From the NCBI RefSeq assembly GCF_030406905.1, contig NZ_CP129137.1:3333001-3397000 (forward strand): DNA of 64,000 nt, given 5' to 3'. Each line of letters begins with the position of its first letter. Position 1 is the stretch's first letter. Positions 1 through 64,000 of this stretch are shown here, piece after piece. The stretch comes from Streptomyces sp. HUAS CB01 (GTDB taxonomy: Bacteria > Actinomycetota > Actinomycetes > Streptomycetales > Streptomycetaceae). A program made the position numbers and the translations under genes. A model generated the notes under the pieces. The model saw only the letters and a program-made list of their open reading frames with translations, made no database searches and was not told the DNA's origin.

Positions 1-26
1 CGCAACGAGGTCCGGCAATCGGGTGA

Positions 27-1106
27 TCATTTCGGCGGATTCCTTTCTGCCGCTTTTGCCTGGCAGCCGACGAATCCCAGCCCTGTGCCCTGCGCCGGCT
101 CGTCTCCGAGGGCAGGGCCAAATACGGCTCGATCGGTAGACACGTGCCACCGGCCTTGAAGATCGAGATGACGGAGGCCATCCAGTCCAGGCTCCGCTCG
201 GTCACCACCGCGACCACGCCCTCGCGGCGCAGGCCACGCGCCAGCAGCGCCCGCGCCAGCTGGTTGGCGTGCGTTGAGCTCCCGGTAGGTCCACTGCTGC
301 TGGTTGCGGTGCACGGCCGCGACGGCGTCCGGGTGCATCCGCACGCGCTGCTCGAACAGCTCGTGGAACCGGCGGTCCGGCAGCTCCCGGCGCGGCCCGG
401 CCAGCCGGTAGAGCTGGAAGCGCGGCTCCTCGTCCGACGGCAGGCTCGCCCGCCCGTGCTCGGCGCCCGGGTCGGCGACCATCAGCGCGAGGGCGGTGAG
501 GTGGTAGCCGGCGATCCTCTCGGCGCTGCCCGCGTCGAGCGCGTCGGTGCGGTAGTGCAGGTGCAGCGCGAGGCGGCCGCCGGGGGTCGCGAGCGCCACC
601 CGGAGCACGGCGTCCTCGGCAAGGTCAGTGCTGATCTTGCCGCCGGTGTCGAGGCTGCCGATCCGGTCGAACTCGGTCTCGAACGCCGGCCCGGCCACGC
701 CCAGCTCGCGCTTGAGCTCGTCCACCGCGAAGTCCCTGTGCTGGAGCAGGTCCGACTCGACCTGAGCGGTGTCCTGCAGCAGCGACCGCCGGGAGCGGGC
801 TTCGGTCGTGAGCGGGCAGGGCAGCGGCCGCCCACCGGGCCTGGCCGCGTAGCCGATCACCACGTCCTGCTCGCCGGACAGCGCCGCCAGCACCTTCGAG
901 TGCGCGGCCAGCGCCACCGAGTGCAGCGGCAGCTCCAGCTCATAGGCCAGCCGGCGCACGCCTGCCGCGAGGTCGTCATCAAGGGTCGCGACGTGCTCGG
1001 CGACGCCCGGTGCCGGGTCGAGCGTCCACCGCGGGATCGCGGCCGCGCCGCCCGCCCGCAGGACAGCCCGCCAGGACTCCCGGCCGGTTTCAACCCGATT
1101 GTCCAT
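27..1106 (-). pseudogene. NRPS partial condensation-adenylation gene, frameshifted
   Basis: The first ~230 residues resemble the C-terminal half of an NRPS condensation domain. There is no HHxxxDG motif, so the condensation part cannot be complete. The start of an adenylation domain follows, with the block HPDAVAAVHRNQQQWTYRELNAR. Just after that block (near position 265) the reading frame breaks. The expected continuation (ANQLARALLARGL, then a TERSLDWMASV block and the A2-like KAGGTCLPIE) is readable in a shifted frame down to about position 130, after which similarity fades. The rest of the adenylation domain is absent from the window. ATG at 1106 is preferred over GTG 1127 because an AGGGA lies about 8 nt upstream. 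The gene starts 33 bp after the stop of the carrier-domain/Pls gene, so the two were probably one operon. A sequencing error could mimic the frameshift, but the missing adenylation core argues for decay. Confidence 0.75.
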
Positions 1107-1139
1107 CGAATCGTCCCTACGTTCCACGTTTGCCCGGTG

Positions 1140-4100
1140 TCAGTCGCCGCGGACGAGCACGGCGGCGCAGTCGTCGAGACTGATCCCGCGCACCTGAAGG
1201 TCAGCCGACTGCTCGCGCATCTTCTTGGCGGGGTTTCCGCCCCACAGTTCGTGCGGTGGCATTTCCTCGCCCTTCATGAGGAAGGAGGCGGTGGCCAGCA
1301 CCGCGCCGTCGCCCATCGTCACGCCGTAGTGGACCCATGCGCCGACGCCGAGCGTGCAGCCGGCACCGATCGCGGTGCGGTCGGACTTGAATCCGCCGTC
1401 CTCCTGCGAGTGGCACTGGATGACGCTGTCCGCATTGAGGGTGCAGTCGTCGCCGACCGTGGCGAACGTCCGCTCGGGCGCGCGGAAGCCGTCGTCGAAG
1501 ACTCGGCGGCCGATTCGCATACCCGCCAGCCGCCAGAGCACGTTCTTGAGCGGGGTGCCGTTGAAAACGTTGAGATAGTTGTTGTTAGACAGCTTCCAGA
1601 AGCGTTCGTGCCGCCAGAAGGCGCGGTCGTAGATCGAGCAACCCTGCGGCCGCAAGGCCTGCAACGGCCGGATCAGCTGTTCGATCAGGACGTTGTAGGC
1701 GACAGTGAAGACGAAGATCCCGGCGGTGGCCAGTGCGAACGCGAGCACACCCAGGGAGGCCCAGAGGTCGATGGCGGCCAGGTAGAGCACCGTGCCGACG
1801 AAGAACAAGATCCAGCGCATCAGCAGCAACAACGCCATGGAGATGCTGTTGTGGACGTTCTTGGCCCGGAGGCGGTCGCGCAGCTCGTCCTCGCTATCCA
1901 CCTCCAGCTGCTGGTCGCGCTTGACCGACCGCGGGATCTCGAAGCTGGGCGCGCCGAGCAGGCCTACGCCTTCCCGCAGCTGTCCGTCGAGGGGAACCAA
2001 GACCTTCGTCGCGAGGAGGCAGTTGTCGCCCGTCTTGCCCTGCGCGGTATAGGTGATCATGTTCCCAAGGAAGTTCTCTGCCCCAATCGACACGCGGGAC
2101 AGCCGGAACGACGTGTTCGAGAAATCGGCATTGATGAGGGACAGCCCGTCCGCGACCTGCGTTCCGCTGCCGACCGCGCTGAGGAACGGGGTGTCGTGCT
2201 TGACCATTTCGCCGAAGTTCGAACCGGTCTGCCGCACCCCGCGAAGGTCGTAGCCCAGCCAACGCAGGTAGTGGACGATGTAGGAGGTGCCGCCGAAGAG
2301 AACGTTGTAGAACTTGACGTTCGTCGTGCGGGCGATCGCGCGGTGGATCCAGTAGTGGAATCCGTACAGCGGGTAGACCTTGTCCGGCTTGATGAAGAGG
2401 TTCAGCACGCGCGGAACGGTTCCCACGAACACGAGGCCGACGAGCAACGCGCCGAAGAAGGACACGGCGGATATGACCAGCGCGTCGTCGCGGTAGAACG
2501 CCCAGCTCGTGAAGGAGACCGGTCCCGCGGCCAACAGCGTGACGAGCTGCGGGATCTTCGTGAGCGCGCGGACCACGACGAACGTCAGCGGCGTACCCAC
2601 CAGAAGCAGGTTCACCAGCTGCAAGGTCGCGAAGACGACCCGTCGCCGGGTGCTGACGTCCATCGTGGGGATCCGCTGGCAGTCAACGTCGGTCGGCTGC
2701 GCGGGGGAGCCGTGCCAGCGCTCCCCGTCGGGCACGGTCTGTCCGGCGTGCAGCGAGGAGGAGTGCCCCAGCTGGGCCCCGTCACCCAGCGAGGTCCAGA
2801 TGTCGAGCACCGTCATCTCGCCGACAAGCGCGTCCTTGCCGAGGCTGACCGCGCCCGTCTGAATAATGCCGTTGTGGGCCCGGTAGCCGTTGAAGAACGA
2901 ATCCTTCCGGATCACCGCGCCGTCGCCGATGCTGAGCAGGTCGGTGCACACGGGCACGTTCCTGGAGAAGATGACGGCGCCGCGCCCGACCTTCGCGCCC
3001 AGTGCCCTCAGGTAGAGAACGTAGAGCGGTGAACCGACGAACAGCGCCATCGGGTTCCGCTGGACCAGGGTCTTGACGAGCCAGAAGCGGAAGTACGCCA
3101 TGCTCCAGACGCGGATCTGCTGCCGCTTCCACCGGCCAATGAGCACCCACTTGAGCAGGATCGGAAGGGCGCAGAGGCCGAGGAACATCGCGCCGCCGTA
3201 CGCGACCGCCCGCAGGTAGGTGTCGACCAGGTTCGGGCTGGCCGAGACCCATTCGTAGCCCTTCACCGCGACGCTCACGGTAAGGGCGGGATAGCCGAGG
3301 AGGAACAGGAGCTGCAACGCCCCGCAGAGGACGTACTCACCATTGCGCGCCCGCCTCGGCGGCTCACTGAGAGCCACCGGAGTTGCTGGCTGCGAGGCAG
3401 GCCTGGTTTTGGTGTCGGTTTTGGGGTCGGTTTTGGTGTCGGTTTTGGTATCGGCGAGGGCGGCCGCAAGCCCTCGAATCGTCGGGTGCTTGTAGATGTC
3501 CGGCATCGACACCGAAGGCAGATCGGCCTGCTTGCGCACCCGGGCGCAGAAGCGGGCCATCAACATCGAGTCGGCACCGAGATCATCAAAGAAATGGCTG
3601 TCAACCGACACGTGCTCGGTGCCCACGATATCGGTCAGCACCTCCGCGAAGCGTTGCTCACATTTGGCGAGAGTGATCAGATTGCCAGCCGGATCAGCGA
3701 TCAAGACGTCGCCGGCGAGGGCGGCCGCAAGCCCTCGAATCGTCGGGTGCTTGTAGACGTCCGGCATCGACACCGAAGGCAGATCGGCCTGCTTGCGCAC
3801 CCGGGCGCAGAAACGGGCCATCAACATCGAGTCGGCACCGAGATCATCAAAGAAATGGCTGTCAACCGACACGTGCTCGGTGCCCACGATATCGGCCAGC
3901 ACCTCCGCGAAGCGTTGCTCACATTTGGCGAGAGTGATCAGATTGCCAGCCGGATCAGCGATCAAGACGTCGCCGGCGAGGGCGGCCGCAAGCCCTCGAA
4001 TCGTCGGGTGCTTGTAGACGTCCGGCATCGACACCGAAGGCAGATCGGCCTGCTTGCGCACCCGGGCGCAGAAACGGGCCATCAACATCGAGTCGGCACC

Positions 4101-4247
4101 GAGATCATCAAAGAAATGGCTGTCAACCGACACGTGCTCGGTGCCCACGATATCGGCCAGCACCTCCGCGAAGCGTTGCTCACATTTGGCGAGAGTGATC
4201 AGATTGCCAGCCGGATCAGCGATCAAGACATCGTGGGAGTTCCCCAT
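1140..4247 (-). CDS. Triple carrier domain fused to Pls/PosA-type NRPS terminal membrane domain
   Basis: A 1035-residue protein. Residues ~6-265 are three almost identical 87-residue peptidyl-carrier domains, each with a LGADSM phosphopantetheine motif (serines near 53, 140 and 227). A Thr-Lys-Asp-rich linker (~266-300) leads to a ~730-residue C-terminal part with hydrophobic segments in groups and left-handed beta-helix hexapeptide-like stretches. This matches the terminal domain of epsilon-poly-lysine synthetase-like (Pls/PosA) NRPSs, which in known members is membrane-bound and couples peptide-bond formation. Known Pls proteins have their own adenylation domain and one carrier; here adenylation is absent and the carrier is triplicated. 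ATG 4247 has AAGGG about 9 nt upstream; an upstream TTG at 4265 is also in frame. The only adenylation domain nearby is the broken downstream gene, so present function is doubtful although this frame is intact. Confidence 0.82.
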   Translation of the reverse strand: MGNSHDVLIADPAGNLITLAKCEQRFAEVLADIVGTEHVSVDSHFFDDLGADSMLMARFCARVRKQADLPSVSMPDVYKHPTIRGLAAALAGDVLIADPAGNLITLAKCEQRFAEVLADIVGTEHVSVDSHFFDDLGADSMLMARFCARVRKQADLPSVSMPDVYKHPTIRGLAAALAGDVLIADPAGNLITLAKCEQRFAEVLTDIVGTEHVSVDSHFFDDLGADSMLMARFCARVRKQADLPSVSMPDIYKHPTIRGLAAALADTKTDTKTDPKTDTKTRPASQPATPVALSEPPRRARNGEYVLCGALQLLFLLGYPALTVSVAVKGYEWVSASPNLVDTYLRAVAYGGAMFLGLCALPILLKWVLIGRWKRQQIRVWSMAYFRFWLVKTLVQRNPMALFVGSPLYVLYLRALGAKVGRGAVIFSRNVPVCTDLLSIGDGAVIRKDSFFNGYRAHNGIIQTGAVSLGKDALVGEMTVLDIWTSLGDGAQLGHSSSLHAGQTVPDGERWHGSPAQPTDVDCQRIPTMDVSTRRRVVFATLQLVNLLLVGTPLTFVVVRALTKIPQLVTLLAAGPVSFTSWAFYRDDALVISAVSFFGALLVGLVFVGTVPRVLNLFIKPDKVYPLYGFHYWIHRAIARTTNVKFYNVLFGGTSYIVHYLRWLGYDLRGVRQTGSNFGEMVKHDTPFLSAVGSGTQVADGLSLINADFSNTSFRLSRVSIGAENFLGNMITYTAQGKTGDNCLLATKVLVPLDGQLREGVGLLGAPSFEIPRSVKRDQQLEVDSEDELRDRLRAKNVHNSISMALLLLMRWILFFVGTVLYLAAIDLWASLGVLAFALATAGIFVFTVAYNVLIEQLIRPLQALRPQGCSIYDRAFWRHERFWKLSNNNYLNVFNGTPLKNVLWRLAGMRIGRRVFDDGFRAPERTFATVGDDCTLNADSVIQCHSQEDGGFKSDRTAIGAGCTLGVGAWVHYGVTMGDGAVLATASFLMKGEEMPPHELWGGNPAKKMREQSADLQVRGISLDDCAAVLVRGD
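3405..3453 (-). repeat. 12-bp tandem repeat in linker (Thr-Lys-Thr-Asp units)
   Basis: About four copies of a 12-bp unit (ggttttggtgtc on the plus strand) encode a TKTD-type repeat. This forms the hydrophilic linker between the last carrier domain and the membrane domain of the Pls-type protein. Confidence 0.85.
3452..4234 (-). repeat. Three 261-bp tandem repeats encoding carrier domains
   Basis: Units begin at 3452, 3713 and 3974, a period of exactly 261 bp (87 codons). By eye the second and third units are identical over almost their whole length. The first differs from them at about three positions (near 3497, 3550 and 3642). Such low divergence implies recent duplication or ongoing gene conversion. 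Confidence 0.95.
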
Positions 4248-4398
4248 CAGCTGGGTCCCTTGCAAAATCAGAGTGGTCGATGCAGGCGCGCTGAACTACA
4301 TGAAAGAGGTCCACGCACTTACATGGACTGCTATGGGAGCTGGGGCCGGAACACAGCTAAGTGATCGCCCACCTTGACCGTGGCGGTTTTGGCTGGCC

Positions 4399-4587
4399 TT
4401 ACTCAACGGTCTGATCCGGCCGACTAGATCGACAATCACAACGCTTCCCTCGGCCGCAGCGGAAAGGGGCTGGCCATGCATCTTCCGCCCCCATCGGCAA
4501 CCGCCGCTGCCGTTCATCCAGGTGCGGAAAGATCACACCGAACTTCGCGGCCAGTCCCGCCTCGATCTGCCCCGTCCCCGTAGCCAA
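4399..4587 (-). pseudogene. ISAzo13-like transposase, N-terminal scrap
   Basis: The minus-strand peptide contains GLAAKFGVIFPHLDERQRR. This closely resembles the N-terminus of ISAzo13-family (Rhodopirellula-type DDE) transposases, where 'KF..L.PHLDERQRR' is conserved. Only about 45 residues are recognisable before the sequence becomes unrelated. The catalytic domain is missing, so this is a dead remnant. Confidence 0.7.
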
Positions 4588-4652
4588 TCCTGGTCTCCTG
4601 AACAGTGGCCGCCAAACAGAAAACCACGGTCTTTGTCTCAGGGTACGACTGT

Positions 4653-4763
4653 GTGCGGTACGCGCAAGAAGGCGAGCTGACCCCCGCCGAGCAGGAGAGG
4701 CAAAAGCGGGTGCGGCTGGAGGCGGCCGAGCGGTTCGATGCCGCGGAACCTGTAACCGGGTGA
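4653..4763 (+). pseudogene. IS630-like transposase, N-terminal scrap
   Basis: A 36-codon GTG-started reading frame begins VRYAQEGELTPAEQERQKRV and continues with LEAAERF. It resembles the N-terminal helix-turn-helix leader of actinobacterial IS630-family transposases. It stops at 4763, before the HTH and DDE core. Too short to be functional. Confidence 0.55.
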
Positions 4764-4849
4764 TCGAGGTGCCGCCTCGTCAGGCTGGCATGTAGTCAGC
4801 CCGTAACCTCGGGGTTTCCACCCCGGCCTATGAGCCCAATGCCGGAAGG

Positions 4850-5407
4850 TTACGGCCTGCGGATCATTGACTCGCTGTCTTGATCTTTGATGGGAGGGCG
4901 ATGCCGGTCGCGCTCGCGTGGTCGTAGAGGTGTTCCAGGGCGGTGAGCTGGCAGTCGGCGGGTTCGGCCCTCGGCTGTGCGGTGAGACACATGAGGGGCA
5001 GGGCGGGTCCACTCCACGGCTCGGCCTGCGGTGCGCATCAGTTCACGGATCTTGTACCCGTAGGTCTCGGCGAGACCCTCCACGGCGTAGCACAGCACCT
5101 CGTCGCCGTCGTAGTCGCCTTCGCAGGCGTCCAGGCCGTCGAGTACGCCGAGGGCCACGGCCTCGGCCGCGTCAGGCATGCCCAGCGCCGGACGGCGACG
5201 GACATCGGCCTCGTACTGCTCGATGATCGGCTCGATCAGACGGCTCACGGCCTCGTATCCGTCGGTGTACCCGAAGCCCGGGCGATATCCGGTGCCCAGA
5301 TGGTCGCTGTCCAGCGTGCGCAGGGCCTGCTCGACCTCGGCCGCCGTCCCCTCCTGAAGAGCGGTTAGTTCGACGCGGGCACGCGGGGCGAGCAAGTGGA
5401 CGGCCAA
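4850..5407 (-). CDS. Hypothetical protein
   Basis: An 185-residue frame. Residues 1-125 are coding-like and acidic, rich in Asp, Glu and Gly, with segments such as YTDGYEAVSRLIEPIIEQYE and LDACEGDYDGDEVLCYAVEG. The last ~55 residues are Arg/Pro-rich and look like non-coding read-through, so the natural C-terminus may have been lost or shifted. No family recognised, no membrane segment and no signal peptide. It stands alone between IS scraps and the polyketide region. Confidence 0.4.
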   Translation of the reverse strand: MAVHLLAPRARVELTALQEGTAAEVEQALRTLDSDHLGTGYRPGFGYTDGYEAVSRLIEPIIEQYEADVRRRPALGMPDAAEAVALGVLDGLDACEGDYDGDEVLCYAVEGLAETYGYKIRELMRTAGRAVEWTRPAPHVSHRTAEGRTRRLPAHRPGTPLRPRERDRHRPPIKDQDSESMIRRP

Positions 5408-5803
5408 TCCGTCGGGATCCCGCCGTACCTGACAGGCGGCCGGGGCGCATCACCTGTCCGCCGTGAGCCGACTGCAGGGAACGGCTGCGACGTTCGCGAC
5501 CAGCGAGACAGCGATGCCGGTTCGAACACTGGCGGGTTGGCACTTCAAAGGTGTAGACGGCCTCCACGGTGATCCGCGATCGCAGTGACCACCGCACACC
5601 ACCGCCACCCCGCCCCGATCCCTGCCCTCGCGACCGTCCGGGGCCAACGCCGGGCACGCACGCACGAATGAAAGCCCACTCTTGAATAAGTCCAGGTTGG
5701 CGCGCCGGCTTATGACGGGGCGGATCGCGGTTAGCTCACACGGGTCCCGCCGCCGGGCCGGCCCCCGGGCGCCACGGCAGTATCTCCAGTTCGAGCTGAA
5801 GAC
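5408..5803. other. Intergenic, no gene recognised
   Basis: Several short overlapping open frames exist here, but none has a recognisable domain, a convincing start or a coding-like composition. It separates the left flank from the starter-unit operon. Confidence 0.5.
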
Positions 5804-5998
5804 TCAGCGCCAGCTGTGCGGTGCCCGGAACCCGGGCTCGCGCTCCAGGCGGCGCCAGCCCGCCTTCGCGCGGCCCCGGTGGGCCGGGGTCGGGGCGGAG
5901 GGCCGGACGGCCGCGCGGGCGAGCAGGATCGCCGTGATGGCGGCGACTTCCTCCGGCTCGGCGTGACCTTTCTCGACGCGAATGTCAGGGAGGTTCAT
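5804..5998 (-). CDS. accE: Acyl-CoA carboxylase epsilon subunit
   Basis: A 64-residue protein with the typical layout of actinobacterial acyl-CoA carboxylase epsilon subunits. It has an N-terminal IRVEKGHAEPEEVAAITAIL stretch, an Ala/Pro-rich middle and the ending WRRLEREPGFRAPHSWR. In the family this small basic protein stimulates the alpha/beta complex. It lies 57 bp downstream of the beta subunit and is the last gene of the leftward starter-unit operon. With the beta subunit, and a biotin-carrying alpha subunit encoded elsewhere, it would supply malonyl-CoA extender units. Confidence 0.85.
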   Translation of the reverse strand: MNLPDIRVEKGHAEPEEVAAITAILLARAAVRPSAPTPAHRGRAKAGWRRLEREPGFRAPHSWR

Positions 5999-6055
5999 GG
6001 GTGTCAGTCTCCGTGGACGAGGTTTCCGCGGGGGTACCGCGAAGGATCCGCTGGG

Positions 6056-7627
6056 TTACTGCGGGGGGTTGCCGTGCTTGCGGGACGGCAGGTCGGCGTG
6101 CTTGGTGTGGAGCATCGCGAGGGACTCGACGAGGACCTCGCGGGTCTCCGCGGGGTCGATCACGTCGTCCACCAGGCCGCGCTCGGCCGCGTAATACGGG
6201 TGCATGAGCTCGGACTTGTACTCCTTGACCATGCGGGCCCGCATGGCGTCGGGGTCGTCGGCCCCGGCGATCTGACGGCGGAAGATGACGTTGGCGGCGC
6301 CCTCCGCGCCCATCACGGCGATCTCGTTCGTCGGCCAGGCATAGGTCAGGTCCGCGCCGATGGACTGGCTGTCCATGACGATGTAGGCGCCTCCGTACGC
6401 CTTGCGCAGGATCAGCGAGATCCGCGGCACCGTCGCGTTGCAGTAGGCGTACAGCAGCTTCGCGCCGTGCCGGATGATCCCGCCGTGCTCCTGGTCGACA
6501 CCCGGGAGGAAGCCCGGCACATCGAGAAGGGTGAGAAGCGGGATGCTGAACGCGTCGCACATCTGCACGAAGCGTGCCGCCTTCTCGGACGCCTCGATGT
6601 CCAGCACACCGGCCAGCACCTGCGGCTGGTTGGCGACGATGCCGACCACCTGGCCGTCCAGCCGGGCCAGCGCGCACACGATGTTCCGCGCCCAGCGCTC
6701 ATGGACCTCCAGGTACTCGCCGTCGTCGACGATCTCCTCGATCACCCTCGCCATGTCGTACGGCCGGTTGCCGTCCGCCGGGACCAGGTCCGGCAACACC
6801 TCGCTACGACGGTCGACCGCGTCCGTGCACTCCACCCGGGGCGGGTTCTCGCGGTTGTTCTGCGGCAGCAGCGACAACAGGTAGCGCACCTCGGCGATGC
6901 ACGTCTCCTCGTCGTCGTACGCGAAGTGGCACACACCGGAGGTCTCCGCGTGCACGTCCGCGCCGCCCAGGCCGTTCTGGGTAATGTCCTCGCCCGTCAC
7001 CGCCTTGACCACGTCCGGGCCGGTGATGAACATCTGCGAGGTCTCGCGGACCATGAACACGAAGTCCGTCAGCGCCGGGCTGTACGCCGCGCCGCCCGCG
7101 CACGGGCCGAGCATCACGCTGATCTGCGGGATCACCCCGGACGCCCTGGTGTTGCGCTGGAAGATGCCGCCGTAACCGGCCAGCGCCGAGACACCCTCCT
7201 GGATACGGGCACCCGCACCGTCGTTCAGCGACACCAGTGGCGCGCCCGCCGCGATGGCCATGTCCATGATCTTGTGGATCTTCGTGGCGTGCGCCTCGCC
7301 CAGCGCACCGCCGAAGATCCGGAAGTCATGGGCGTAGACGAAGACCGTACGACCCTCCACCGTGCCCCAACCGGTGATCACACCGTCGGAGTACGGCTTC
7401 TTGGCCTCCAGGCCGAAACCGGTCGCGCGGTGCCGGCGCAACTGCTCGACCTCCCGGAAGGAGCCCGGGTCCAGGAGCAGCTCGATCCGCTCCCGGGCGG
7501 TCAGCTTGCCCTTGGCGTGCTGCGCCGCGGTCGCCTTCTCGCTCGGGCCGGCCAACGCCTGCGCACGGATCTCGTGCAGCTCGGCGATCCGTCCGCGCGC
7601 GTCGGCGGGCATCGTTTCCGTGGTCAC
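6056..7627 (-). CDS. accB: Acyl-CoA carboxylase beta subunit (carboxyltransferase)
   Basis: A 523-residue carboxyltransferase beta subunit of the AccB/PccB type. The N-terminal half has the CoA-binding crotonase fold (KLTARERIELLLDPGSF, GGALGEAHATKIHKIMDMA, GPCAGGAAYSPALTDF). The C-terminal half has the biotin-binding fold (VPGFLPGVDQEHGGIIRHGAK, MDSQSIGADLTYAWPTNEIA). It transfers CO2 from biotin to acetyl- or propionyl-CoA. GTG at 7627 (VTTETMPADA) gives the usual family length. A longer frame to 7717 would overlap the FabI gene and lacks conserved sequence. It lies 43 bp downstream of the FabI gene, in the same operon. Having its own carboxylase fits a cluster with high malonyl-CoA demand. 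Confidence 0.93.
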   Translation of the reverse strand: MTTETMPADARGRIAELHEIRAQALAGPSEKATAAQHAKGKLTARERIELLLDPGSFREVEQLRRHRATGFGLEAKKPYSDGVITGWGTVEGRTVFVYAHDFRIFGGALGEAHATKIHKIMDMAIAAGAPLVSLNDGAGARIQEGVSALAGYGGIFQRNTRASGVIPQISVMLGPCAGGAAYSPALTDFVFMVRETSQMFITGPDVVKAVTGEDITQNGLGGADVHAETSGVCHFAYDDEETCIAEVRYLLSLLPQNNRENPPRVECTDAVDRRSEVLPDLVPADGNRPYDMARVIEEIVDDGEYLEVHERWARNIVCALARLDGQVVGIVANQPQVLAGVLDIEASEKAARFVQMCDAFSIPLLTLLDVPGFLPGVDQEHGGIIRHGAKLLYAYCNATVPRISLILRKAYGGAYIVMDSQSIGADLTYAWPTNEIAVMGAEGAANVIFRRQIAGADDPDAMRARMVKEYKSELMHPYYAAERGLVDDVIDPAETREVLVESLAMLHTKHADLPSRKHGNPPQ

Positions 7628-7670
7628 CGCGTCGCCTCCATGTCCTCGTCCGTCGTCGTCGGTGGGTCGG

Positions 7671-8441
7671 TCAGGTGACGACGGCGTGCAGTCCGCCGTC
7701 GACGTGCAGCACCTCACCGGTGGTCATGGGCAGCCAGTCCGACAGCAGGGCGACGCACGCCCGGGCCGCGGGAGCGGGATCGTGCACGTCCCAGGGCAGC
7801 GGAGGCCGGCTGCTCCAGATGTCCTCCAAGCGCTGAGAGCCCGGGATGGCCCGGGCGGCCATGGTGCGGACGAAGCCGGCCGCCACGAGGTTGACGCGGA
7901 TGCGCCGCGTGCCCAGGTACAGCGCGAGATAGCGGGTCACGGACTCCAGCGCCGCCTTGGACACCCCCATCCAGTCGTATCCCGGCCACGCCTGCCCGGC
8001 GTCGTAGTCGAGCCCCACCACCGAGGCCCCCTCGGACATCACCGGCAGGCAGGAGGTGACCAGGGACTTGAGGGAGTAGGCCGAGATCTCCAGTGCCGTC
8101 GCCGCGTCGGACCAGGAGGTGTCGAGGAAGGCCCCGCCGAGCGCGGTCTGCGGGGCGAAGGCCACCGAGTGCAGGATGCCGTCCAGGCCGCCCAGTTCGG
8201 CGCGCACCGCCTCGGCCAGTCCGGCCAGGTCCGCCTCGTCGGTGACGTCCAGCCGGAGCACCTGCGGTGGCTGCGGGAGCCGTTCGGCCATGCTCTGCGT
8301 GATGGACATCGCGCGCCCGAAGGAGGTGAGCACGATCCGTGCGCCCTCCTGCTGGGCGAGCCGGGCCACGTGGAAGGCGATCGACGTCTCCGTGAGGACA
8401 CCGGTGATCAGCAGCCGTTTCCCGGCGAGCAACCCGGTCAC
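7671..8441 (-). CDS. fabI: Enoyl-ACP reductase, FabI/InhA type
   Basis: A 256-residue SDR of the FabI class: N-terminal LAGKRLLITGVLTETSIAFHVA (the divergent FabI nucleotide loop) and a Tyr155-(X6)-Lys162 catalytic pair in GYDWMGVSKAAL. It reduces trans-2-enoyl-ACP to acyl-ACP. Its ATG overlaps the stop of the upstream FabG gene by 4 bp, so the two are translationally coupled. With KSIII, ACP and FabG in the same operon it most likely completes reduction of the starter acyl chain. No dehydratase (FabZ/FabA) is encoded in the window, so that step must be borrowed. Confidence 0.9.
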   Translation of the reverse strand: MTGLLAGKRLLITGVLTETSIAFHVARLAQQEGARIVLTSFGRAMSITQSMAERLPQPPQVLRLDVTDEADLAGLAEAVRAELGGLDGILHSVAFAPQTALGGAFLDTSWSDAATALEISAYSLKSLVTSCLPVMSEGASVVGLDYDAGQAWPGYDWMGVSKAALESVTRYLALYLGTRRIRVNLVAAGFVRTMAARAIPGSQRLEDIWSSRPPLPWDVHDPAPAARACVALLSDWLPMTTGEVLHVDGGLHAVVT

Positions 8442-9145
8442 GAGCCCATCCCCAGGCCGCCGCCGACCGGGATCAGGCCGCCCGTGACGTAGGACGCCTC
8501 CTCGCCGGCGAGAAAGCGGACCACGCTCGCCACCTCCTCGGGAGTGCCCGCGCGTCGCAGGGCCGTCATGGAGATCAGCTCCTCGCGCCGACGGTCGCTG
8601 ACCCCGGCCGACATGTCGGTGCTGATGAATCCGGGGGCGACCACGTTGACGGTGATCCCGCGTCCGCCCAGTTCGTGGGCGAGGGACCGGGCCAGCCCGA
8701 TCAGCCCGCTCTTGGACGCCGCGTAGTTCGCCTGCCCGGGGGAGCCGAGCGTGCCCATGACGGAGGAGACGAACACCATCCGCCCCCAGCGGTTCGCGAG
8801 CATGCCGGGAACGGCCCGCCTCGCCACCCGGAACGTCCCCACCAGATTGGTGTCGAGCGGGACGGTGAAGTCCTGGTCGGTCATCTGGACGGCCAGCTTG
8901 TCGTGGGTGACTCCTGCGTTGGCGACCAGCACGTCGACCGGCCCGTGGACCCGCTCGACCTCGGCGAACGCGGCGTCCAGCGAGGCGGCGTCGGTGACGT
9001 CGCAGCGGACACCGAGGACGCCCTCGGGCGCGGGTCCGTCGCGGTGGCTCACCGCCACTTGGTCGCCCTGCTCCGCGAAAGCCCGGGCGATGGCCAGGCC
9101 GATGCCCCGGTTGCCTCCGGTGACGAAGACCGACCGGTCGCTCAT
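8438..9145 (-). CDS. fabG: 3-oxoacyl-ACP reductase FabG
   Basis: A 235-residue classical SDR with GGNRGIG nucleotide motif, NAG motif (VANAGVTHD), catalytic Ser in VSSVMG and YAASK. It is compact, like FabG2/FabG1 of mycolic and short-chain systems. It reduces 3-ketoacyl-ACP to 3-hydroxyacyl-ACP with NADPH. Its start overlaps the ACP stop by 4 bp, and its stop overlaps the FabI start. The role is inferred to be reduction of the first condensation product made by the neighbouring KSIII. It is distinct from the ActIII-type C-9 ketoreductase at 43 kb. Confidence 0.88.
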   Translation of the reverse strand: MSDRSVFVTGGNRGIGLAIARAFAEQGDQVAVSHRDGPAPEGVLGVRCDVTDAASLDAAFAEVERVHGPVDVLVANAGVTHDKLAVQMTDQDFTVPLDTNLVGTFRVARRAVPGMLANRWGRMVFVSSVMGTLGSPGQANYAASKSGLIGLARSLAHELGGRGITVNVVAPGFISTDMSAGVSDRRREELISMTALRRAGTPEEVASVVRFLAGEEASYVTGGLIPVGGGLGMGS

Positions 9146-9393
9146 GACGCGCGGAAGGCCGTCGTGACGGCGTCGTACAGGTCGGCGACGGTTCCGCTGG
9201 TCTTGAGGTCCTCCGTCGGCACGTCGAAGCCGAACTGCTTCTTCACCGCCAGCGCGACCTCGATGAGGGCCAGGGAGTCCAGCTCCATGTCCTCGAGCAC
9301 GGCGTCGGAGACGATCCGGTCACGGGGCACGTCGAACTTCTCCACGATGATCTCTGCGATCTGCTCGAACGTCGGCTGCGTGGCGTCACTCAT
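9142..9393 (-). CDS. Acyl carrier protein (starter unit)
   Basis: An 83-residue ACP with the phosphopantetheine site in LEDMELDSLALIE (Ser40) and the acidic recognition helix II. It sits between KSIII and FabG, 47 bp after KSIII, which marks it as the carrier of the starter acyl chain. The PKS elongation ACP is a different gene at 48.1-48.4 kb with a GYDSLALLE site. The two-ACP arrangement matches type II systems primed with non-acetate starters, such as R1128 or fredericamycin. Confidence 0.9.
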   Translation of the reverse strand: MSDATQPTFEQIAEIIVEKFDVPRDRIVSDAVLEDMELDSLALIEVALAVKKQFGFDVPTEDLKTSGTVADLYDAVTTAFRAS

Positions 9394-9440
9394 GTCGGTC
9401 GCCCTTCCAGGTGGCGTGAACGTGTGGGATCAGTGGGTTT

Positions 9441-10463
9441 TCAGACGGTTCTCAGGGAGGGCCAGGTCAGTGCCGTGGCTCCCCAGGTCGCGCCACCGCC
9501 GAAGGCGGTCAGCACCACGCGGGCGCCGGGGAGGAGTTCGCCGGCGGACTGGCCATGGGCCAGGGCGAGCGGGATCGACGCGGCCGCCGTGTTGCCGACC
9601 TTGTCGAGATGGATCACGATCCGGTCCCGGGGGACGTCCAGCTGCTCCCCCACCGCGTGCAGGATGCGCGAGTTGGCCTGATGGCCGACGAGCCGGTCCA
9701 CTTCCTCCGTGCGCCATCCGGCGTCCGCGAGCGCCGTGCGGGACGCCTCGGCCATCCGGGTCACCGCGTGGGCGAAGACCTCCTGCCCCGCCATGGAGAA
9801 GTGGGCGTCGGCACGGGTGGGCGGCACGTCCGTCGAGCGTGTCTCGGAGCCGCCGGCGCGCACGGTGATCAGGTCGGTGAGCGACCCGTCGGCGCCCAGC
9901 TCGACCCGGCCGACCGCGCCCGGTTCCGCCGACTCCCCCGCGCGCAGCACGACCGCGCCCGCGCCGTCGCCGAACACCACGGCCGTGGACCGCTCTTCGG
10001 GGTCGACGATCGTGCTGAAGGCATCGGCGCCGATGACCAGAACGCTGTCGGCCGAGCCGGCGGCGATCAGCCCCGACGCTGTGGAGAGCGCGTACAGGAA
10101 TCCCGTGCACACCGCCGACACGTCGAACGCGGGCCGCCCCGTCAGGCCCAGGCGGTGCGCGACCAGCGGAGCCGTGGCCGGGCACGGCCGGTCCGGGGTG
10201 GTGGTGGCGAGCACGACGGCGTCCACGGTTTCGAGCCCGGCCGACGCCAGGGCGCGCGCGCCGGCCTCCGTCGCCAGCCGGGAGGTCGGCATGCCCGGGG
10301 AGACGAAGTGCCGGGTGCGGATTCCGGTGCGCGAGCGGATCCATTCGTCGGAGGTGTCGATACGGGCGGCCAGCTCGTCGTTGCCGACGGCCCGGGGCGG
10401 CAGCCACGCGCCCAGCCCGCAGATCACCGCGGCCCGTCCGCCGCCGGAGGGGGAAGTACGCAT
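9441..10463 (-). CDS. 3-oxoacyl-ACP synthase III (starter-unit KSIII)
   Basis: A 340-residue FabH-fold ketosynthase III. The catalytic Cys119 is in DVSAVCTGFLYALSTAS, His in VGHQANSRIL and Asn in DKVGNTAAASIPLAL, so the triad is intact. It condenses an acyl-CoA with malonyl-ACP to start a short chain. In aromatic PKS clusters such an enzyme usually signals a non-acetate starter. ATG 10463 begins MRTSPSGGGRAAVICGLGAWLP, the normal FabH N-terminus; a longer frame to 10586 is only Arg/Pro-rich. First gene of the leftward starter operon, preceded by a heptamer-repeat box at 10495-10512. Confidence 0.92.
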   Translation of the reverse strand: MRTSPSGGGRAAVICGLGAWLPPRAVGNDELAARIDTSDEWIRSRTGIRTRHFVSPGMPTSRLATEAGARALASAGLETVDAVVLATTTPDRPCPATAPLVAHRLGLTGRPAFDVSAVCTGFLYALSTASGLIAAGSADSVLVIGADAFSTIVDPEERSTAVVFGDGAGAVVLRAGESAEPGAVGRVELGADGSLTDLITVRAGGSETRSTDVPPTRADAHFSMAGQEVFAHAVTRMAEASRTALADAGWRTEEVDRLVGHQANSRILHAVGEQLDVPRDRIVIHLDKVGNTAAASIPLALAHGQSAGELLPGARVVLTAFGGGATWGATALTWPSLRTV

Positions 10464-10494
10464 GCCGCGAGCATCACCAGCGGCGCTGAACGGG

Positions 10495-10512
10495 AACTCG
10501 ACATCCGCTCGA
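10495..10512 (-). promoter_or_regulatory. SARP-type heptamer repeat upstream of starter operon
   Basis: On the minus strand two heptamers, TCGAGCG (10512-10506) and TCGAGTT (10501-10495), are separated by 4 bp, giving an 11-bp period. This is the layout of SARP binding sites; DnrI and ActII-ORF4 recognise TCGAGC(G/C)-type repeats. It lies about 32 bp upstream of the KSIII start. Confidence 0.65.
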
Positions 10513-10557
10513 GGCCCCTGCCGCCGGACGCCACCGCGGACCGCGAACCGAGGTGCG

Positions 10558-10575
10558 TCGAGCGGCCCTTGAGCG
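10558..10575 (+). promoter_or_regulatory. SARP-type heptamer repeat upstream of sugar operon
   Basis: TCGAGCG (10558) and TTGAGCG (10569) are direct repeats with a 4-bp spacer (11-bp period). They are 92 bp upstream of the rightward GT-like gene in the 203-bp divergent region shared with the starter operon. Confidence 0.7.
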
Positions 10576-10666
10576 CGACTTCCCACTCTCGGTCCTCATG
10601 GCACCCGAGAAGGGGCGGGGCCGACCCATCGATCGAGGCCCTGACGGGCACCGGGAGAAGAACGGG

Positions 10667-11956
10667 ATGAAAGTACTCAACTTCGCACTGTCCACCGTGG
10701 CCTACGGGGACACACTCATCGGCATCGGCCTCACCAATCAGCTCCGCACCGCGGGCGTGGAGAGCCATTACGTGATCTCCCGCGCGGCGGAGGCACTGAT
10801 CCGGCACCACGGCTATCCCTACACGGTCGTCGAACCGGAGCAGGGGCGGAAAGTCCGGGACGTCATCGACTCGGTGGTGCGCGAGGTCCAGCCCGACGCC
10901 TTCGTGCTCGCCGACTACCTCAACTACTGGGGCACCCTGATCCGCCGGTTCCACACCGATCCCTGGTTCCTCGACGACTACCAGCTGCCCGTGCTGCCCA
11001 TCGACATCTGGGAGTGGGAGAACACCTCCTTCCGCTTCGATGTGTGCGGCCGGGAGTACGAGCGCGAGGTCAGCCGGCGCATCCTCGACATGCCCGCCCA
11101 TCTGCGGCCGGTCCCGGTGTGCCACCTGGACGCGGGGGCCTCCGGGCGGGGCTTCCCGTACCGGATCCTGCCTCCCGAGCAGCGGTTGTCCGAGGCCGGT
11201 CGGCGGGCGGTCCGTGCGGAGCTGGGCCTTGCCGCGACGGACCGGCTGCTGATGGTCCCGGTGTCCGCCTGGCAGCAGCCGGGCAAGGACGAGCCCGGCA
11301 TGACGGAGATGATCACCCGGCTCGCGGACGGCGTGCCGGGGCTGCTCGCCTCCTATCTGCGCCGGCTGCCCTCGAACACGCACTTCCTGTTCATCGGGCA
11401 GCATGTGCCGGCCCCGTTCCGGGCGCTGCCGGCCGAGCAGTTGCACCTGCTGCCGCTGTGCCCGCCGGACCGGTACCACGCGCTGCTGTGCGCGTCGGAC
11501 GCGGTGCTGTCGCTGACCACCAACGCGGTGACGGTGATCAGGGCGCTCCTCATGGACATCCCGGCCATGCTCCTCACCAACCGCTTCCATGTGCCGGACG
11601 CGGCGGCGATCGAGGCAGTGGACGGCGAGCTGGGCGGGCTCGGCCCTGCGGCCCGGACCTGGCTCGGGCACACCGTGCCGATCGAGCCCTTCCGGCTGTG
11701 GCCCAAGGGCCTGCACGCGTTCATGGAGCCGCTGCTCAAGGGCAACGGCTATCCGGACGCCATCGCGCGCCGTGAACTCCTCGACGAGGAGGGGGTGGTG
11801 AGCGGTCTGGAGGCGCTGCTGCACGACCCGGCGACCCGGGACCGGCTCGCGCAGGACCGGGCCCGCTACGTGGCGGCGGTCGAGGCGCTGCCGCCGACGT
11901 ACGAGGTGTTCGCCGCCGCCGCCCGACGGGCGGGCCTGCCGTCGAGGGCCCTGTGA
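10667..11956 (+). CDS. GT-B-like protein (DUF6365-like), putative glycosyltransferase
   Basis: A 429-residue soluble protein. The N-terminal half (GDTLIGIGLTNQLRTAGVESHYVISR) looks like an acceptor-binding Rossmann domain. The C-terminal half has a second Rossmann-like unit (LLMVPVSAWQ, THFLFIGQHVP, LHLLPLCPPDRYHALLCASDAVLSLTT). This two-domain order is that of GT-B glycosyltransferases, and I recall this group being labelled DUF6365. It heads an operon with two deoxysugar genes, and no classical glycosyltransferase is visible elsewhere in the window, so it is the best candidate for sugar attachment. ATG 10667 has GGGAGAAG just upstream. The activity itself is inferred, not shown by a diagnostic motif. 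Confidence 0.6.
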   Translation: MKVLNFALSTVAYGDTLIGIGLTNQLRTAGVESHYVISRAAEALIRHHGYPYTVVEPEQGRKVRDVIDSVVREVQPDAFVLADYLNYWGTLIRRFHTDPWFLDDYQLPVLPIDIWEWENTSFRFDVCGREYEREVSRRILDMPAHLRPVPVCHLDAGASGRGFPYRILPPEQRLSEAGRRAVRAELGLAATDRLLMVPVSAWQQPGKDEPGMTEMITRLADGVPGLLASYLRRLPSNTHFLFIGQHVPAPFRALPAEQLHLLPLCPPDRYHALLCASDAVLSLTTNAVTVIRALLMDIPAMLLTNRFHVPDAAAIEAVDGELGGLGPAARTWLGHTVPIEPFRLWPKGLHAFMEPLLKGNGYPDAIARRELLDEEGVVSGLEALLHDPATRDRLAQDRARYVAAVEALPPTYEVFAAAARRAGLPSRAL

Positions 11957-11969
11957 GGGGATGCCGGTC

Positions 11970-13064
11970 ATGAAGACGCCTCTGCGGATCGGGCTGCACG
12001 GTCACGGCTGGTGGGCCCAGCGGTATCTGCTGCCGCCGCTGCTGGCATCGGACGAGGTCGAGGTGCGGGCGGTGTGCGGTCGCGACGCCGGTCGCGCGGC
12101 CGCCGCGGCCCGGGAGAACGGCATCCCGGAGTCCTTCGACGACCTCGACACCATGCTGGAGAAGACCGAGCTGGACGCCCTGCTGATCGGCTCGTCCCCC
12201 GCGGCGCACCCGGCGGCCGTCGCCGCCGCGGCCCGCCGCGGGCTGCACGTCTTCTGCGAGAAGCCGCTGGCCGGGAACGCCGAGGACACCGCACGTATGG
12301 TGCGTGACTGCGCCGGCGTACGGACGATGGTCGGTTTCACCCAGCGCTGGCATCCCGCGGTCGGCACACTGCGGCGGCTGGTCGTCGAGGGTGAGATCGG
12401 GGAGATCCGCCATCTGCGCTACGTCACCCGGGCCGCGCTGTCGGGGGATCCGTCGGCGCCGTGGACCTGGCGTTACGACGACGCCGAGTACGCGTACGGG
12501 GTGCTGAGCGATCTGGGGCCGCACGCGGTCGACCTGGTGCGCTGGCTGGGCGGGGAGATCAGCTCGGTCAGCGCGGACGCCGTCACGGTCGTCGCCGAGC
12601 GCCCGGACGAGTCCGGCCGCCCGGTGCCCGTGCGCAACTGGGACGACTGCACCGCCACGCTCCGACTGGCCTCCGGCATCCGGGCGTCGGTCGTGCTGAG
12701 CAGGATCCTGCCCCCGACGCCCCACCGGCGCTTCCACCACGAGCTGGACGTCGTCGGCAGCAGGGGCGCGGTCACCTTCACCTCGGACCGGCCCACCGAG
12801 GTGGTGCTGGCCAGGGCCGGCGAGGGTCCCGTCGTCGTACCCGCGGACGGGGTGGACACGCGGGGGACACGGCCGGGCTCGTTCGAGGAGCTGATGCTGG
12901 TGCACCGGACCGGCTCGGCCCGGCAGGCGGCCGACATGATCGCGGCCTTCTGCGGCCGGGATGTGCCGGGCCTGCCGACGATCGGCGACGGGCACCGGGG
13001 CCAGCAGGTGCTCGACGCCGCCGCCCGTGCGGCACGCGAGGGGGGGTGGTCGCCGTGTCCGTGA
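11970..13064 (+). CDS. NDP-hexose 3-ketoreductase (Gfo/Idh/MocA family)
   Basis: A 364-residue Gfo/Idh/MocA oxidoreductase: N-terminal nucleotide loop GLHGHGWWAQRYLLPPLL, FCEKPLA motif (catalytic Lys) and C-terminal alpha/beta domain. Homologues beside a 2,3-dehydratase (OleW, UrdT, LanT type) reduce the 3-keto group to give NDP-4-keto-2,6-dideoxyhexose. ATG 11970 (MKTPLRIG) is chosen over ATG 11961 because the GAGGGG at 11955-11960 abuts the first ATG but is well spaced from the second. The 3' end overlaps the next gene by 10 bp, supporting sequential action with the dehydratase. Confidence 0.82.
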   Translation: MKTPLRIGLHGHGWWAQRYLLPPLLASDEVEVRAVCGRDAGRAAAAARENGIPESFDDLDTMLEKTELDALLIGSSPAAHPAAVAAAARRGLHVFCEKPLAGNAEDTARMVRDCAGVRTMVGFTQRWHPAVGTLRRLVVEGEIGEIRHLRYVTRAALSGDPSAPWTWRYDDAEYAYGVLSDLGPHAVDLVRWLGGEISSVSADAVTVVAERPDESGRPVPVRNWDDCTATLRLASGIRASVVLSRILPPTPHRRFHHELDVVGSRGAVTFTSDRPTEVVLARAGEGPVVVPADGVDTRGTRPGSFEELMLVHRTGSARQAADMIAAFCGRDVPGLPTIGDGHRGQQVLDAAARAAREGGWSPCP

Positions 13065-14512
13065 CCAGCACCCGTGCCACGCCGGCCGGGCCGCGTCCGG
13101 CGCGGCGCGGCGACGGCCCGGAGCGCCGGTTCACGCTCTCCGCGCTGGCCGACTGCGGCAGGGTGGTGACGGACGCTCAGTTCCACGCGTGGCTGGGTGA
13201 GATGGGCCGCCGCGAGGCGTCGCACGTCGAGCGCATCGCGTTCAAGGAACTCGACCAGTGGAGTTTCGACGACGCGACGGGAAACCTGGGCCACGACAGC
13301 GGGCGGTTCTTCACCGTCGAGGGCGTGACCGCGCACACCGGCTCGCCCGCCCACGGCGTATGGCGGCAGCCGGTGATCCATCAGCCGGAGGTCGGCATCC
13401 TCGGCATCCTGGTGAAGGAGTTCGACGGCGTCCTGCACTGCCTGATGCAGGTCAAGATGGAGCCCGGCAACGTCAACCGGCTGCAGTTGTCGCCGACCGT
13501 GCAGGCCACCAGGAGCAACTTCACCACGGTGCACAAGGGGAAGACCCCTCTGTACCTCGACCACTTCACCAGGCCCGGCAGTTCCACGGTCCTGGTGGAC
13601 GTCCTGCAGTCGGAACAGGGCTCCTGGTTCTTCCACAAGCGCAACCGCAACATGGTCGTCGAGGTGACGGGCGACCTGCCCGTGCACGAGGGCTTCTGCT
13701 GGCTGACGCTGGGACAGCTGCGGCGCCTGCTGGCCGTGCCCGACCTGGTCAACATGGACAGCCGGTCGGTGCTGTCGTGCATACGGTTCACCGACCCGTG
13801 TGAACTCGGCGACCTTTCCGGCGCCACCGCCCTCCAGGCGGTGCTCCGCCGCTCGCTCGCGCCGGGTGACGCGGGGGCGCTGCACACCACCGTCTCGCTC
13901 GCGAGCCGGATCAACGACACCCGGCTGCGTCACCCGCTCACCGCCCGGCGCATTCCGCTGGCCGAGGTCCCCGACTGGCACCGGTCCGCGGACGAGATCG
14001 CCCGCGAGGACGGCAGGTTCTTCCGCATCGTCGCGGTGTCGGTGCACTCCGGCAACCGCGAGGTGAGCAGCTGGACCCAGCCGCTGCTGGAACCGAACGG
14101 CGTCGGTGTCGTCGCCTTCCTCGCCCGCAGGATCGACGGCGTCCTGCACGTACTGCTGCGCACGACGGTGGAGCCGGGCTGCCGCGACACGGCGGAGCTG
14201 GGCCCCACGGTGCAGGCGAACCCGCACGACAACCTCGCCCCACCGGACGACGACCCGCCGTATCTGCGGTACGTGCTCGACGCGCCGCGGGAGCGGATCC
14301 ACTACGACGTTGTCCAGTCGGAGGAGGGCGGCCGCTTCCACCACGCCCGCAACCGCTATCTCGTCGTCGAGGTGGACGACGCCTTCCCGGCCGAGGTGCC
14401 CCCGGACTTCCAGTGGGCGACCCTCGGCCAGCTCATGGAGCTCCACCAGCACAACGGCTACGTCAACATGCAGGCCCGCAGCCTCGTCGCCTGCATGCAC
14501 TCCCTCTGGTAG
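13055..14512 (+). CDS. NDP-hexose 2,3-dehydratase
   Basis: A 485-residue protein of the EvaA/TylCVI/OleV family. It is built from two homologous halves: QLSPTVQATRSNF in the first and ELGPTVQANPHDN in the second, each preceded by a GVL/DGVLH.L block, as expected for the internally duplicated fold. It removes water from C2/C3 of NDP-4-keto-6-deoxyglucose, the committed step to 2-deoxygenated sugars. GTG 13055 lies within the end of the upstream ketoreductase; nearby GTGs at 13046 and 13061 are alternatives. Length is normal for the family. Confidence 0.92.
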   Translation: MSVTSTRATPAGPRPARRGDGPERRFTLSALADCGRVVTDAQFHAWLGEMGRREASHVERIAFKELDQWSFDDATGNLGHDSGRFFTVEGVTAHTGSPAHGVWRQPVIHQPEVGILGILVKEFDGVLHCLMQVKMEPGNVNRLQLSPTVQATRSNFTTVHKGKTPLYLDHFTRPGSSTVLVDVLQSEQGSWFFHKRNRNMVVEVTGDLPVHEGFCWLTLGQLRRLLAVPDLVNMDSRSVLSCIRFTDPCELGDLSGATALQAVLRRSLAPGDAGALHTTVSLASRINDTRLRHPLTARRIPLAEVPDWHRSADEIAREDGRFFRIVAVSVHSGNREVSSWTQPLLEPNGVGVVAFLARRIDGVLHVLLRTTVEPGCRDTAELGPTVQANPHDNLAPPDDDPPYLRYVLDAPRERIHYDVVQSEEGGRFHHARNRYLVVEVDDAFPAEVPPDFQWATLGQLMELHQHNGYVNMQARSLVACMHSLW

Positions 14513-14630
14513 CCCGGAGGGGACCACGCGCCCGCCGGCCCGTCCGCGGACCTTGAGGCGCCCGCGAGCCGAGTTCGATCGCCCAGCCCCATCGTGAGGC
14601 TGGGAACCGTCACAAGAGAGGCAGGGTTTC

Positions 14631-15434
14631 ATGTCCGAACAGCAGCCGATCGCCGGCGAGCTGGAGACCGCCAAGCTGGCAGACGGCCGGGAGATCGTCG
14701 CGCCGAGCGCGGAGCAGGCGGTCATGCTCTGGCACGCGGTGAAGGGCGACGAGTACTACCTCGAAGGGATACGCGGCCTCTCCAAGGGCGATGTCGTCCT
14801 CGACATCGGCGGCAACATCGGCCTGACGGCCATGGTGTACGCCGACCTGGTGCCGGGCATCCGCATCATCTCCGCCGAGCCGGCCCCGTCGTGCTTCGCG
14901 GCCCTGCGGCGCAACCTGGAGCGGTACGTGCCGGACGCGGTCGCGGTGAACGCGGCCGTGGGCAAGGCCCCGGGGACCATGGAGCTGACGTACTACCCGG
15001 AGTCGCCCGCCAACTCCACGCTGTACGCCGATGTCGAGGACAACATCAACATCAGCAAGGCGTACATGCGCACCACCGGGATGCGCGAGGAGTTCATCGA
15101 GCTGCACCACGACTCGATCGCGGCGACCTTCGAGAAGGGCATCGTGTCCACCGTGGACGTGGTGACCGTCGGTGAGCTGGCGGAGCGGCACGGGGTCGAC
15201 GAGGTCGCCCTGCTGAAGATCGACGTGGAGCGGGCCGAGCTGGATGTGCTCGAGGGCGTGCCGGAGCAGCTGTGGCCGAAGGTCCGCCGGGTGGTGACCG
15301 AGGTGCACGACGTCGAGGGACGGCTCGCGTACGTCCGCACGCTGCTCCAGGACAAGGGATTCACGGTGAAGGACGGCCAGGAGGACCTCATGGCCGGCAC
15401 CAATGTGCACATGCTCATCGCCACGCGCGACTGA
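14631..15434 (+). CDS. FkbM-family methyltransferase
   Basis: A 267-residue SAM methyltransferase with motif I VVLDIGGNIGLTAM and the FkbM-type ending block VALLKIDVERAELDVLEGV (acidic post-III motif). FkbM enzymes methylate hydroxyls, often on sugars. It is the last gene of the rightward sugar operon, 118 bp after the 2,3-dehydratase, with AGAGAGGCAGG upstream of ATG 14631. The likely substrate is a sugar hydroxyl or the glycosylated product; the sequence does not decide which. Transcription ends at a strong hairpin at 15454-15496. Confidence 0.82.
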   Translation: MSEQQPIAGELETAKLADGREIVAPSAEQAVMLWHAVKGDEYYLEGIRGLSKGDVVLDIGGNIGLTAMVYADLVPGIRIISAEPAPSCFAALRRNLERYVPDAVAVNAAVGKAPGTMELTYYPESPANSTLYADVEDNINISKAYMRTTGMREEFIELHHDSIAATFEKGIVSTVDVVTVGELAERHGVDEVALLKIDVERAELDVLEGVPEQLWPKVRRVVTEVHDVEGRLAYVRTLLQDKGFTVKDGQEDLMAGTNVHMLIATRD

Positions 15435-15453
15435 TCGTCCGATCACCGCGCAA

Positions 15454-15496
15454 GCGGCCCGGCCCGCCGGCTCCCCTTCCCGGCGGACCGGGCCGC
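15454..15496. terminator. Bidirectional hairpin terminator
   Basis: 17-bp arms (15454-15470 and 15480-15496) with one mismatch and a 9-nt loop. It lies between the convergent FkbM gene and the DUF6059-like gene. Confidence 0.8.
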
Positions 15497-15508
15497 TGTG
15501 CTCTGCCG

Positions 15509-15799
15509 TCACCTGCCGCGCAGCATCCGTTCCAGCTCCGCCGGGAAGGGCTCCGCGCACAGCCGTTCTGGATGGCCCGGTGGGGGGCCGTCGAGGCGCT
15601 GCCAGAGTGCGGCGACAGCCTGCGGATCGTACGGGTGGAGCCAGTGGGGCTCGCCCGCCATCAGCCGCCCCTGTACGACCAGCCCCGCCCAGAACGGCCG
15701 TACGCACCGGTCGATCAGCGCCTCCGCGCACCTCGACCACGTCCTGCCGCGCTGCTTCATCCATGCCTCCTCGTCGAGCCGCGGAACGCTCCGATGCAC
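15509..15799 (-). CDS. Small DUF6059-like protein
   Basis: A 96-residue protein ending PPPGHPERLCAEPFPAELERMLRGR. The PPPGHPERL block is shared with small uncharacterised streptomycete proteins (labelled DUF6059) that often accompany natural-product clusters with SARP regulators. No catalytic motif, signal or membrane span is evident. GTG/ATG 15799 gives MHRSVPRLDEEAW; an internal ATG at 15763 would give 84 residues. Monocistronic, convergent with the sugar operon and divergent from the O-methyltransferase. Function unknown. Confidence 0.6.
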   Translation of the reverse strand: MHRSVPRLDEEAWMKQRGRTWSRCAEALIDRCVRPFWAGLVVQGRLMAGEPHWLHPYDPQAVAALWQRLDGPPPGHPERLCAEPFPAELERMLRGR

Positions 15800-15945
15800 G
15801 GGTGCGGGAGTGTCGGCACCTGCGCATGAGGACAGTGCGCCGGGCCGCTCGCGCGGCGCTCGACGGGGCCAGGGCCCGTCGGCGGATCACGCCGCCGTCG
15901 CGGGGCATGGCGCGCCCCTCTGCGGCGTCGCCGCCGGTCACCGGC

Positions 15946-15980
15946 TCCCCCACTCTCGACTTCGCTCGAGCGGGGGACCC
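15946..15980. repeat. Palindromic streptomycete intergenic repeat in 400-bp spacer
   Basis: An imperfect hairpin (CTCCCCCACTCTCGA...TCGAGCGGGGGACC) sits in the 15800-16199 spacer. Similar CCCCACTCTCG/CTTCGCTCGAGCGGGG elements are common between Streptomyces genes. Apart from this and the regulatory box at 16134-16151, nothing else is recognised in the spacer. Confidence 0.5.
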
Positions 15981-16133
15981 CCTCGCGTCGCCCGCCGCGG
16001 CTGCGGCGGATGTCACAGCCTCCTCCGCTTTGCAACCGGACGCACCACGCCCCGCTCACCTGCGTGGACGAGATGCCGTTCCTTTGCGGCCGGCGTGCTC
16101 CGCCGGACAGTCCCTGGACCGCTCAACCCAGGG

Positions 16134-16151
16134 TTGACGCCGGTTCGAGTC
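16134..16151 (+). promoter_or_regulatory. SARP-type heptamer repeat upstream of O-methyltransferase
   Basis: TTGACGC (16134) and TCGAGTC (16145) have a 4-bp spacer (11-bp period), ending 49 bp before the methyltransferase ATG. Confidence 0.65.
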
Positions 16152-16199
16152 CGCAGTGCCACCTTTGACGACCACGTGCCCGGCACCACGGAGGAGATC

Positions 16200-17225
16200 A
16201 TGTCCGACACCGATGCCCCGGTCAGCCGTGAGCGGCTGCTCGAGATGATGACGGCCTTCAAGGCGACGTATCTGCTGCGCGCCGCGATCCGCCTGAAGGT
16301 CTTCGACGCGCTGGCCGCGGGTCCCGCCGATCCCGACGACGTCGCCGCGATCCTGCGGACCGACCCCAGGGGCACCCGCGTCCTGCTGCGGGCCCTGGCC
16401 GCGGCCGGGCTGCTGGTGGCGGAGGGGGAGCAGTTCAGCCTCCCCGAGGGCGCGCGCGAGCTGCTCGTGACCGACAGCCCGCAGTACAGCGGCGGCATCG
16501 TGAACGTCGCGGCGAGCGACTGGGAGTGGGACACGATGCGTGACCTCGCCGACGTCGTCCGCCACGGCGGCACGCTCCTGGACACCAACGGGGAGTCGCC
16601 GGACTTCCCGTACTGGGTGGACTTCGCCACCCATCTGACCTTCGCGACCCGGCCCGGAGCCCAGTTCGTCGCGGACACCGTCCTGCCGTGGGCGAAGGAA
16701 CGTGACTCGCTCGACATCCTCGACATCGGCTGCGGGCACGGCCTGTTCGGCTTCACCCTGGCCGAGCAGGACCCCCGGGCCACGGTCGCCTGCCTGGACT
16801 GGCCGCAGGTGCTCGAGGTCGCGAAGGGGCACGCGGAGCGGGCGGGGCTGGCCGACCGCGTCCGCTATCTGCCCGGCGACGCGTTCGAGACCGACCCGGA
16901 CGGGGAGTACGACGTGATCGTGCTCGGCAACTTCCTGTTCCAGTTCTCCGCCCGGCGCTGCATCGACCTGGTGCGGCGGCTGGCCGAGCGGCTCAGGCCG
17001 GGCGGCCGGGTGGTGGTGGTCGGCTTCACCACAGGGGATCGGCCGCCCGCCCGGGACTACCACGCCCACATGCTCAACCTGCTGATGCTGGCCTGGACCC
17101 GGGAGGGCGAGCTGCACTCCCCGACGATGTACCGGAAGATCCTCGCCTCGGCCGGGCTGACCGGTCTGGAGACCGTCGAGCGGCCGGGGCTCCCGCTGCG
17201 CATCGTCGCGGGCCACCGGGCATGA
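16200..17225 (+). CDS. SAM-dependent O-methyltransferase
   Basis: A 341-residue methyltransferase of the plant-OMT-like family common in aromatic polyketide pathways. It has an N-terminal winged-helix dimerisation domain (RLLEMMTAFKATYLLRAAIRLKVFDALA) and a C-terminal Rossmann domain with motif I LDILDIGCGHGLFGF. ATG 16200 follows GGAGGAGATC and gives the normal length. Its stop overlaps the next gene's ATG by 4 bp (ATGA), coupling it to an FAD hydroxylase. Inferred role: methylation of a phenol or carboxylate of the polyketide. Confidence 0.88.
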   Translation: MSDTDAPVSRERLLEMMTAFKATYLLRAAIRLKVFDALAAGPADPDDVAAILRTDPRGTRVLLRALAAAGLLVAEGEQFSLPEGARELLVTDSPQYSGGIVNVAASDWEWDTMRDLADVVRHGGTLLDTNGESPDFPYWVDFATHLTFATRPGAQFVADTVLPWAKERDSLDILDIGCGHGLFGFTLAEQDPRATVACLDWPQVLEVAKGHAERAGLADRVRYLPGDAFETDPDGEYDVIVLGNFLFQFSARRCIDLVRRLAERLRPGGRVVVVGFTTGDRPPARDYHAHMLNLLMLAWTREGELHSPTMYRKILASAGLTGLETVERPGLPLRIVAGHRA

Positions 17226-18787
17226 CCGCCGACGCCGAAGACACCACCCAGGAAAAGGAGTTGCCCATGACCCCGGACGCGGGGAAGAGCACCGGGGCGG
17301 ACGCCGCCGCCGACCTCACCACGGACGTCGTGATCGCGGGCGGCGGCCCGGTCGGGCTGATGCTCGCCTGTGAGCTGGGCCTCGCCGGGGTGCGGGCGGT
17401 GGTGCTGGAGCGCACCGCGGGGCGGCCCACCGTCGCCCGGGCCTGGGGGCTGCACGCCCGTACCGTGGAGACCCTGGACCGCCGCGGGCTCCTCGACGGG
17501 CTGATGCACGAGAAGGCTCCCTGGCCGAAGATGCCGTTCGCCGGGCTGTGGCCGCTGCTGGAACTCGACAGGATCGACGCCGACCATCCGTATCTGCTCA
17601 ACGTGCCGCAGACGAAGGTCGAGGAGGTCCTGGAGGCCAGGGCGCGGGCGCTCGGTGTGACCGTCCTGCGGGAACACGACGTGGTCGGCCTGGCGCAGGA
17701 CACGGACGGGGTGATCGCCGAGGTCGCCGCTCCGGACGGCGAGCGCCGGGTGCGCGGCCGCTGGCTGGTGGGCTGCGACGGCGGGCGCAGCACGGTCCGC
17801 AAGCTCGCCGGCATCGCCTTCCCGGGCACGGACGCCACGGTGGGCGGGATGCTCTGCGACTGCTCCCTGCCGACGATGGCCCAGGAGCGGCGCGGCATCA
17901 CCCGCACCGAGGTCGGCACGGTCAACATCAACCCGCGGCCCAACGGTGTCGTACGGATCGTCACCAACGAGTTCGGGCGCCCCCACCCGGACCGCGACGC
18001 CCCGGTGACCTTCGAGGAGTTCCGCGGCGCGGTCCGCCGGATCCTCGGCCGCGACCTGGCGATCACCGACCCCACCTTCATGACGCGGTTCGGCGACACC
18101 ACGCGCCTGGCGGAGCGGTACCGCGCCGGACGGGTGCTGCTCGCCGGTGACGCGGCGCATGTGCACTTCCCTTACGGCGGGCTGGGGTTGAACCTCGGTC
18201 TGCAGGACGCCGCGAACCTCGGCTGGAAACTCGCCGCGCTGGTGCACGGCTGGGCCCCGGAGGGGCTGCTCGACAGCTACGAGACGGAGCGGCGGCCGGC
18301 CGCCGAGGCCGTCCTGGACTACAGCAGGACCCAGCTCGCCCTGCTGAACCCGGACCGCAATGTCACCGCGCTGCGCACGCTGTTCTCCAGGCTGCTGGAG
18401 TTCCCGGAGGTCAACCGCCATCTCGCGGAGCTGGCCACCGGGGCGGCCACGCGCCTGGAGCCGACCGGGGACCACTCCCTGACCGGGACGTTCGCCAGGG
18501 ATCTGACGCTGAAGACCGCGGACGGCGACACGAGCCTGGTCCGTCTGCTGCACTCGGGCCATGGACTGCTGCTCGACTTCTCCGGCAAGGCGCAGGGCGT
18601 CGCCGAGGCCTGGTCGCCCCGAGTGCGAGCGGTGCGGGCCGACGGCGTCGCGGCCCCGCCGGCCGACGCGCTGCTGATCCGGCCCGACGGCTACGTCGCC
18701 TGGGCCGCGGGTCCCGGGGACACGGAGCCCGAGGGGCTGCGTGAGGCGCTGACCACCTGGTTCGGGTCTGTCCGACGCCACACATGA
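17222..18787 (+). CDS. FAD-dependent aromatic polyketide monooxygenase
   Basis: A 521-residue class A flavoprotein hydroxylase: GGGPVGLMLACELGLAG nucleotide loop (~40-56), DG motif in WLVGCDGGRSTVRKLAG and GD motif in VLLAGDAAHVHFPYGGLGLN, plus the thioredoxin-like C-terminal domain of PgaE/RdmE-type enzymes. It uses NAD(P)H and O2 to hydroxylate polycyclic aromatic intermediates. Translationally coupled to the upstream O-methyltransferase, so hydroxylation and methylation of the same ring are plausible. One of four such enzymes in the window. The operon ends at a 16-bp perfect hairpin. Confidence 0.9.
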   Translation: MTADAEDTTQEKELPMTPDAGKSTGADAAADLTTDVVIAGGGPVGLMLACELGLAGVRAVVLERTAGRPTVARAWGLHARTVETLDRRGLLDGLMHEKAPWPKMPFAGLWPLLELDRIDADHPYLLNVPQTKVEEVLEARARALGVTVLREHDVVGLAQDTDGVIAEVAAPDGERRVRGRWLVGCDGGRSTVRKLAGIAFPGTDATVGGMLCDCSLPTMAQERRGITRTEVGTVNINPRPNGVVRIVTNEFGRPHPDRDAPVTFEEFRGAVRRILGRDLAITDPTFMTRFGDTTRLAERYRAGRVLLAGDAAHVHFPYGGLGLNLGLQDAANLGWKLAALVHGWAPEGLLDSYETERRPAAEAVLDYSRTQLALLNPDRNVTALRTLFSRLLEFPEVNRHLAELATGAATRLEPTGDHSLTGTFARDLTLKTADGDTSLVRLLHSGHGLLLDFSGKAQGVAEAWSPRVRAVRADGVAAPPADALLIRPDGYVAWAAGPGDTEPEGLREALTTWFGSVRRHT

Positions 18788-18791
18788 AGCC

Positions 18792-19857
<1,066 letters not shown>

Positions 19858-19875
19858 GGTGCTTCCCGTCCCGAG

Positions 19876-19929
19876 TCGATGGTGTATCGACCCCACGGTC
19901 ACCGGCCCGTCTCGATCCGGGCTCGAAGC
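19876..19929 (-). promoter_or_regulatory. Two SARP-type heptamer pairs upstream of aldo/keto reductase
   Basis: TCGA-containing heptamers at 19876 and 19887 (4-bp spacer) and at 19912 and 19923 (4-bp spacer), each with an 11-bp period. They lie in the 214-bp divergent region between the aldo/keto reductase and the aromatase operon. Confidence 0.5.
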
Positions 19930-19986
19930 CTGCCGTCCGCCCTGCCGGGCCCGGCAGACGGGCGTCCAGCACGCCTGGAGCCGGTC

Positions 19987-20004
19987 TCGAGCGGGGCTTG
20001 GCAG
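19987..20004 (+). promoter_or_regulatory. SARP-type heptamer repeat upstream of aromatase operon
   Basis: TCGAGCG (19987) and TTGGCAG (19998), 11-bp period, ending 68 bp before the first aromatase/cyclase start. Confidence 0.6.
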
Positions 20005-20071
20005 ATTCGCCCTCCGAGCGCCGCATGTTCGTGCTTGCCGTCGCGGCGCCAACGCGTAGAGGAGCGAATCC

Positions 20072-21013
20072 GTGTCGAGCATCACCAAGGGCTCCGCCCA
20101 CTCCGTCACCGTCGAGGCTCCGGTCGAGGTCGTCTTCGACCTGGTCGCGGACGTGGAGCAGCACAGGCGGATCTTCAACTCGGTCATTCACACGGCGTAC
20201 GCGGAGCGCGGCGAGGACAGCGACCGGGTGGAGCGGTGGTCCTGGATCCAGCCGCTCGACTCGGTGCGCACCTGGCGTGCCCACCGGGAACTGGACCGCG
20301 CGGCCGGGCGGATCACCTTCGTGCACGAGAACCCCGCCGCCCCGCTGACCGCCGCCACCGGCGAGTGGTCCTTCAAGCCGCAGTCCGGGGGCGTCACCGT
20401 GGTGGAGCTGCGCCACGAGTACACCCTCGACGGCACGGCGGCCGGCGGCGAGGAGGCCGTCCAACTGCTCGACCGCGGTGCCACCGCCCAGCTTGAGCAG
20501 CTGAGGAGCTTCGTCGACGCCCGCGACGACATCGCCGAGCTGGAGGTCTCGTACGAGGCGCAGTTGGTCATCGACGAGCCGATCGAGGACGTCTACAACT
20601 ACTTCTACGAGGTGGACCGCTGGAACGAGCGCATTCCGCACTGCCTGAGCGCCTCCGCCAAGGAGGACGTCGAGCACCTCCAGGTCGTGGTGATGGACGT
20701 GCAGGTGCCCAGCGGCGCCCTCCACACGACCAAGCAGGCCCGGGTCTGCTTCCCCAACGAGAAGATCATCTGGCGGCAGCTGGAGGGCCTGCCGCCGCTC
20801 GACGACATGCTCTACGGCTACATGTACTTCGAGCAGACCCCTGAGGGCGTGCTGGTGCGCACCGGCCAGACCGAGCTGCTCAAGCGCAACGGCGTGGCCA
20901 AGCGCGGCTGGACCGTGGAGGAGGCCAAGGGCCATGTCGCCGAGGTGCGCGGCGGACGCAACCTCGATTCCCTCAAGAGCGCCCAGGAGTTCCTCCGGCG
21001 CCGGCGGGCCTGA
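20072..21013 (+). CDS. Didomain aromatase/cyclase (first)
   Basis: A 313-residue protein with two START/Bet v1-like (polyketide cyclase) domains, roughly 8-150 and 158-300. Each opens with the family pattern: HSVTVEAPVEVVFDLVADVEQ and then YEAQLVIDEPIEDVYNYFYEVD. This is the didomain ARO/CYC architecture of ActVII-like enzymes, which close and dehydrate the first ring of the nascent polyketone. First gene of a four-gene rightward operon, 20 bp before a second enzyme of the same type. Didomain enzymes typically go with C-9-reduced chains, consistent with the ActIII-type ketoreductase at 43 kb. Confidence 0.9.
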   Translation: MSSITKGSAHSVTVEAPVEVVFDLVADVEQHRRIFNSVIHTAYAERGEDSDRVERWSWIQPLDSVRTWRAHRELDRAAGRITFVHENPAAPLTAATGEWSFKPQSGGVTVVELRHEYTLDGTAAGGEEAVQLLDRGATAQLEQLRSFVDARDDIAELEVSYEAQLVIDEPIEDVYNYFYEVDRWNERIPHCLSASAKEDVEHLQVVVMDVQVPSGALHTTKQARVCFPNEKIIWRQLEGLPPLDDMLYGYMYFEQTPEGVLVRTGQTELLKRNGVAKRGWTVEEAKGHVAEVRGGRNLDSLKSAQEFLRRRRA

Positions 21014-21033
21014 GGCTGGAGGACACAGACGCC

Positions 21034-21987
21034 ATGGCTGAGTCAGTGGCACAGCGCGTCCGGCACTCCGTGACCGTGAAGGCGCCCGCCGAGGCCGTCT
21101 TCGCGCTGATCGCGGACGTGGAGCGGTGGCCCTACGTGTTTCCACCCACCGTGCACGCCGAGCGGCTCGAGCTCACCGGCTCCGACGAGCGGATCCGGCT
21201 GTGGGCCCTGGCCAACGGCGAGGTGAAGACCTGGACTTCGCGCCGCAACCTGGACCGCGACCGGCTGTCGGTCCGGTTCCGCCAGGAGATCACCCAGCCG
21301 CCGGTGGCGGCGATGGGCGGCGAGTGGGTGCTGGAGCCCAGGTCCGAGCAGGAGACCCTGGTCGTCCTGCACCACGACTACCGCGCCGTCGGCGACGACC
21401 CCGAGGGCCTGCGGTGGATCCGGCAGGCCGTCGACCGCAACAGCCGGGCCGAGCTGGACCGGCTGCGGGGCGCCGCCGAACTCGACGGCGGGATCGAGGA
21501 GCTGACGCTCTCCTTCGACGACTCCGTAAGGATCCGCGGCGCGATCGGCGACGTGTACGCCTTCCTCGCGGACGCGGCGCGGTGGCCGGAGCGCCTGCCG
21601 CATGTCGCCCGTCTGGAGCTGCGCGAGGATGTCGCGGGCATCCAGGAGATGGAGATGGACACCCGCACGGCAGACGGCACGACGCACACCACGCGTTCGG
21701 TGCGGGTCTGCTTCCCCGAGCACCGCATCGTCTACAAGCAGACCGTCGTTCCCGCGGCCATGGCCGGCCACACCGGCGAGTGGCTGCTGCGGGAGCAGCC
21801 GGACGGCACCGTCCTGGCCACCTCGCGGCACGTGGTGCTCGTCGACCGGGCGGGTGTCGCCAAGGTCCTCGGCGACCAGGCCACGGTCGACGAGGCGAAG
21901 ACGATCATCCGTACCGCGCTGGGCAAGAACAGCCGGACCACGCTGGAGCACGCACGTACGTACGCGGAGGAGCGCGCCCATGGCTGA
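21034..21987 (+). CDS. Didomain aromatase/cyclase (second)
   Basis: A 317-residue second didomain ARO/CYC-type protein: RHSVTVKAPAEAVFALIADVERWP in the N-terminal domain and DDSVRIRGAIGDVYAFLADAARWPERLPHV in the C-terminal domain. It is clearly related to the first but diverged throughout, so this is an old duplication, not a recent copy. It may close a later ring or act with the first enzyme. Its stop overlaps the next gene's ATG (shared ATGGCTGA), coupling it to the AMP ligase. Confidence 0.88.
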   Translation: MAESVAQRVRHSVTVKAPAEAVFALIADVERWPYVFPPTVHAERLELTGSDERIRLWALANGEVKTWTSRRNLDRDRLSVRFRQEITQPPVAAMGGEWVLEPRSEQETLVVLHHDYRAVGDDPEGLRWIRQAVDRNSRAELDRLRGAAELDGGIEELTLSFDDSVRIRGAIGDVYAFLADAARWPERLPHVARLELREDVAGIQEMEMDTRTADGTTHTTRSVRVCFPEHRIVYKQTVVPAAMAGHTGEWLLREQPDGTVLATSRHVVLVDRAGVAKVLGDQATVDEAKTIIRTALGKNSRTTLEHARTYAEERAHG

Positions 21988-24232
21988 GTCCGTCACCACC
22001 GTCGACGACCTGCTGTCGGCCGCCGCCCGCGCCCACCCGAGGAAGACGGCGATCCGCGCCGAATACGGCGACATCACCTACGCCGAGATCGACCGGGCCG
22101 CGACCATGTGCGCCGCGGCCCTGCGGGGTCTGCTGGGCGAGGAGCGCTGTGTGGTGGCGATCGCCTCGCCACTGCACCCCGACTTCATGGCGGGGTTCTA
22201 CGGGATCATCCGCAGCGGCAACATCGCCGCGCCGATCAATCCGATGCTGCCGCCGCACGTCCTGCACCACCTGCTGTCCGTCTCGGGCGCCCGGCTGGCC
22301 CTCGTGACCACCGAACTCTTCGCCCAGCTGCGCCGGGTGCGGGACCGGCTGCCCGAGCTGCGCGAGGCGGTCCTGGTGGGTCCGGGACCGGTCTCGGACG
22401 CCAACGACATCCGGACCATCGACGACCTGAGCGCGGCCTACGAGGTGCGCGGCAACGCGATGGCGGCACCACCCGCGATGTCGCCCGAGGACGTGGCGTG
22501 CGTGCAGTTCACCAGCGGAACGACCGGTCTGCCGCGCGGAGTTCTGCTCACCCACCGCAATCTGACCGTCAACGCCGCCCAGGTGGCCGAGGCGCACGGA
22601 CTGGGGCCGGACTCGGTGGTCCTGAACCACCTGCCCAAGTTCCATCTGATGCACATGAACGCGGTGGTCCACGCCGGTGCCGTCCATGTGCCGTGCACAG
22701 CGCCGGAGAACCGGGCGGCGATCGAGACGGCGAACGCCGCGGGCGCCAGCCACTTCTACACGATCCCGATGAAACTGAACCGGCTGGCCACGGACCCGGA
22801 GCTGCCGGAGCTGCGCCTGGACACGGTCAGGATGATCGCCTCGGGGGGCAGCGCGCTCTCGCCCCGGGTCGGAACCCGGCTCGCGGAGCACTTCGGGATT
22901 CCGGTGTTCCAGGGGTACGGGCTGGCCGAGACGTCCCCGCTGACCCACTCGGCGGGGCCCGGCGACCCTCGGCCGGGCTCGGTGGGTCCGGTCGTGCGGG
23001 ACACCGAGTGCCGGATCGTGGACATGAGGACGCGTCAGGTGCTCGGACCCGGCCGGCGCGGCGAGGTGCTCGTCCGTGGGCCGCAGGTGATGAAGGGCTA
23101 CCTCGACCCCGAGGAGCCGAGCCCGGTCGACGCCGACGGCTGGCTGGCCACGGGAGACATCGGGTACCTCGACGAGGACGGCTTCCTGTTCGTCGTCGAC
23201 CGCATCAAGGACCTGTTCAAGTGCGACAACTACATGGTGTCGCCCGCCGAGATCGAGGAACTCCTCGACGCCCACCCGCTGGTGAAGGAGTCGGCCGTCA
23301 TCGGCTATCCGGACGAGGTCAGCGGCGCGGTCGCCCATGCGGTGGTCGCACTGCGGGAGGTGCCGGACGGGGCCGACGCCCTCGCCCGCGCCCTCGCCGC
23401 TGTCGCCGAGGACACCGGCCGGGACGTCCCGCACTACCAGCAGGTGCGCCACATCGAACTGGTCGACGCCGTGCCGCGCTCGCCCAACGGCAAGGTGCCG
23501 CGGCGTGAGCTGCGCGCGGAGCTGATCACGCGCAAGGAGCTGACGGTGCGGCCGGCTGCCGGGGCGCCGGGCGGCGCCCGCCGGGGCACGGCGGTCCTGG
23601 ACGAGACACGGGACCTGAGCGGTCTGATCACCGTGGTCGCTCGGTTCGCCACCAAGGGGAACCCGAAGGACTTCGAGAAGTTCTTCCTGGAGCACGTGGA
23701 GTTCATGCGCACCCAGGAGGGCTTCGCCTCCCAGCACGCGCTCACCCTGGCCGACGACCCGTCGGTGTACCTCAACTTCGGCTGGTGGCACAACCAGCGG
23801 GCGTTCCAGGGCGTCGTACAGAGCGTGGAGTTCCGTGAGCACCAGGTGACGATGCGGTCGATGCTCGAGGACGCCGCGGTCGATCCGTGCAAGAACCTCT
23901 TCCGGGTCCGCCCGCCGGAGCCGGCGGGGGAGCGCGACGAGCCGCGGGCGCCGCTGATCGAGGTCACCACCTACCGGCTGACCGGATCGGCCGAGGAGCT
24001 CGAGTCCGCCTTCGTCGATCACGCGAGGACGATGCGGACACTGCCGGGGTTCGGCTACGCGGACCTGAACCGCTCACTGCAGAGCCCCGACCACTACACG
24101 GGCATCGGCTACTGGTGGGATCCCGCGGACCGCGACCGGGCACGCGAGGACGCCTCCTGGCACCGCCTGGAGGGCTTCGCCGACGTGCGCACGGAGCGGC
24201 TCACCCATGTCGCCCGGAACGCACCCGCATGA
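21980..24232 (+). CDS. AMP-dependent acyl ligase fused to SchA/CurD-like domain
   Basis: A 750-residue fusion. Residues ~1-520 form an ANL-family ligase: P-loop FTSGTTGLPRGVLLTHRN, YGLAETSPLTHS, TGDIGYLDEDGFLFVVDRIKD and the C-terminal lysine block SPNGKVPRREL. Residues ~544-750 are two ferredoxin-like repeats of the SchA/CurD type (ITVVARFATKGNPKDFEKFF; GFGYADLNRSLQSPDHYTGIGYWWDP). The tail is closely similar to the stand-alone protein at 42349-43011, sharing FGYADLN.SLQ and YTGIGYWWDP. The ligase probably activates a carboxylic acid as CoA or ACP ester, or an amide. The tail may position or oxidise the polyketide, since SchA/CurD proteins occur in spore-pigment and pentangular clusters. Substrate unknown. 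Confidence 0.85.
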   Translation: MAESVTTVDDLLSAAARAHPRKTAIRAEYGDITYAEIDRAATMCAAALRGLLGEERCVVAIASPLHPDFMAGFYGIIRSGNIAAPINPMLPPHVLHHLLSVSGARLALVTTELFAQLRRVRDRLPELREAVLVGPGPVSDANDIRTIDDLSAAYEVRGNAMAAPPAMSPEDVACVQFTSGTTGLPRGVLLTHRNLTVNAAQVAEAHGLGPDSVVLNHLPKFHLMHMNAVVHAGAVHVPCTAPENRAAIETANAAGASHFYTIPMKLNRLATDPELPELRLDTVRMIASGGSALSPRVGTRLAEHFGIPVFQGYGLAETSPLTHSAGPGDPRPGSVGPVVRDTECRIVDMRTRQVLGPGRRGEVLVRGPQVMKGYLDPEEPSPVDADGWLATGDIGYLDEDGFLFVVDRIKDLFKCDNYMVSPAEIEELLDAHPLVKESAVIGYPDEVSGAVAHAVVALREVPDGADALARALAAVAEDTGRDVPHYQQVRHIELVDAVPRSPNGKVPRRELRAELITRKELTVRPAAGAPGGARRGTAVLDETRDLSGLITVVARFATKGNPKDFEKFFLEHVEFMRTQEGFASQHALTLADDPSVYLNFGWWHNQRAFQGVVQSVEFREHQVTMRSMLEDAAVDPCKNLFRVRPPEPAGERDEPRAPLIEVTTYRLTGSAEELESAFVDHARTMRTLPGFGYADLNRSLQSPDHYTGIGYWWDPADRDRAREDASWHRLEGFADVRTERLTHVARNAPA

Positions 24233-24263
24233 ACCGGAACACACACACGAGAGGGCGGTACTG

Positions 24264-24677
24264 ATGACCACGGCTCACGAGGACCACGACACCACCGGCT
24301 CCGCGCAGGAGGCCGACTCCGACGAGGGAATGGTCGTCTTCTGGCATCTCAGGACCCCGGACACCGACGCCGCCCGCGCCTTCTACGGCGAGCTGTTCGG
24401 CTGGCAGTTCCACGAGATCAACTACCTGACCTTCGCGGTGCTGAACCGGGGTCGGATGATCGGCTGCATGGTCGCGGACAAGGACCGCTCAGAGGCGCCG
24501 GGCAGTGTGCTCTACGTCCAGGTGGCGGATCTGCCGGGCGCGTTGAAGCACGCGACCGCGCTGGGGGCCGCGGTGGTGACCGAACCGATGAACGTTCAGG
24601 GCACCCAGGCCTTCGCCGATCTGCGGGACCCCACGGGCACGGTCTTCGGCCTGTGGACGGAGAACTGGCAGGGCTGA
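24264..24677 (+). CDS. VOC-family (glyoxalase-like) protein
   Basis: A 137-residue protein with one VOC module pair: VVFWHLRTPDTDAARAFYGELFGWQF at the start and DLRDPTGTVFGLWTENWQG at the end. VOC proteins are metal-dependent dioxygenases, isomerases or resistance binding proteins. In aromatic polyketide clusters they can act as ring-opening/oxygenation helpers or product-binding proteins. Last gene of the aromatase operon, 31 bp after the ligase fusion, followed by a hairpin at 24695-24716. The specific role cannot be deduced. Confidence 0.78.
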   Translation: MTTAHEDHDTTGSAQEADSDEGMVVFWHLRTPDTDAARAFYGELFGWQFHEINYLTFAVLNRGRMIGCMVADKDRSEAPGSVLYVQVADLPGALKHATALGAAVVTEPMNVQGTQAFADLRDPTGTVFGLWTENWQG

Positions 24678-24694
24678 CGGCACCCGGGCCGCCC

Positions 24695-24716
24695 GGCCCG
24701 GACCCGCGTCCGGGCC
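24695..24716. terminator. Short GC hairpin after VOC gene
   Basis: An 8-bp perfect stem (24695-24702 / 24709-24716) with a 6-nt loop, 18 bp after the VOC stop codon. Confidence 0.55.
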
Positions 24717-24849
24717 CACGCCCCCGGAGGCCCGGACGCGGTATTGGTTCAGACCTCTTGTGCCGGTACCGGCCTCGTCGGACGCTTGTGACGAGGCCGG
24801 ACCTCGGCGAGACTCAACCACCACAGCTTGGCGAACGGGGACGAAAGAG

Positions 24850-25473
24850 ATGGACAAACGGGGGAATGCGGTCCGTGTTCTTATTGCCGAAGACATGCAC
24901 ATGCTGCGCAAGGCGCTGGTGTCGCTCCTCGAACTGGAGTCCGCCATAGAGGTGGTGGCCGAGCTGGGGGACGGGGCGCAGATCGTGCCCCGCGCCCAGG
25001 AGGTCCGCCCCGACGTGGCCATCCTGGACATCGACCTGCCCGGCATGGACGGACTGACCGCCGCGGCGGCGCTCAAGACCGCGGTCCCGGAGTGCCGCAC
25101 GCTGATCCTGACCAGTCTCGGGCGGCCGGAGAACCTGCGCCGGGCCCTGGCGGCCCATGTGTACGGCTTCCTGCTGAAGGACAGTGACCCGGAACAGCTC
25201 ATGAAGGCCATCCACGCGGTGGCCGAGGGCAAGCGGGTCATCGATCCGGAACTGGCGCTCGCCGCGCTCGACGCCCAGCCGCATCCGCTCACCGCGCGCG
25301 AGCTGCAGGTACTGCGGCTGACGGCCGAGGGCGAGGGAGCACGGCAGATCGCCAAACTGCTGACCCTGTCGAACGGCACGGTCCGCAACTACCTGTCGAC
25401 CATGGTGACCAAGCTGGGCGCCCGCAACCGCGTGGACGCGATCCGTATCGCCAGGGAGGCGGGCTGGCTCTGA
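24850..25473 (+). CDS. NarL/LuxR-family response regulator
   Basis: A 207-residue two-component response regulator. The receiver domain has the acidic pocket near residues 14-15 and phospho-acceptor Asp60 in VAILDIDLPGMDG, with a conserved Lys in FLLKDSDP. The C-terminal LuxR-type HTH (~145-200) starts LTARELQVLRLTAEGEGARQIAKLL. ATG 24850 (MDKRGNAVRVLIAED) follows GAAAGAG. No kinase gene is adjacent. The only histidine kinase in the window, a NarX-like enzyme at 52.2-53.4 kb, is the natural partner. It probably adds a signal-dependent layer above the SARP. Confidence 0.9.
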   Translation: MDKRGNAVRVLIAEDMHMLRKALVSLLELESAIEVVAELGDGAQIVPRAQEVRPDVAILDIDLPGMDGLTAAAALKTAVPECRTLILTSLGRPENLRRALAAHVYGFLLKDSDPEQLMKAIHAVAEGKRVIDPELALAALDAQPHPLTARELQVLRLTAEGEGARQIAKLLTLSNGTVRNYLSTMVTKLGARNRVDAIRIAREAGWL

Positions 25474-25499
25474 CCGCCCCCTGGCTCCGGCCATCCCCC

Positions 25500-26090
25500 G
25501 CGGGCAAGGCCGCGGACGAAATCCTTGCCGTGCTCGGGCGGCCGGCCGCCCTGCCGCGGCCGGGTCACGTCGCGGGGACCGGTCTGCGCATCACCCGGTC
25601 CGAGCCCGTCCGCCCCGTACTTCCAGCGGGAGGCCATCAGGGAGGCAGGCCATGCGCGGGGCGTCGAACCGGCGTCGAAGACGACCAGGATGCCTCGGTC
25701 CCCCGTCTCCCACTGGCCACCATGGGTCGGGGCGGTGACGACGCCGCGGACCTGGGCGGCGGTGACCTCGGCGGCATCGTCGTCGGGGCCGACGCGGACG
25801 GCGTCCAGCAGCCGGCACCACGACGTACTGCCCGTTTCCAGGGCGGCGACGAACGAGTACGGCCGGCCGGGAACGCAGTGGTCGCTGAAGCGTCCGTTGC
25901 GCCCGTGAACAGGGCAGAACAGGCGGTCCGGGCCGGTCGGGGCGTCCGGGCGAAGCAAGTTGCTCACGTCGACGGCGGGCCGGTCGCCGGCGGCTTGGGC
26001 CGTGGCGGAACCGTCAGTGCCCGCCGTGACCCGTCCACGTCGATGCGGCCGTGGTCCAAGGCGTCGTCCCCGTCGTTCGCCCGGGGGGCG
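25500..26090 (-). pseudogene. Degenerate IS transposase (DDE, IS701-like)
   Basis: The minus-strand frames contain blocks typical of a streptomycete DDE transposase: LRPDAPTGPDRLFCPVHGRNGR, PYSFVAALETGSTSWCRLLDAVRVGPDDDAAEVTAAQVR and a degraded ILVVFDAGSTPR (family DAGYD). An upstream piece (HGRIDVDGSRRAL) is in another frame, and the C-terminal GRPPEHGK tail follows directly, so the middle is deleted. This relic fills most of the 776-bp space between the response regulator and the sugar genes. No terminal inverted repeats were recognised. Confidence 0.7.
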
Positions 26091-26156
26091 GGCGCCGCGG
26101 CGTCTGGTGCGTGCGTGCCGGGCATCGCGGCACGGGCGGGGATTTCCTCACGGGCT

Positions 26157-26185
26157 CTCAACGGCCCTTGAGCGAGGCTCGACCG
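26157..26185 (+). promoter_or_regulatory. Triple SARP-type heptamer repeat upstream of sugar SDR
   Basis: Heptamers CTCAACG (26157), TTGAGCG (26168) and TCGACCG (26179) follow each other at exactly 11-bp intervals, ending 65 bp before the SDR start. Confidence 0.68.
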
Positions 26186-26249
26186 TCGCCCAGCACGCTG
26201 CGCAGGCAGGCGGACAGGACCGGTAGGGGCGGACGGGGAGGAGGCTGCG

Positions 26250-27236
26250 ATGGCCTTCGGCGACAGGGTGGTGGTCTTCGGCGGTACGGGGTTCGTGGGA
26301 CGCCATGTGTGCACGGCGCTTCGCGCCGCGGGCCACGAGGTGGTGACCGTGGCGAGGCGGCCGCCGCGGCCGACGCCGGCGTACCGGTTCGCCGCGCTGG
26401 ATCTGGGCACCGCCGCCGTACGCGAGACCGCCGCGTTCCTGGCCGCCGAACGGCCGCCGGCCGTGGTCAACTGCGTCGGCAGCATCTGGGCCCGGAACGA
26501 CGAGGCCATGTGGGCCGGCGCCGCCGAGCCCACCTTCCGGCTGCTCGACGCGCTGACGCTGCTGCCGCGGCGCCCCCGACTGGTCCACCTCGGCTCAGTG
26601 CTGGAGTACGGCACCCTGCCGCCGGGCAGCACGGCGGGCGCGACCACCCCGACCGGCCCGACGACCGCGTACGGCCGGGCCAAACTCGCCGCCACCCGCG
26701 CCGTACTGGAGCGCGCTCGGGCCGGGCAGCTCGATGCCCTCGTGCTGCGCATCGCCAATGTGGTCGGACCGGGGACACCGGCGGTGAGCCTGCTGGGCCG
26801 GGTCGCCGAGCGGCTGCTCGCCGCCGACGCGCACGCGAACGGCCCGGCGGTCGTCGAACTCGCGCCGCTGCGCGCGCATCGCGACTACGTCGACGTACTG
26901 GACGTGGCCGACGCGGTCACCGCGGCCGTGGCGGCCTCGGTGACCGCGGAGGTGCTGGACATCGGCCGTGGCGAGGCGATTTCCGTCCGCTCCCTGGTCG
27001 ATCTGCTCATCGAGGTGAGCGGGGTGCCCGCCCGGGTGGTGGAGCGCGAGGAGCCGGCCGGGGTGCCGTCCGGCGGCCGGGCGGAGGACTGGCTCCAGGT
27101 GGACGTCCGGCCGGCCGAGCGGCTCCTGGGCTGGCGGCCGCGCCGCACCCTCACGGACGCCGTGCGCGCCCTGTGGCAGGACCTCGCCACCACCACTCCG
27201 ACAACCACAGCGCATTCGAACCGCATTGGAGGCTGA
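26250..27236 (+). CDS. NAD-dependent epimerase/dehydratase, probable NDP-hexose 4-ketoreductase
   Basis: A 328-residue extended [21 protein letters not shown] dinucleotide loop at the N-terminus and a [13 protein letters not shown] catalytic Tyr-Lys block near residue 135. Related proteins in deoxysugar pathways reduce the 4-keto group of NDP-4-keto-6-deoxy sugars. GGGGAGGAGG precedes ATG 26250. It is followed 7 bp later by a sugar aminotransferase, so both act on the same nucleotide sugar. Epimerase or C-3/C-4 reductase specificity cannot be separated by sequence alone. Confidence 0.8.
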
Positions 27237-27243
27237 GGCCCGC

Positions 27244-28365
27244 ATGCCCACCTATGTATGGGACTACCTGCCGGAGTACCACAACGAGCGCAAGGACATC
27301 CTCGACGCGGTCGAGACCGTCTTCGCATCCGGACGACTCGTGCTCGGCGCGAGCGTGCAGGGGTTCGAGGAGGAGTTCGCGGCGTACCACGGTGCAGGGC
27401 ACTGCGTGGGCGTCGACAACGGGACCAACGCCGTCAAGCTCGGGCTGCAGGCGCTCGGCGTCGGTCACGGCGACGAGGTGATCACCGTCTCCAACACCGC
27501 GGCACCCACCGTGGTCGCCATCGACGGCTCCGGCGCCACACCGGTCTTCGTGGACGTCAGGGCCGACGACTTCCTGATGGACACCGAGCAGGTCTCCGCC
27601 GCGATCACGCCCAGGACCAAGGCGCTGCTGCCGGTGCACCTTTACGGCCAGTGCGTGGACATGGCGCCGCTGAGGCGCCTGGCCGACGAGCACGGGCTGC
27701 ACATCCTGGAGGACTGCGCCCAGGCGCACGGCGCCCGTCACCACGGCAGCCCGGCAGGGACCCTGGGCGACGCGGCCGCGTTCTCCTTCTACCCGACCAA
27801 GGTCCTCGGCGCGTACGGCGACGGTGGCGCCGTGCTCACGGACAGCGCGGACGTCGAGCGGGCCCTGCGCAAGCTGCGCTACTACGGCATGGACAAGGTC
27901 TACTACGTCGTCACCACGCCGGGCCACAACAGCCGGCTCGACGAGGTGCAGGCGGAGATCCTGCGCCGCAAGCTCACCCGGCTCGACGCCTACATCGAGG
28001 GCCGGCGAGCCGTGGCCCGCCGCTACGAGGAGGCGCTGGCCGACCTCACCGGCGACGGCGGTCTCGTCCTGCCGTCGGTCAATCCGGGCAACACCCACGT
28101 CTACTACGTCTATGTGGTGCGCCATCCGCAGCGTGACGAGATCATCGAGCGGCTGAAGCGGTACGACATCTCGCTGAACATCAGCTACCCCTGGCCGGTG
28201 CACACCATGACGGGCTTCGCCCACCTCGGCTACGCCAAGGGCTCGCTGCCGGTCACCGAGGCGCTCGCCGACGAGATCTTCTCGCTGCCGATGTACCCCT
28301 CGCTGCCCGAGAGCCTCCAGGACCGGGTCATCGAGGCGCTGCGCACGGTGCTCACCTCGCTGTGA
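27244..28365 (+). CDS. NDP-sugar aminotransferase (DegT/DnrJ/EryC1/StrS)
   Basis: A 373-residue PLP aminotransferase of the DegT/DnrJ/EryC1/StrS family, with Schiff-base Lys186 in [28 protein letters not shown] and NISYPWPVH blocks. It transfers an amino group from Glu/Gln to a keto sugar at C-3 or C-4. The nearby 3-ketoreductase would consume the 3-keto group, so C-4 amination (a 4-amino-2,4,6-trideoxyhexose) is one consistent reading; C-3 amination is the alternative. ATG 27244 follows GGAGGCTGAGG. The operon ends at a hairpin at 28385-28427. Confidence 0.9.
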
Positions 28366-28384
28366 CGGCGGTCCCCGGGCATGG

Positions 28385-28427
28385 GCCGGCCCCGTCTCCA
28401 CCGCACGGGCGGAGAGACGGGGCCGGC
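28385..28427. terminator. Bidirectional hairpin terminator
   Basis: 14-bp perfect arms (28385-28398 / 28414-28427) between the convergent aminotransferase and hemerythrin genes. Confidence 0.8.
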
Positions 28428-28443
28428 TCGTGTCAGGGATCAG

Positions 28444-28914
28444 TCAGTCCGGGGCGTTCAGGACGGGGATGAGCTGCTCCTCCTCGTAGGTGAAGTGCTC
28501 CTCCAGATCGGCGGTCAGCCGTATCACCTCCTGAAGCACCGCCTCCGGCTCGGCCTCACCGGCCTCGAACGAGGCCACGAGGGCCCGCAGTTCCGTCAGG
28601 GACCGGGCCACCACCTCGTGCTCCTCGGTCAGGCGGTCGATGGCGGGGCCGAGCTGCGGGAACTGCTCCTTGAAGTAGCCGAAGGCGCCGTCCTCGTGGG
28701 TGTGGTGGCCCGACAGCAGATCGCACACGGCAAGGCAGTGGAAGGCGAGCTGCGCCCGGATGCCGGGCTGTGGCGCGGGCTTCACGGGTCGGCCGGCGAC
28801 CACGTCCTCCAGGTCCCGGCGGATCGTGGCGAGCTCGCGCCGTAGATCGGCGTGGACACGCAGGAGGAAGTCACCCGCGGCCTGAGCGCGCTCCCCCGTC
28901 TGTGACTCTGGCAT
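28444..28914 (-). CDS. Hemerythrin HHE-domain protein
   Basis: A 156-residue helical protein with the hemerythrin-like iron ligand pattern: an early His (RVHADLRREL), FHCLAVCDLLSGHHTHEDGAFGYF (H-HxxxE-like), EEHEVVARSL and EEHFTYEEEQLIPVL. Such cytoplasmic proteins bind a di-iron centre and sense or buffer O2 or NO. ATG 28914 chosen because upstream residues are not conserved-looking. It stands between the sugar genes and a regulator/ABC block, with a MITE just upstream, so it is probably not part of the polyketide pathway. Confidence 0.85.
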   Translation of the reverse strand: MPESQTGERAQAAGDFLLRVHADLRRELATIRRDLEDVVAGRPVKPAPQPGIRAQLAFHCLAVCDLLSGHHTHEDGAFGYFKEQFPQLGPAIDRLTEEHEVVARSLTELRALVASFEAGEAEPEAVLQEVIRLTADLEEHFTYEEEQLIPVLNAPD

Positions 28915-29024
28915 GAGGGCTCTCTCTCGCAGGATGAGTGGTGAGTATCCGTTGGGGCGTATCAACCCGTGGTGCTGTCCACCACGAGGACCGGGGTGTG
29001 CCCGGCAGAGTCGGCCGGACAGCC

Positions 29025-29196
29025 CCTGGGGCGGGTGGCGAAAGTCCCTCCTGGCCCGCGCCGCCCGGCTCGCACGCTCGCTGCGTCGCCGGAGTCATCC
29101 GAGCACGTCCAGGACGAGGACGTGCGCTCGCACGCACCGGACGCCGCAGGCCCCGCCCTGCGGGCGGACGGAGCTGCTTTCGCCACCCGCCCTAGG
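29025..29196. mobile_element. MITE-like element, copy 1 (172 bp)
   Basis: The ends form ~21-bp terminal inverted repeats: CCTGGGGCGGGTGGCGAAAGT at 29025 and its near-complement ending at 29196 (19 of 21 match). The interior (cgtccaggacgaggacg..., gcaccggacgccgcaggccccgccctgcgggcgga) is shared in inverted orientation with the element at 44094-44270. No coding capacity. The right end overlaps the stop codon of the XRE gene. Confidence 0.75.
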
Positions 29197-29431
29197 CGGA
29201 GCGCTCGCCGCTCCCCAGCCGGGGGAACGGCGAGGTCGAGAAGACGACCTCGACCGGCACCTCGAAGTACTCGGCGATGCGCAGGGCGAGATACAGGCTC
29301 GGGCTGTACTCGCCCCGCTCGAGGTAGCCCACCGTCTGGTAATGGATCCCCAGGGCCTCGGAGAGCTGCCGGCGCGAGATCCCGCGTTCCGCGCGCAGCA
29401 TGGCGATCCGGTTGTAGACGGTGTCACTCAT
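29192..29431 (-). CDS. Small XRE-family transcriptional regulator
   Basis: A 79-residue protein consisting almost entirely of a Cro/CI-type HTH: MLRAERGISRRQLSEALGIHYQTVGYLERGEYSPSLYLALRIAEYF, followed by VPVEVVFS. Such proteins usually regulate adjacent membrane proteins or transporters. It begins 25 bp after the ABC permease stop (ATG 29431) and is the third gene of the ABC operon. The stop codon lies inside the terminal repeat of a MITE, so its last residues may have been altered by the insertion. Confidence 0.85.
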   Translation of the reverse strand: MSDTVYNRIAMLRAERGISRRQLSEALGIHYQTVGYLERGEYSPSLYLALRIAEYFEVPVEVVFSTSPFPRLGSGERSA

Positions 29432-29456
29432 CGTGGTTCGTGCGTTTCTCTTTCGT

Positions 29457-30311
29457 TCAGCCGACACGTTGCATGGCCTGCTGCCGTCGCTGCTCCATCA
29501 CCGACCCGGATTCGCGGCGGGCCATACGGCGCAGGATCGTGGGTGCCAGCAGGAGCCCGACGACCGCCCACGCCCCGATCACGCCGAGGGTCTCCAGGTG
29601 CCGCCAGGAATCGCCGATCTCCGCCGCGGCGGCGGAGTCCGGCAGCAGGGCCGAGCGCGTGCCGAGCCCGAGCCAGTAGATCGGGAAGATCTGGGCGATC
29701 ACCTGAAGCCAGTCCGGCAGTCCGGAGATCGGGTAGAAGATACCCGAGATGCCGGTGATCGCCATGATCGGCAGCATCGTGAAGCCGAAGGGTGAGGCCT
29801 GGGGGCTCTTGGCCAGCGAGCCCATGATCACCCCCCACGGCAGGGTGGCGAGCAGCCCGAGGGCGAGCACCCACACCAGGGTCAGCCAGCCCGTGATGCC
29901 GGCCTCCGACAGTTCGTGGACCAGGAACAGGCCGGGGATGAGGATGATCAGCATGCTGACGATCGTGTCCAGCGACACCTGGACGACCCGGCCGACGAGA
30001 TAGCCGATCATGCCGTTGGGCACGGCCTTGGCGCGCAGGAGCGTGCCGTCCTCCCGGTTCGTCGACAGTTGCGAGGACGCCCCCGCGAAGCCCCCGAAGG
30101 CCACCAGCATGCCGAGCATGCTCGGCAGCGTCACCGCGGCCAGCGACACGTCGGTGCCCTCCAGCTCGGCGTCGCGCTGGAAGACCAGCACCGTGACGAA
30201 GACGACGGCGATCAGCACGTTGAACATCTGGTCCGCGCTGGCCAGGGTCTGGCGGAACTCGTGCCAGCCGCGGCTGACGCCGACCCGGACGGCGTGCGTG
30301 GTCGTGTTCAC
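29457..30311 (-). CDS. ABC-2 type exporter permease
   Basis: A 284-residue integral membrane protein with about six hydrophobic segments (e.g. MFNVLIAVVFVTVLVF, MLGMLVAFGGFAGAS, SMLIILIPGLFLV, TLVWVLALGLLATLPWGVIMG, PIMAITGISGIFYPISGLP) and the ABC-2 layout of drug exporters. Its start overlaps the ATPase stop by 4 bp. Together they form a two-component exporter. The substrate could be the cluster product (DrrAB-like) or something unrelated. Confidence 0.88.
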   Translation of the reverse strand: MNTTTHAVRVGVSRGWHEFRQTLASADQMFNVLIAVVFVTVLVFQRDAELEGTDVSLAAVTLPSMLGMLVAFGGFAGASSQLSTNREDGTLLRAKAVPNGMIGYLVGRVVQVSLDTIVSMLIILIPGLFLVHELSEAGITGWLTLVWVLALGLLATLPWGVIMGSLAKSPQASPFGFTMLPIMAITGISGIFYPISGLPDWLQVIAQIFPIYWLGLGTRSALLPDSAAAAEIGDSWRHLETLGVIGAWAVVGLLLAPTILRRMARRESGSVMEQRRQQAMQRVG

Positions 30312-31264
30312 AGCGACGTCTCCTCCTCCGCCCGGCCGCTCTCATGGCGCTGGACCAGGGCCATGTACGTGTCCTCCAGGCTGCTGCGCCGCACTTCCAG
30401 GTCGGCGATCTCGTCGCCGTACTGGGCGAACAGCTCGCGCACGAACCGGGTGGCGTCGTCCGTGGCGTGGGCGAACCGCTCCCCGGCCCGGCTCCACCGC
30501 ACCTCCGCCTGCCCGGCGACCTGCCGGCTGAGCTGGTCGGCGCTGCCGTTGGCGATGATCCTGCCGCCCGCGAGGATGACGATGCGGTCGGAGAGCTTCT
30601 CGGCCTCGTCCAGGTCGTGCGTGGTCAGGAGGATGGTCATGTCCTCCAGGTCGGCCAGCCGGTGCACCAGGTCGTGGAAGTCCCGGCGCGCGTGCGGGTC
30701 GAAGCCCGCGGTGGGCTCGTCCAGGAAGAGCACCTCCGGCCGCCCGACGATGCCGATCGCCACGTCGAGCCGGCGGCGCTGGCCGCCGGACAGCGAGCTG
30801 ATCTTCTTCTGCGCGTGATCCTCGAGCCCCACGGTGCGGATCAGCTCGTCGGTGTCGAAGGGCCGCTTGCGCTGCGGTGTCGAGTACGGCACGTAGTAGC
30901 GGCCGAGATGGTCCAGCAGCTCCCGCACCCGCCACCGGCCGTGGTCGCGCCAGGACTGCAGCACGACGCCGATCTTCGAGCGCCAGGCCTCGCCGCCGTT
31001 CGCCGGGTCGACACCGAGCACGCTCACCTCACCCGCCGAGCGCATGCGAAAGCCTTCGAGGATCTCGATGGTCGTCGTCTTGCCGGCTCCGTTGGGCCCC
31101 AGCAGGGCGAGCACTTCACCGCGGTCCGCAGTGAAGTCCACCCCGCGCAGCACGTCCTGCGAGCCGTAACGCATCCGCAGGTCGCGCACCTCCAGGGCCA
31201 GGTCCTCATCCGGTCGGGACTCGCCACGCGCTCCGGCCAGCTCTGTCACCTCGATCAAGTGCAC
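30308..31264 (-). CDS. ABC exporter ATP-binding protein
   Basis: A 318-residue ABC ATPase of the DrrA/CcmA exporter type. Walker A is LLGPNGAGKTTTIEIL, signature LSGGQRRRLDVAIGIVG, Walker B VLFLDEPTAGFDP, and the switch His is in LLTTHDLDEAE. It pairs with the permease encoded immediately downstream. GTG 31264 is used; GGAGG lies 11 nt upstream. First gene of a leftward operon ATPase-permease-XRE. Its promoter region (31265-31400) is unusually AT-rich for this window and holds two inverted repeats. Confidence 0.92.
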   Translation of the reverse strand: MHLIEVTELAGARGESRPDEDLALEVRDLRMRYGSQDVLRGVDFTADRGEVLALLGPNGAGKTTTIEILEGFRMRSAGEVSVLGVDPANGGEAWRSKIGVVLQSWRDHGRWRVRELLDHLGRYYVPYSTPQRKRPFDTDELIRTVGLEDHAQKKISSLSGGQRRRLDVAIGIVGRPEVLFLDEPTAGFDPHARRDFHDLVHRLADLEDMTILLTTHDLDEAEKLSDRIVILAGGRIIANGSADQLSRQVAGQAEVRWSRAGERFAHATDDATRFVRELFAQYGDEIADLEVRRSSLEDTYMALVQRHESGRAEEETSL

Positions 31265-31321
31265 TCACCCCCATTCCTCCAGTGCTCTTACGACAAGCTA
31301 TCCAACTACCCGTGTGTTCCG

Positions 31322-31372
31322 TAGTAGGACTACTATCGACTTGTATAGCACACCTCGTACATTCCGTACGAG
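31322..31372 (-). promoter_or_regulatory. Promoter region of ABC/XRE operon with two inverted repeats
   Basis: TAGTA-4-TACTA at 31322-31335 and CTCGTAC-5-GTACGAG at 31354-31372 are inverted repeats. They lie in a locally AT-rich stretch 58-108 bp upstream of the ATPase start. They are candidate operators for the XRE protein of the operon or another local regulator. Confidence 0.45.
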
Positions 31373-31852
31373 AGAGACTGAGAAGGGCAGAACAGAAGCG
31401 CCGGAACGGCGAGCGTCCCCATGCGGCGCCCGGCCGCATGGGGACACGTCGGTGGCGGCGCGGTCAGGGAGTCCAGGAGAAGACCCCGTCGACGCGCCCG
31501 TCCTTGCGGCCGCTCACCCGTGAGGCGACGTCGCGCACGGGCCCCCGCAGCACCGCGGCCCTCTGGTCCCGGGCCCCTGCCGGCGCGACTGCAGGACGAT
31601 CTCCCGTTGAGCACCACCGGCACGGCGCCGTCGCCGTGGTCGACCCGGACGGCGGCCGCCGTCCGGGTCGACGACCGCCGGCCGGTCGGTGCCGAGTGCC
31701 CGTCCGTCGCCGTGGACCGGCCACCGCCCGTCCGGGCCTCCCTGGCACTGCAGCCGGGCCACCTCGACCAGGTCGTGCCCGGACGCGAGGCCGCCCACGT
31801 GTCCATCGTTCCGGCACCTACCGTGGCCCCTCGAAGTGGCCGTGCGGGCGGG
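31373..31852. other. Intergenic, possible decayed coding remnant
   Basis: About 480 bp without a supported gene. Minus-strand frames between 31460 and 31800 contain coding-like pieces (HDLVEVARLQCQGGPDGRW; SRVSGRKDGRVDGVFSW) in different frames. This suggests the 3' end of a decayed gene. No family identified. Confidence 0.3.
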
Positions 31853-32908
31853 TCAGTCGCGGGTCGCCTCGATCACGCTCACGGTGGCCTCGCCGGTCCA
31901 GGCGGGCCGTGCGGGCACCACGCGCGTCAGGCCGAGTCCGGCGTCCGCCAGCAGCTCGGCGTACTCCCGCTCGCTGCGCTCCGCACCGCCGCCGAGCAGC
32001 ATGCCGAGGTGGCTGTACGCGGTCAGGGTGCTGGCGACGCCCGTGTCGAACCGGGCCGGGCGCACGCTCTCCACCAGCAGCAGCCGGCTCTCGGGCTTCA
32101 TGGCGTCACGGATGTTGCGCAGCAGGGTCAGACTGCGTTCGTCGTCCCAGTCGTGCACCACGTTCTTCAGCAGATACGCGTCGTGGCCGGCGGGTACGGC
32201 GCTGAAGAAGTCCCCGCCGAGCACCTCGCCGCGTTCGGCGAGCCCCGCGTCGGCGAGGGTCCGCTCCCCCGCCGCCACGACGGACGGCAGGTCGAAGAGC
32301 ACGCCCCGCAGCGCCGGTGTGGCCCGGAGGATCGCCGCGAGCAGGGACCCCTCACCGCCGCCGACGTCGACGAGGCTGCGGAAGCCGCCGAAGTCGTAGG
32401 CGTCGATGACCGCCTGGGCGGTGTGGCGACTGAAGAAGGTCATCGCGCGGTTGAAGATCGCCGCGATGTGGGGTGGCATCTGCGCGAACGGGTTGGCGCC
32501 CTCCTCCGCCCCGCGGGTCTTCGGGGCCGACTTCAGCCGCTCGCCCAGCTCGAACAGACGCTGGACGTGCCCGGGCCCGGCGTGCATCAGCGCCACCGCG
32601 TGCAGCGAGTCCTCACCGTCCTCGCGGAGCAGCCGGCCTGCCTCGGTGAGGGAGAAACACCCGTCGCCCTCGTCGGTGACGAGACCGGCGGTGGCGAGCA
32701 GGCACAGCAGCCGCAGCAGCGACTCCGGATGGGTGCCCGTCCGCTCCGCCAGCACGGTGTGGCTCACGGCCGGCTCGTCCATGGCATCGGCCAGGCGAAG
32801 TCCGGCCGCCGTGTGGATCGCGGTCGACAGATAGTGGCCGGTGATCATCTGGAACACCGCGGCCGTCGTGGTCGGCGCCTCGGGAATGGATACGTCCGCA
32901 CGCGTCAT
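31853..32908 (-). CDS. SAM-dependent O-methyltransferase (second)
   Basis: A 351-residue methyltransferase of the same broad family as the 16.2-kb enzyme. It has a dimerisation domain (FQMITGHYLSTAIHTAAGLRLADAM) and a SAM domain with motif I SLVDVGGGEGSLLAAIL and the metal-independent catalytic region LLKNVVHDWDDERSLTLLRNI, whose His fits the general base of this family. It probably methylates a phenolic hydroxyl of the polyketide. Monocistronic, divergent from an FAD hydroxylase, with a heptamer box 49 bp upstream. Confidence 0.88.
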   Translation of the reverse strand: MTRADVSIPEAPTTTAAVFQMITGHYLSTAIHTAAGLRLADAMDEPAVSHTVLAERTGTHPESLLRLLCLLATAGLVTDEGDGCFSLTEAGRLLREDGEDSLHAVALMHAGPGHVQRLFELGERLKSAPKTRGAEEGANPFAQMPPHIAAIFNRAMTFFSRHTAQAVIDAYDFGGFRSLVDVGGGEGSLLAAILRATPALRGVLFDLPSVVAAGERTLADAGLAERGEVLGGDFFSAVPAGHDAYLLKNVVHDWDDERSLTLLRNIRDAMKPESRLLLVESVRPARFDTGVASTLTAYSHLGMLLGGGAERSEREYAELLADAGLGLTRVVPARPAWTGEATVSVIEATRD

Positions 32909-32956
32909 GGTCGCTCGCCCTCAGTCGGAAATCAGCGACCGCACTGTCGGCCGAGC

Positions 32957-32985
32957 CGCTCGACACCGGGTGGAACGCGTCTCGA
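32957..32985 (-). promoter_or_regulatory. SARP-type heptamer repeat upstream of second O-methyltransferase
   Basis: On the minus strand TCGAGAC (32985-32979) and TCGAGCG (32963-32957) are 22 bp apart (two 11-bp turns), with a weaker TCCACCC heptamer in register between them. Confidence 0.55.
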
Positions 32986-33028
32986 AACGCCGCCCGCTCC
33001 TCTGGCACGCGGCGCCGGCCGGGCCCCC

Positions 33029-33057
33029 TCAAGTGGCCCTCGAAAGGACGTTGAGAC
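33029..33057 (+). promoter_or_regulatory. Triple SARP-type heptamer repeat upstream of FAD hydroxylase
   Basis: TCAAGTG (33029), TCGAAAG (33040) and TTGAGAC (33051) are spaced exactly 11 bp, ending 52 bp before the hydroxylase ATG. Confidence 0.65.
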
Positions 33058-33108
33058 CGGCCTAGGACAGTCGGGCGAGTTGCCGCATCGCTTGCAGGAA
33101 GGCTGAGA

Positions 33109-34740
33109 ATGTCGCAGGAACACTACCCTGTCCTGGTCGTGGGTGCGGGGACGGTCGGCTTGTCCATGGCCGCCGCCCTCTCCCACTACGGCGTGCCCGT
33201 GCTGCTCGTGGAGCGGCACGCCGGAACCACCGCACACCCCAGGGCCACCGGGGTGCAGCCTCCGGTGAAGGAATTCTTCCGGAGCATCGGACTCGACGAC
33301 CGCATCCGCGCGGCCAGCGGCGATCTGTTGCCCAGCAACGGCAAGGTCGATGTCGAGACCCTGGCCGGCACCGACCTGGCCACGGCCCCGCGCATCCCGA
33401 CACCGCCCAAGGACGTGGCCGAGCTGACGGCGAAGATCAGCCCGACCCCCATCGGCCCCATCGCCCAGGACCGCATCGACCGGGTGCTGTGCGAGGCCGC
33501 CACGGAGCACGGCGCGGTGATCCGCTTCAACACCCGGCTCGTCGCCGTGGAGCAGGACGAGACCGGTGTCACGGCGACCCTCGCCGACACCGACGGCGGC
33601 GAGCCCCGCACCGTCCGCGCCGACTACCTGGTCGCGGCCGACGGCTCCGCCAGCGCCGTACGACGAGCCCTGGGCATCGAGATGAAGGGGCCGACCGGCC
33701 TCGGCAATCCGATGATCAACGTGCTGTTCACCGCCGACCTCGCCGAGTTGGTGAAGGGCAACGAGTTCGCCTTCGCGCAGATCACCAACCCCGACTCGGA
33801 GGGGATCCTCCTCACCGTCAACAACCGGGACCGGTGGATCTACCACATCAGCTACAAGGAGGGCGAGGAGGAGCTGTCCGACTACCCGGACGAGCGCTGC
33901 GTGGAGCTGATCAAGGCCGCGATCGGCCGCGACGACATCCCCGTCGAGATCGTCAGCACCATTCCGTGGCGCATGTCCGCACGGGTCGCCGAGCGGGTCG
34001 TCGAGGGCCGGGTGATCCTGGCCGGCGACTCCGCCCACACCATCCCGCCGATCGGCGCCTTCGGCATGAGCAGCGGTGTGGCGGACGCCTGCAACCTGGC
34101 CTGGAAGGTGGCGCACGTCGTCAAGGGCAGGGCCGGTCAGGGGCTGCTGCGCAGCTACGAGACCGAGCGGCTGCCGATCATGCGCTTCACCCGTGACCAG
34201 GCGATGCTGCGCTTCTCCCACCTGGACCTGCACTGGGATGCGGAGAAGTACGGCGAGCGCTCCGCGGTCGAGATGGCGGACCCGCTGGTCACGGCGCTGG
34301 CCTACCAGTACCACGAGGGCGCGCTGATCGACGCGCCCAAGGAACTGCGCTCGCTGATGCGGGCCGACGAGAACCTCGACGGCTCGCCCGGGACGCGGGT
34401 CCCGCACGCCTGGGTCGAGCACCGGGGCAAGCGGATCTCGGTGCTCGACCTGCCCGAGGGCGGCTTCGCTCTGCTGACCGGTCCGCGCGGCGCGGACTGG
34501 CTGGCCGCCGCCGAGGCCGAGGCCGCCCGCACGGGCCTGGAACTGCGCGGCTACCGCGTCGGCCCGGGCTGCGAGGTGGACGACCCGGAAGCCGGCTGGC
34601 TCGCCGCCGCCGGGCTGGACCCGGACGGCGCGCTGCTGGTGCGGCCCGACATGTTCGTGGCCTGGCGCTCCACCGGGGCGCAGGACCGGCCGCAGGAACG
34701 GCTCGCCGAGGTGCTGGACCGCGTTCTCGACCGCGCCTGA
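33109..34740 (+). CDS. FAD-dependent aromatic polyketide monooxygenase
   Basis: A 543-residue class A flavoprotein hydroxylase. It has the FAD loop VVGAGTVGLSMAAALSHYG (near residues 8-26), DG motif YLVAADGSASAVRRALG and GD motif VILAGDSAHTIPPIGAFGMSSGVADACNLAWKV, with a ~150-residue thioredoxin-like C-terminal domain. Likely substrate is a polycyclic intermediate. GTG/ATG at 33109 follows AGGAAGGCTGAGA. First gene of a rightward unit that continues, past a hairpin, with a FabL-like SDR and a cyclase. Confidence 0.9.
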   Translation: MSQEHYPVLVVGAGTVGLSMAAALSHYGVPVLLVERHAGTTAHPRATGVQPPVKEFFRSIGLDDRIRAASGDLLPSNGKVDVETLAGTDLATAPRIPTPPKDVAELTAKISPTPIGPIAQDRIDRVLCEAATEHGAVIRFNTRLVAVEQDETGVTATLADTDGGEPRTVRADYLVAADGSASAVRRALGIEMKGPTGLGNPMINVLFTADLAELVKGNEFAFAQITNPDSEGILLTVNNRDRWIYHISYKEGEEELSDYPDERCVELIKAAIGRDDIPVEIVSTIPWRMSARVAERVVEGRVILAGDSAHTIPPIGAFGMSSGVADACNLAWKVAHVVKGRAGQGLLRSYETERLPIMRFTRDQAMLRFSHLDLHWDAEKYGERSAVEMADPLVTALAYQYHEGALIDAPKELRSLMRADENLDGSPGTRVPHAWVEHRGKRISVLDLPEGGFALLTGPRGADWLAAAEAEAARTGLELRGYRVGPGCEVDDPEAGWLAAAGLDPDGALLVRPDMFVAWRSTGAQDRPQERLAEVLDRVLDRA

Positions 34741-34770
34741 CCGCCCCGCTCGACCCCTCGTTCCGGCGCT

Positions 34771-34800
34771 GTGCCCGTGCGTTCCGTGACGCACGGGCAC
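34771..34800. terminator. Hairpin with 12-bp perfect stem
   Basis: Arms 34771-34782 / 34789-34800 with a 6-nt loop, between the hydroxylase stop and the SDR start. It may be an internal terminator or attenuator in the operon. Confidence 0.7.
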
Positions 34801-34842
34801 AGCCCGCCCCGGGGGCCACCACCCACCAACCAGGAGCTCGAT

Positions 34843-35610
34843 GTGACGACCACTCCCTTCCTCTCCGACGCACAGGGACGGACCGCCGTGGTGACCGGAG
34901 CGACCCGCGGTGTCGGCCTCGCCGTCGCGCGCAGGCTCTGCGCGGCGGGAACCCAGGTGATCCTCGACTACGCCCATGACGACGACGCCGCGGCGCAGGC
35001 GGTGCGCCTGCTCGGCCACCTGCCCGGCAAGGCGGTGGCGGTCAAGGCCGACGTCTCCGACCCGGCGGCGCTGGACGCTCTGCTGGACGAGGCCCAGGAG
35101 CGTTTCGGCGGCCTGGACTTCTTCGTGCACAACACCGCCTTCTTCACGCCCTCCCCGACCCTGGACACCGCACAGGAGGCCGTCGACCGCTCGCTGTCCG
35201 TCGCGCTGGCCCCGCTGCTGCAGGGCGGCAGGCGGCTGTCCGAGCTGATGGCGGGCCGCGCCGGCCGAATCGTCGCCGTGTCGAGCCTGGGCGCCCACCG
35301 GGTCGTACCGGGCTATGTCAGTGCCGGTGTGGCCAAGGCCGCCCTGGAGGCGCTGGTCCGCTATCTGGCGGCGGAGCTGGCCGGCAGCGGCATCACCGTG
35401 AACGCGGTCTCCACCGCGAAGATCGACAAGGGCAACGGCAGCGCCTCGCCCGAGGCGCTGAAGGCACTGGCCGCGCGGACCCCGGCGGGACGGCTGACCA
35501 CCCCGGACGACGTGGCCGGGGTCGTCGCGCTGCTGTGCGCCGACGAGGCGGCGTGGATCCAGGGGCAGGTCATCACCGCCGACGGCGGCTTCAGCCTGTC
35601 GGCCGCCTGA
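34843..35610 (+). CDS. SDR oxidoreductase, FabL-like
   Basis: A 255-residue SDR: TGATRGVGLAVARRL loop, Ser in VSSLGAH, and a Tyr158-(X6)-Lys165 pair in PGYVSAGVAKAALEALVRYLAAEL. The X6 spacing and the following block match enoyl-ACP reductases of the FabL class more than YXXXK ketoreductases. It could act as a second enoyl or quinone reductase in tailoring. GTG 34843 follows CAGGAGCTCGAT. Followed 20 bp later by a cyclase, in the same unit. Confidence 0.83.
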   Translation: MTTTPFLSDAQGRTAVVTGATRGVGLAVARRLCAAGTQVILDYAHDDDAAAQAVRLLGHLPGKAVAVKADVSDPAALDALLDEAQERFGGLDFFVHNTAFFTPSPTLDTAQEAVDRSLSVALAPLLQGGRRLSELMAGRAGRIVAVSSLGAHRVVPGYVSAGVAKAALEALVRYLAAELAGSGITVNAVSTAKIDKGNGSASPEALKALAARTPAGRLTTPDDVAGVVALLCADEAAWIQGQVITADGGFSLSAA

Positions 35611-35630
35611 GACGAGGGAGGCGTACCGAC

Positions 35631-36404
35631 ATGCACGTCATCGACCTTTCCTCGCCGGTCGACGCGAAGGCGTGGGAGCCCGACCCGATCGTCCACGAGA
35701 TCCTGACGCCGGCCCAGGGAGCCGTGCACATGGCCGAGGAGATGAAGAGGCACCTGGGGGTGGAGTTCGACCCGGCGGTGCTGCCGGGCGGCGAACTGCT
35801 CTCCCTCGACACCTTCACCCTGACCAGCCACACCGGTACCCACGTCGACGCGCCCTCGCACTACGGCTCGGTGGCCGAGTACGGCCGTCCGCGTCACATC
35901 GACGAGATGCCGCTGGACTGGTTCCACCGCCCGGGCCTCCTGCTCGACCTGCGGGACCAGCCGACCGGCGCCGCCGGTGTCGAGGTGATCGAGAAGGAGC
36001 TGTCCCGCATCGGCCGTACCCCCGAGCCGTACGACATCGTCCTGCTGCACACGGGGGCCTCCGAGTACGTCGGCACGCCCGGGTACTTCAGCGAGTTCAC
36101 CGGGCTGGACGGCGCGGCCGTCGACTTCCTGCTGGACTTCGGAGTGAAGGTGATCGGGACCGACGCGTTCAGTCTCGACGCGCCGTTCGCCCACATGATC
36201 GGGCGGTACCAGGAGACCGGTGACACCGGGGTGCTGTGGCCCGCCCACTTCGCCGGGCGCCGCAGGGAGTACTGCCAGATCGAGCGGCTGCACAACCTGG
36301 CCGCGCTGCCCGGCCCGTACGGCTACACGATCTGCTGCTTCCCCGCCAAGCTGGTGGGCTCGGGAGCGGGCTGGACGCGGGCGACCGCCCTCGTCGACGA
36401 GTGA
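35631..36404 (+). CDS. Cyclase-family protein (metal-dependent, PF04199)
   Basis: A 257-residue protein of the kynurenine formamidase-like cyclase family, with the metal-binding block TSHTGTHVDAPSHYG (HxGTHxDxPxH) around residues 67-80. Members in type II PKS clusters are thought to assist later ring closures. ATG 35631 has GAGGGAGGCG just upstream and gives normal length. It ends the rightward unit, followed within 7 bp by a 54-bp perfect palindrome separating it from rmlA. Confidence 0.88.
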   Translation: MHVIDLSSPVDAKAWEPDPIVHEILTPAQGAVHMAEEMKRHLGVEFDPAVLPGGELLSLDTFTLTSHTGTHVDAPSHYGSVAEYGRPRHIDEMPLDWFHRPGLLLDLRDQPTGAAGVEVIEKELSRIGRTPEPYDIVLLHTGASEYVGTPGYFSEFTGLDGAAVDFLLDFGVKVIGTDAFSLDAPFAHMIGRYQETGDTGVLWPAHFAGRRREYCQIERLHNLAALPGPYGYTICCFPAKLVGSGAGWTRATALVDE

Positions 36405-36410
36405 CACGGG

Positions 36411-36464
36411 AAGAGAAGAGGTGTGTGCGGGCGGCCCGGGCCGCCCGCACACACCTCTTCTCTT
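36411..36464. terminator. 54-bp perfect palindrome, bidirectional terminator
   Basis: Positions 36411-36437 are exactly complementary to 36438-36464 with no unpaired centre. This extreme cruciform-capable sequence lies between the convergent cyclase gene and rmlA (stop-to-stop distance 75 bp). Confidence 0.88.
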
Positions 36465-36479
36465 GTCCGCCCCGTGGGG

Positions 36480-37289
36480 TCAGCCGGCCGCCCGCACCCG
36501 GCGATCGGCCAGGAAGCCCATGTCCCGGGCGATGTCCTCCAGCCGGCCCACGGGACGGCCCAGCCGCTCCTGGGCGCGGACGAACACCGAAGCTTGCAGG
36601 AGGCTGTCGTGCGTCCCGGTGTCGAACCAGATCGCCTCGCTGCCCAGTGGCACGAGCCGGGCGTTGCCGGTCTCCACGAACGTACGGTTCAGATCGGTGA
36701 TCTCCAGCTCGCCGCGGTCCGACGGCTTCAGCTCCGCCGCCCTGGCGACCGCCTCGTTGTCGTAGAGGTACAGCCCGACGACCACCAGGTTCGAGCGGGG
36801 GTTGTCGGGCTTCTCCTCCAGCGACAGGATCCGGCCCGAGGCGTCGAGTTCGGCCACGCCGAAGCGGTGCGGATCGGGCACGGTGCAGCCGAACAGGGTG
36901 CAGCCGGCGAGCCGTCCGCGCTCCTCCTGCAGCAGCGCGCCGAGGCCCGGGCGGTGCAGCACGTTGTCGCCGAGTATCAGGGCCACCTGCTCGCCGCCGA
37001 TGAACTCGGCCCCGATCAGCAGCGCTTCGGCGAGTCCGCGTGGCTCGGGCTGGGCAGCGTACTCCAGCCGCAGGCCCAGGTCGGCTCCGGTCCCCAGCAG
37101 GCGGCGGTAGGCGTCGAGATGGTGCGGATTGCTGATGATCAGGACGTCCCGGATGCCTGCCTGCATGAGCACGGACAGCGGGTAGTAGACCATCGGCTTG
37201 TCGTAGACGGGCAACAACTGCTTGGAGACGGCCCGCGTGACCGGGCTGAGCCTGCTTCCGGATCCCCCGGCCAGGATGATGCCGCGCAT
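36480..37289 (-). CDS. rmlA: Glucose-1-phosphate thymidylyltransferase
   Basis: A 269-residue short-form RmlA: N-terminal GGSGSRLSPVTRAVSKQLLPVYDKPMVYYPLSVLMQAGI nucleotide-binding signature, LILGDNVLH and LEEKPDNPRSNLVVVGLYLYD. It makes dTDP-glucose, the first step of all deoxysugar pathways. Last gene of a seven-gene leftward operon, 30 bp after rmlB. Length is slightly shorter than the ~290-residue housekeeping enzymes, as is common in antibiotic clusters. Confidence 0.94.
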   Translation of the reverse strand: MRGIILAGGSGSRLSPVTRAVSKQLLPVYDKPMVYYPLSVLMQAGIRDVLIISNPHHLDAYRRLLGTGADLGLRLEYAAQPEPRGLAEALLIGAEFIGGEQVALILGDNVLHRPGLGALLQEERGRLAGCTLFGCTVPDPHRFGVAELDASGRILSLEEKPDNPRSNLVVVGLYLYDNEAVARAAELKPSDRGELEITDLNRTFVETGNARLVPLGSEAIWFDTGTHDSLLQASVFVRAQERLGRPVGRLEDIARDMGFLADRRVRAAG

Positions 37290-37319
37290 GGCATTCCTCG
37301 TTTCACGGTCGTTCAGGGC

Positions 37320-38318
37320 TCACGGTCGGTTCTCGGCGACCTTCGTGGCGATGTCCTTGAGCGGTTCCCACCAGGAGCGGTTCTCCCGGTACCAGCGGAC
37401 CGTCGCGGCAAGCCCCTCCTCGAAGCCGATGCGCGGGGTGAAGCCCAGGTCCCGGAGCTTTCCGCCGTCGAGCGAGTAGCGGTAGTCGTGCCCGGGCCGG
37501 TCCGGTACGTGGCGGATGCTGTCCGCCGGGCTTCCGCAGGCCTCGATCAGCTGCCTGGCGATGCTCGTGTTGGTGAGTTCCCGCCCGCCCCCGACGTTGT
37601 AGACGGCGCCGGGCTCGCCCTTGTGGAGGACGAGCTGGACGGCACGGCAGTGGTCCTCGACATGGATCCAGTGCCGGACGTTCTCCCCGTCTCCGTACAG
37701 CGGGACCGGTCGGCCCTCCAGGAGGTGGGTGATGAACAGCGGGATCAGCTTCTCCGGATACTGCCGGGGGCCGTAGTTGTTGCCGCAGCGGGTGATGGAC
37801 ACGTTCAGGCCGTGCGTACGGGCGAAGGCGCACGCCAGCATGTCGGCCGCGGCCTTGGTCGCCGCGTAGGGCGAGTTGGGCTGCACCGGGCTGTCCTCGC
37901 TCCAGGAGCCCTCGGCGATGGAGCCGTAGACCTCGTCCGTCGACACCTGGACGAATCGCTCGACCCGCGCGTCCAGAGCGGCCTGCAGCAGGGCATGCGT
38001 GCCCACGACGTTGGCGTGCACGAAGTCCTGTGAACCCGCGATGGAGCGGTCGACATGGCTCTCCGCGGCGAAGTTGACGATGGCGTCGTGGCCGGGGACG
38101 AGCCGGGCGAGCAGGTCGTCGTCGGCGATGTCCCCCTCCACGAACGTCAGCCGCGGATCGCCGGTGACGGGGTCCAGGTTCGCGAGGTTGCCCGCGTAGG
38201 TGAGCTTGTCGAGGACCGTGACGCGTATGTCCGGCGGCGCGGTCAGCGCCCCGGACAGCAGTCCGCACACGTAGTTGGATCCGATGAAGCCGGCGGCTCC
38301 GGTGACGAGTAGACGCAC
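37320..38318 (-). CDS. rmlB: dTDP-glucose 4,6-dehydratase
   Basis: A 332-residue extended SDR: GAAGFIGSNYVCGLL loop, STDEVYGS catalytic block and YAATKAAADM (Tyr-X3-Lys), plus HVDRSI and RCGNNYGPRQ signatures. It converts dTDP-glucose to dTDP-4-keto-6-deoxyglucose, which feeds the 2,3-dehydratase at 13 kb. In the same operon as polyketide tailoring genes, 34 bp after an FAD hydroxylase. Confidence 0.95.
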   Translation of the reverse strand: MRLLVTGAAGFIGSNYVCGLLSGALTAPPDIRVTVLDKLTYAGNLANLDPVTGDPRLTFVEGDIADDDLLARLVPGHDAIVNFAAESHVDRSIAGSQDFVHANVVGTHALLQAALDARVERFVQVSTDEVYGSIAEGSWSEDSPVQPNSPYAATKAAADMLACAFARTHGLNVSITRCGNNYGPRQYPEKLIPLFITHLLEGRPVPLYGDGENVRHWIHVEDHCRAVQLVLHKGEPGAVYNVGGGRELTNTSIARQLIEACGSPADSIRHVPDRPGHDYRYSLDGGKLRDLGFTPRIGFEEGLAATVRWYRENRSWWEPLKDIATKVAENRP

Positions 38319-38351
38319 GGGTTTCCCTTCCCGTCGGGTGGTCGCGGGATG

Positions 38352-39980
38352 TCAGCCGCTGTTGTGGAGGGCGGAGCGCACGGGTGTCCCGGGACCGAGC
38401 GGGCTGCGCCGCGGCTGCCCGGTGGCAGCGGCCAGGGCCGAGCCGAGCAGCGCCCGGTCCGTGCGCCTGCCACGGGCGCTCACATAGCCGTCCGGCCGCA
38501 CCAGGAGCCAGCCGCCCGCGGACAGTCCGAGGGCGTCGGCGAGCGGCGCGTCGGTGCCCTCCAGTGCCCGGATCCGCAGCCAGTCACCGGCGCCGTCGGC
38601 GAGACTGCGCACCTGCTCGCCCGGCGTACCGGCGGTGAACAACGTCCATACGGGCTGACGGAGTTGTTCGATCAGGGTTCGGTGCGCCGCCGCGTCCCCG
38701 GCGAGCGGGACCGCGGTGACGCGCTGCCCGGGCGCCGGGCCGTTCCCGGGCGCGCTCCCGATGTGGGTCAGCACGCTCTGCGGATAGCCGATCCGCAGCC
38801 CGGAGACGCCGCCGAGCACCTTCCGCTGGATCTTCACGCGCAGCGCCGGGACGGCGCGGACGACCGAGAAGACCACGGGCAGCGCGACCCCGGCCAGCGC
38901 GTTCTTCAGCTGCACGAGGAAGGTCGCGCCCTTGGTGGACTGCAACAGCGCCCGGCCGATCGGCACCCGCTCCTGCGAGTAGCTGTCGAGCAGCCGCTCG
39001 TCGGCCTGGCCCCGCAGCACCATGGTGAGCTTCCAGCCCAGGTTGAACGCCTCCTGGATGCCGGTGTTCATCCCCTGCCCCGAGGCCGGGCTGTGCACGT
39101 GCGCGGCGTCCCCGGCGAGCAGCACGCGGCCCTTGCGCATGCTCTCGATCATCCGCTGCTGGAAGGTGAAGACCGACACCCACACGGGTTCGGCCACCTT
39201 GACCGGACGGCCGAGGCCCCGGCTGAGCTCGCGGCTGAAGCGCTCCGCGACCGCGGCCGGGCGGCCGTCCCTGGAGACCGTGTCCAGCAACCGCCACCGG
39301 CCGGGCGTGCTCATCGGGACCATCATCATCGTGACGCCGCCCGCGCGGACCCAGTGGATGCTGTTGCGCGGCAGGTCGACGTCGATGTCGGCGTCGGCGA
39401 TCAGCCAGGTGTCGCTGGACTCGCCCAGCAGCGGCATCGCCAGCTTCTTGCGGACCGCACTGTGCCCGCCGTCGCAGCCGGCCAGCCACGCGACCCGTAC
39501 GGACTCCACGCCGCCGTCCGCAGCGGTCAGGTCGGCGGTCACACCGTCCCCGTCGTGCGTGAAGTCGGTCAGCCGCACACCCCATTCGACCTCGACGTCG
39601 AAGGCGCGCAGCGCGGCGCGCAACACCTCCTCGGTCTTGACCTGGTCGATGCAGAGCGTGAACGGATAGCGCGTCGGCATCTGCGTGTAGTCGGCGTCCA
39701 GCCGCGCGAGCCGGCGCCCGTTGTGGTGCAGGGTGAAGGCCTCGATGCGCTGCCCGCGGGCCAGCATCTCGTCGACCACGCCCATCTGGTCGTACGTCTC
39801 CAGCGTCCGGGGATGGGTGGCGATCGCCCGGCTCGTGGTGGCGGGCGCGTCGCTCGCGTCGACGACCCGGACGCGCACGCCGCGGCGCAGCAGCTCATGG
39901 GCCAGGGTCAGCCCCACGGGCCCGGCTCCCACCACGAGGACCTGCGGGCTCGCGGACGGCGGATCGGCTGGGTTCGGCAT
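38352..39980 (-). CDS. FAD-dependent aromatic polyketide monooxygenase
   Basis: A 542-residue class A flavoprotein: VVGAGPVGLTLAHELLRRG, DG motif WLAGCDGGHSAVRKKLA, GD motif VLLAGDAAHVHSPASGQGMNTGIQEAFNLGWKL. The C-terminal domain ends with a GWLLVRPDGYVSAR block typical of this family. It differs strongly from the three other FAD enzymes in the window, so each probably has its own oxidation step. Lies in the leftward operon between the acyltransferase and rmlB. Confidence 0.9.
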   Translation of the reverse strand: MPNPADPPSASPQVLVVGAGPVGLTLAHELLRRGVRVRVVDASDAPATTSRAIATHPRTLETYDQMGVVDEMLARGQRIEAFTLHHNGRRLARLDADYTQMPTRYPFTLCIDQVKTEEVLRAALRAFDVEVEWGVRLTDFTHDGDGVTADLTAADGGVESVRVAWLAGCDGGHSAVRKKLAMPLLGESSDTWLIADADIDVDLPRNSIHWVRAGGVTMMMVPMSTPGRWRLLDTVSRDGRPAAVAERFSRELSRGLGRPVKVAEPVWVSVFTFQQRMIESMRKGRVLLAGDAAHVHSPASGQGMNTGIQEAFNLGWKLTMVLRGQADERLLDSYSQERVPIGRALLQSTKGATFLVQLKNALAGVALPVVFSVVRAVPALRVKIQRKVLGGVSGLRIGYPQSVLTHIGSAPGNGPAPGQRVTAVPLAGDAAAHRTLIEQLRQPVWTLFTAGTPGEQVRSLADGAGDWLRIRALEGTDAPLADALGLSAGGWLLVRPDGYVSARGRRTDRALLGSALAAATGQPRRSPLGPGTPVRSALHNSG

Positions 39981-40039
39981 GTCTGTCTCTCCTCATCGAG
40001 AACGACGGCAGGATCGTTCGGCGGGGACGGGGGCGCGGG

Positions 40040-41068
40040 TCAGTCGGTCGAGCAGCCCAGCCGGGCGCAGGCCGCGTGGAATCGGGCCACCTCGTCGCCG
40101 GGGTCCGCCGTGCGGGGCCCCAGCAGGGCGAGCACCTGGGCGTCCCCGGACCGGACCGCCGGGTGGCGGCGGGCCAGCGTGACCAGCCCCTGGCCGGGGC
40201 CGCACTCGACCAGCAGGCGCGCCCCCGAGGCCAGCACCGACTCCAGGGCGGGCCAGAACAGCACGGGGTCCACCGGGTGCCGCGCCCAGTAGCCCGGGTC
40301 GGTGGCCGTGGTCGCGTCGAGGAGGGTCGCGGTGTAACCGGAGACGACGGGTATCGCGGGCGGACGCAGCGGCACGCCGGCCAGGCTGCGGTGGCCGGTC
40401 TGCACCGCGCTTTCGAGGGCCGCGCTGTGGAACGGGGTCAGGGAGGGGACGGGGGCGCAGGTGAAGCCCGCCGCCCGCAGCGCCTCCGCGGTGGCGGCCA
40501 GCGGTTCGGCCGGGCCGGCGAGGACGGTCTGGCGCGGGGCGTTGACCGCGCCCACGTCCACGCCGGGGCACAGCTTTCCGGCCAGCTCCGCCCGGGAGGC
40601 GGCGACCGCGAGCATGCCGCCGGGGGGAGCGGACGTCAGGTGGTCCACGCGGTCGAGCACGAGCCGCACCGCGTCATGAAGGCGGAAGACTCCGGCGAGC
40701 GTGGCCGCCGCCACCTCGCCGATGCTGTGCCCGAGCAGCAGGCCGGGCCGCAGCCCGCGGTCCAGCAGCACCCGGCCCAGCGCGTGATCGAGGGCGAAGA
40801 GCAGGGGCTGGGAGCGGGTGACGTCGTCCATCGGCATGGCGGGCCGCTCGGCGAGCCAGTCGGCCCGCAGCGCGGTACCGGCCGGCCCCATCGCGGCGAA
40901 CACCTCGTCGACCGCCGCCGCGAAGCCGGGCTCGGCCCGGTACAGCCCGGTGCCCATGCCGGGGTACTGCGCTCCCTGCCCCGGAAGCAGCAGTACCGGC
41001 GAGGCGACCGGCAGGACGGTCCGCTCTGCGGCCTGCTCCCCGGCCGGGTCCCGCGCTGTGTCGAGCAT
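40040..41068 (-). CDS. Acyltransferase (malonyl-CoA:ACP transacylase-like)
   Basis: A 342-residue stand-alone AT: LLPGQGAQYPGMG near the N-terminus, catalytic Ser115 in LLGHSIGEVAAATL and an active-site His in SLTPFHSAALE. Stand-alone ATs in type II clusters with KSIII (ZhuC-like) either load malonate or proofread acetyl primers off the ACP. That fits the non-acetate starter operon at 5.8-10.5 kb. The specificity motif reads TPFH instead of the HAFH of malonyl-specific ATs. GAGGGGAC precedes ATG 41068. Confidence 0.87.
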   Translation of the reverse strand: MLDTARDPAGEQAAERTVLPVASPVLLLPGQGAQYPGMGTGLYRAEPGFAAAVDEVFAAMGPAGTALRADWLAERPAMPMDDVTRSQPLLFALDHALGRVLLDRGLRPGLLLGHSIGEVAAATLAGVFRLHDAVRLVLDRVDHLTSAPPGGMLAVAASRAELAGKLCPGVDVGAVNAPRQTVLAGPAEPLAATAEALRAAGFTCAPVPSLTPFHSAALESAVQTGHRSLAGVPLRPPAIPVVSGYTATLLDATTATDPGYWARHPVDPVLFWPALESVLASGARLLVECGPGQGLVTLARRHPAVRSGDAQVLALLGPRTADPGDEVARFHAACARLGCSTD

Positions 41069-41093
41069 GGCCTGTCGTCCCCTCGGATTCTCG

Positions 41094-41131
41094 GCGGCGT
41101 ACGAAGTGTGCTCTCAGCGGCGTACGAAGTG
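41094..41131. repeat. 15-bp direct repeat duplicating a gene's 3' tail
   Basis: gcggcgtacgaagtg occurs at 41094-41108 and 41117-41131. The second copy encodes the last residues (HFVRR) of the monooxygenase at 41114. The first lies just past its stop codon. Confidence 0.8.
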
Positions 41132-42352
41132 GTCCTCGGCGACGGCGATGTCCGGGTCCCCGTAGGCGACGTGCCGCAGGATCGTGCGGAACAGCGGGGT
41201 CCGGGAGACGACTCCGGCGAGCCTGGGCCTGACCCGGGCCGCCACCGGGTTCTGCGAGAGCATCGCCTTGCTCTGCAGCGCCTGGAACCGCATCACCTTG
41301 CGCACGGCGGGGCGCCGCCTGCGGGTGAACTCCTCCAGCGTCTGCGCCGAGGCGTCGCCGCCGCGCAGGGAGGCCATCAGCACCGGGTGCAGCACCACCG
41401 CGTCCTGGATGGCGAGGTTGATCCCCTGCGCCCCGATCGGGCTGTGGGTGTGGGCGGCATCCCCGATCAGCACCAGCCCGTCGGCGGTCCAGGAGCGTGC
41501 CTCCTGGGTGAAGACGTCCAGCAGGGTCAGGTCCGACAGCCGGCCCAGGTGCGCGGCGATCCGGTCGGCGTACGGCGGCAGGGCCTTGGCGATCTCCGCC
41601 TTGACGTGCTCGATGCCGCGCTCGGCCACCGCCTGGTAGCCGCCGTGCGGCAGCGTCCAGCCCACCTGGAGGGTGTCCGGGAAGGACCGGTAGACGAGCA
41701 CCGGGTTGCCGCCGGCGCGGAAGATCCGTACCCGGGGATCGGCGTCGTCGTCCGCGGGCAGCCTGAACCAGAGCACGTCGTGGTCGAAGGCCTCCGCGCG
41801 GTCCACCCCGATGTTCGCCAGTCGGCGGATCTTGGAGTACCGTCCGTCGGCGCCCACCACGCAGTGGGCGCGCACCTCGACGCGCCCCGCGCCGGTGGCC
41901 ACCACGCCCCGCACCACCCCGTCGGCATCGCGCAGCAGTTCGCTCGCCCGGTGCCCCGGCAGACAGCTGAACGCGGTGAACTCGCCGCACAGCTCCAGGA
42001 GTTCCTCCAGCAGATGCCGCTGGGGCAGGCTGAGGAGGTGGTTGTACGGCCCGGGCAGCCGACCGTAGTCGGCGTCGAGCAGAACCCGTCCGCGGTCGGT
42101 GAGCTGGAAGCCGGGGTGCTCGTGCGCGCCCCGCTTGCGGGCGCCCGCGAGAACGCCGAGCCGGTCCAGCAGGGCCGCGCCGCCGGGCTGCAGGATCTCG
42201 CCGCGGTACTCCCGCTCCAGCGACCGGCTGCGCTCCAGCACCGTGACCGAGGCTCCGGAGCGGAGCAGCAGCAGGGCGAGGGTCAGCCCGGCGGGTCCCC
42301 CGCCGACGATGCAGAAGTCGCTCAGCGCGACGTCGGCTCCGGTGTCCGTCAC
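41114..42352 (-). CDS. FAD-dependent monooxygenase (UbiH-like)
   Basis: A 412-residue flavoprotein without the thioredoxin-like C-terminal domain of the three larger hydroxylases: IVGGGPAGLTLALLLLRSG, VVGADGRYSKIRRLANIG and LVLIGDAAHTHSPIGAQGINLAIQDAV. It resembles UbiH-type and halogenase-adjacent monooxygenases such as those in quinone tailoring. GTG 42352 overlaps the upstream SchA/CurD stop by 4 bp; a longer frame would be antisense-like. The coupling suggests joint action with the SchA/CurD-type protein. Confidence 0.88.
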   Translation of the reverse strand: MTDTGADVALSDFCIVGGGPAGLTLALLLLRSGASVTVLERSRSLEREYRGEILQPGGAALLDRLGVLAGARKRGAHEHPGFQLTDRGRVLLDADYGRLPGPYNHLLSLPQRHLLEELLELCGEFTAFSCLPGHRASELLRDADGVVRGVVATGAGRVEVRAHCVVGADGRYSKIRRLANIGVDRAEAFDHDVLWFRLPADDDADPRVRIFRAGGNPVLVYRSFPDTLQVGWTLPHGGYQAVAERGIEHVKAEIAKALPPYADRIAAHLGRLSDLTLLDVFTQEARSWTADGLVLIGDAAHTHSPIGAQGINLAIQDAVVLHPVLMASLRGGDASAQTLEEFTRRRRPAVRKVMRFQALQSKAMLSQNPVAARVRPRLAGVVSRTPLFRTILRHVAYGDPDIAVAEDHFVRR

Positions 42353-43011
42353 TGTCGGTCGTCCTCTGCTCCGGGTGCGCGGTTCCACGCCAGGTGCTCG
42401 ACACGCTCCACCGTCACGTCGGCCAGCTCGGCCAGGGCCTGATAGGTCGGGTGCGCGGTGGCCGTGGGGTAGGCGGCCGGATCCCACCAGTAGCCGATGC
42501 CGGTGTAACGGCCCGGCTTCTGCAGGGACTTGTTGAGATCGGCGTAGCCGAAGCCGTGCAGGGACTTGACGTGCTCGGCGTGGGCGGCGAACGCCTCCTC
42601 GAAACGCTGCTCGTCGCCGTCGACCTGGAAGACGGTGATGTTCATCAGCGGCTTGTCGAAATCCTCGCGCTTGCCGGCGGAGTCGGCGGCGTTGACCCGG
42701 AAGAGGTTCTTGCACAGGTCGAGTTCGGCGCCGTCGAGCATGCTGTGCATCACGCCCTGGTGGGCGCGGAACTGCTCGCTCCGCACGACCTTCTGGAACG
42801 CGTCCTTGGACGTCCACCAGCCGAAGTTCACGTAGACCGAGGGGTTCTCGGAGAGCGTGACCGCCTGGTGCGCGCCGAAGCCCTCCTGGGCCCGCATGTA
42901 CTCGACGTGTTCCAGGAAGAAGCGCTCGAACTCCTTGGGGTCGCCCTTGGTGGTGAAGCGGGCGATCACGGTGATGAGGTTGCTGAGATCCTTCTCGTTG
43001 CTGCCAGTCAT
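42349..43011 (-). CDS. SchA/CurD-like protein
   Basis: A 220-residue protein with two ferredoxin-like repeats (ITVIARFTTKGDPKEFERFFLEH; MNITVFQVDGDEQRFEEAFAAH). It is closely related to the C-terminal domain of the ligase fusion at 21980-24232, with shared FGYADLNKSLQ, YTGIGYWWDP and DLCKNLFRV. SchA/CurD proteins occur in spore-pigment and pentangular-type clusters, and are proposed to assist cyclisation or oxygenation. 55 bp after the ketoreductase, in the same operon. Confidence 0.87.
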   Translation of the reverse strand: MTGSNEKDLSNLITVIARFTTKGDPKEFERFFLEHVEYMRAQEGFGAHQAVTLSENPSVYVNFGWWTSKDAFQKVVRSEQFRAHQGVMHSMLDGAELDLCKNLFRVNAADSAGKREDFDKPLMNITVFQVDGDEQRFEEAFAAHAEHVKSLHGFGYADLNKSLQKPGRYTGIGYWWDPAAYPTATAHPTYQALAELADVTVERVEHLAWNRAPGAEDDRQ

Positions 43012-43066
43012 GGTGCGCGTACCTCCGTCGTGGTCCGGACCCGGCCGCCTCCCGGCCGGAAGGCGG

Positions 43067-43849
43067 TCAGTAGTTGCCGAGTCCGCCGCAGACGTTGATG
43101 GCCTGCGCGGTCACGGGGGCGGCCGCGTCGGAGACGAGGTAGGCGACCATCGCCGCCACCTCGTCCGGCGCGGTGTAGCGGCCGAGCGGGATCTTGGCCT
43201 GGAAGCGCTCGAGCACCTCCTCCTCGGAGGTCCCCCAGTGGGCCGCGTAGCCGCGGCGGACCTGCACCGCCATCGGGGTCTCGACGTAGCCGGGGCAGAC
43301 CGCGTTGACGGTGATGCCCGTCTTGGCCAGCTCCAGCCCCAGAGCCTTGGTGAACCCGACGACGCCGTGCTTCGAGGCCGAGTAGGGGGCGCCGAGGGCC
43401 ACGCCCTGCTTGCCTCCCGTGGAGGCGATGTTGACGATCCGCCCGCTGGGGAGCTCCCGCATCCGGCCGGTGGTGAGCACCGCGCGGGTCATCCGGAAGA
43501 CGCTGTTGAGGTTGGTGTCGATCACGTCGTCCCACAGCTCGTCGGGGATCTCGGCGGTGATCCCGCCCCCGCTGCGCCCCGCGTTGTTGACGAGCGTGTC
43601 CACCGGGCCCATGCGGTCCACGGCGGCCTCGACGAACGCCGTGATCTCGGCACGGTCCCGGATGTCGCAGGTCCTGCCGTCCGCATCGAGCCCGCGGCCG
43701 GTCAGATCCTTCACGACCGAGGTGAGCTCGCCGCTGTCACGCGCGCAGACGAAGACGCGGAATCCTTGCTCGGCGAGTGCGGTCGTCACGGCCAGGCCGA
43801 TCCCCCTGGTGGCCCCGGTGACGATCGCCGTACGTGACTTCGGGTTCAT
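43067..43849 (-). CDS. Polyketide ketoreductase, ActIII type
   Basis: A 260-residue SDR almost superimposable on ActIII: VTGATRGIGLAV, GRTCDIRD, NNAGRSGGGITAEIPDELW, NIASTGGKQGV, YSASKHGVVGFTKALGLELA and the ending TAQAINVCGGLGNY. It reduces the C-9 carbonyl of the nascent poly-beta-keto chain. ATG 43849 follows AAGGAGATGGG. It heads the seven-gene leftward operon down to rmlA, with a heptamer box 54 bp upstream. Confidence 0.95.
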   Translation of the reverse strand: MNPKSRTAIVTGATRGIGLAVTTALAEQGFRVFVCARDSGELTSVVKDLTGRGLDADGRTCDIRDRAEITAFVEAAVDRMGPVDTLVNNAGRSGGGITAEIPDELWDDVIDTNLNSVFRMTRAVLTTGRMRELPSGRIVNIASTGGKQGVALGAPYSASKHGVVGFTKALGLELAKTGITVNAVCPGYVETPMAVQVRRGYAAHWGTSEEEVLERFQAKIPLGRYTAPDEVAAMVAYLVSDAAAPVTAQAINVCGGLGNY

Positions 43850-43902
43850 CCCATCTCCTTGTCGCGCGGTGGTGCCCGGCTCGGCGAGAGACTGCGCGGC
43901 GG

Positions 43903-43920
43903 TGCTCGAACCCCGCTCAA
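43903..43920 (-). promoter_or_regulatory. SARP-type heptamer repeat upstream of ketoreductase operon
   Basis: On the minus strand TTGAGCG (43920-43914) and TCGAGCA (43909-43903) have a 4-bp spacer (11-bp period), ending 54 bp before the ketoreductase ATG. Confidence 0.7.
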
Positions 43921-44070
43921 GGAGCGATGGACGACCCGACGGCCTCCCGCCCGTCCGCCCGAGCCGCCCGCCCGGCCCTCGCCGGCGACGGCCGGAACTC
44001 GGACACCGAGCCCCCCGCCCGGCTCCGCCGCACGCTCGGCGGCCTCGACCAGAACCCGGCGGCGGGGCTC

Positions 44071-44088
44071 TCGACGCCGTCTTGAGCG
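44071..44088 (+). promoter_or_regulatory. SARP-type heptamer repeat upstream of SnoaL-like/P450 operon
   Basis: TCGACGC (44071) and TTGAGCG (44082), 11-bp period. It lies 277 bp before the SnoaL-like start because a 177-bp MITE sits in between; without it the distance would be about 100 bp, like the other boxes. Confidence 0.68.
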
Positions 44089-44093
44089 GGCCT

Positions 44094-44270
44094 CTAGGAC
44101 GTGTCGCGAAAGTGGCTCCGCCCGCCCGCAGGGCGGGGCCTGCGGCGTCCGGTGCGTGCGATCGCACGGCGGAGGATCATCCTCGTACTGGACCTACCTG
44201 GACGACTCCGACGACGCAGCGAGCGTGCCTGGCGTCGCGGGTCAGGAGGGACTTTCGCAACACGGCCTGG
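44094..44270. mobile_element. MITE-like element, copy 2 (177 bp)
   Basis: Terminal inverted repeats CTAGGACGTGTCGCGAAAGT (44094) and the near-complement ending 44270 (17 of 20 match). The interior is related in inverted orientation to the 29025-29196 element (gcaggg cggggcctgcggcgtccggtgcgtgcg). No coding capacity. Inserted in the 515-bp divergent region between the ketoreductase and the SnoaL-like gene. Confidence 0.75.
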
Positions 44271-44364
44271 ACGGCGTGGCGAGGCTCGCAGGTGCGGTTC
44301 ACCCCTGACGCGGTGGGCCGGCAACAGCCGAGCAGGCCCGTAGAAGGAGCCGAAGGGAGCCGGT

Positions 44365-44850
44365 ATGACGCTGCCGTTGCAGCAAGCGGCACACGCAAGC
44401 CACGCGGACGGCACGGCACAGTCCGTGACGGCCGGCCTGTACCACGAGGTCCAGGGCTTCTACGCCCATCAGATGCAGCTGCTGGACTCCGACGAGGTCG
44501 ACGCCTGGGCCCGGACGTTCACCGAGGACGGTGTGTTCAGTGCGAACGCGCACCCCGACCCGGTGCGCGGGCGCACGTCGATCGCCGCCGCGGCCAGGGC
44601 GGCCCGCGCGGCCCTGGCGGAGAAGGGGATCCGGCACCGGCACTGGCTGGGCATGGTCGACGTACGCCCCCTGGGAGACGACCGCCTCCTGGTGCGCTCC
44701 TACGCGCTGGTGCTGGCGATCCCGCGGGGCGGCCAGGCCACCGTGCACGTCCACACCACCTGCGACGACGAACTGGTCCGCAGGGACGGGCGGTGGCAGG
44801 TGGCCACCCGTCACGTGACCCGCGACGACCTGGAACCGGGGACCGAGTGA
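44365..44850 (+). CDS. SnoaL-like / NTF2-fold protein
   Basis: A 161-residue NTF2-fold protein: YHEVQGFYAHQMQLLDSDEVDAWARTFTEDGVFSANAHPDPVRGR, then a VHVHTTCDDELVRRDGRWQVATRHVT strand pair. Members of this fold in aromatic PKS clusters include ActVI-ORFA-like proteins and SnoaL-type cyclases; here the short sequence cannot distinguish cyclase from accessory hydroxylation protein. GGAGCCGAAGGGAGC precedes ATG 44365. Its stop shares one base with the P450 start. Confidence 0.8.
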   Translation: MTLPLQQAAHASHADGTAQSVTAGLYHEVQGFYAHQMQLLDSDEVDAWARTFTEDGVFSANAHPDPVRGRTSIAAAARAARAALAEKGIRHRHWLGMVDVRPLGDDRLLVRSYALVLAIPRGGQATVHVHTTCDDELVRRDGRWQVATRHVTRDDLEPGTE

Positions 44851-45992
44851 TGACCGAGGTGCTGCGGGTGCAGCTCGCCGAGAGCCCGATCGCCGTGGCC
44901 GATCCCTACCCTGGTCTGGACCGGCTGCGGGAGGCGGGGCCCCTGGTGCGGGTCGAGACCACGTTCATGGGCGAGGTGTGGCTCGTCACGCGGTACGACC
45001 TCGCCCGCGAGCTGCTCGCCGACATGCGGTTCAGCAGGCGCCGCGCCGATGACAGCGAGGTGGCCGCCGTCGACTCCGACCCGCCCGACCACACCCGGAT
45101 CCGGCGTCTGGTGCGCAAGGCGTTCACCCAGCGCCGGATCGAGGACCTCCGCGCCTGGGTGCAGCAGCTGGTGGACGGCATGCTCGACGGTCTGGAGACG
45201 GACCGCCCGGTCGATCTGCTGGACCGGTTCGCGTATCCGCTGCCCATCGCCGTCATCTGCGAGATGCTCGGCGCCCCGGCCGGGGACCGCGCCGATGTGC
45301 GGGCCCGCACCGAGAAGATCCTTGCCGGTGAGGTGGCGGAGAACCGCGAGGAGGTCTACGAGCGGACCAAGGAGTACATCGTCGACCTCATCGCACTCAA
45401 GCGGCGCGAGCCGGGCGACGACCTGATGAGCGCGCTGATCGCCGCCCGGGACGGCGGGGACCAGTTCACCGAGCCCGAGCTGGTCGAGCTGGGGATCGCC
45501 CTGATCGCCGCCGGGTACGCCACCACGACGAACCTGATCGGCAACGGTGTCCACGCCCTGCTGACCAACCCCGGTCAGCACGCCCTGCTCAAGGAGCGTC
45601 CCGAGCTGATCAACTCGGCGGTGGAGGAGTTCCTGCGCTACGAGAGCTCCTTCAGCGCCGCCGGCCAGATCGCCAAGGAGGACGTGAAGGTCGAGGACCT
45701 GGTCATCCGTGAGGGCGACGTCCTGCTCGTCTCCTTCTGCGGCGCGAACCGGGATCCCGCGAAGTTCCCCGACCCGCACCGCCTCGACATCACCCGTGAC
45801 GCCAGTGGGCATCTGGCGTTCTCCCACGGCATCCACCACTGCCTCGGGGCGCCGCTGGCGCGGATGGAGGCGCAGGTGGCGATCGGCACGCTGGTGCGGC
45901 GCTTCCCCGGCGTCAAGCTCGCCGGCCCGACGCGCTGGCGCGAGAACATCATGCGCGGCCTGCACGAACTCCCCGTGATCCTCGGGGACTGA
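44850..45992 (+). CDS. Cytochrome P450
   Basis: A 380-residue bacterial P450 with haem-ligand Cys331 in FSHGIHHCLGAPLARMEAQ and the ExxR motif at E260-R263. The I-helix reads LIAAGYATTTNL, so the acidic residue usual before the conserved Thr (AGxE/DT) is Ala224. This may change proton delivery and reaction type. It could hydroxylate, couple or rearrange the polyketide. Starts in the ATGA overlap with the SnoaL-like gene. Electron-transfer partners are not encoded nearby. Confidence 0.93.
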   Translation: MTEVLRVQLAESPIAVADPYPGLDRLREAGPLVRVETTFMGEVWLVTRYDLARELLADMRFSRRRADDSEVAAVDSDPPDHTRIRRLVRKAFTQRRIEDLRAWVQQLVDGMLDGLETDRPVDLLDRFAYPLPIAVICEMLGAPAGDRADVRARTEKILAGEVAENREEVYERTKEYIVDLIALKRREPGDDLMSALIAARDGGDQFTEPELVELGIALIAAGYATTTNLIGNGVHALLTNPGQHALLKERPELINSAVEEFLRYESSFSAAGQIAKEDVKVEDLVIREGDVLLVSFCGANRDPAKFPDPHRLDITRDASGHLAFSHGIHHCLGAPLARMEAQVAIGTLVRRFPGVKLAGPTRWRENIMRGLHELPVILGD

Positions 45993-46007
45993 CACACGCC
46001 GTGTGGG

Positions 46008-46040
46008 GTGCGGGCCGGGAGGAGTCCTCCCGGCCCGCAC
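46008..46040. terminator. Bidirectional hairpin, 16-bp perfect stem
   Basis: Arms 46008-46023 / 46025-46040 with a single central base, between the convergent P450 and ABC transporter genes. Confidence 0.85.
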
Positions 46041-46054
46041 ACACGTCGACGCAC

Positions 46055-48067
46055 TCAGCGCTCCCTCGGCTCCAGGTCCGGCTCCAGGTCCAGATAGGCG
46101 GCGGCCTGCAGGGTGAACAGCGCGGCGTAGTCGCCGCCGCTTTCCATGAGCCGCGTGTGCGTGCCCTCCTCCACGAGCCGGCCGTCGCGCAGCAGCAGGA
46201 TGCGGTCCGCGCGGCGCACGGTCGAGAAGCGGTGCGAGATGTACAGGGTGGTGCGCTGCGCCGCCAGTTCGCGCAGCCGGGTGAACAGCTCGTGCTCCGC
46301 CTCGGCGTCGAGCGCGGAGGTGGGCTCGTCGAGCAGCAGCACCGCGCTGTCGCGCATGAAGGCACGGCTGAGCGCGATCTTCTGCCACTCGCCGCCGGAC
46401 AGGCTGACGCCGTCGGCGAACCACCGGCCGAGCGTGCTGTCCAGGCCCTGCGGCAGCCGGTCCACGATCGTCCTCGCCCCGCCCCTGTCCACCGACTCCT
46501 CGATACGGGCGCGGTCCTCGACCGCCTCCAGGCTGCCCAGCCCGACGTTCTCCGCGGCCGTGCCCTGGTACATGACGAAGTCCTGGAACATCGCGCTCAT
46601 CCGGCGCCTGAGGTCCTCGGGCTCGTACTCGGTGACCGGTACGCCGTCGAGGAGGATGCGGCCCTCCGTGGGTTCGTAGAGCCGGCACAGCAGCTTCAGC
46701 AGCGTCGACTTGCCGGCGCCGTTGCGGCCGACGACGGCCACCGTCTCACCGGGACGTATCTCGAAGCTGACGTTGCGCAGTGCGGGGCGCCGCGTCCCGC
46801 GGTAACGGAAGGAGACGTTCTCGAAGACGACGTGGCCCCGCACCTTCTCGGGCACCGGCCTGGGGCGCTCGGGAGCGGTGATGGCGGGCCGGGTCGCCAG
46901 GAACCGGTCGAGGTTCGTGAGGTAGAGGGAGTTCTCGTACAGGCCGGTGATCCCCTGGAAGATCGACTGGAGCGAGGACTGCACGGAGCTGACCGCCATG
47001 GTGTACAGGGCCATGTCGCCGAGCGTCATCCGGCCGTGCATCGCCTCCAGCGCGATGTACAGATACGCCAGGCTGCCGACGAGCATCGACAGCAGCCCCC
47101 AGGTCACACCGACCAGGTTGCGTGCCCGCACCAGGCGCGCCTGCCACTGGTAGTAGACCTCGCCGAGCCTGCGGTAGCGCTCGACGAAGTACCCGCCGAG
47201 CCCGGAGAACTTGACCTCTTTCGCATAGGTGTCGGTCGTCACCAGCGTGCTCAGGTAGTCCATGCGCCGTGCGACGGGCGAGCTCCACAGGGTCATCATG
47301 AACCCGCGCTGGCTGTACTGGGACTCGGCGAGGAACGCCGGCAGCGGGGCCAGTAGGGCCGCCAGCACCAGCACGGGGCTGATCACCAGCATCAGGCCCA
47401 GCATCCCGACGAAGGTGATCAGCGTCCTGATGAGGTCGAACACTCCGGTGACCATGGACACCGGCCGGGTCGCCGTGCCGTCCCTGGCCTGTTGGAGCAG
47501 GTCATAGGAGTCCGACGCCTCGAAGTAGGCCAGGTCGAGGCCGACGGCGTGGCTCATCACCCGATGCCGGATCGTCAGGGCCACCTTCTCCTGAAGCAGT
47601 TGGCGGCAGATCGTGGACAGCGCCGTGCACAGCGCGTTGAGCGCGAAGACCAGCAGCTGGGCCCCGGCCACCACGACCACCTTGGTGGCCGGAGTCACCG
47701 TCGCCGACCAGCCGGTCAGCGGCACCTCCAGCAGGAGCCGGGCCCCGCCGTCACCGGCCCGGGCCCGCACCCCCTCCACCACCGTGTCGGTGAGCAGCTT
47801 GGCGACGTACGCGGCGGCCGCGGGCGTCAGTCCGCCGAGCACGGTGGCGGCCATCAGCCCCAGGGTCAGGCCCCGGCTCGTGCTCCAGGTCAGCCTGAGC
47901 ACCTGGGGAAGCCCACGCACCGTGCCGACCAGGGCGGTACGGAACGCGCGCAGACGTTCCGCCGCCCCGCGCCGGCGTCGCGGCCGGGGAGGCTCACCGA
48001 TCTCCAGCGGGCCGGTCAGGCCGCTGTCGCCCACGGTCACCGGTTCGTCGAACGGTCCGCGCCGCAT
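46055..48067 (-). CDS. ABC transporter, fused permease-ATPase
   Basis: A 670-residue half-transporter. The N-terminal membrane domain has about six spans (GLMAATVLGGLTPAAAAYV, VVVVAGAQLLVFALNALCTAL, LIRTLITFVGMLGLMLVI and others). The C-terminal ATPase has Walker A VVGRNGAGKSTLLKLL, signature LSGGEWQKIALSRA and Walker B AVLLLDEPTSALD. It resembles lipid/peptide and drug exporters. ATG 48067 is preferred to GTG 48097 because GGAGGG lies 8 nt upstream. Last gene of the minimal-PKS operon, 71 bp after the ACP, so export of the polyketide is likely; export of the RiPP is an alternative. Confidence 0.88.
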   Translation of the reverse strand: MRRGPFDEPVTVGDSGLTGPLEIGEPPRPRRRRGAAERLRAFRTALVGTVRGLPQVLRLTWSTSRGLTLGLMAATVLGGLTPAAAAYVAKLLTDTVVEGVRARAGDGGARLLLEVPLTGWSATVTPATKVVVVAGAQLLVFALNALCTALSTICRQLLQEKVALTIRHRVMSHAVGLDLAYFEASDSYDLLQQARDGTATRPVSMVTGVFDLIRTLITFVGMLGLMLVISPVLVLAALLAPLPAFLAESQYSQRGFMMTLWSSPVARRMDYLSTLVTTDTYAKEVKFSGLGGYFVERYRRLGEVYYQWQARLVRARNLVGVTWGLLSMLVGSLAYLYIALEAMHGRMTLGDMALYTMAVSSVQSSLQSIFQGITGLYENSLYLTNLDRFLATRPAITAPERPRPVPEKVRGHVVFENVSFRYRGTRRPALRNVSFEIRPGETVAVVGRNGAGKSTLLKLLCRLYEPTEGRILLDGVPVTEYEPEDLRRRMSAMFQDFVMYQGTAAENVGLGSLEAVEDRARIEESVDRGGARTIVDRLPQGLDSTLGRWFADGVSLSGGEWQKIALSRAFMRDSAVLLLDEPTSALDAEAEHELFTRLRELAAQRTTLYISHRFSTVRRADRILLLRDGRLVEEGTHTRLMESGGDYAALFTLQAAAYLDLEPDLEPRER

Positions 48068-48137
48068 GCCGCGGCCCTCCGGTCTCCCCCGGTTCACGGG
48101 GCCACCCCCACGCGGCGGCACTGCCCCGGACGCCCCC

Positions 48138-48395
48138 TCACGCCGCGTCGAGCACGAGTCCGTTGACGTGCTCCACGAGTTCCCGTGGCGTCGTGACCTG
48201 CTCGAAGGTGTCGTCCGGGAACTTCACTCCGTACTCCCGCTCGATCCGGCTCTGCGTCTCCAGCAGCGCCAGCGAGTCGTATCCGAGATCGGTGAAGAGA
48301 CGGTCGGCGCCGTCCTCCAGCGGCAGGCCGGAGTCGTCCTCCCCGGCGCACTCCCGCATGATGTCCTGCAACTTCGACAGCGTGATCTCTCGCAT
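48138..48395 (-). CDS. Acyl carrier protein of the minimal type II PKS
   Basis: An 85-residue ACP with Ser41 in DLGYDSLALLETQSRIE, the signature of type II PKS ACPs. It carries the growing polyketone. ATG 48395 has GAGGAGAAG upstream; a GTG at 48413 is also in frame. It follows the CLF by 50 bp, giving the classical KS-CLF-ACP order. Confidence 0.94.
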   Translation of the reverse strand: MREITLSKLQDIMRECAGEDDSGLPLEDGADRLFTDLGYDSLALLETQSRIEREYGVKFPDDTFEQVTTPRELVEHVNGLVLDAA

Positions 48396-48444
48396 GGCCA
48401 CTCTTCTCCTCACTGTTGTCGTCGGCTCGATCCGGCCCAGGACC

Positions 48445-49659
48445 TCAGGCCGCCCGGCGCAGGACGAGCGCGGCGTTGAACCCGCCCGCGCCCCGGGCCA
48501 GCACCAGCGCGGCGCCCGGCCGCCACGGCCGGGGTGCTCCGGTCACCAAGTCGATGTCGTACTCCGGCGCGACGGAGCCGATGCCCGCCGTCGGCGGGAT
48601 CACCTCGTCGCGCAGGGCCAGCAGGGCACAGGCGGCATCCACCGGCGCCGCGCCCGAACTCATGCGCCCCGTCAGGGTCTTGGGAACGGTCACAGGCACG
48701 CCACCGGGCCCGAACACCGCGGCGACGGCCTCGGCCTCGATCCGGTCGGCCGCCAGGTCGCCGGCCCCGTCGGCGAACACCACACCGATGTCCGACGGGT
48801 CCGTCCCGGCGTCCTCGAGCGCACCCTCGAGGGCACGCCGAAGAACGGGGGTTCCACCGTGCCGGGGGGCGGCGTCGAACGTCGTGGCGTAGCCGGCGAT
48901 CTCGCCGTAGACCCGGGCCCCCCGGTCCCGGGCGCGGGCCGCGTCCTCGACGACGAGGATGGCGCCGCCCTCGCCGGGCACATACCCGTCCGCCCCGGCG
49001 GTGAAGGGCCGGTAGGCATCGGCCGGGTCCTGCCGGGCGCTCATGTGACCGCCCTTGATGCGGGCCACCCAGCCGTACGGGCTGAGGGAGCTCTCCATGC
49101 CGCCGGACAGGACCAGCGGGGTGCCCTTGCGGATGTTCCGGCGGGCCTGGGCGAGGGCGTCGAGACCGCCCGCCTGGTCACCGACGAATACCCCGGAGGG
49201 GCCGCGCATGCCGTGCCGGATGGAGATCTGGCCGGAGTTGACCGCGTAGAACCATGCGAAGGACATGTAGACGCTGACGTGCTCCGGACCGGAGCTCCAC
49301 AGGGCGGTGAGCTCGCGCTGGCCGTACTCGAAGCCGCCCGAGGCCGCGGAGGTGGCCACGCCCATCTCCGTCGTGTCGTACGTCCCGGGCGTCACCTCGG
49401 CGTCGGCCAGGGCCCATTCGGAGGCGGCGAGGGCGAGCTGGGTCATCCGGTCGGTCTGCGGGATCAGCCGGCCCGGCACATGCTCCTCGGGGACGAAGTC
49501 GTCGATCTCCCCCACCAGTGTGGCGGGGTACCGGCTCGCGTCGAACCGCCGGACCGGCCCGATGCCGGACTCCCCCCGCAGCGTCGCCTCCCAGAACGGC
49601 CCGACCCCCAGGCCGTTCGGTGCCGCGACGCCGATTCCGGTCACCACTGCCGATGTCAC
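48445..49659 (-). CDS. Chain-length factor (KS-beta)
   Basis: A 404-residue ketosynthase-like subunit in which the active-site Cys is Gln162 ([16 protein letters not shown]), diagnostic for KS-beta. It heterodimerises with KS-alpha and sets chain length. Its start overlaps the KS-alpha stop by 4 bp, ensuring equal translation. The gatekeeper residues that set chain length could not be read reliably without an alignment. Confidence 0.95.
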
Positions 49660-50927
49660 GCTTCTCCCTTCTCCGGGTGGGTCAGCACCATGGCGCTCTG
49701 GAAGCCCCCGAATCCGCTGCCCACGCTCAGCACGGCCGACAGGTCCCGGTCGCGCGCGACCAGCGGCACATAGTCGAGGTCGAGCTCCGGGTCGGGTTCG
49801 TTGAGGTTGGCGGTCGGCGGGACGACGCCCTGGTCGATGGCCAGGGCACAGGCGGCGATCTCGATCGATCCGATCGCCCCCAGGGAGTGGCCCACCATCG
49901 ACTTGATGGAGCTGACCGGCGTGCGGTACGCGTGGTCGCCCAGACTGGTCTTGATGGCCGCCGTCTCGTGCCGGTCGTTCTGCTTGGTGGCGGTACCGTG
50001 CGCGTTGACGTAGTCGATGTCCTGCGGGTTCAGCCGGCTCTCGTCGAGCGCCGCCGTGATCGCGGCGGCCAGCTCCGCGCCGTCGGGCCGCAGCCCGGTC
50101 ATGTGGTACGCGTTGCTGCGGGACGCGAAGCCGGTGATCTCGGCGTAGATCCGGGCCCCGCGGGAGCGCGCGTGGTCCAGCTCCTCCAGGACGAGCATCG
50201 CGGCCCCCTCGCCGAGCACGAAGCCGTTGCGGGTGCGGTCGAAGGGCCGCAGCGCGTGCTCGGCGTCGTCGTTGCGCGGCGAGGTCGCCTTGATGGCGTC
50301 GAAACAGGCCACCGTGATGGGCGAGATGGGCGCGTCGGTACCGCCCGCCAGCATCACGTCCGCCCGCCCCTCCCGGATCAGCTCGCAGGCGTGGCCCAGG
50401 GAGTCCAGGCCCGAGGTGCAGCCCGCGGAGACGACGGTGACCGGTCCCTGGGCGTTCGCCTCCCAGGCCACCTCCGCGGCGAGCGAGCTGGGCACGTAGT
50501 AGTCGTAGAGGTGAGGAACCGCGTAGCCGTCGTCGACCAGCCAGTCCTGTCCGGCGTCGCTGAGGACGACGTACTCCTCCTCGAGCCGGACGGTGCAGCC
50601 GACGGCGCTGCCGACGCTGACGCCGACCCGTGCGGGGACGAGGCCGTCCGTTTCGAGGCCGCTGTCCCCGAGGCTCTCGCGGGCGGCGACGAGCGCGAAC
50701 TGCGCGGCCCGGTCCAGCCGCCGGATCTCCCGTGCGGAGAGCCCCTGCCGGACCGGGTCGAAGTCGACCTCGGCTGCGATGCGCGAGCGGAAGGCCGACG
50801 CGTCGAAGGCGGTGATCAGCCTGGTCGCACTCCGCCCGGCGGTGATCATCTCCCAGAACGCCTTGGTGCCCACCGCACCCGGAGCGACCACGCCGACGCC
50901 GGTGATCACGACCCTCCGGCTGCTCAT
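49656..50927 (-). CDS. Type II PKS ketosynthase KS-alpha
   Basis: A 423-residue KS with catalytic Cys170 in [16 protein letters not shown] and His residues in [11 protein letters not shown] and [15 protein letters not shown]. It catalyses each decarboxylative condensation with malonyl-ACP. ATG 50927 has CCAGGAGGCGG upstream; the longer frame to 51557 is not conserved. It heads the leftward KS-CLF-ACP-ABC operon, with a heptamer box about 127 bp upstream. Confidence 0.96.
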
Positions 50928-51053
50928 CGCCGCCTCCTGGCGGTTCTCCTGCTGCTCTGCATTCCCATCGGTCTCTGCTCTCCTGATCGTCCAGGGACGG
51001 AACGGGTCGAGCCTGCGCGCCGGCCCTGGAGGGTCACTCGAAGAACGCAGGAG

Positions 51054-51071
51054 CCCTCGACCGGGAATCGA
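51054..51071 (-). promoter_or_regulatory. SARP-type heptamer repeat upstream of minimal PKS
   Basis: On the minus strand TCGATTC (51071-51065) and TCGAGGG (51060-51054) have a 4-bp spacer (11-bp period), 127 bp upstream of KS-alpha. Confidence 0.6.
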
Positions 51072-51176
51072 GCCGCTCCGGGGACGGTGGGGCACCGTCC
51101 GGCACCCGGCACGAGAGCCGCCTGAGCTGCCAGGAGGGAATGAGCGGTGTCCGGCTTCGAGACGGACAGCCTCGGT

Positions 51177-51587
51177 GGACGGACAGGCGCGGGTGGTGCG
51201 CGGAGTCGACCTCGGCGGTCGGCGCCCGGACGCGGTGCGACCAGATCCGGGCGCGCTGCCGGAGTACGAGGTCCTGGCTTTCCGGCACCAACGGCTCGAC
51301 GACGAGGCACCGCTGGCCCTCGCCGGCCGGCCGGGCCCGCTGACGCCGGGCGGGTGCTTCTTCGGTGACCCGGGCGTCAGGGACCAACTGGAGCCGGCGG
51401 TGCGGACGGTCGTGGAGCAGGCCGCCGCGGCGGGCATCGCCTGCGGAGCGCACTGCGTGGACGGGGCGCAGGCCGCGCGCGGCGCCTGTCGGAGTGCTTC
51501 ACCTTCGCGGCCGTCTCCGGCGACGTCACCCGTCTCCGGCAGGTCGCGGCCGGGCATCCGGCCGCCGCGCGAGGGGACGGCGCATGA
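51177..51587 (+). pseudogene. Aldolase-like relic (HpcH/HpaI type)
   Basis: The plus strand reads [53 protein letters not shown] and, after a frame change near 51490, [19 protein letters not shown]. These fit the C-terminal region of an HpcH/HpaI-type aldolase/lyase (phospho-enolpyruvate-utilising fold). The N-terminal part is missing and the frame is broken, so it is non-functional. Its stop overlaps the ATG of the following relic, suggesting a former operon. Confidence 0.5.
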
Positions 51588-52170
51588 GCAACGCGGGAAA
51601 GCGAGCTCCGCCCGGCCGGCGGCCGCGGTCGGGTCCGTCGAGGATCCCGGGGGCGGGACACCGATGGTCCCGGTGCCGCTGCCCGGCCTGCCCGGAGGGG
51701 CGATGCCACCGGGCCCGAGATCCGGGACGCGGTCGGTGCGGACGTCGATGTCCTGGTGCTCGGCGTGGGCACCGAAGGCTCGCTGACGGGCGGGGCGCGT
51801 CTTCGGATGGGACGCACGACGTGCTTGTGGTCGCGGTCGAGCCGGCCAGGTCGGGGGTCGTGTCGGGCGGGGCCGCCGGGCCGCACGGCATTCCCGGCAT
51901 CGGCGCGGGCTGTGTCTCGGAGATCACCGATCTCCCGCTGGTCGACGAGATCGTCGCGGTGACGGACGAGGACTCCGCGGCGACGGCCCGCGAGAGCGCG
52001 GCCACCACGGGCGTCCTGGTCGGCGTCCCCTCGGGTGCGGCCGCCCGCGCCGCACGGCTGGTCGCCGGCGCGCCCGTGGCGGCGGACGGCCGGAGCCGGG
52101 CGTCGTGACGGTGTTCCCCGACTCCGGGGAGCGCTGTCTGCCGAAGGCGGCGCACCGCCCCGAGGACTGA
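51584..52170 (+). pseudogene. Cysteine synthase-like relic, internally deleted
   Basis: Pieces of a PLP-dependent cysteine synthase (CysK/CBS fold) are readable in different frames: GGTPMV near the start, [23 protein letters not shown], then [28 protein letters not shown] and VVTVFPDSGER at the end. The ~120 residues holding the PLP lysine are deleted and at least two frame changes are present. Together with the aldolase relic it fills the gap between the minimal PKS and the histidine kinase. Confidence 0.7.
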
Positions 52171-52189
52171 GCCACCCCCGGGGCGGTGC

Positions 52190-53431
52190 TCACCGGTCGC
52201 CCACGCGCAGCACCCGTACCAGGGCACTGTCCTCGGGGTCGCGCACCGCGGCCTGCCGCACCTTCACGGCGCCGCTGCCCTCGCTCTTGGACAGCAGCGG
52301 TACGTGGACGGCCAGCTGGAAGGTCCCCCGCTCCGGGGAGGTGACGCCGAGGCTTCCCCCGAAGGACTCCACCCGGGCGCGGAGGTTGCCGATGCCGCTG
52401 CCTCCGGCGTCGTCGTCCGCGCTGAGGACGCCGGACTGACCGCCGGCGCCGTCGTTCCACATGACGAGCCAGACCTGGTCGTTCTTGCGCCAGGCTTCGA
52501 TCCGGCAGTGGGTCGCCTTGGTGTGCCGCAGGATGTTGGTGAGACCTTCCCTCAGCACGGTGGCGAGCAACGCGTCCACACGGGACGGAAGTTCGCCGGG
52601 TTCCACGTCGGACTCCACCCGGATGCCGAGCGCGGCGAGCAGCGACTCGGCCGTCTGGAGTTCGGTGGTCAGGGACATCGCCACATAGCCCTGGGCCACC
52701 GCGCGGACATCACCCAGCGCCCGCCGGGAGGCCTGCAGAAGGTCGCGGATCTCCTCCCGGGCGCGCCGGTGCTCCTCCGGAATCAGCCGATAGGCGAGTT
52801 CCCCTTTGAGCGTGATCGTGGAGAGGCTGTAGCCGAGCAGGTCGTGCAGGTCACGAGCGAAGCGCAGTCGTTCCTGCGCAATGGCCAGTTCGGCGAGTTC
52901 GACCCGTGAGGCGTACACCTCGCCGACCAGTCCGGTCAGCCGCGACATGCCGAAGACCACGATGCCGGTGAGTCCGGTGGCGACCGACGTGTAGGCGACG
53001 GCCCCCAGTCCGTGTCCCAGCTCCACGAGGATCAGGTCCGTGGCCAGGATGACCAGGAAGAAGCAGATCCAGGCGGGTAGCGGCCGCAGCCGCAGCAGAG
53101 CCGAACCCGCCAGGAAGCCCGGCATGCCGAGCCATGCCTCCTCGAGAAGGACGAACGGGACATAGGTCAACACCGCCTGGATCGCCAGCATCACCCGAAC
53201 CGGGAAGTACTTGGCCGACACCAGACGGGGGAAGGAGTGTCCGATTTGAAGGGTCAGAAGAAGGCCGAGCAGGACCAGCCCCAGCGCCAGCTGGAGGCGC
53301 GTGGGCTGGGCTCGCACGACGTAGGTGACGGCAACTCCGAAGTAGCACAACAGAGTTGCCCCGGTGATCGACACCGCGATGCGTGGCGCGATGTCGTACG
53401 CCTCGGTCGAAATCAGGCGCGGCACTTTCAT
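52190..53431 (-). CDS. Membrane sensor histidine kinase, NarX/DesK-like
   Basis: A 413-residue sensor kinase. About five or six membrane spans occupy residues ~15-165, followed by a HisKA_3 dimerisation domain with phospho-acceptor His196 in FARDLHDLLGYSLSTITLKGELAYRL. The C-terminal ATPase domain has N-box LREGLTNILRHTKATHC and G-box SGIGNLRARV. Extracytoplasmic loops are short, so it may sense a membrane state. ATG 53431 gives MKVPRLISTE; longer starts to 53482 are possible. No response regulator is adjacent; the NarL-type regulator at 24.9 kb is the only candidate partner here. Confidence 0.9.
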   Translation of the reverse strand: MKVPRLISTEAYDIAPRIAVSITGATLLCYFGVAVTYVVRAQPTRLQLALGLVLLGLLLTLQIGHSFPRLVSAKYFPVRVMLAIQAVLTYVPFVLLEEAWLGMPGFLAGSALLRLRPLPAWICFFLVILATDLILVELGHGLGAVAYTSVATGLTGIVVFGMSRLTGLVGEVYASRVELAELAIAQERLRFARDLHDLLGYSLSTITLKGELAYRLIPEEHRRAREEIRDLLQASRRALGDVRAVAQGYVAMSLTTELQTAESLLAALGIRVESDVEPGELPSRVDALLATVLREGLTNILRHTKATHCRIEAWRKNDQVWLVMWNDGAGGQSGVLSADDDAGGSGIGNLRARVESFGGSLGVTSPERGTFQLAVHVPLLSKSEGSGAVKVRQAAVRDPEDSALVRVLRVGDR

Positions 53432-53555
53432 GGTTCCCACGAAACCCCCGCTTCGTGCGCACATTGTTACCAATGCCATCACACATCTTACGGGTTTGTC
53501 CGGTCACCCAGCGTGCTTCGAACATATTGAGACAGCGCGGCTGAGCAGCCGGCTG

Positions 53556-55868
53556 TCACAGGAACAGCGCGATGGGATTGAGCTGCTCGTACGGGGTGGG
53601 GACGGAGAGCCGGCCCAGGCGCACCGGCACGTCGAACAGCCGGCCCGGCGCGAACCGCGCCCAGTGCGGCCGCAGCCCGGGAACGATCACCTTGACGACG
53701 GGAAGGCCCATGTCCGGACGGGTCTGATCGAGAACGAGCATCTCCAGGCCGCGTTCGCGCAGCAGGCCGACCGCATGGTCGATGTCGTCCAGCAGGTCGT
53801 GCCGCCGGGGCTGTGCGAGGCGTGACAGGTCCGACGGTGAACTCGCGCGCAGGTACGGCTGGTTCTCGAGCGTCGCGTGCTGCAACCAAGCCAGCGCGTG
53901 CGGATCGCGGCACTCGTATCCGCTGCCGTCGGCCGTGGCCCCGAGGACCGGCGGGAGCAGTTGGTTCAGCTCCGTGAGCGCACGCCGTACGGCCACGGCC
54001 GGGTCGAAGTGGGCTCCGAAGCCGAGCATGACGTCCTCGGCCGGCTTGTCGATGCGCCGCGCCAGCGCGGCCACCACGGGGATGCCGAAGTCGGAGGTGA
54101 GGTCCAGGGCCCACACCTCACGCCCGAGCTGCGCGTGCACCTCGTGGCAGCGGGTGATCCAGCCGTCGTCGAAGACCGCCAGGTCGACGGCCGGCTGCAC
54201 CGTGCGGTTGTACCACCACAGGGCGACGGCATCGCGCTCCACCAGCTCCAGGAAGCCCTGGAGCACCGCGTCCTCCAGGCTGCCCCCGGCCGCCGCCCCG
54301 TTGGAGTTGGCGAAGAACCACTGCCGGCCCTCGGGCTGCGGCACGTGGTAGTAGAGCAGCGCCGTGGGCAGGAGACGTCGGCGCTGCTCGGTCAGCGACC
54401 ACACCGGGGTCCAGTCGACCTCGGCGTCGGCGTCGAACGGGTCGCACACGTGGTGGTGCGCGGAGTGCCGGGCGTTCCACTCCTTCCGCTCCGCGAGCTG
54501 GCGGGGGTGGAACAGCTGCACCGCGTCCGGATGCACGGCCTCATCGGCCAGGTCACGGTAGCGGGCGCGCACCCGCGGCTCGGTGCCGTGCAGACAGCCG
54601 CTGAGCCGCTCGACCGCCTCGCCCAGCGCGCTGACCCGCGCCTGCTCCTCGGTGGCGCCCTTGCCCGAACTGGTGCCGCGCAGCCCGGCGCGCACCGAGT
54701 CGAGGCCCGAGTCCGGCCCCAGCACCGGGTTGTACCCGGCATGGAAGCAGTTCAGGAAAGCCGGGCCGCGGGTGTCCCGGCGTATCTCCCGCACGGGCCC
54801 GGTGACGGGATCGACCAGATGCCGGTACGTGTCCCACATCTGCTCCGCCGACAGCGCGCGATGGCCGTTTCCACCGGCCTCCGTCTTCGGCCGGGAGCGC
54901 AGGACCACGGGCGCCTCGACGCGGGCCCGCTCGATCCGGGGATCCCCGCACGCCTCGCACTGCGGGCGACGCACGACGGCGTGCCGACTCCCTTCCAGCG
55001 TGAGCGTGTCGAAGATGAACAGTCTGCCCTGGTCCGCCCCGCGATGGCCCTGGAGCCACTTGGCCGCCTCCAGAAGGGCGAGCTGGAGGGCGGCGGCACG
55101 GCTCGCGGGCAGTTCCGCGACGGGCTGCGGCACCGGCCGTTCGAGCCCCAGCCGGTCGCGCAGGTGTGCCTCGACCGGCCTGACCTGCCACAGGCGGACG
55201 GCCAGGCAGTGCCGGCACGGCCCGTCCGCGAGCCCGAAGAACGGCCCCAGCCACGCCACGCGTCCGCCGGGCCGCACCGGCAGCCAGGGACGGCCTTCGG
55301 CCCGGTGCTCCGCGTCCAGGCGGGCCAGGTCCGGATCCAGGTAGTCCGCGCAGACCACGACGGTGAGTCCCGCGGCCGATGCGTCCGGCACGACCCGCAG
55401 CCCGGCGGCACGCACGGCGTCGTGCACACCGGCCGCCCGCGCGGCGTCCTCCCCGGCGCCCGGACCGCCGCCGCCCAACACCCGCACGTGCACCGCGTCG
55501 GTCCGCGGCGCCTCGGCGGTCGGTGCCCCTGCCCCGGCCAGCTCCCAGTAGGCGTCCTGGGCCGCCCGTCCGGGATCGACGGCACGCTCGTGGAGCAGGC
55601 CGGACGCGACGAGCCGGTCGAGCGTGCGTCCCACGCTGTGCGGATCCAGCCAGGCAGCCGACTCGTTCAGTACGCCGGCCCGGTCCCGGGTACCGTCCAG
55701 CAGCGGAACGATCCGCTCGATGTGCGGTCCGCGCAGCGCCACCACCCGGTCGTCGGCGAACACGTAGACGGCCTCGCCCGGCACAGCCGCTGCGCGCAGT
55801 GGCGGACGAAGACCGAGCACGGGCCCCGGCGCACCGGAGCCCGTGTTCTCCTGACCCGGGTGGGTCAA
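53556..55868 (-). CDS. RRE/E1-like + YcaO fusion cyclodehydratase (TOMM)
   Basis: A 770-residue protein with the two-part layout of TruD/LynD-type azoline-forming cyclodehydratases. Residues ~20-100 look like a leader-binding RRE. An E1-like part follows with two CxxC pairs (C218RHC221 and C304EAC307) that fit a structural zinc site. From ~395 a YcaO domain begins, with ATP-site blocks SSGKGATEEQARVSALGEAVERL and NSNGAAAGGSLEDAVLQGFLELVERDA. It should convert Cys/Ser/Thr of a precursor to azolines. The C-terminus reads YEQLNPIALFL, lacking the PxPxP tail of most TOMM YcaOs. The TTG start overlaps the precursor stop by 2 bp, so the two are translationally coupled. No dehydrogenase is in the window. 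Confidence 0.88.
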   Translation of the reverse strand: MTHPGQENTGSGAPGPVLGLRPPLRAAAVPGEAVYVFADDRVVALRGPHIERIVPLLDGTRDRAGVLNESAAWLDPHSVGRTLDRLVASGLLHERAVDPGRAAQDAYWELAGAGAPTAEAPRTDAVHVRVLGGGGPGAGEDAARAAGVHDAVRAAGLRVVPDASAAGLTVVVCADYLDPDLARLDAEHRAEGRPWLPVRPGGRVAWLGPFFGLADGPCRHCLAVRLWQVRPVEAHLRDRLGLERPVPQPVAELPASRAAALQLALLEAAKWLQGHRGADQGRLFIFDTLTLEGSRHAVVRRPQCEACGDPRIERARVEAPVVLRSRPKTEAGGNGHRALSAEQMWDTYRHLVDPVTGPVREIRRDTRGPAFLNCFHAGYNPVLGPDSGLDSVRAGLRGTSSGKGATEEQARVSALGEAVERLSGCLHGTEPRVRARYRDLADEAVHPDAVQLFHPRQLAERKEWNARHSAHHHVCDPFDADAEVDWTPVWSLTEQRRRLLPTALLYYHVPQPEGRQWFFANSNGAAAGGSLEDAVLQGFLELVERDAVALWWYNRTVQPAVDLAVFDDGWITRCHEVHAQLGREVWALDLTSDFGIPVVAALARRIDKPAEDVMLGFGAHFDPAVAVRRALTELNQLLPPVLGATADGSGYECRDPHALAWLQHATLENQPYLRASSPSDLSRLAQPRRHDLLDDIDHAVGLLRERGLEMLVLDQTRPDMGLPVVKVIVPGLRPHWARFAPGRLFDVPVRLGRLSVPTPYEQLNPIALFL

Positions 55869-56023
55869 GAGCCCGCCCCCGGTGACGCCGACTCGGCCGT
55901 GTCCGCCGGTGTCTGTCCGGGGCCGCCCTTCCAGCAGATGCAGATGCAGATGCCTGCGGCCGGTGCGTACTGAAGGTCGGCAGAGAGCTCCTCGATCAAC
56001 AGCAGGTCGTCGTTGTCGTTCAA
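55865..56023 (-). CDS. RiPP precursor peptide with Ile-Cys repeat core
   Basis: A 52-residue peptide immediately upstream of, and coupled to, the YcaO cyclodehydratase. TTG 56023 has AGAGGAAATC just upstream. The N-terminal leader (~1-24) is acidic, NDNDDLLLIEELSADLQ, with the LLxxELSxxLQ pattern expected for RRE binding. Then comes the putative core ICICICWKGGPG (residues 25-36), made by three ATC-TGC codon pairs, and a Pro/Ala/Thr/Ser-rich tail of 16 residues. Three cysteines are the obvious azoline sites. No match to a known product is recalled. It is easily missed because of its size and TTG start. Confidence 0.82.
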   Translation of the reverse strand: MNDNDDLLLIEELSADLQYAPAAGICICICWKGGPGQTPADTAESASPGAGS

Positions 56024-56130
56024 GAGATTTCCTCTGGGATGTGAGGGGTGGAGAGGCGGCAACCGGTCAGCCGCCGCACCCGAGTCTGCCGGTGATCGCG
56101 CCGTCTGCACAGTGCGCTCTGCACCCCCGC

Positions 56131-56149
56131 ACCGTGAGAATCTCACGGT
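56131..56149. promoter_or_regulatory. 19-bp inverted repeat in divergent RiPP/SARP promoter region
   Basis: ACCGTGAGA-A-TCTCACGGT is a perfect 9-1-9 inverted repeat in the 369-bp spacer (56024-56392) between the precursor peptide and the SARP gene. It is a good candidate operator for a dimeric regulator acting on one or both genes. Otherwise only loosely spaced TCGA heptamers (56204, 56222, 56243) are seen in the spacer. Confidence 0.6.
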
Positions 56150-56392
56150 CGGCCCCCCGCGGATTCCACGGTGACTGTCGGGACGTTGGCACTGGCAGGA
56201 AACTCGACGGTGGGTGGACGCTCGATGAGGGACGCCGGCGCGTCGACGTTCGCGGCAGAACGTCGTTCCCCCGAGCGCGGCGGTTCCCCCGGTCTCGTGA
56301 TGAACCGCACAAGCGCCGGCCGCCGACCGTGGCCAGCACCCCACAGACACGACTCACGGCTGTTGACCACCATCGACCGAACGGAGTCCACC

Positions 56393-57187
56393 ATGAGGTT
56401 CAGTCTGCTCGGCCCCTTCGAGATCACCACCGACGACGGGAAGCCGTTCGCCCTGCGCTCACCGAAGGTTCGGCAGGTCCTCGCGCTGCTGCTCGCGCAG
56501 CCGGGCGGAGTGGTTCCCGTGGAGACACTGATAGGGGAACTGTGGGGGGAACATCCGCCCCGAAGCTCCCTGACGACGCTCCAGACGTACATCTACCACG
56601 CCCGCAAGGCCTTCGGCCGGGAAGGCGTCGCGCCGGGACGCGAGCTCCTGGTCACGGCTCCGCCGGGCTATCGGATGGACGTGTTCGACCACGAGGTGGA
56701 CAGCATCGTCTTCGAGGACCTCGTCAACCGGGGCCGGGCGGAGCTGCGTGACGGGAACGACGAAGCGGCCTCCCGCCATCTGCGGCAGGCGCTGTCGATG
56801 GGCCGCGGCCGGGTGCTCTCCAACATCGAGGTGGGCGATGTGCTCTCGGCCCATGTCGCCTACCTCGAGGAACTGCGGCTGCGTGCCACGGAACTGTCGA
56901 TCGAGACCGACGTCCGGCTGGGCCGGCACCGCGAACTCATCCCCGAACTGCGCGCACTCGTCAAAGAACACCAGCTCAACGAGTGGTTCCACGGCCAGCT
57001 GATCTCGATCCTCAGTGTCTCGGGGCGACGGGCCGAGGCATTGAAGGCCTACCAGAACCTGCGGCGCATCCTGGACGACGAACTGGGCCTCGAACCGTCG
57101 GACGAACTCCAGCGACTGCAGTACGAGGTGCTCAACTCCTCCGGCCCCGAGCCCATGCGTCTGCTGAGGCCGTCTCCCGTCCGCTAG
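56393..57187 (+). CDS. SARP-family transcriptional activator
   Basis: A 264-residue Streptomyces antibiotic regulatory protein. It has an N-terminal winged HTH (MRFSLLGPFEITTDDG, KVRQVLALLLAQPGGVVPVETLIGELWGEHPP, TLQTYIYHARKAF) and a C-terminal bacterial transcriptional activation domain (~100-250) ending LGLEPSDELQRLQYEVL. Size matches ActII-ORF4/DnrI. ATG 56393 has GGAG 7 nt upstream. It is the likely reader of the 11-bp-spaced heptamers found before eleven units of the cluster. It sits at the right edge, divergent from the RiPP genes. Confidence 0.93.
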   Translation: MRFSLLGPFEITTDDGKPFALRSPKVRQVLALLLAQPGGVVPVETLIGELWGEHPPRSSLTTLQTYIYHARKAFGREGVAPGRELLVTAPPGYRMDVFDHEVDSIVFEDLVNRGRAELRDGNDEAASRHLRQALSMGRGRVLSNIEVGDVLSAHVAYLEELRLRATELSIETDVRLGRHRELIPELRALVKEHQLNEWFHGQLISILSVSGRRAEALKAYQNLRRILDDELGLEPSDELQRLQYEVLNSSGPEPMRLLRPSPVR

Positions 57188-57283
57188 AAGGCTGCTGAAA
57201 AGGTCGAAGGTCTTGTCCGGCCGTGGGCCGGGCGGCCTTCTGCCTCCGTCTGGTGCTGTCCACGGCGTGCTCGGTGCCGGCGG

Positions 57284-57694
57284 TCACCCCCCGGCGGCAC
57301 CGGCTCCCGCCCCGGGGGACCTGCCGCCCAGCCCCGGGATCAGCACCGCCGCCACCGCCAGGTGCATCAGAGCGAGGGAGACCCGGGTGCCGCCGTCCAT
57401 GCCGTCGCCGATGAGCGGCAGGAAGGACACGGCCAGTACGGCGCCGGCCACACCGGTCCAGACGGCGCGGGCACGCCGTACCCCGAACCGCTCCAGGGCG
57501 GCCAGCAGTCCCCAGCCGGAGAGCGACGCGAGCAGTGCGACGACCGCCACGGGCACGGCGCCGATGGCGAGCGTCTGCTCGCCGTCGGCGAGCCGCAGCC
57601 GGTGCCCCAGCAGTGGGTCCGCGACCAGCCACACCAGGACGGGGGCCAGGACGGTCAGGGCCGTAACCCTCAGGCGCCTTTTCCGCGCGCTCAC
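57284..57694 (-). CDS. DUF6069-like membrane protein
   Basis: A 136-residue protein with four hydrophobic helices: VTALTVLAPVLVWLVADPLLG, IGAVPVAVVALLASLSGWGLLAALE, VWTGVAGAVLAVSFLPLIG and LALMHLAVAAVLIPGL. The layout fits small actinobacterial DUF6069 membrane proteins. It overlaps the TetR gene by 4 bp, so it is probably the target or partner of that repressor. Function unknown; it belongs to the flank, not the cluster. Confidence 0.75.
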   Translation of the reverse strand: MSARKRRLRVTALTVLAPVLVWLVADPLLGHRLRLADGEQTLAIGAVPVAVVALLASLSGWGLLAALERFGVRRARAVWTGVAGAVLAVSFLPLIGDGMDGGTRVSLALMHLAVAAVLIPGLGGRSPGAGAGAAGG

Positions 57695-58302
57695 CTGGCG
57701 CCCCCCGAGAGCGCCCCGTGCAGGAAGACCTCCACCAGTTCCTGCGAGGTCAGGTCGGGCTCGTCCTCCGTACGCGGCTGGGTGAAGAGCAGCCCGATGA
57801 AGAGGGCCGCGATCTGCTCCGGCGGCCGACGCAGGGCGGCCTTGTCGGGCTCCAGCAGCTCCGCGAGGGCCGCGCGGATACGGGTCGTCGACTCGTCACG
57901 GCCCGCGCCGCGCACCGTGCCGGGGTGCTTGCCGCCGCCGTGCCCCAGCGAGCCGATGATCGCGCCAAGCCGGTCCATGTGCGCCTGCAGCGCCTCGGCC
58001 GCCTCCGCGAGCCGGTCGGGCAGCGGCTGGAATACGTCGATCGTGCCCAGTTCGCGAATCGCGTGCTCGGGGGAGAGCGCCTCCGCGATGCAGGCTTGCA
58101 GCAGCTCGTCCTTGTCGGCGAAGACGCGGAAGATCGTGCCCTCGCCGATGCCCGCGGCGCGGGCGATCTTCGCGGTCGTCACGGCGGAGCCGTACTCGGT
58201 GATCAGCGGGATCGCGGTCTGGATGATCATTTCGCGGCGCTGCTCCGGCGACATGCCGGGGGCGCGGCGGCGCGTGGTCTGGTTCTCCTTCGGTGCTGTC
58301 AT
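57691..58302 (-). CDS. TetR-family repressor
   Basis: A 203-residue TetR regulator with N-terminal HTH RREMIIQTAIPLITEYGSAVTTAKIARAAGIGEGTIFRVFADKDEL (~22-68) and a variable ligand domain. Two palindromes (58317-58334 and 58341-58356) just upstream of ATG 58302 are likely its operators, giving autoregulation together with the membrane-protein gene downstream. Confidence 0.9.
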   Translation of the reverse strand: MTAPKENQTTRRRAPGMSPEQRREMIIQTAIPLITEYGSAVTTAKIARAAGIGEGTIFRVFADKDELLQACIAEALSPEHAIRELGTIDVFQPLPDRLAEAAEALQAHMDRLGAIIGSLGHGGGKHPGTVRGAGRDESTTRIRAALAELLEPDKAALRRPPEQIAALFIGLLFTQPRTEDEPDLTSQELVEVFLHGALSGGAR

Positions 58303-58316
58303 AACGGCGATAGTAC

Positions 58317-58356
58317 GGAGTGAGGACTCACTCCGTCAATGAGTGAGTACTCACTC
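58317..58356. promoter_or_regulatory. Tandem TetR operators
   Basis: GGAGTGAGGACTCACTCC (58317-58334, one central mismatch) and GAGTGAGTACTCACTC (58341-58356, perfect) share the half-site GAGTGAG. They lie 15-54 bp upstream of the TetR start. Confidence 0.8.
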
Positions 58357-58484
58357 CGCCGACTTTCCGGTACTCGCCGCCTGTCGACGGCAGCCCGCCA
58401 AACCCACCACGCAGTCATCGGCAACCGCCACGGGAGTGCGCTGTGATGCGCCCGGCACGACACCGAGGTGCCTCAGGCGCGTGA

Positions 58485-58679
58485 GCGAGCCGACCCGCGG
58501 AGGCGCCCCGCTCGGCCCTGCTGGCCCTCGTGTTCGTGCCGGCCCGCGAAGACATCGCCCCGGACGAGGTGGGCCCGCTGCCGACCACCCGCTACGCGGA
58601 CGATCCGGCCGGTGCCGCGGACCTGGTGCGGCTGGTAGCGCTCCTCGTCCGGGCGTCGGCACGGCGGTCCGGGCGTTGA
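58485..58679 (+). pseudogene. Short coding-like remnant
   Basis: A frame open from 58485 to the stop at 58677 reads ...ALLALVFVPAREDIAPDEV, then TRYADDPAGAADLVRLVALLVRA. It has coding-like composition but no start codon with an RBS, and the upstream part is missing. Possibly the C-terminal end of a lost gene. No family assigned. Otherwise nothing is recognised in 58357-58734. Confidence 0.25.
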
Positions 58680-58734
58680 CGTTCCGGTCACGTGCCGCAC
58701 CGCTCGCCGCCGCGGTCCCCCGTCGCCCGGAGGT

Positions 58735-59295
58735 TCACCCCCGGCGGGCCGAAGGGGCCGTACGGTGCAGCCGCCAGACCACCTCGACCCCCACCTCGCC
58801 GGAGGTGACCGGCCCCTCGGGAAGTGGTCTGCGTGCGATCTCCGTGAAGCCCAGCCGGCGGGGAATCGCCTCGCTCGCGTGGTTGGCCTCGTCATGGCGG
58901 ATCTCGATGCGGTCGATCCCCGGTAGCGCGAGGCCCTGGCGGACGAGTGCCGTGACGGCCATGGTGGCCAGGCCCTGTCCGGTCCACCGGGGATGGAGCC
59001 AGTAGCCGATGTCCAGGCCGCCCGGGCCGATGCGGGGCATCAGTCCGCAGCCGCCGACGAGCGAACCGCGGGTCGTGATCGCGTACTCGTACGCTTCGCC
59101 CGCGTCCCACTGCTTCTCGGCGTGGTGCAGGAAGTCCGCCGTCTCCTGCCGTCCCTCGGTCTCGGCCCAGGGCATCCACGGCAGGAGGTGGTCGCGGGCC
59201 TCGACGAACGCCCGGTCCAGTGCGTCGACGTCGCCCACCCGCCAGCGGTGCAGTACGGCCTTCTCGTGGCGGAGCGTCTCCGCGGGAGGTCCCAT
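58735..59295 (-). CDS. GNAT-family N-acetyltransferase (RimJ/RimL-like)
   Basis: A 186-residue GNAT of the RimJ/RimL-like subgroup: LHRWRVGDVDALDRAFVEARDHLLPWMPWAE at the start, GGCGLMPRIGPGGLDIGYWLHPRWTGQGLATMAVTALV (acetyl-CoA pyrophosphate loop region) and RIEIRHDEANHASEAIPRRLGFTE. It acetylates an amino group of a small molecule or protein terminus. Monocistronic, in the right flank; no link to the cluster is evident. Confidence 0.88.
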   Translation of the reverse strand: MGPPAETLRHEKAVLHRWRVGDVDALDRAFVEARDHLLPWMPWAETEGRQETADFLHHAEKQWDAGEAYEYAITTRGSLVGGCGLMPRIGPGGLDIGYWLHPRWTGQGLATMAVTALVRQGLALPGIDRIEIRHDEANHASEAIPRRLGFTEIARRPLPEGPVTSGEVGVEVVWRLHRTAPSARRG

Positions 59296-59443
59296 GCGCG
59301 GGATGCTCCCCCAGGCCCGGGCCGGCCGCCAGGGCTTTTCTCGGCAGCCGGCACGCGAGCCCGCGCCGCGGGAAACCCGTGTTCCGCGCGTCGGCGTATC
59401 GGCGCGTCGACCTGTCGGCCCGTCCGGACGTCGGCGCGGGGGC

Positions 59444-60724
59444 TCAGCGGCCCTCCGGCTCCAGGTCCCCGATCACTCCGATCCGGATGCCGAGCCACGG
59501 GTAGGTGTGCCGGTAGAAGTAGTTGTCCTGGGGCTGGAGTCCCACGGCGGAGGGCCACATCTGGTAGGGCGCCGAGTTCGACACCCCGCCGTGGAGCCGG
59601 CGCCAGACCCGGCCGAAGTCCTGGCCGGTCGGGGGCGGGGTGATGGTGTCGGTCCACTCGACCGCGTTGCCGCCCTGGTCGAGGGTCCCCCACGGGGAGG
59701 TGGTGCGCGCCTGGCCGACCGTGCTGAGGCTGCCCTGGTACACCTCGGCGTAGGTCGTGGGGTCCAGGCCGAGCGGGTTCACGGTGGTGCAGTCGTCCGG
59801 CGGCACCTGGGCCGGGCACCAGGTGGGGGCCGCGCCGCCGGAGGGCCGGTACGAGGCGAGCGGCTGGGTCGACGCGTTGGTGACGTCGCCGGTCGTGGGG
59901 TTGAGGACGGTGGGGCTGGGGGCGGTCGCGTCGCCGTCGCCGAAGACCCCGGCGTTGGTGGGGTACTTCCAGTACGCGTTCGTACCGCCGCCGTTGGGGT
60001 CGTAGTACGCCGCCTTGACCCACTCGTTCTGGCTGGGCACGACGAAGCCGGAGTCCTCGGTGCGGGTGGTGTCCGGGCGGTCGAGGTCGTACATCCCCCG
60101 CTCGGTGCGCGGTGAGAGCCGCACCTGGTAGGTGACGTACGTGAAGCCGCCCTCGTTACGCGTGCTCTTGGACAGGATGCGGCCGTTGACGAGGGAGTTG
60201 ACGAGGCGGGCCGCGTCGAGGAAGTCGGCGAAGCCGTACGGCTTGTCCGCCCACTCCGGCCGGGCCGGCGCGTAGTGGCGGCCCCTGCGCGCGTCCTCGG
60301 AGAACTCGACCTGGCCGTACTTGGGCCAGGACGCGCCGCTCTCGCTCTCGTCGTAGAGGTCGAAGGGGTCGCGTCCTTCGGGGTCGGCGGTGTTCAGGAA
60401 CGCCACCCACTGCGCGACGGTGATCTCGAGCCTGCCGATCTCGTACGGGTAGCCGACGGCGCCGACCGTGAGACAGCCGCGCGACGTCTCGGGGGCCGCG
60501 TCGCAGTCCGTGTAGACGGCGTCGGTGAAGGGGACGACGGCCACCGGAGGGTTGCCGGGGGCGCCGACCCTGGTGGTCGTCACGGAGATGACCACACCGG
60601 CCCGGTGACGATCGCCTTCGTCGGCGGGCGTTCCCGCGGCAGCGGCCGGGGCGAGGGGCGCCGACAGCACGCACGCCGCTGCGACGGCCTTGAGCAGGCG
60701 GGGGCGGGGGGATGCGAGACGCAT
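59444..60724 (-). CDS. Secreted SUMF1/FGE-fold protein
   Basis: A 426-residue protein with a Sec-type signal peptide (MRLASPRPRLLKAVAAACVLSAPLAPAAAA) and a formylglycine-generating-enzyme-like (SUMF1/EgtB/PvdO) fold: YEIGRLEITVAQWVAFLNTA, FVVPSQNEWVKAAYYDPNGGGTNAYWKYPTN, GGNAVEWTDTI and an ending GIRIGVIGDLE. The Cys pair of active FGE is not evident in the usual WCxxC-like position, so it is probably not a sulfatase-activating enzyme. ATG 60724 starts the signal peptide. Extracellular role unknown. Confidence 0.8.
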   Translation of the reverse strand: MRLASPRPRLLKAVAAACVLSAPLAPAAAAGTPADEGDRHRAGVVISVTTTRVGAPGNPPVAVVPFTDAVYTDCDAAPETSRGCLTVGAVGYPYEIGRLEITVAQWVAFLNTADPEGRDPFDLYDESESGASWPKYGQVEFSEDARRGRHYAPARPEWADKPYGFADFLDAARLVNSLVNGRILSKSTRNEGGFTYVTYQVRLSPRTERGMYDLDRPDTTRTEDSGFVVPSQNEWVKAAYYDPNGGGTNAYWKYPTNAGVFGDGDATAPSPTVLNPTTGDVTNASTQPLASYRPSGGAAPTWCPAQVPPDDCTTVNPLGLDPTTYAEVYQGSLSTVGQARTTSPWGTLDQGGNAVEWTDTITPPPTGQDFGRVWRRLHGGVSNSAPYQMWPSAVGLQPQDNYFYRHTYPWLGIRIGVIGDLEPEGR

Positions 60725-60936
60725 GGGCGTACCTGTCCGATCGTGGCGGGCCGCCCCGCGAGCCGGAGGCGGGCGGGACGGCCCGTTGATCACAACAACA
60801 GCGGCCGCCACAGTAACCCCACCGGTCGCTCATCGCGTCGGAGGCGGCACCGAACGCATCGAATGGCGGACAGGCAGGGGAGGAGCCGGGAGGGTCCGGT
60901 GCCCGAGTCCCGCCCGACGGCGCGCGTCGCCCGGGC

Positions 60937-62382
60937 TCACACCGGACGCCGTCCCCGCCCGTCCGTACGGCCCGGCAGGCGCGTGGCCACGAGCGCGCCC
61001 AGGGAGGCCACCGCGGCGAGGACGACGAGCGCGGTCCCCATCGCGGCCGTGAAGGCCGGTCCGCCGACGGGTCCAGGACCGGCCCCCGGCGCCGCGGCAC
61101 CCATCAGCATCGTCACCAGCGCCACCCCCAGCACCGGACCGATGTTCATCGCGGTCTGCTGGAGCCCGCCGGACACGCCTTCCGCGCCGAGGGGCGCCTC
61201 GCGCACGACGACGGCGGTCGCCGTGACCATCACGAGGCAGAAGCCGGCGCCGACGACCAGGAAGGCCGGCCCGGACGCCCAGGGCGTCGACTGCCCGTCG
61301 AGGCGGGACGTGAGGAGGATGCCCAGCGCGAACAGCGCCATTCCCGCCACCGCCGTGCGCCGGTGGCCGTACCGGCGCTGGAGCGGAGCGGCCGCGGGGG
61401 CGCCGAGCACCATCACCACCGCCAACGGCAGCATGCGCAGCGCACTCGCGAACGGGTCCAGCCCGAGGACGTGTTGGAGCAGGTACGTGCCGAGGAAGAG
61501 GGTCCCGAACAGCGCGGCGGACGCCGACACCAGCACGGCCAGTGACGCCACGAGGGGCACCGACCGCAGCACGGCGGGCGGTACGAGCGGACTCGCGGTC
61601 CGCCGCTCGCAGGCCGCGAAAGCCGCCCCCGCGACCGTGGCGGCGAGGACCGCGAGGGTGGTCGACGCCGTCCAGCCGGCCCCGGGCAGTCCCACGAGGG
61701 CGTGCACCAGGCTTCCGAGACAGACCGCGAACAGACAGGCGCCCGGCAGACCGAGACCGGCTCGGGAGTCGTCGGCGCGCTCCGGCTCCGGTGTCCGCAC
61801 CAGGAGGACGAGCACGCCGACGGCGAGTGCGGGTGCGACGCTCAGGAAGAAGACGGAACGCCACCCCAGCCGGACGGCGAGCGCGCCGCCGACGAGCGGC
61901 CCCGCGGCGACCGCCAGCCCGATGGCGCTGGTGCGCAGCGCGATGGGCATGGCCAGCCTGCCGGGGGGATACGCGGCGCGGAGCATGCCGAGCGTGGCCG
62001 GCTGCAGCAGGGCGCCGAAGACGCCCTGGAGCACCCGCAGTCCGATCACGAGCCCGGCGCTCCCGGCGAGGCCGATCCCCGCCGATGTGACGGCGAAGCC
62101 CAGCGCCCCCGCGGTGAAGACGCGGCGGTGGCCGAAGCGGTCCCCGAGCCGGCCCGCGAACACGAGCAGGCTCGCCACGGCGATCAGATAGCCGGTACTG
62201 GTCCACTGGACCTGGGTGAACGACGCGTGGAGCTCACGCTGCATCACCGGCTGGACGACGGTGAGCACGGAGCCGTCCACGGCGACGACCACGGCACCGG
62301 TGATGCTGCTGGTGAGGGTCAGCCGCTGGAGGCGACGTCGGTCCCCCGGCCCCGTGGTGGTGCCCGTCCGCGCGACGGTCAT
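60937..62382 (-). CDS. MFS drug exporter (DHA2/EmrB-like)
   Basis: A 481-residue transporter with about 14 membrane spans and the DHA2 signatures AVDGSVLTVVQPVMQRELHASFTQVQWTSTGYLIAVASLLVFAGRLGDRFGHRRVF (motif A between spans 2 and 3). It exports drugs by proton antiport. Its start overlaps the TetR stop by 4 bp, and the pair has a strong palindromic operator upstream, so expression is likely ligand-inducible. It may contribute to self-resistance but lies outside the apparent SARP regulon. Confidence 0.92.
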   Translation of the reverse strand: MTVARTGTTTGPGDRRRLQRLTLTSSITGAVVVAVDGSVLTVVQPVMQRELHASFTQVQWTSTGYLIAVASLLVFAGRLGDRFGHRRVFTAGALGFAVTSAGIGLAGSAGLVIGLRVLQGVFGALLQPATLGMLRAAYPPGRLAMPIALRTSAIGLAVAAGPLVGGALAVRLGWRSVFFLSVAPALAVGVLVLLVRTPEPERADDSRAGLGLPGACLFAVCLGSLVHALVGLPGAGWTASTTLAVLAATVAGAAFAACERRTASPLVPPAVLRSVPLVASLAVLVSASAALFGTLFLGTYLLQHVLGLDPFASALRMLPLAVVMVLGAPAAAPLQRRYGHRRTAVAGMALFALGILLTSRLDGQSTPWASGPAFLVVGAGFCLVMVTATAVVVREAPLGAEGVSGGLQQTAMNIGPVLGVALVTMLMGAAAPGAGPGPVGGPAFTAAMGTALVVLAAVASLGALVATRLPGRTDGRGRRPV

Positions 62383-62993
62383 CGGGTACGCGGACCGAGG
62401 TGGGCGTCCAGGGTGGCGCGCAGCAGGGGCCCGACGTCGTCGCCGCCCGTGGCGAGCTGGAGGCTGCCCCAGCCCCACAACTGCGCGATGCCGTGCAGGT
62501 TCGCCCACAGCGCCCCGGCGACGACCACCGGCTCGGCGCCGGTCCCGTTGCGGCTGCTCGCGCCGGATTCGGCCCGCGCCCGGCCGACGAGGTCCACGAG
62601 GGCCCGGTACAGCGGGAGGCTGGTCTCACGCAGCCCCAGTTCACCGCTCTCCAGCAGATCGTGACGGAACATCAGCTCGTACATGCCGCGATCGGTCCGG
62701 GCGAAGTCGAGGTACACCCTCCCGAACACGGCGAGCTGTGCCCGCGGATCCTCCTTCGGCCCGTAGGCGGCGACGGCTTCGGTCGCGCGTGCGGCGAGGT
62801 CCTCGAACCCGCGGCGCGCGATGGCGGACAACAGGGACAGATGCGTCGGGAAGTAGCGGCGGGGCGCACCGTGCGAGACACCGGCCCTGCGGGCGATCTC
62901 CCGCAACGACAGGGCCTGCATGCCCTCCTTCGTCACGAGTTCGACGCCGACGTCGACCAGCCGGGCGCGCAGGCCCGTGTCCTGTTCACTCAT
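62379..62993 (-). CDS. TetR-family repressor of MFS exporter
   Basis: A 204-residue TetR: HTH in LVDVGVELVTKEGMQALSLREIARRAGVSHGAPRRYFPTHLSLL (~12-56), then a TetR_C_33-like ligand domain (YLDFARTDRGMYELMFRHDLLESG). First gene of a two-gene operon with the exporter. A perfect palindrome 23 bp upstream is the expected operator, implying autoregulation relieved by the exporter's substrate. Confidence 0.92.
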   Translation of the reverse strand: MSEQDTGLRARLVDVGVELVTKEGMQALSLREIARRAGVSHGAPRRYFPTHLSLLSAIARRGFEDLAARATEAVAAYGPKEDPRAQLAVFGRVYLDFARTDRGMYELMFRHDLLESGELGLRETSLPLYRALVDLVGRARAESGASSRNGTGAEPVVVAGALWANLHGIAQLWGWGSLQLATGGDDVGPLLRATLDAHLGPRTR

Positions 62994-62999
62994 GGGCCC

Positions 63000-63030
63000 T
63001 GTCTACAGGCCGGGAGTAGACACTGTCTAC
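63000..63030. promoter_or_regulatory. TetR operator with extra half-site
   Basis: GTAGACACTGTCTAC (63016-63030) is a perfect 7-1-7 inverted repeat. A third TGTCTAC half-site is at 63000-63006. Located 7-37 bp upstream of the TetR start. Confidence 0.82.
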
Positions 63031-63129
63031 TCGCCGGGCCGGGAGGAACGCGGGACGGGCATCCGGGCCCGGAGGAAGTGGCGGGGAGAAGGGGCGGGGG
63101 CGGGGTCTGCGGGCAGCGGGCGTACCGCC

Positions 63130-63984
63130 CTACGCCGCGCCGCAGGTCAGCTTCATCTGGGCCGCCGCGTGGTGCGCTCCGATGCGTGCGGCGCTGCCCC
63201 AGTCCCGGCCGCGGTCGAGGAGTTGCACCGCGAAGACCTTGTCGCCCTTGACCGGGTAGCTCCTGACGGACACGAGCTCGCCCCGGTGGACGGTCTGGCG
63301 GACGCCGAAGCCCGTGTAGCCGGACCGCACGTCGTCCGGGTCGGCGAGGACGCGGTAGAACGTGGGATCACCGGCGGATTCGGACGCGCGGTTCGTTTTG
63401 GGGACGAACACCTCGAGCGCACAGCTCTTGTAGTCGTCGTCCAGCTCCCAGCTCCAGATCGCCGTGCCACGGGTGTCCTTGGCCGCGCTGCCCGACATGG
63501 GGACGGCCGTGAAACTGCCGTCGCAGTCGGAGTTGCTGCGGCCACCGTTGCGCACCGTGTACCAGGCGGCGTCGCCGTTCTCGAACCGGCCCACCTCGCG
63601 GTAGGCGCCCGTCGCGCACCCCGGGCCCGCCCACTGCTCGAACTGCCCGCCACCGGGCAGCTCCGTGGGCCCCACCCGGGTCGGTATCGCGCGCCCCGGG
63701 AGGTCGGTCTCGGCGGCCTGCGCGTCTCCGCCGCCGCCGCCGTCGCCGTCGGAGCCGGTGAGGAGTGCCGCGGCGGCGACGAAGCAACCCAGCACGACCA
63801 CGGTCCCGGCCGCCAGCAGCGCCTTGCGGAAGCGGGAGAGCAGGGAGATACGGCCGGCCATCGTCTCGCGGGCGACCCAGGACGGCCCGGCACGCCGCTG
63901 GTCCCCGACCACGTAACCGCAGTCGGGACAACTCATACCGGGCAGTGGCGTGTGCCGTTCACTGCCGCACCGTTCGCACGCCAT
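63130..63984 (-). CDS. Zinc-ribbon membrane-anchored protein
   Basis: A 284-residue protein. The N-terminal zinc ribbon has Cys3/Cys6 and Cys19/Cys22 (CERC...CPDC). A single hydrophobic span (~51-75, ALLAAGTVVVLGCFVAAAALL) is followed by a Gly/Asp-rich linker and a ~190-residue extracytoplasmic domain with several Cys (e.g. CATGAY, SDCDGS, CALEVF, LTCGA). Predicted orientation: ribbon inside, domain outside. Ligand and function unknown. The start lies 16 bp from the window end, but the frame opens with a normal ATG. Confidence 0.8.
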   Translation of the reverse strand: MACERCGSERHTPLPGMSCPDCGYVVGDQRRAGPSWVARETMAGRISLLSRFRKALLAAGTVVVLGCFVAAAALLTGSDGDGGGGGDAQAAETDLPGRAIPTRVGPTELPGGGQFEQWAGPGCATGAYREVGRFENGDAAWYTVRNGGRSNSDCDGSFTAVPMSGSAAKDTRGTAIWSWELDDDYKSCALEVFVPKTNRASESAGDPTFYRVLADPDDVRSGYTGFGVRQTVHRGELVSVRSYPVKGDKVFAVQLLDRGRDWGSAARIGAHHAAAQMKLTCGAA

Positions 63985-64000
63985 ACCAGCCCACTATGCA

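Follow-up and report, generated by a model that had tools for sequence, protein, structure and literature searches.

Does a small ribosomal peptide with its own heterocyclase, lodged inside a type II polyketide locus of Streptomyces sp. HUAS CB01, constitute a pathway of its own or a part of something larger? The question arises from the window, i.e., the whole stretch of 64,000 nucleotides analysed here, in which a preliminary description had seen a compact RiPP unit. The precursor/enzyme pair is real, but this picture of a producer proved too narrow, as a wider cassette of histidine kinase, response regulator and SARP is conserved with it. We consider it probable that the whole is a cluster-situated autoinduction cassette, in which a modified peptide signal acts through a two-component system on its own operon and on a SARP.

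The precursor peptide

The precursor gene (55865-56023, minus strand), identified as an ORF with a leader of a recurring family, encodes a 52-residue peptide, LNDNDDLLLIEELSADLQYAPAAGICICICWKGGPGQTPADTAESASPGAGS, as translated from the window. It starts with TTG, with GAGGA lying 6 bases 5' of that codon, and its TGA runs into the TTG of the enzyme gene as a TTGA overlap. The leader motif LLLIEELSADLQ (55970-56005, minus strand) belongs to a family with the consensus D-LVIE-[DE][LF], whereas the core ICICICW (55931-55951, minus strand), with three Cys, is placed from the precursor translation and the family alignment. A 52-residue peptide 98% identical to this precursor is present in the protein database and, because its sources are not displayed, could itself belong to the species of the window. 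Searched against PDB sequences, the precursor gives no convincing match (best E 0.45), and the precursor alignment gives none.

That the precursor is not a chance ORF is argued by the recurrence of its leader motif upstream of homologous enzymes. Indeed, the small-frame search proposed in the preliminary description returns a conserved leader, the corresponding regular expression being found between -300 and +60 of the enzyme start in 56 loci, versus 0-1 loci per 360-bp control stretch off the precursor on either strand; the control 0..360 on the plus strand, with 30 loci, overlaps precursor ORFs. A precursor profile (E <= 0.01) retrieves 74 ORFs near the enzyme and 1 elsewhere among 15,008 small ORFs, a count that is circular because the profile was trained on the near set, so that the regular-expression control is the better test. 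Automatic choice of a precursor yielded none for 16 of 122 loci and a wrong one for at least L063 and L132. A Cys in the last 50 residues is weakly informative (98/105 chosen precursors vs 1184/1810 background ORFs) and a CxC motif more so (36/105 vs 50/1810). A precursor with a leader and a Cys/Ser/Thr core thus neighbours the enzyme, as in TOMM systems, both in the family loci and in the hold-outs, since all five same-genus hold-out loci hold a precursor-like ORF, 3 of these found by the leader regular expression.

The fused heterocyclase

The enzyme gene (53556-55868, minus strand, TTG start) encodes a 770-residue fusion of RRE, E1-like leader-binding and YcaO cyclodehydratase domains, assigned from profile and PDB sequence matches. 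A TOMM-type fusion had been proposed, and this is borne out by the matches to TruD (503 bits, residues 17-766) and LynD (494 bits, residues 16-767) and by the NCBIfam profiles TIGR03604 (SagD-type, E 1.7e-79) and TIGR03882 (leader-peptide-binding, E 2.4e-43); Pfam YcaO scores 350.9 bits. The Zn-binding pairs C218/C221 and C304/C307 are kept in 116/116 loci, as are the ATP-site GKG (402-404) and the glutamates E417 and E420; SNG (522-524) is kept in 115/115 aligned loci and E541 and E544 in 114/114. A C-terminal PxPxP motif is a hallmark of fused TOMM cyclodehydratases. The window enzyme ends with NPIALFL, without PxPxP, and in the family NPxP is found in 103/116 loci and PxPxP in 7/116. As the homology to TruD and LynD is near full-length, this ending is treated as a variant C-terminus, which weakens the label of canonical cyclodehydratase and leaves unharmed the prediction that the enzyme works like one.

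The leader resembles the cyanobactin leader motif LAELSEEAL. Likeness to TruD and LynD (PDB 4bs9 and 4v1t) extends over the RRE, Zn-binding E1-like and YcaO domains, whereas the cassette differs in its very short cores and in its setting next to kinase, regulator and SARP genes. Unlike in cyanobactin pathways, no PatA/PatG-type protease occurs among the 20 window proteins scanned, which gave no protease family match at all. A thioamide-type (TfuA-YcaO) system is not indicated, the YcaO domain being fused to RRE/E1 and TfuA being absent among the same 20 proteins. The absence of a dehydrogenase, already stated in the preliminary description, holds for the window, where no SagB or SagB-N-like gene was found (best in-frame profile match E 0.0065). 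A tri-thiazoline, formed with the loss of three waters, is the product predicted in that description. A SagB-N-like match at 7.5e-09 was rejected as an out-of-frame echo of the enzyme 3' end.

A conserved regulatory cassette

The family was sampled in 392 genomes and two plasmid records, related enzymes being found in 115 of the 392 same-genus genomes (inferred to be Streptomyces). Cassette loci were defined by an enzyme identity of at least 41% (n=116, including the window), and 6 further loci fall below it. Near the enzyme, a histidine kinase of one and the same family is present in 110/116 cassette loci and its response regulator in 106/116, an arrangement as in autoinducing-peptide quorum sensing, where the gene of the signal is linked to a cognate kinase and regulator; a SARP is found in 81/116. 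Below 41% identity, each of the three is found in 0/6. In same-genus hold-out loci, the kinase is adjacent in 4/5. The cassette mostly fails outside the genus, with a kinase in 0/7 loci within 1.5-kb flanks and the operator described below in 1/7.

In the window, the gene of a membrane sensor histidine kinase with HisKA_3 and HATPase_c domains and N-terminal hydrophobic helices (52190-53482, minus strand) begins about 73 bp past the enzyme. The SARP pathway activator (56393-57187, plus strand) is divergent from the precursor, across a gap of about 370 bp. The NarL-type response regulator (24871-25473, plus strand) lies 28 kb from the kinase and is taken as cognate by identity ranking, as its nearest relatives (77%) are the regulators of loci that rank among the nearest in kinase and enzyme too. 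Pairwise identities of the enzyme correlate with those of the kinase (0.83, 105 loci), the regulator (0.79, 107 loci) and the SARP (0.70, 73 loci), with permutation maxima of 0.10 or less. Correlated identities are also expected from linkage alone.

The neighbouring cluster of the window comprises a type II PKS KS-alpha (49656-50930, minus strand; start placed by eye at MSSRRVV), a KS-beta/chain length factor (48445-49659, minus strand) named by its position and its similarity to KS-alpha, and an ABC exporter-type protein (46055-48121, minus strand), at most a possible peptide exporter, whose marker occurs in few cassette loci. Across the family, the biosynthetic clusters beside the cassette vary between loci.

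A shared dyad as putative operator

A putative operator, ACCGTGAGAATCTCACGGT (56131-56149, unstranded), lies between the SARP and the precursor and represents the family RTGA-N5-TCAY. This dyad is found upstream of the enzyme in 100/116 loci, its exact form being missing in 16, and in 1/6 loci below 41% identity. Of the matches in 2.2 Mb, 137 are near the enzyme and 78 elsewhere, a 38-fold density that is not a blind count, since the dyad had been found from the palindrome of the window and from k-mers; the spacing series, the relocated SARP genes and the hold-outs serve as checks. With the same arms at the other eleven spacings (0 to 11), matches lie near the enzyme in 0-17 loci with ratios of 0-5.4, except for N1, whose ratio of 15.5 comes from only 12 hits. 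Near the enzyme, 7 loci also have ATGA-N6-TCAT, with a ratio of 10.9 from 21 hits. At relocated SARP genes the dyad is present at 10/20, the N4 and N6 controls giving 0 and 0, and the same-genus hold-out loci have it in 5/5; its whole-genome background is 216 per 8.1 Mb. Among the upstream palindromes examined, only this short dyad is strongly enriched, long ones (perfect 7+7 arms, any spacer) displaying no clear enrichment over control stretches. In one clade lacking the exact form, 7/7 members carry a one-mismatch dyad at -288 to -361, a candidate variant of the site.

The dyad is concentrated at the starts of the precursor operon and of the SARP, and it follows the regulator, being present in 96/107 loci with a regulator vs 5/13 without, though another protein could be its binder. 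Joint regulation, raised only as a possibility in the preliminary description, gains support from this shared dyad, which is a new element of the present analysis, together with the conserved kinase/regulator/SARP cassette.

Signal, end product or modulator

Because the peptide and its enzyme travel with a kinase, a regulator, a SARP and a switch site beside differing clusters, a signal is likelier than an antibiotic. In the proposed circuit, the N-terminal RRE of the heterocyclase would bind the LLLIEELS leader, and the cysteines of ICICICW would become thiazolines, as homology to TruD and LynD suggests. The trimmed peptide may exit the cell or act at the membrane, where the adjacent kinase would sense it and phosphorylate the NarL-type regulator. 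The latter is predicted to bind the conserved RTGA-N5-TCAY site in the gap that separates the precursor operon from the SARP, raising both the peptide operon, as a positive feedback, and the SARP, which would then switch on the biosynthetic cluster. Turning on biosynthetic clusters is the general role of SARPs.

The peptide might instead be what an embedded azoline-RiPP pathway makes as its end product, such as an antibiotic or a metallophore, with the two-component system, the SARP and the operator doing no more than co-expressing it with the neighbouring product. A SagB dehydrogenase above 200 bits in 20/116 loci speaks for this, since it makes probable that some products are azoles in oxidised form, of the kind known from end-product RiPPs, and CxC cores may bind metals. 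Two-component systems and SARPs are also documented for RiPP pathways (PMC7113386). However, kinase and regulator stay constant while the neighbouring clusters change, the dyad clusters where the SARP gene and the peptide operon begin, exporter markers do not recur widely (ABC 8/116, MFS 21/116), and no kinase accompanies the six enzymes of less than 41% identity, beside which markers of SagB and of ABC transporters are found; an end product is thus rather unlikely.

Another reading has the kinase sensing a different cue, such as the cluster product or membrane/redox stress, with the modified peptide as an intracellular modulator that would act, e.g., on the kinase, on its regulator or on an enzyme of the cluster. 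This kinase family does exist without the enzyme, which is found in 0/20 kinase stretches examined, so that the kinase can use another input or none and the peptide is a dispensable part; the lack of a recurrent exporter and the short sensor gaps point the same way, the longest inter-helix gap by hydropathy being 26 residues in the median and 80 at most. Yet enzymes of at least 41% identity rarely lack the kinase, and enzyme identities correlate at least as well with the sensor half (0.80) as with the kinase half (0.72), which makes this modulator improbable. A peptide-polyketide hybrid or tailoring carrier, with the peptide joined to the polyketide, has in its favour that the pair sits within a type II PKS cluster, yet is barely credible, because KS-alpha above 400 bits lies within ~9 kb in only 24/116 loci, so that the type II PKS tie fails as a rule, and 11 clusters with the same markers display several core types.

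Related systems and significance

Nisin-NisKR and AgrD-AgrC are autoinducing RiPPs read by two-component systems. The autoinduction cassette shares with them a modified peptide gene grouped with kinase and regulator and a predicted positive loop, whereas it differs by its YcaO chemistry, its actinomycete hosts, its SARP output onto a different cluster, its lack of a recurrent exporter and its putative sensing. Goadsporin, unlike the cassette, has a long core and extra enzymes. As a Streptomyces peptide made with a fused TOMM cyclodehydratase and promoting secondary metabolism (PMC4603692), it resembles the cassette peptide in its YcaO origin and in the proposed action on secondary metabolism, whereas an adjacent kinase, regulator and operator do not figure in the available part of its description. 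The γ-butyrolactone/SARP circuits of Streptomyces (PMC10972967) likewise place a small signal upstream of an antibiotic-cluster SARP, with a lactone and its receptor instead of a peptide and a two-component system. No description of the cassette was recognised among the open-licence PMC papers searched.

With evenly balanced confidence, we further propose that about 3 in 10 Streptomyces species carry cassettes for short YcaO-modified peptide pheromones, whose cores differ by pherotype (e.g., CIC, FTxC and CNFTHGP) and are in some cases repeated in tandem. Each pheromone would be read by its own co-varying membrane kinase and would gate its host cluster via one conserved operator and a SARP. 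The combination of precursor, YcaO fusion, histidine kinase and RTGA-N5-TCAY offers a genome marker for such clusters. Under laboratory conditions, many of the biosynthetic clusters of Streptomyces stay silent. If the autoinduction reading is true, a sequence-encoded ribosomal signal and a conserved operator would provide a predictable, cluster-by-cluster inducer, and YcaO peptide chemistry would be widened from weapons to signals; if the pheromone reading is true, synthetic azoline peptides would switch on silent clusters singly.

The Precursor and Its Heterocyclase

The two overlapping ORFs of the window are almost certainly a genuine RiPP precursor and its heterocyclase. The precursor (55865-56023, minus strand) is a peptide of 52 residues, LNDNDDLLLIEELSADLQYAPAAGICICICWKGGPGQTPADTAESASPGAGS, with a TTG start behind GAGGA, and its TGA stop overlaps, as TTGA, the TTG start of the 770-residue enzyme (53556-55868, minus strand), in agreement with the preliminary description. 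The enzyme is matched by both TIGR03882 (TOMM leader-peptide-binding) and TIGR03604 (SagD-type cyclodehydratase) and aligns with TruD over residues 17-766 (503 bits) and with LynD over residues 16-767 (494 bits), so that the RRE, the Zn-binding E1-like and the YcaO parts are all covered and the proposed TOMM-type RRE/E1-YcaO fusion is borne out. Four Zn-type cysteines, GKG, E417 and E420 are conserved in all 116 loci at or above 41% enzyme identity, the SNG in 115/115 aligned loci and both E541 and E544 in 114/114. The family ends in NPxP in 103/116 loci and in PxPxP in 7/116; the window enzyme ends in NPIALFL. Judged from sequence, the chemistry belongs with the TOMM/azoline class, with a TruD/LynD-like enzyme bearing a variant C-terminus.

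A single-peptide search of the protein database returned one 52-residue relative, 98% identical and possibly from the same species. With an alignment of 24 peptides, 44 proteins were found at E <= 1, any named ones being hypothetical or uncharacterized proteins.

Surroundings in the Window

A histidine kinase, assigned to HisKA_3 by family match, lies at 52190-53482, about 73 bp after the enzyme, and carries several hydrophobic helices within its first 180 residues. On the other side, a divergent SARP gene (56393-57187) is separated from the precursor by about 370 bp. The type II PKS core (48138-50930) consists of a KS-alpha recognized by Pfam, a KS-beta by similarity to the latter and an ACP by eye. 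Between KS-alpha and the kinase, a frame-broken stretch (51350-52108, plus strand) is what we take, by eye, to be a cysteine synthase remnant. A NarL-type response regulator is encoded 28 kb away (24871-25473). It is taken as cognate because its closest relatives (77%) are the regulators of four loci (L068, L065, L060 and L059) whose kinases and enzymes likewise rank within the nearest 14; within the own genome, the regulator next in similarity has 56% identity to it. Elsewhere in this genome, two further YcaO-type genes, both distant in sequence (32-34% identity), lie about 10 kb from each other (L002 and L003, G000:C1:7386006-7398697).

Distribution and Conservation of the Cassette

The enzyme was found at E <= 1e-100 in 115 of 392 same-genus genomes, the own genome counted; named protein and plasmid matches point to Streptomyces as this genus. 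The 122 loci analysed (119 other places, two plasmid loci and the window) were split at 41% enzyme identity, 116 standing at or above it and six below. Among the 116, counted as related loci and not as independent events, 110 have the kinase, 106 the regulator (the window being scored as a miss because its copy sits 28 kb off), 81 a SARP and 24 a type II KS-alpha, cluster types being judged from marker matches up to about 9 kb away and from six annotated plasmid records. The question whether the homologues always neighbour a type II PKS is thus answered in the negative. Kinase, regulator and SARP were each found in 0/6 of the loci below 41%; SagB and ABC-transporter markers occur in all six, an arrangement like that of product-type TOMM clusters. 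Pairwise identities co-vary with those of the enzyme at 0.83 for the kinase (sensor half 0.80, kinase half 0.72), 0.79 for the regulator and 0.70 for the SARP, with permutation maxima of at most 0.10.

The enzyme of the upper clade is rarely found without kinase, regulator and SARP. Kinase matches at E <= 1e-40 occur in at least 146 of the 392 genomes, and 20 kinase places were sampled from genomes or contigs, some of them short, for which no neighbouring enzyme was listed. These stretches contained the enzyme in 0/20, the regulator in 16 and a SARP in 11, so that a set of kinase, regulator and SARP is possible without the peptide.

Some loci depart from the usual arrangement. L158 and L159 display the order SARP, dyad, SagB-like gene, kinase and regulator, and their stretches yielded no YcaO enzyme; with the SagB-like gene and dyad at the enzyme's expected place, we read them as cassettes partly lost or rewired. 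In L075, L076 and L084, a kinase ORF of about 790-800 residues (about +3060..+5470 from the enzyme start) seemingly comprises two tandem kinase copies, followed in L076 by another long kinase ORF. Just downstream of the cassette of L156 (plasmid NZ_CP108007.1), there is a second YcaO gene, stand-alone and paired with a TfuA-like gene (20252-22830), after which come a further response regulator and kinase.

A Dyad Upstream of the Precursor Operon

The SARP-precursor intergenic region of the window includes a perfect 19-bp palindrome, ACCGTGAGAATCTCACGGT. The motif RTGA-N5-TCAY, generalised after the dyad had been noticed in k-mer counts and in the window, is present at -900 to -60 of the enzyme start in 100/116 loci and in 1/6 of those below 41%. 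Its 137 near matches against 78 across the remainder of the loci (2.2 Mb) represent a 38-fold density; the whole own genome holds 216 per 8.1 Mb. When the arms were kept and the spacer was set to each of the other eleven lengths between 0 and 11, between 0 and 17 loci had a near match and the ratios ran from 0 to 5.4, N1 excepted (15.5, on 12 matches in all); this series supports the dyad. ATGA-N6-TCAT is near in seven loci (ratio 10.9 on 21 matches). Outside the 13-bp dyad, base preference is weak (at most 0.35 bits per position), and one clade of seven loci without the exact site has a one-mismatch form near -300.

The site precedes 57 of 71 divergent SARP genes. Among SARP genes not divergent from the precursor, it stands at the start in 10/20, one L124 site serving two genes and being counted twice, with 0 and 0 for the N4 and N6 controls; seven of the ten without it belong to loci with a second SARP. 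Excluding two loci with short upstream DNA, the site occurs in 96/107 stretches with a regulator versus 5/13 without, these five including the window. The frequency of the dyad alongside kinase, regulator and SARP strengthens the joint regulation with the SARP that had been raised as a possibility.

Five new same-genus hold-out loci all have the site and a precursor-like ORF (three by regex), and four an adjacent kinase. Seven loci of other genera gave one site, no kinase and one regulator (within 1.5 kb); as these mostly have none of the three, the cassette is established for the same genus only. In two of them (L187 and L189), the ORF immediately preceding the enzyme is LanC-like by eye, so that the enzyme may act in other RiPP loci in those genera.

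Precursor Diversity and SagB-Related Genes

A conserved precursor upstream of the homologues is borne out, with a shared leader and several types of core. In 56 loci the leader regex has a match between -300 and +60 relative to the enzyme start. Control stretches from both strands gave 0-1 loci each, except 0..360 (+), which overlaps precursor ORFs and gave 30. The leader consensus is D-LVIE-[DE][LF], some precursors having a longer N-terminal extension, Nif11/NHLP-like by eye. Cores are of CIC[WT] and CFC, [FL][ST]xC and other types, and tandem copies occur in three precursors (L126, L048, L034: VTSSCNFTHGPIP-type x4; QFTFCAQPDP; FTLCAGP). Eleven loci sharing cluster markers (acyl-CoA carboxylase beta and type II KS) include several core types, those of L099, L118 and L128 being alike.

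A SagB dehydrogenase marker exceeds 200 bits in 20/116 loci, L083 being confirmed as SagB. In many other loci, a small protein of about 210-250 residues (LWSLRED...) related to the SagB N-terminal part is encoded at about +4400..+5150 on the minus strand (e.g., L114, 5963-6592); two examples tried gave no family match. A dyad copy lies close upstream of this ORF in 14 loci (manual count, distances taken to its upstream stop). Neither gene was found in the window, as first stated for a dehydrogenase.

Known Systems and Proposed Mechanism

A survey (PMC4603692) reports that goadsporin, made in Streptomyces with a fused TOMM cyclodehydratase, promotes secondary metabolism; the section list of that survey holds no family recognisable as the window cassette, and a term search of its text gave no match for SARP, histidine kinase, two-component or polyketide. 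Regulators as beacons are the subject of a 2025 study (PMC12224297) that links SARP genes to PKS, NRPS and RiPP clusters; a term search of it gave no match for YcaO. Further comparison drew on parts of a SARP review (PMC10972967) and of papers on bottromycin (PMC7113386) and rishirilide (PMC7917814). Full-text search of the open-licence literature found no description of the cassette.

Beyond the gene order, conservation, co-variation and dyad placement observed, a mechanism may be proposed in which the heterocyclase would form rings on the core cysteines, the leader would be removed and the peptide exported, the kinase would sense it and pass phosphate to the regulator, and the regulator would bind the dyad, with output through the SARP. 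Such a cassette would be functionally akin to autoinducing RiPP systems. Its two-component system very probably controls the precursor operon and the SARP, and the signal sensed by the kinase may well be the peptide itself.
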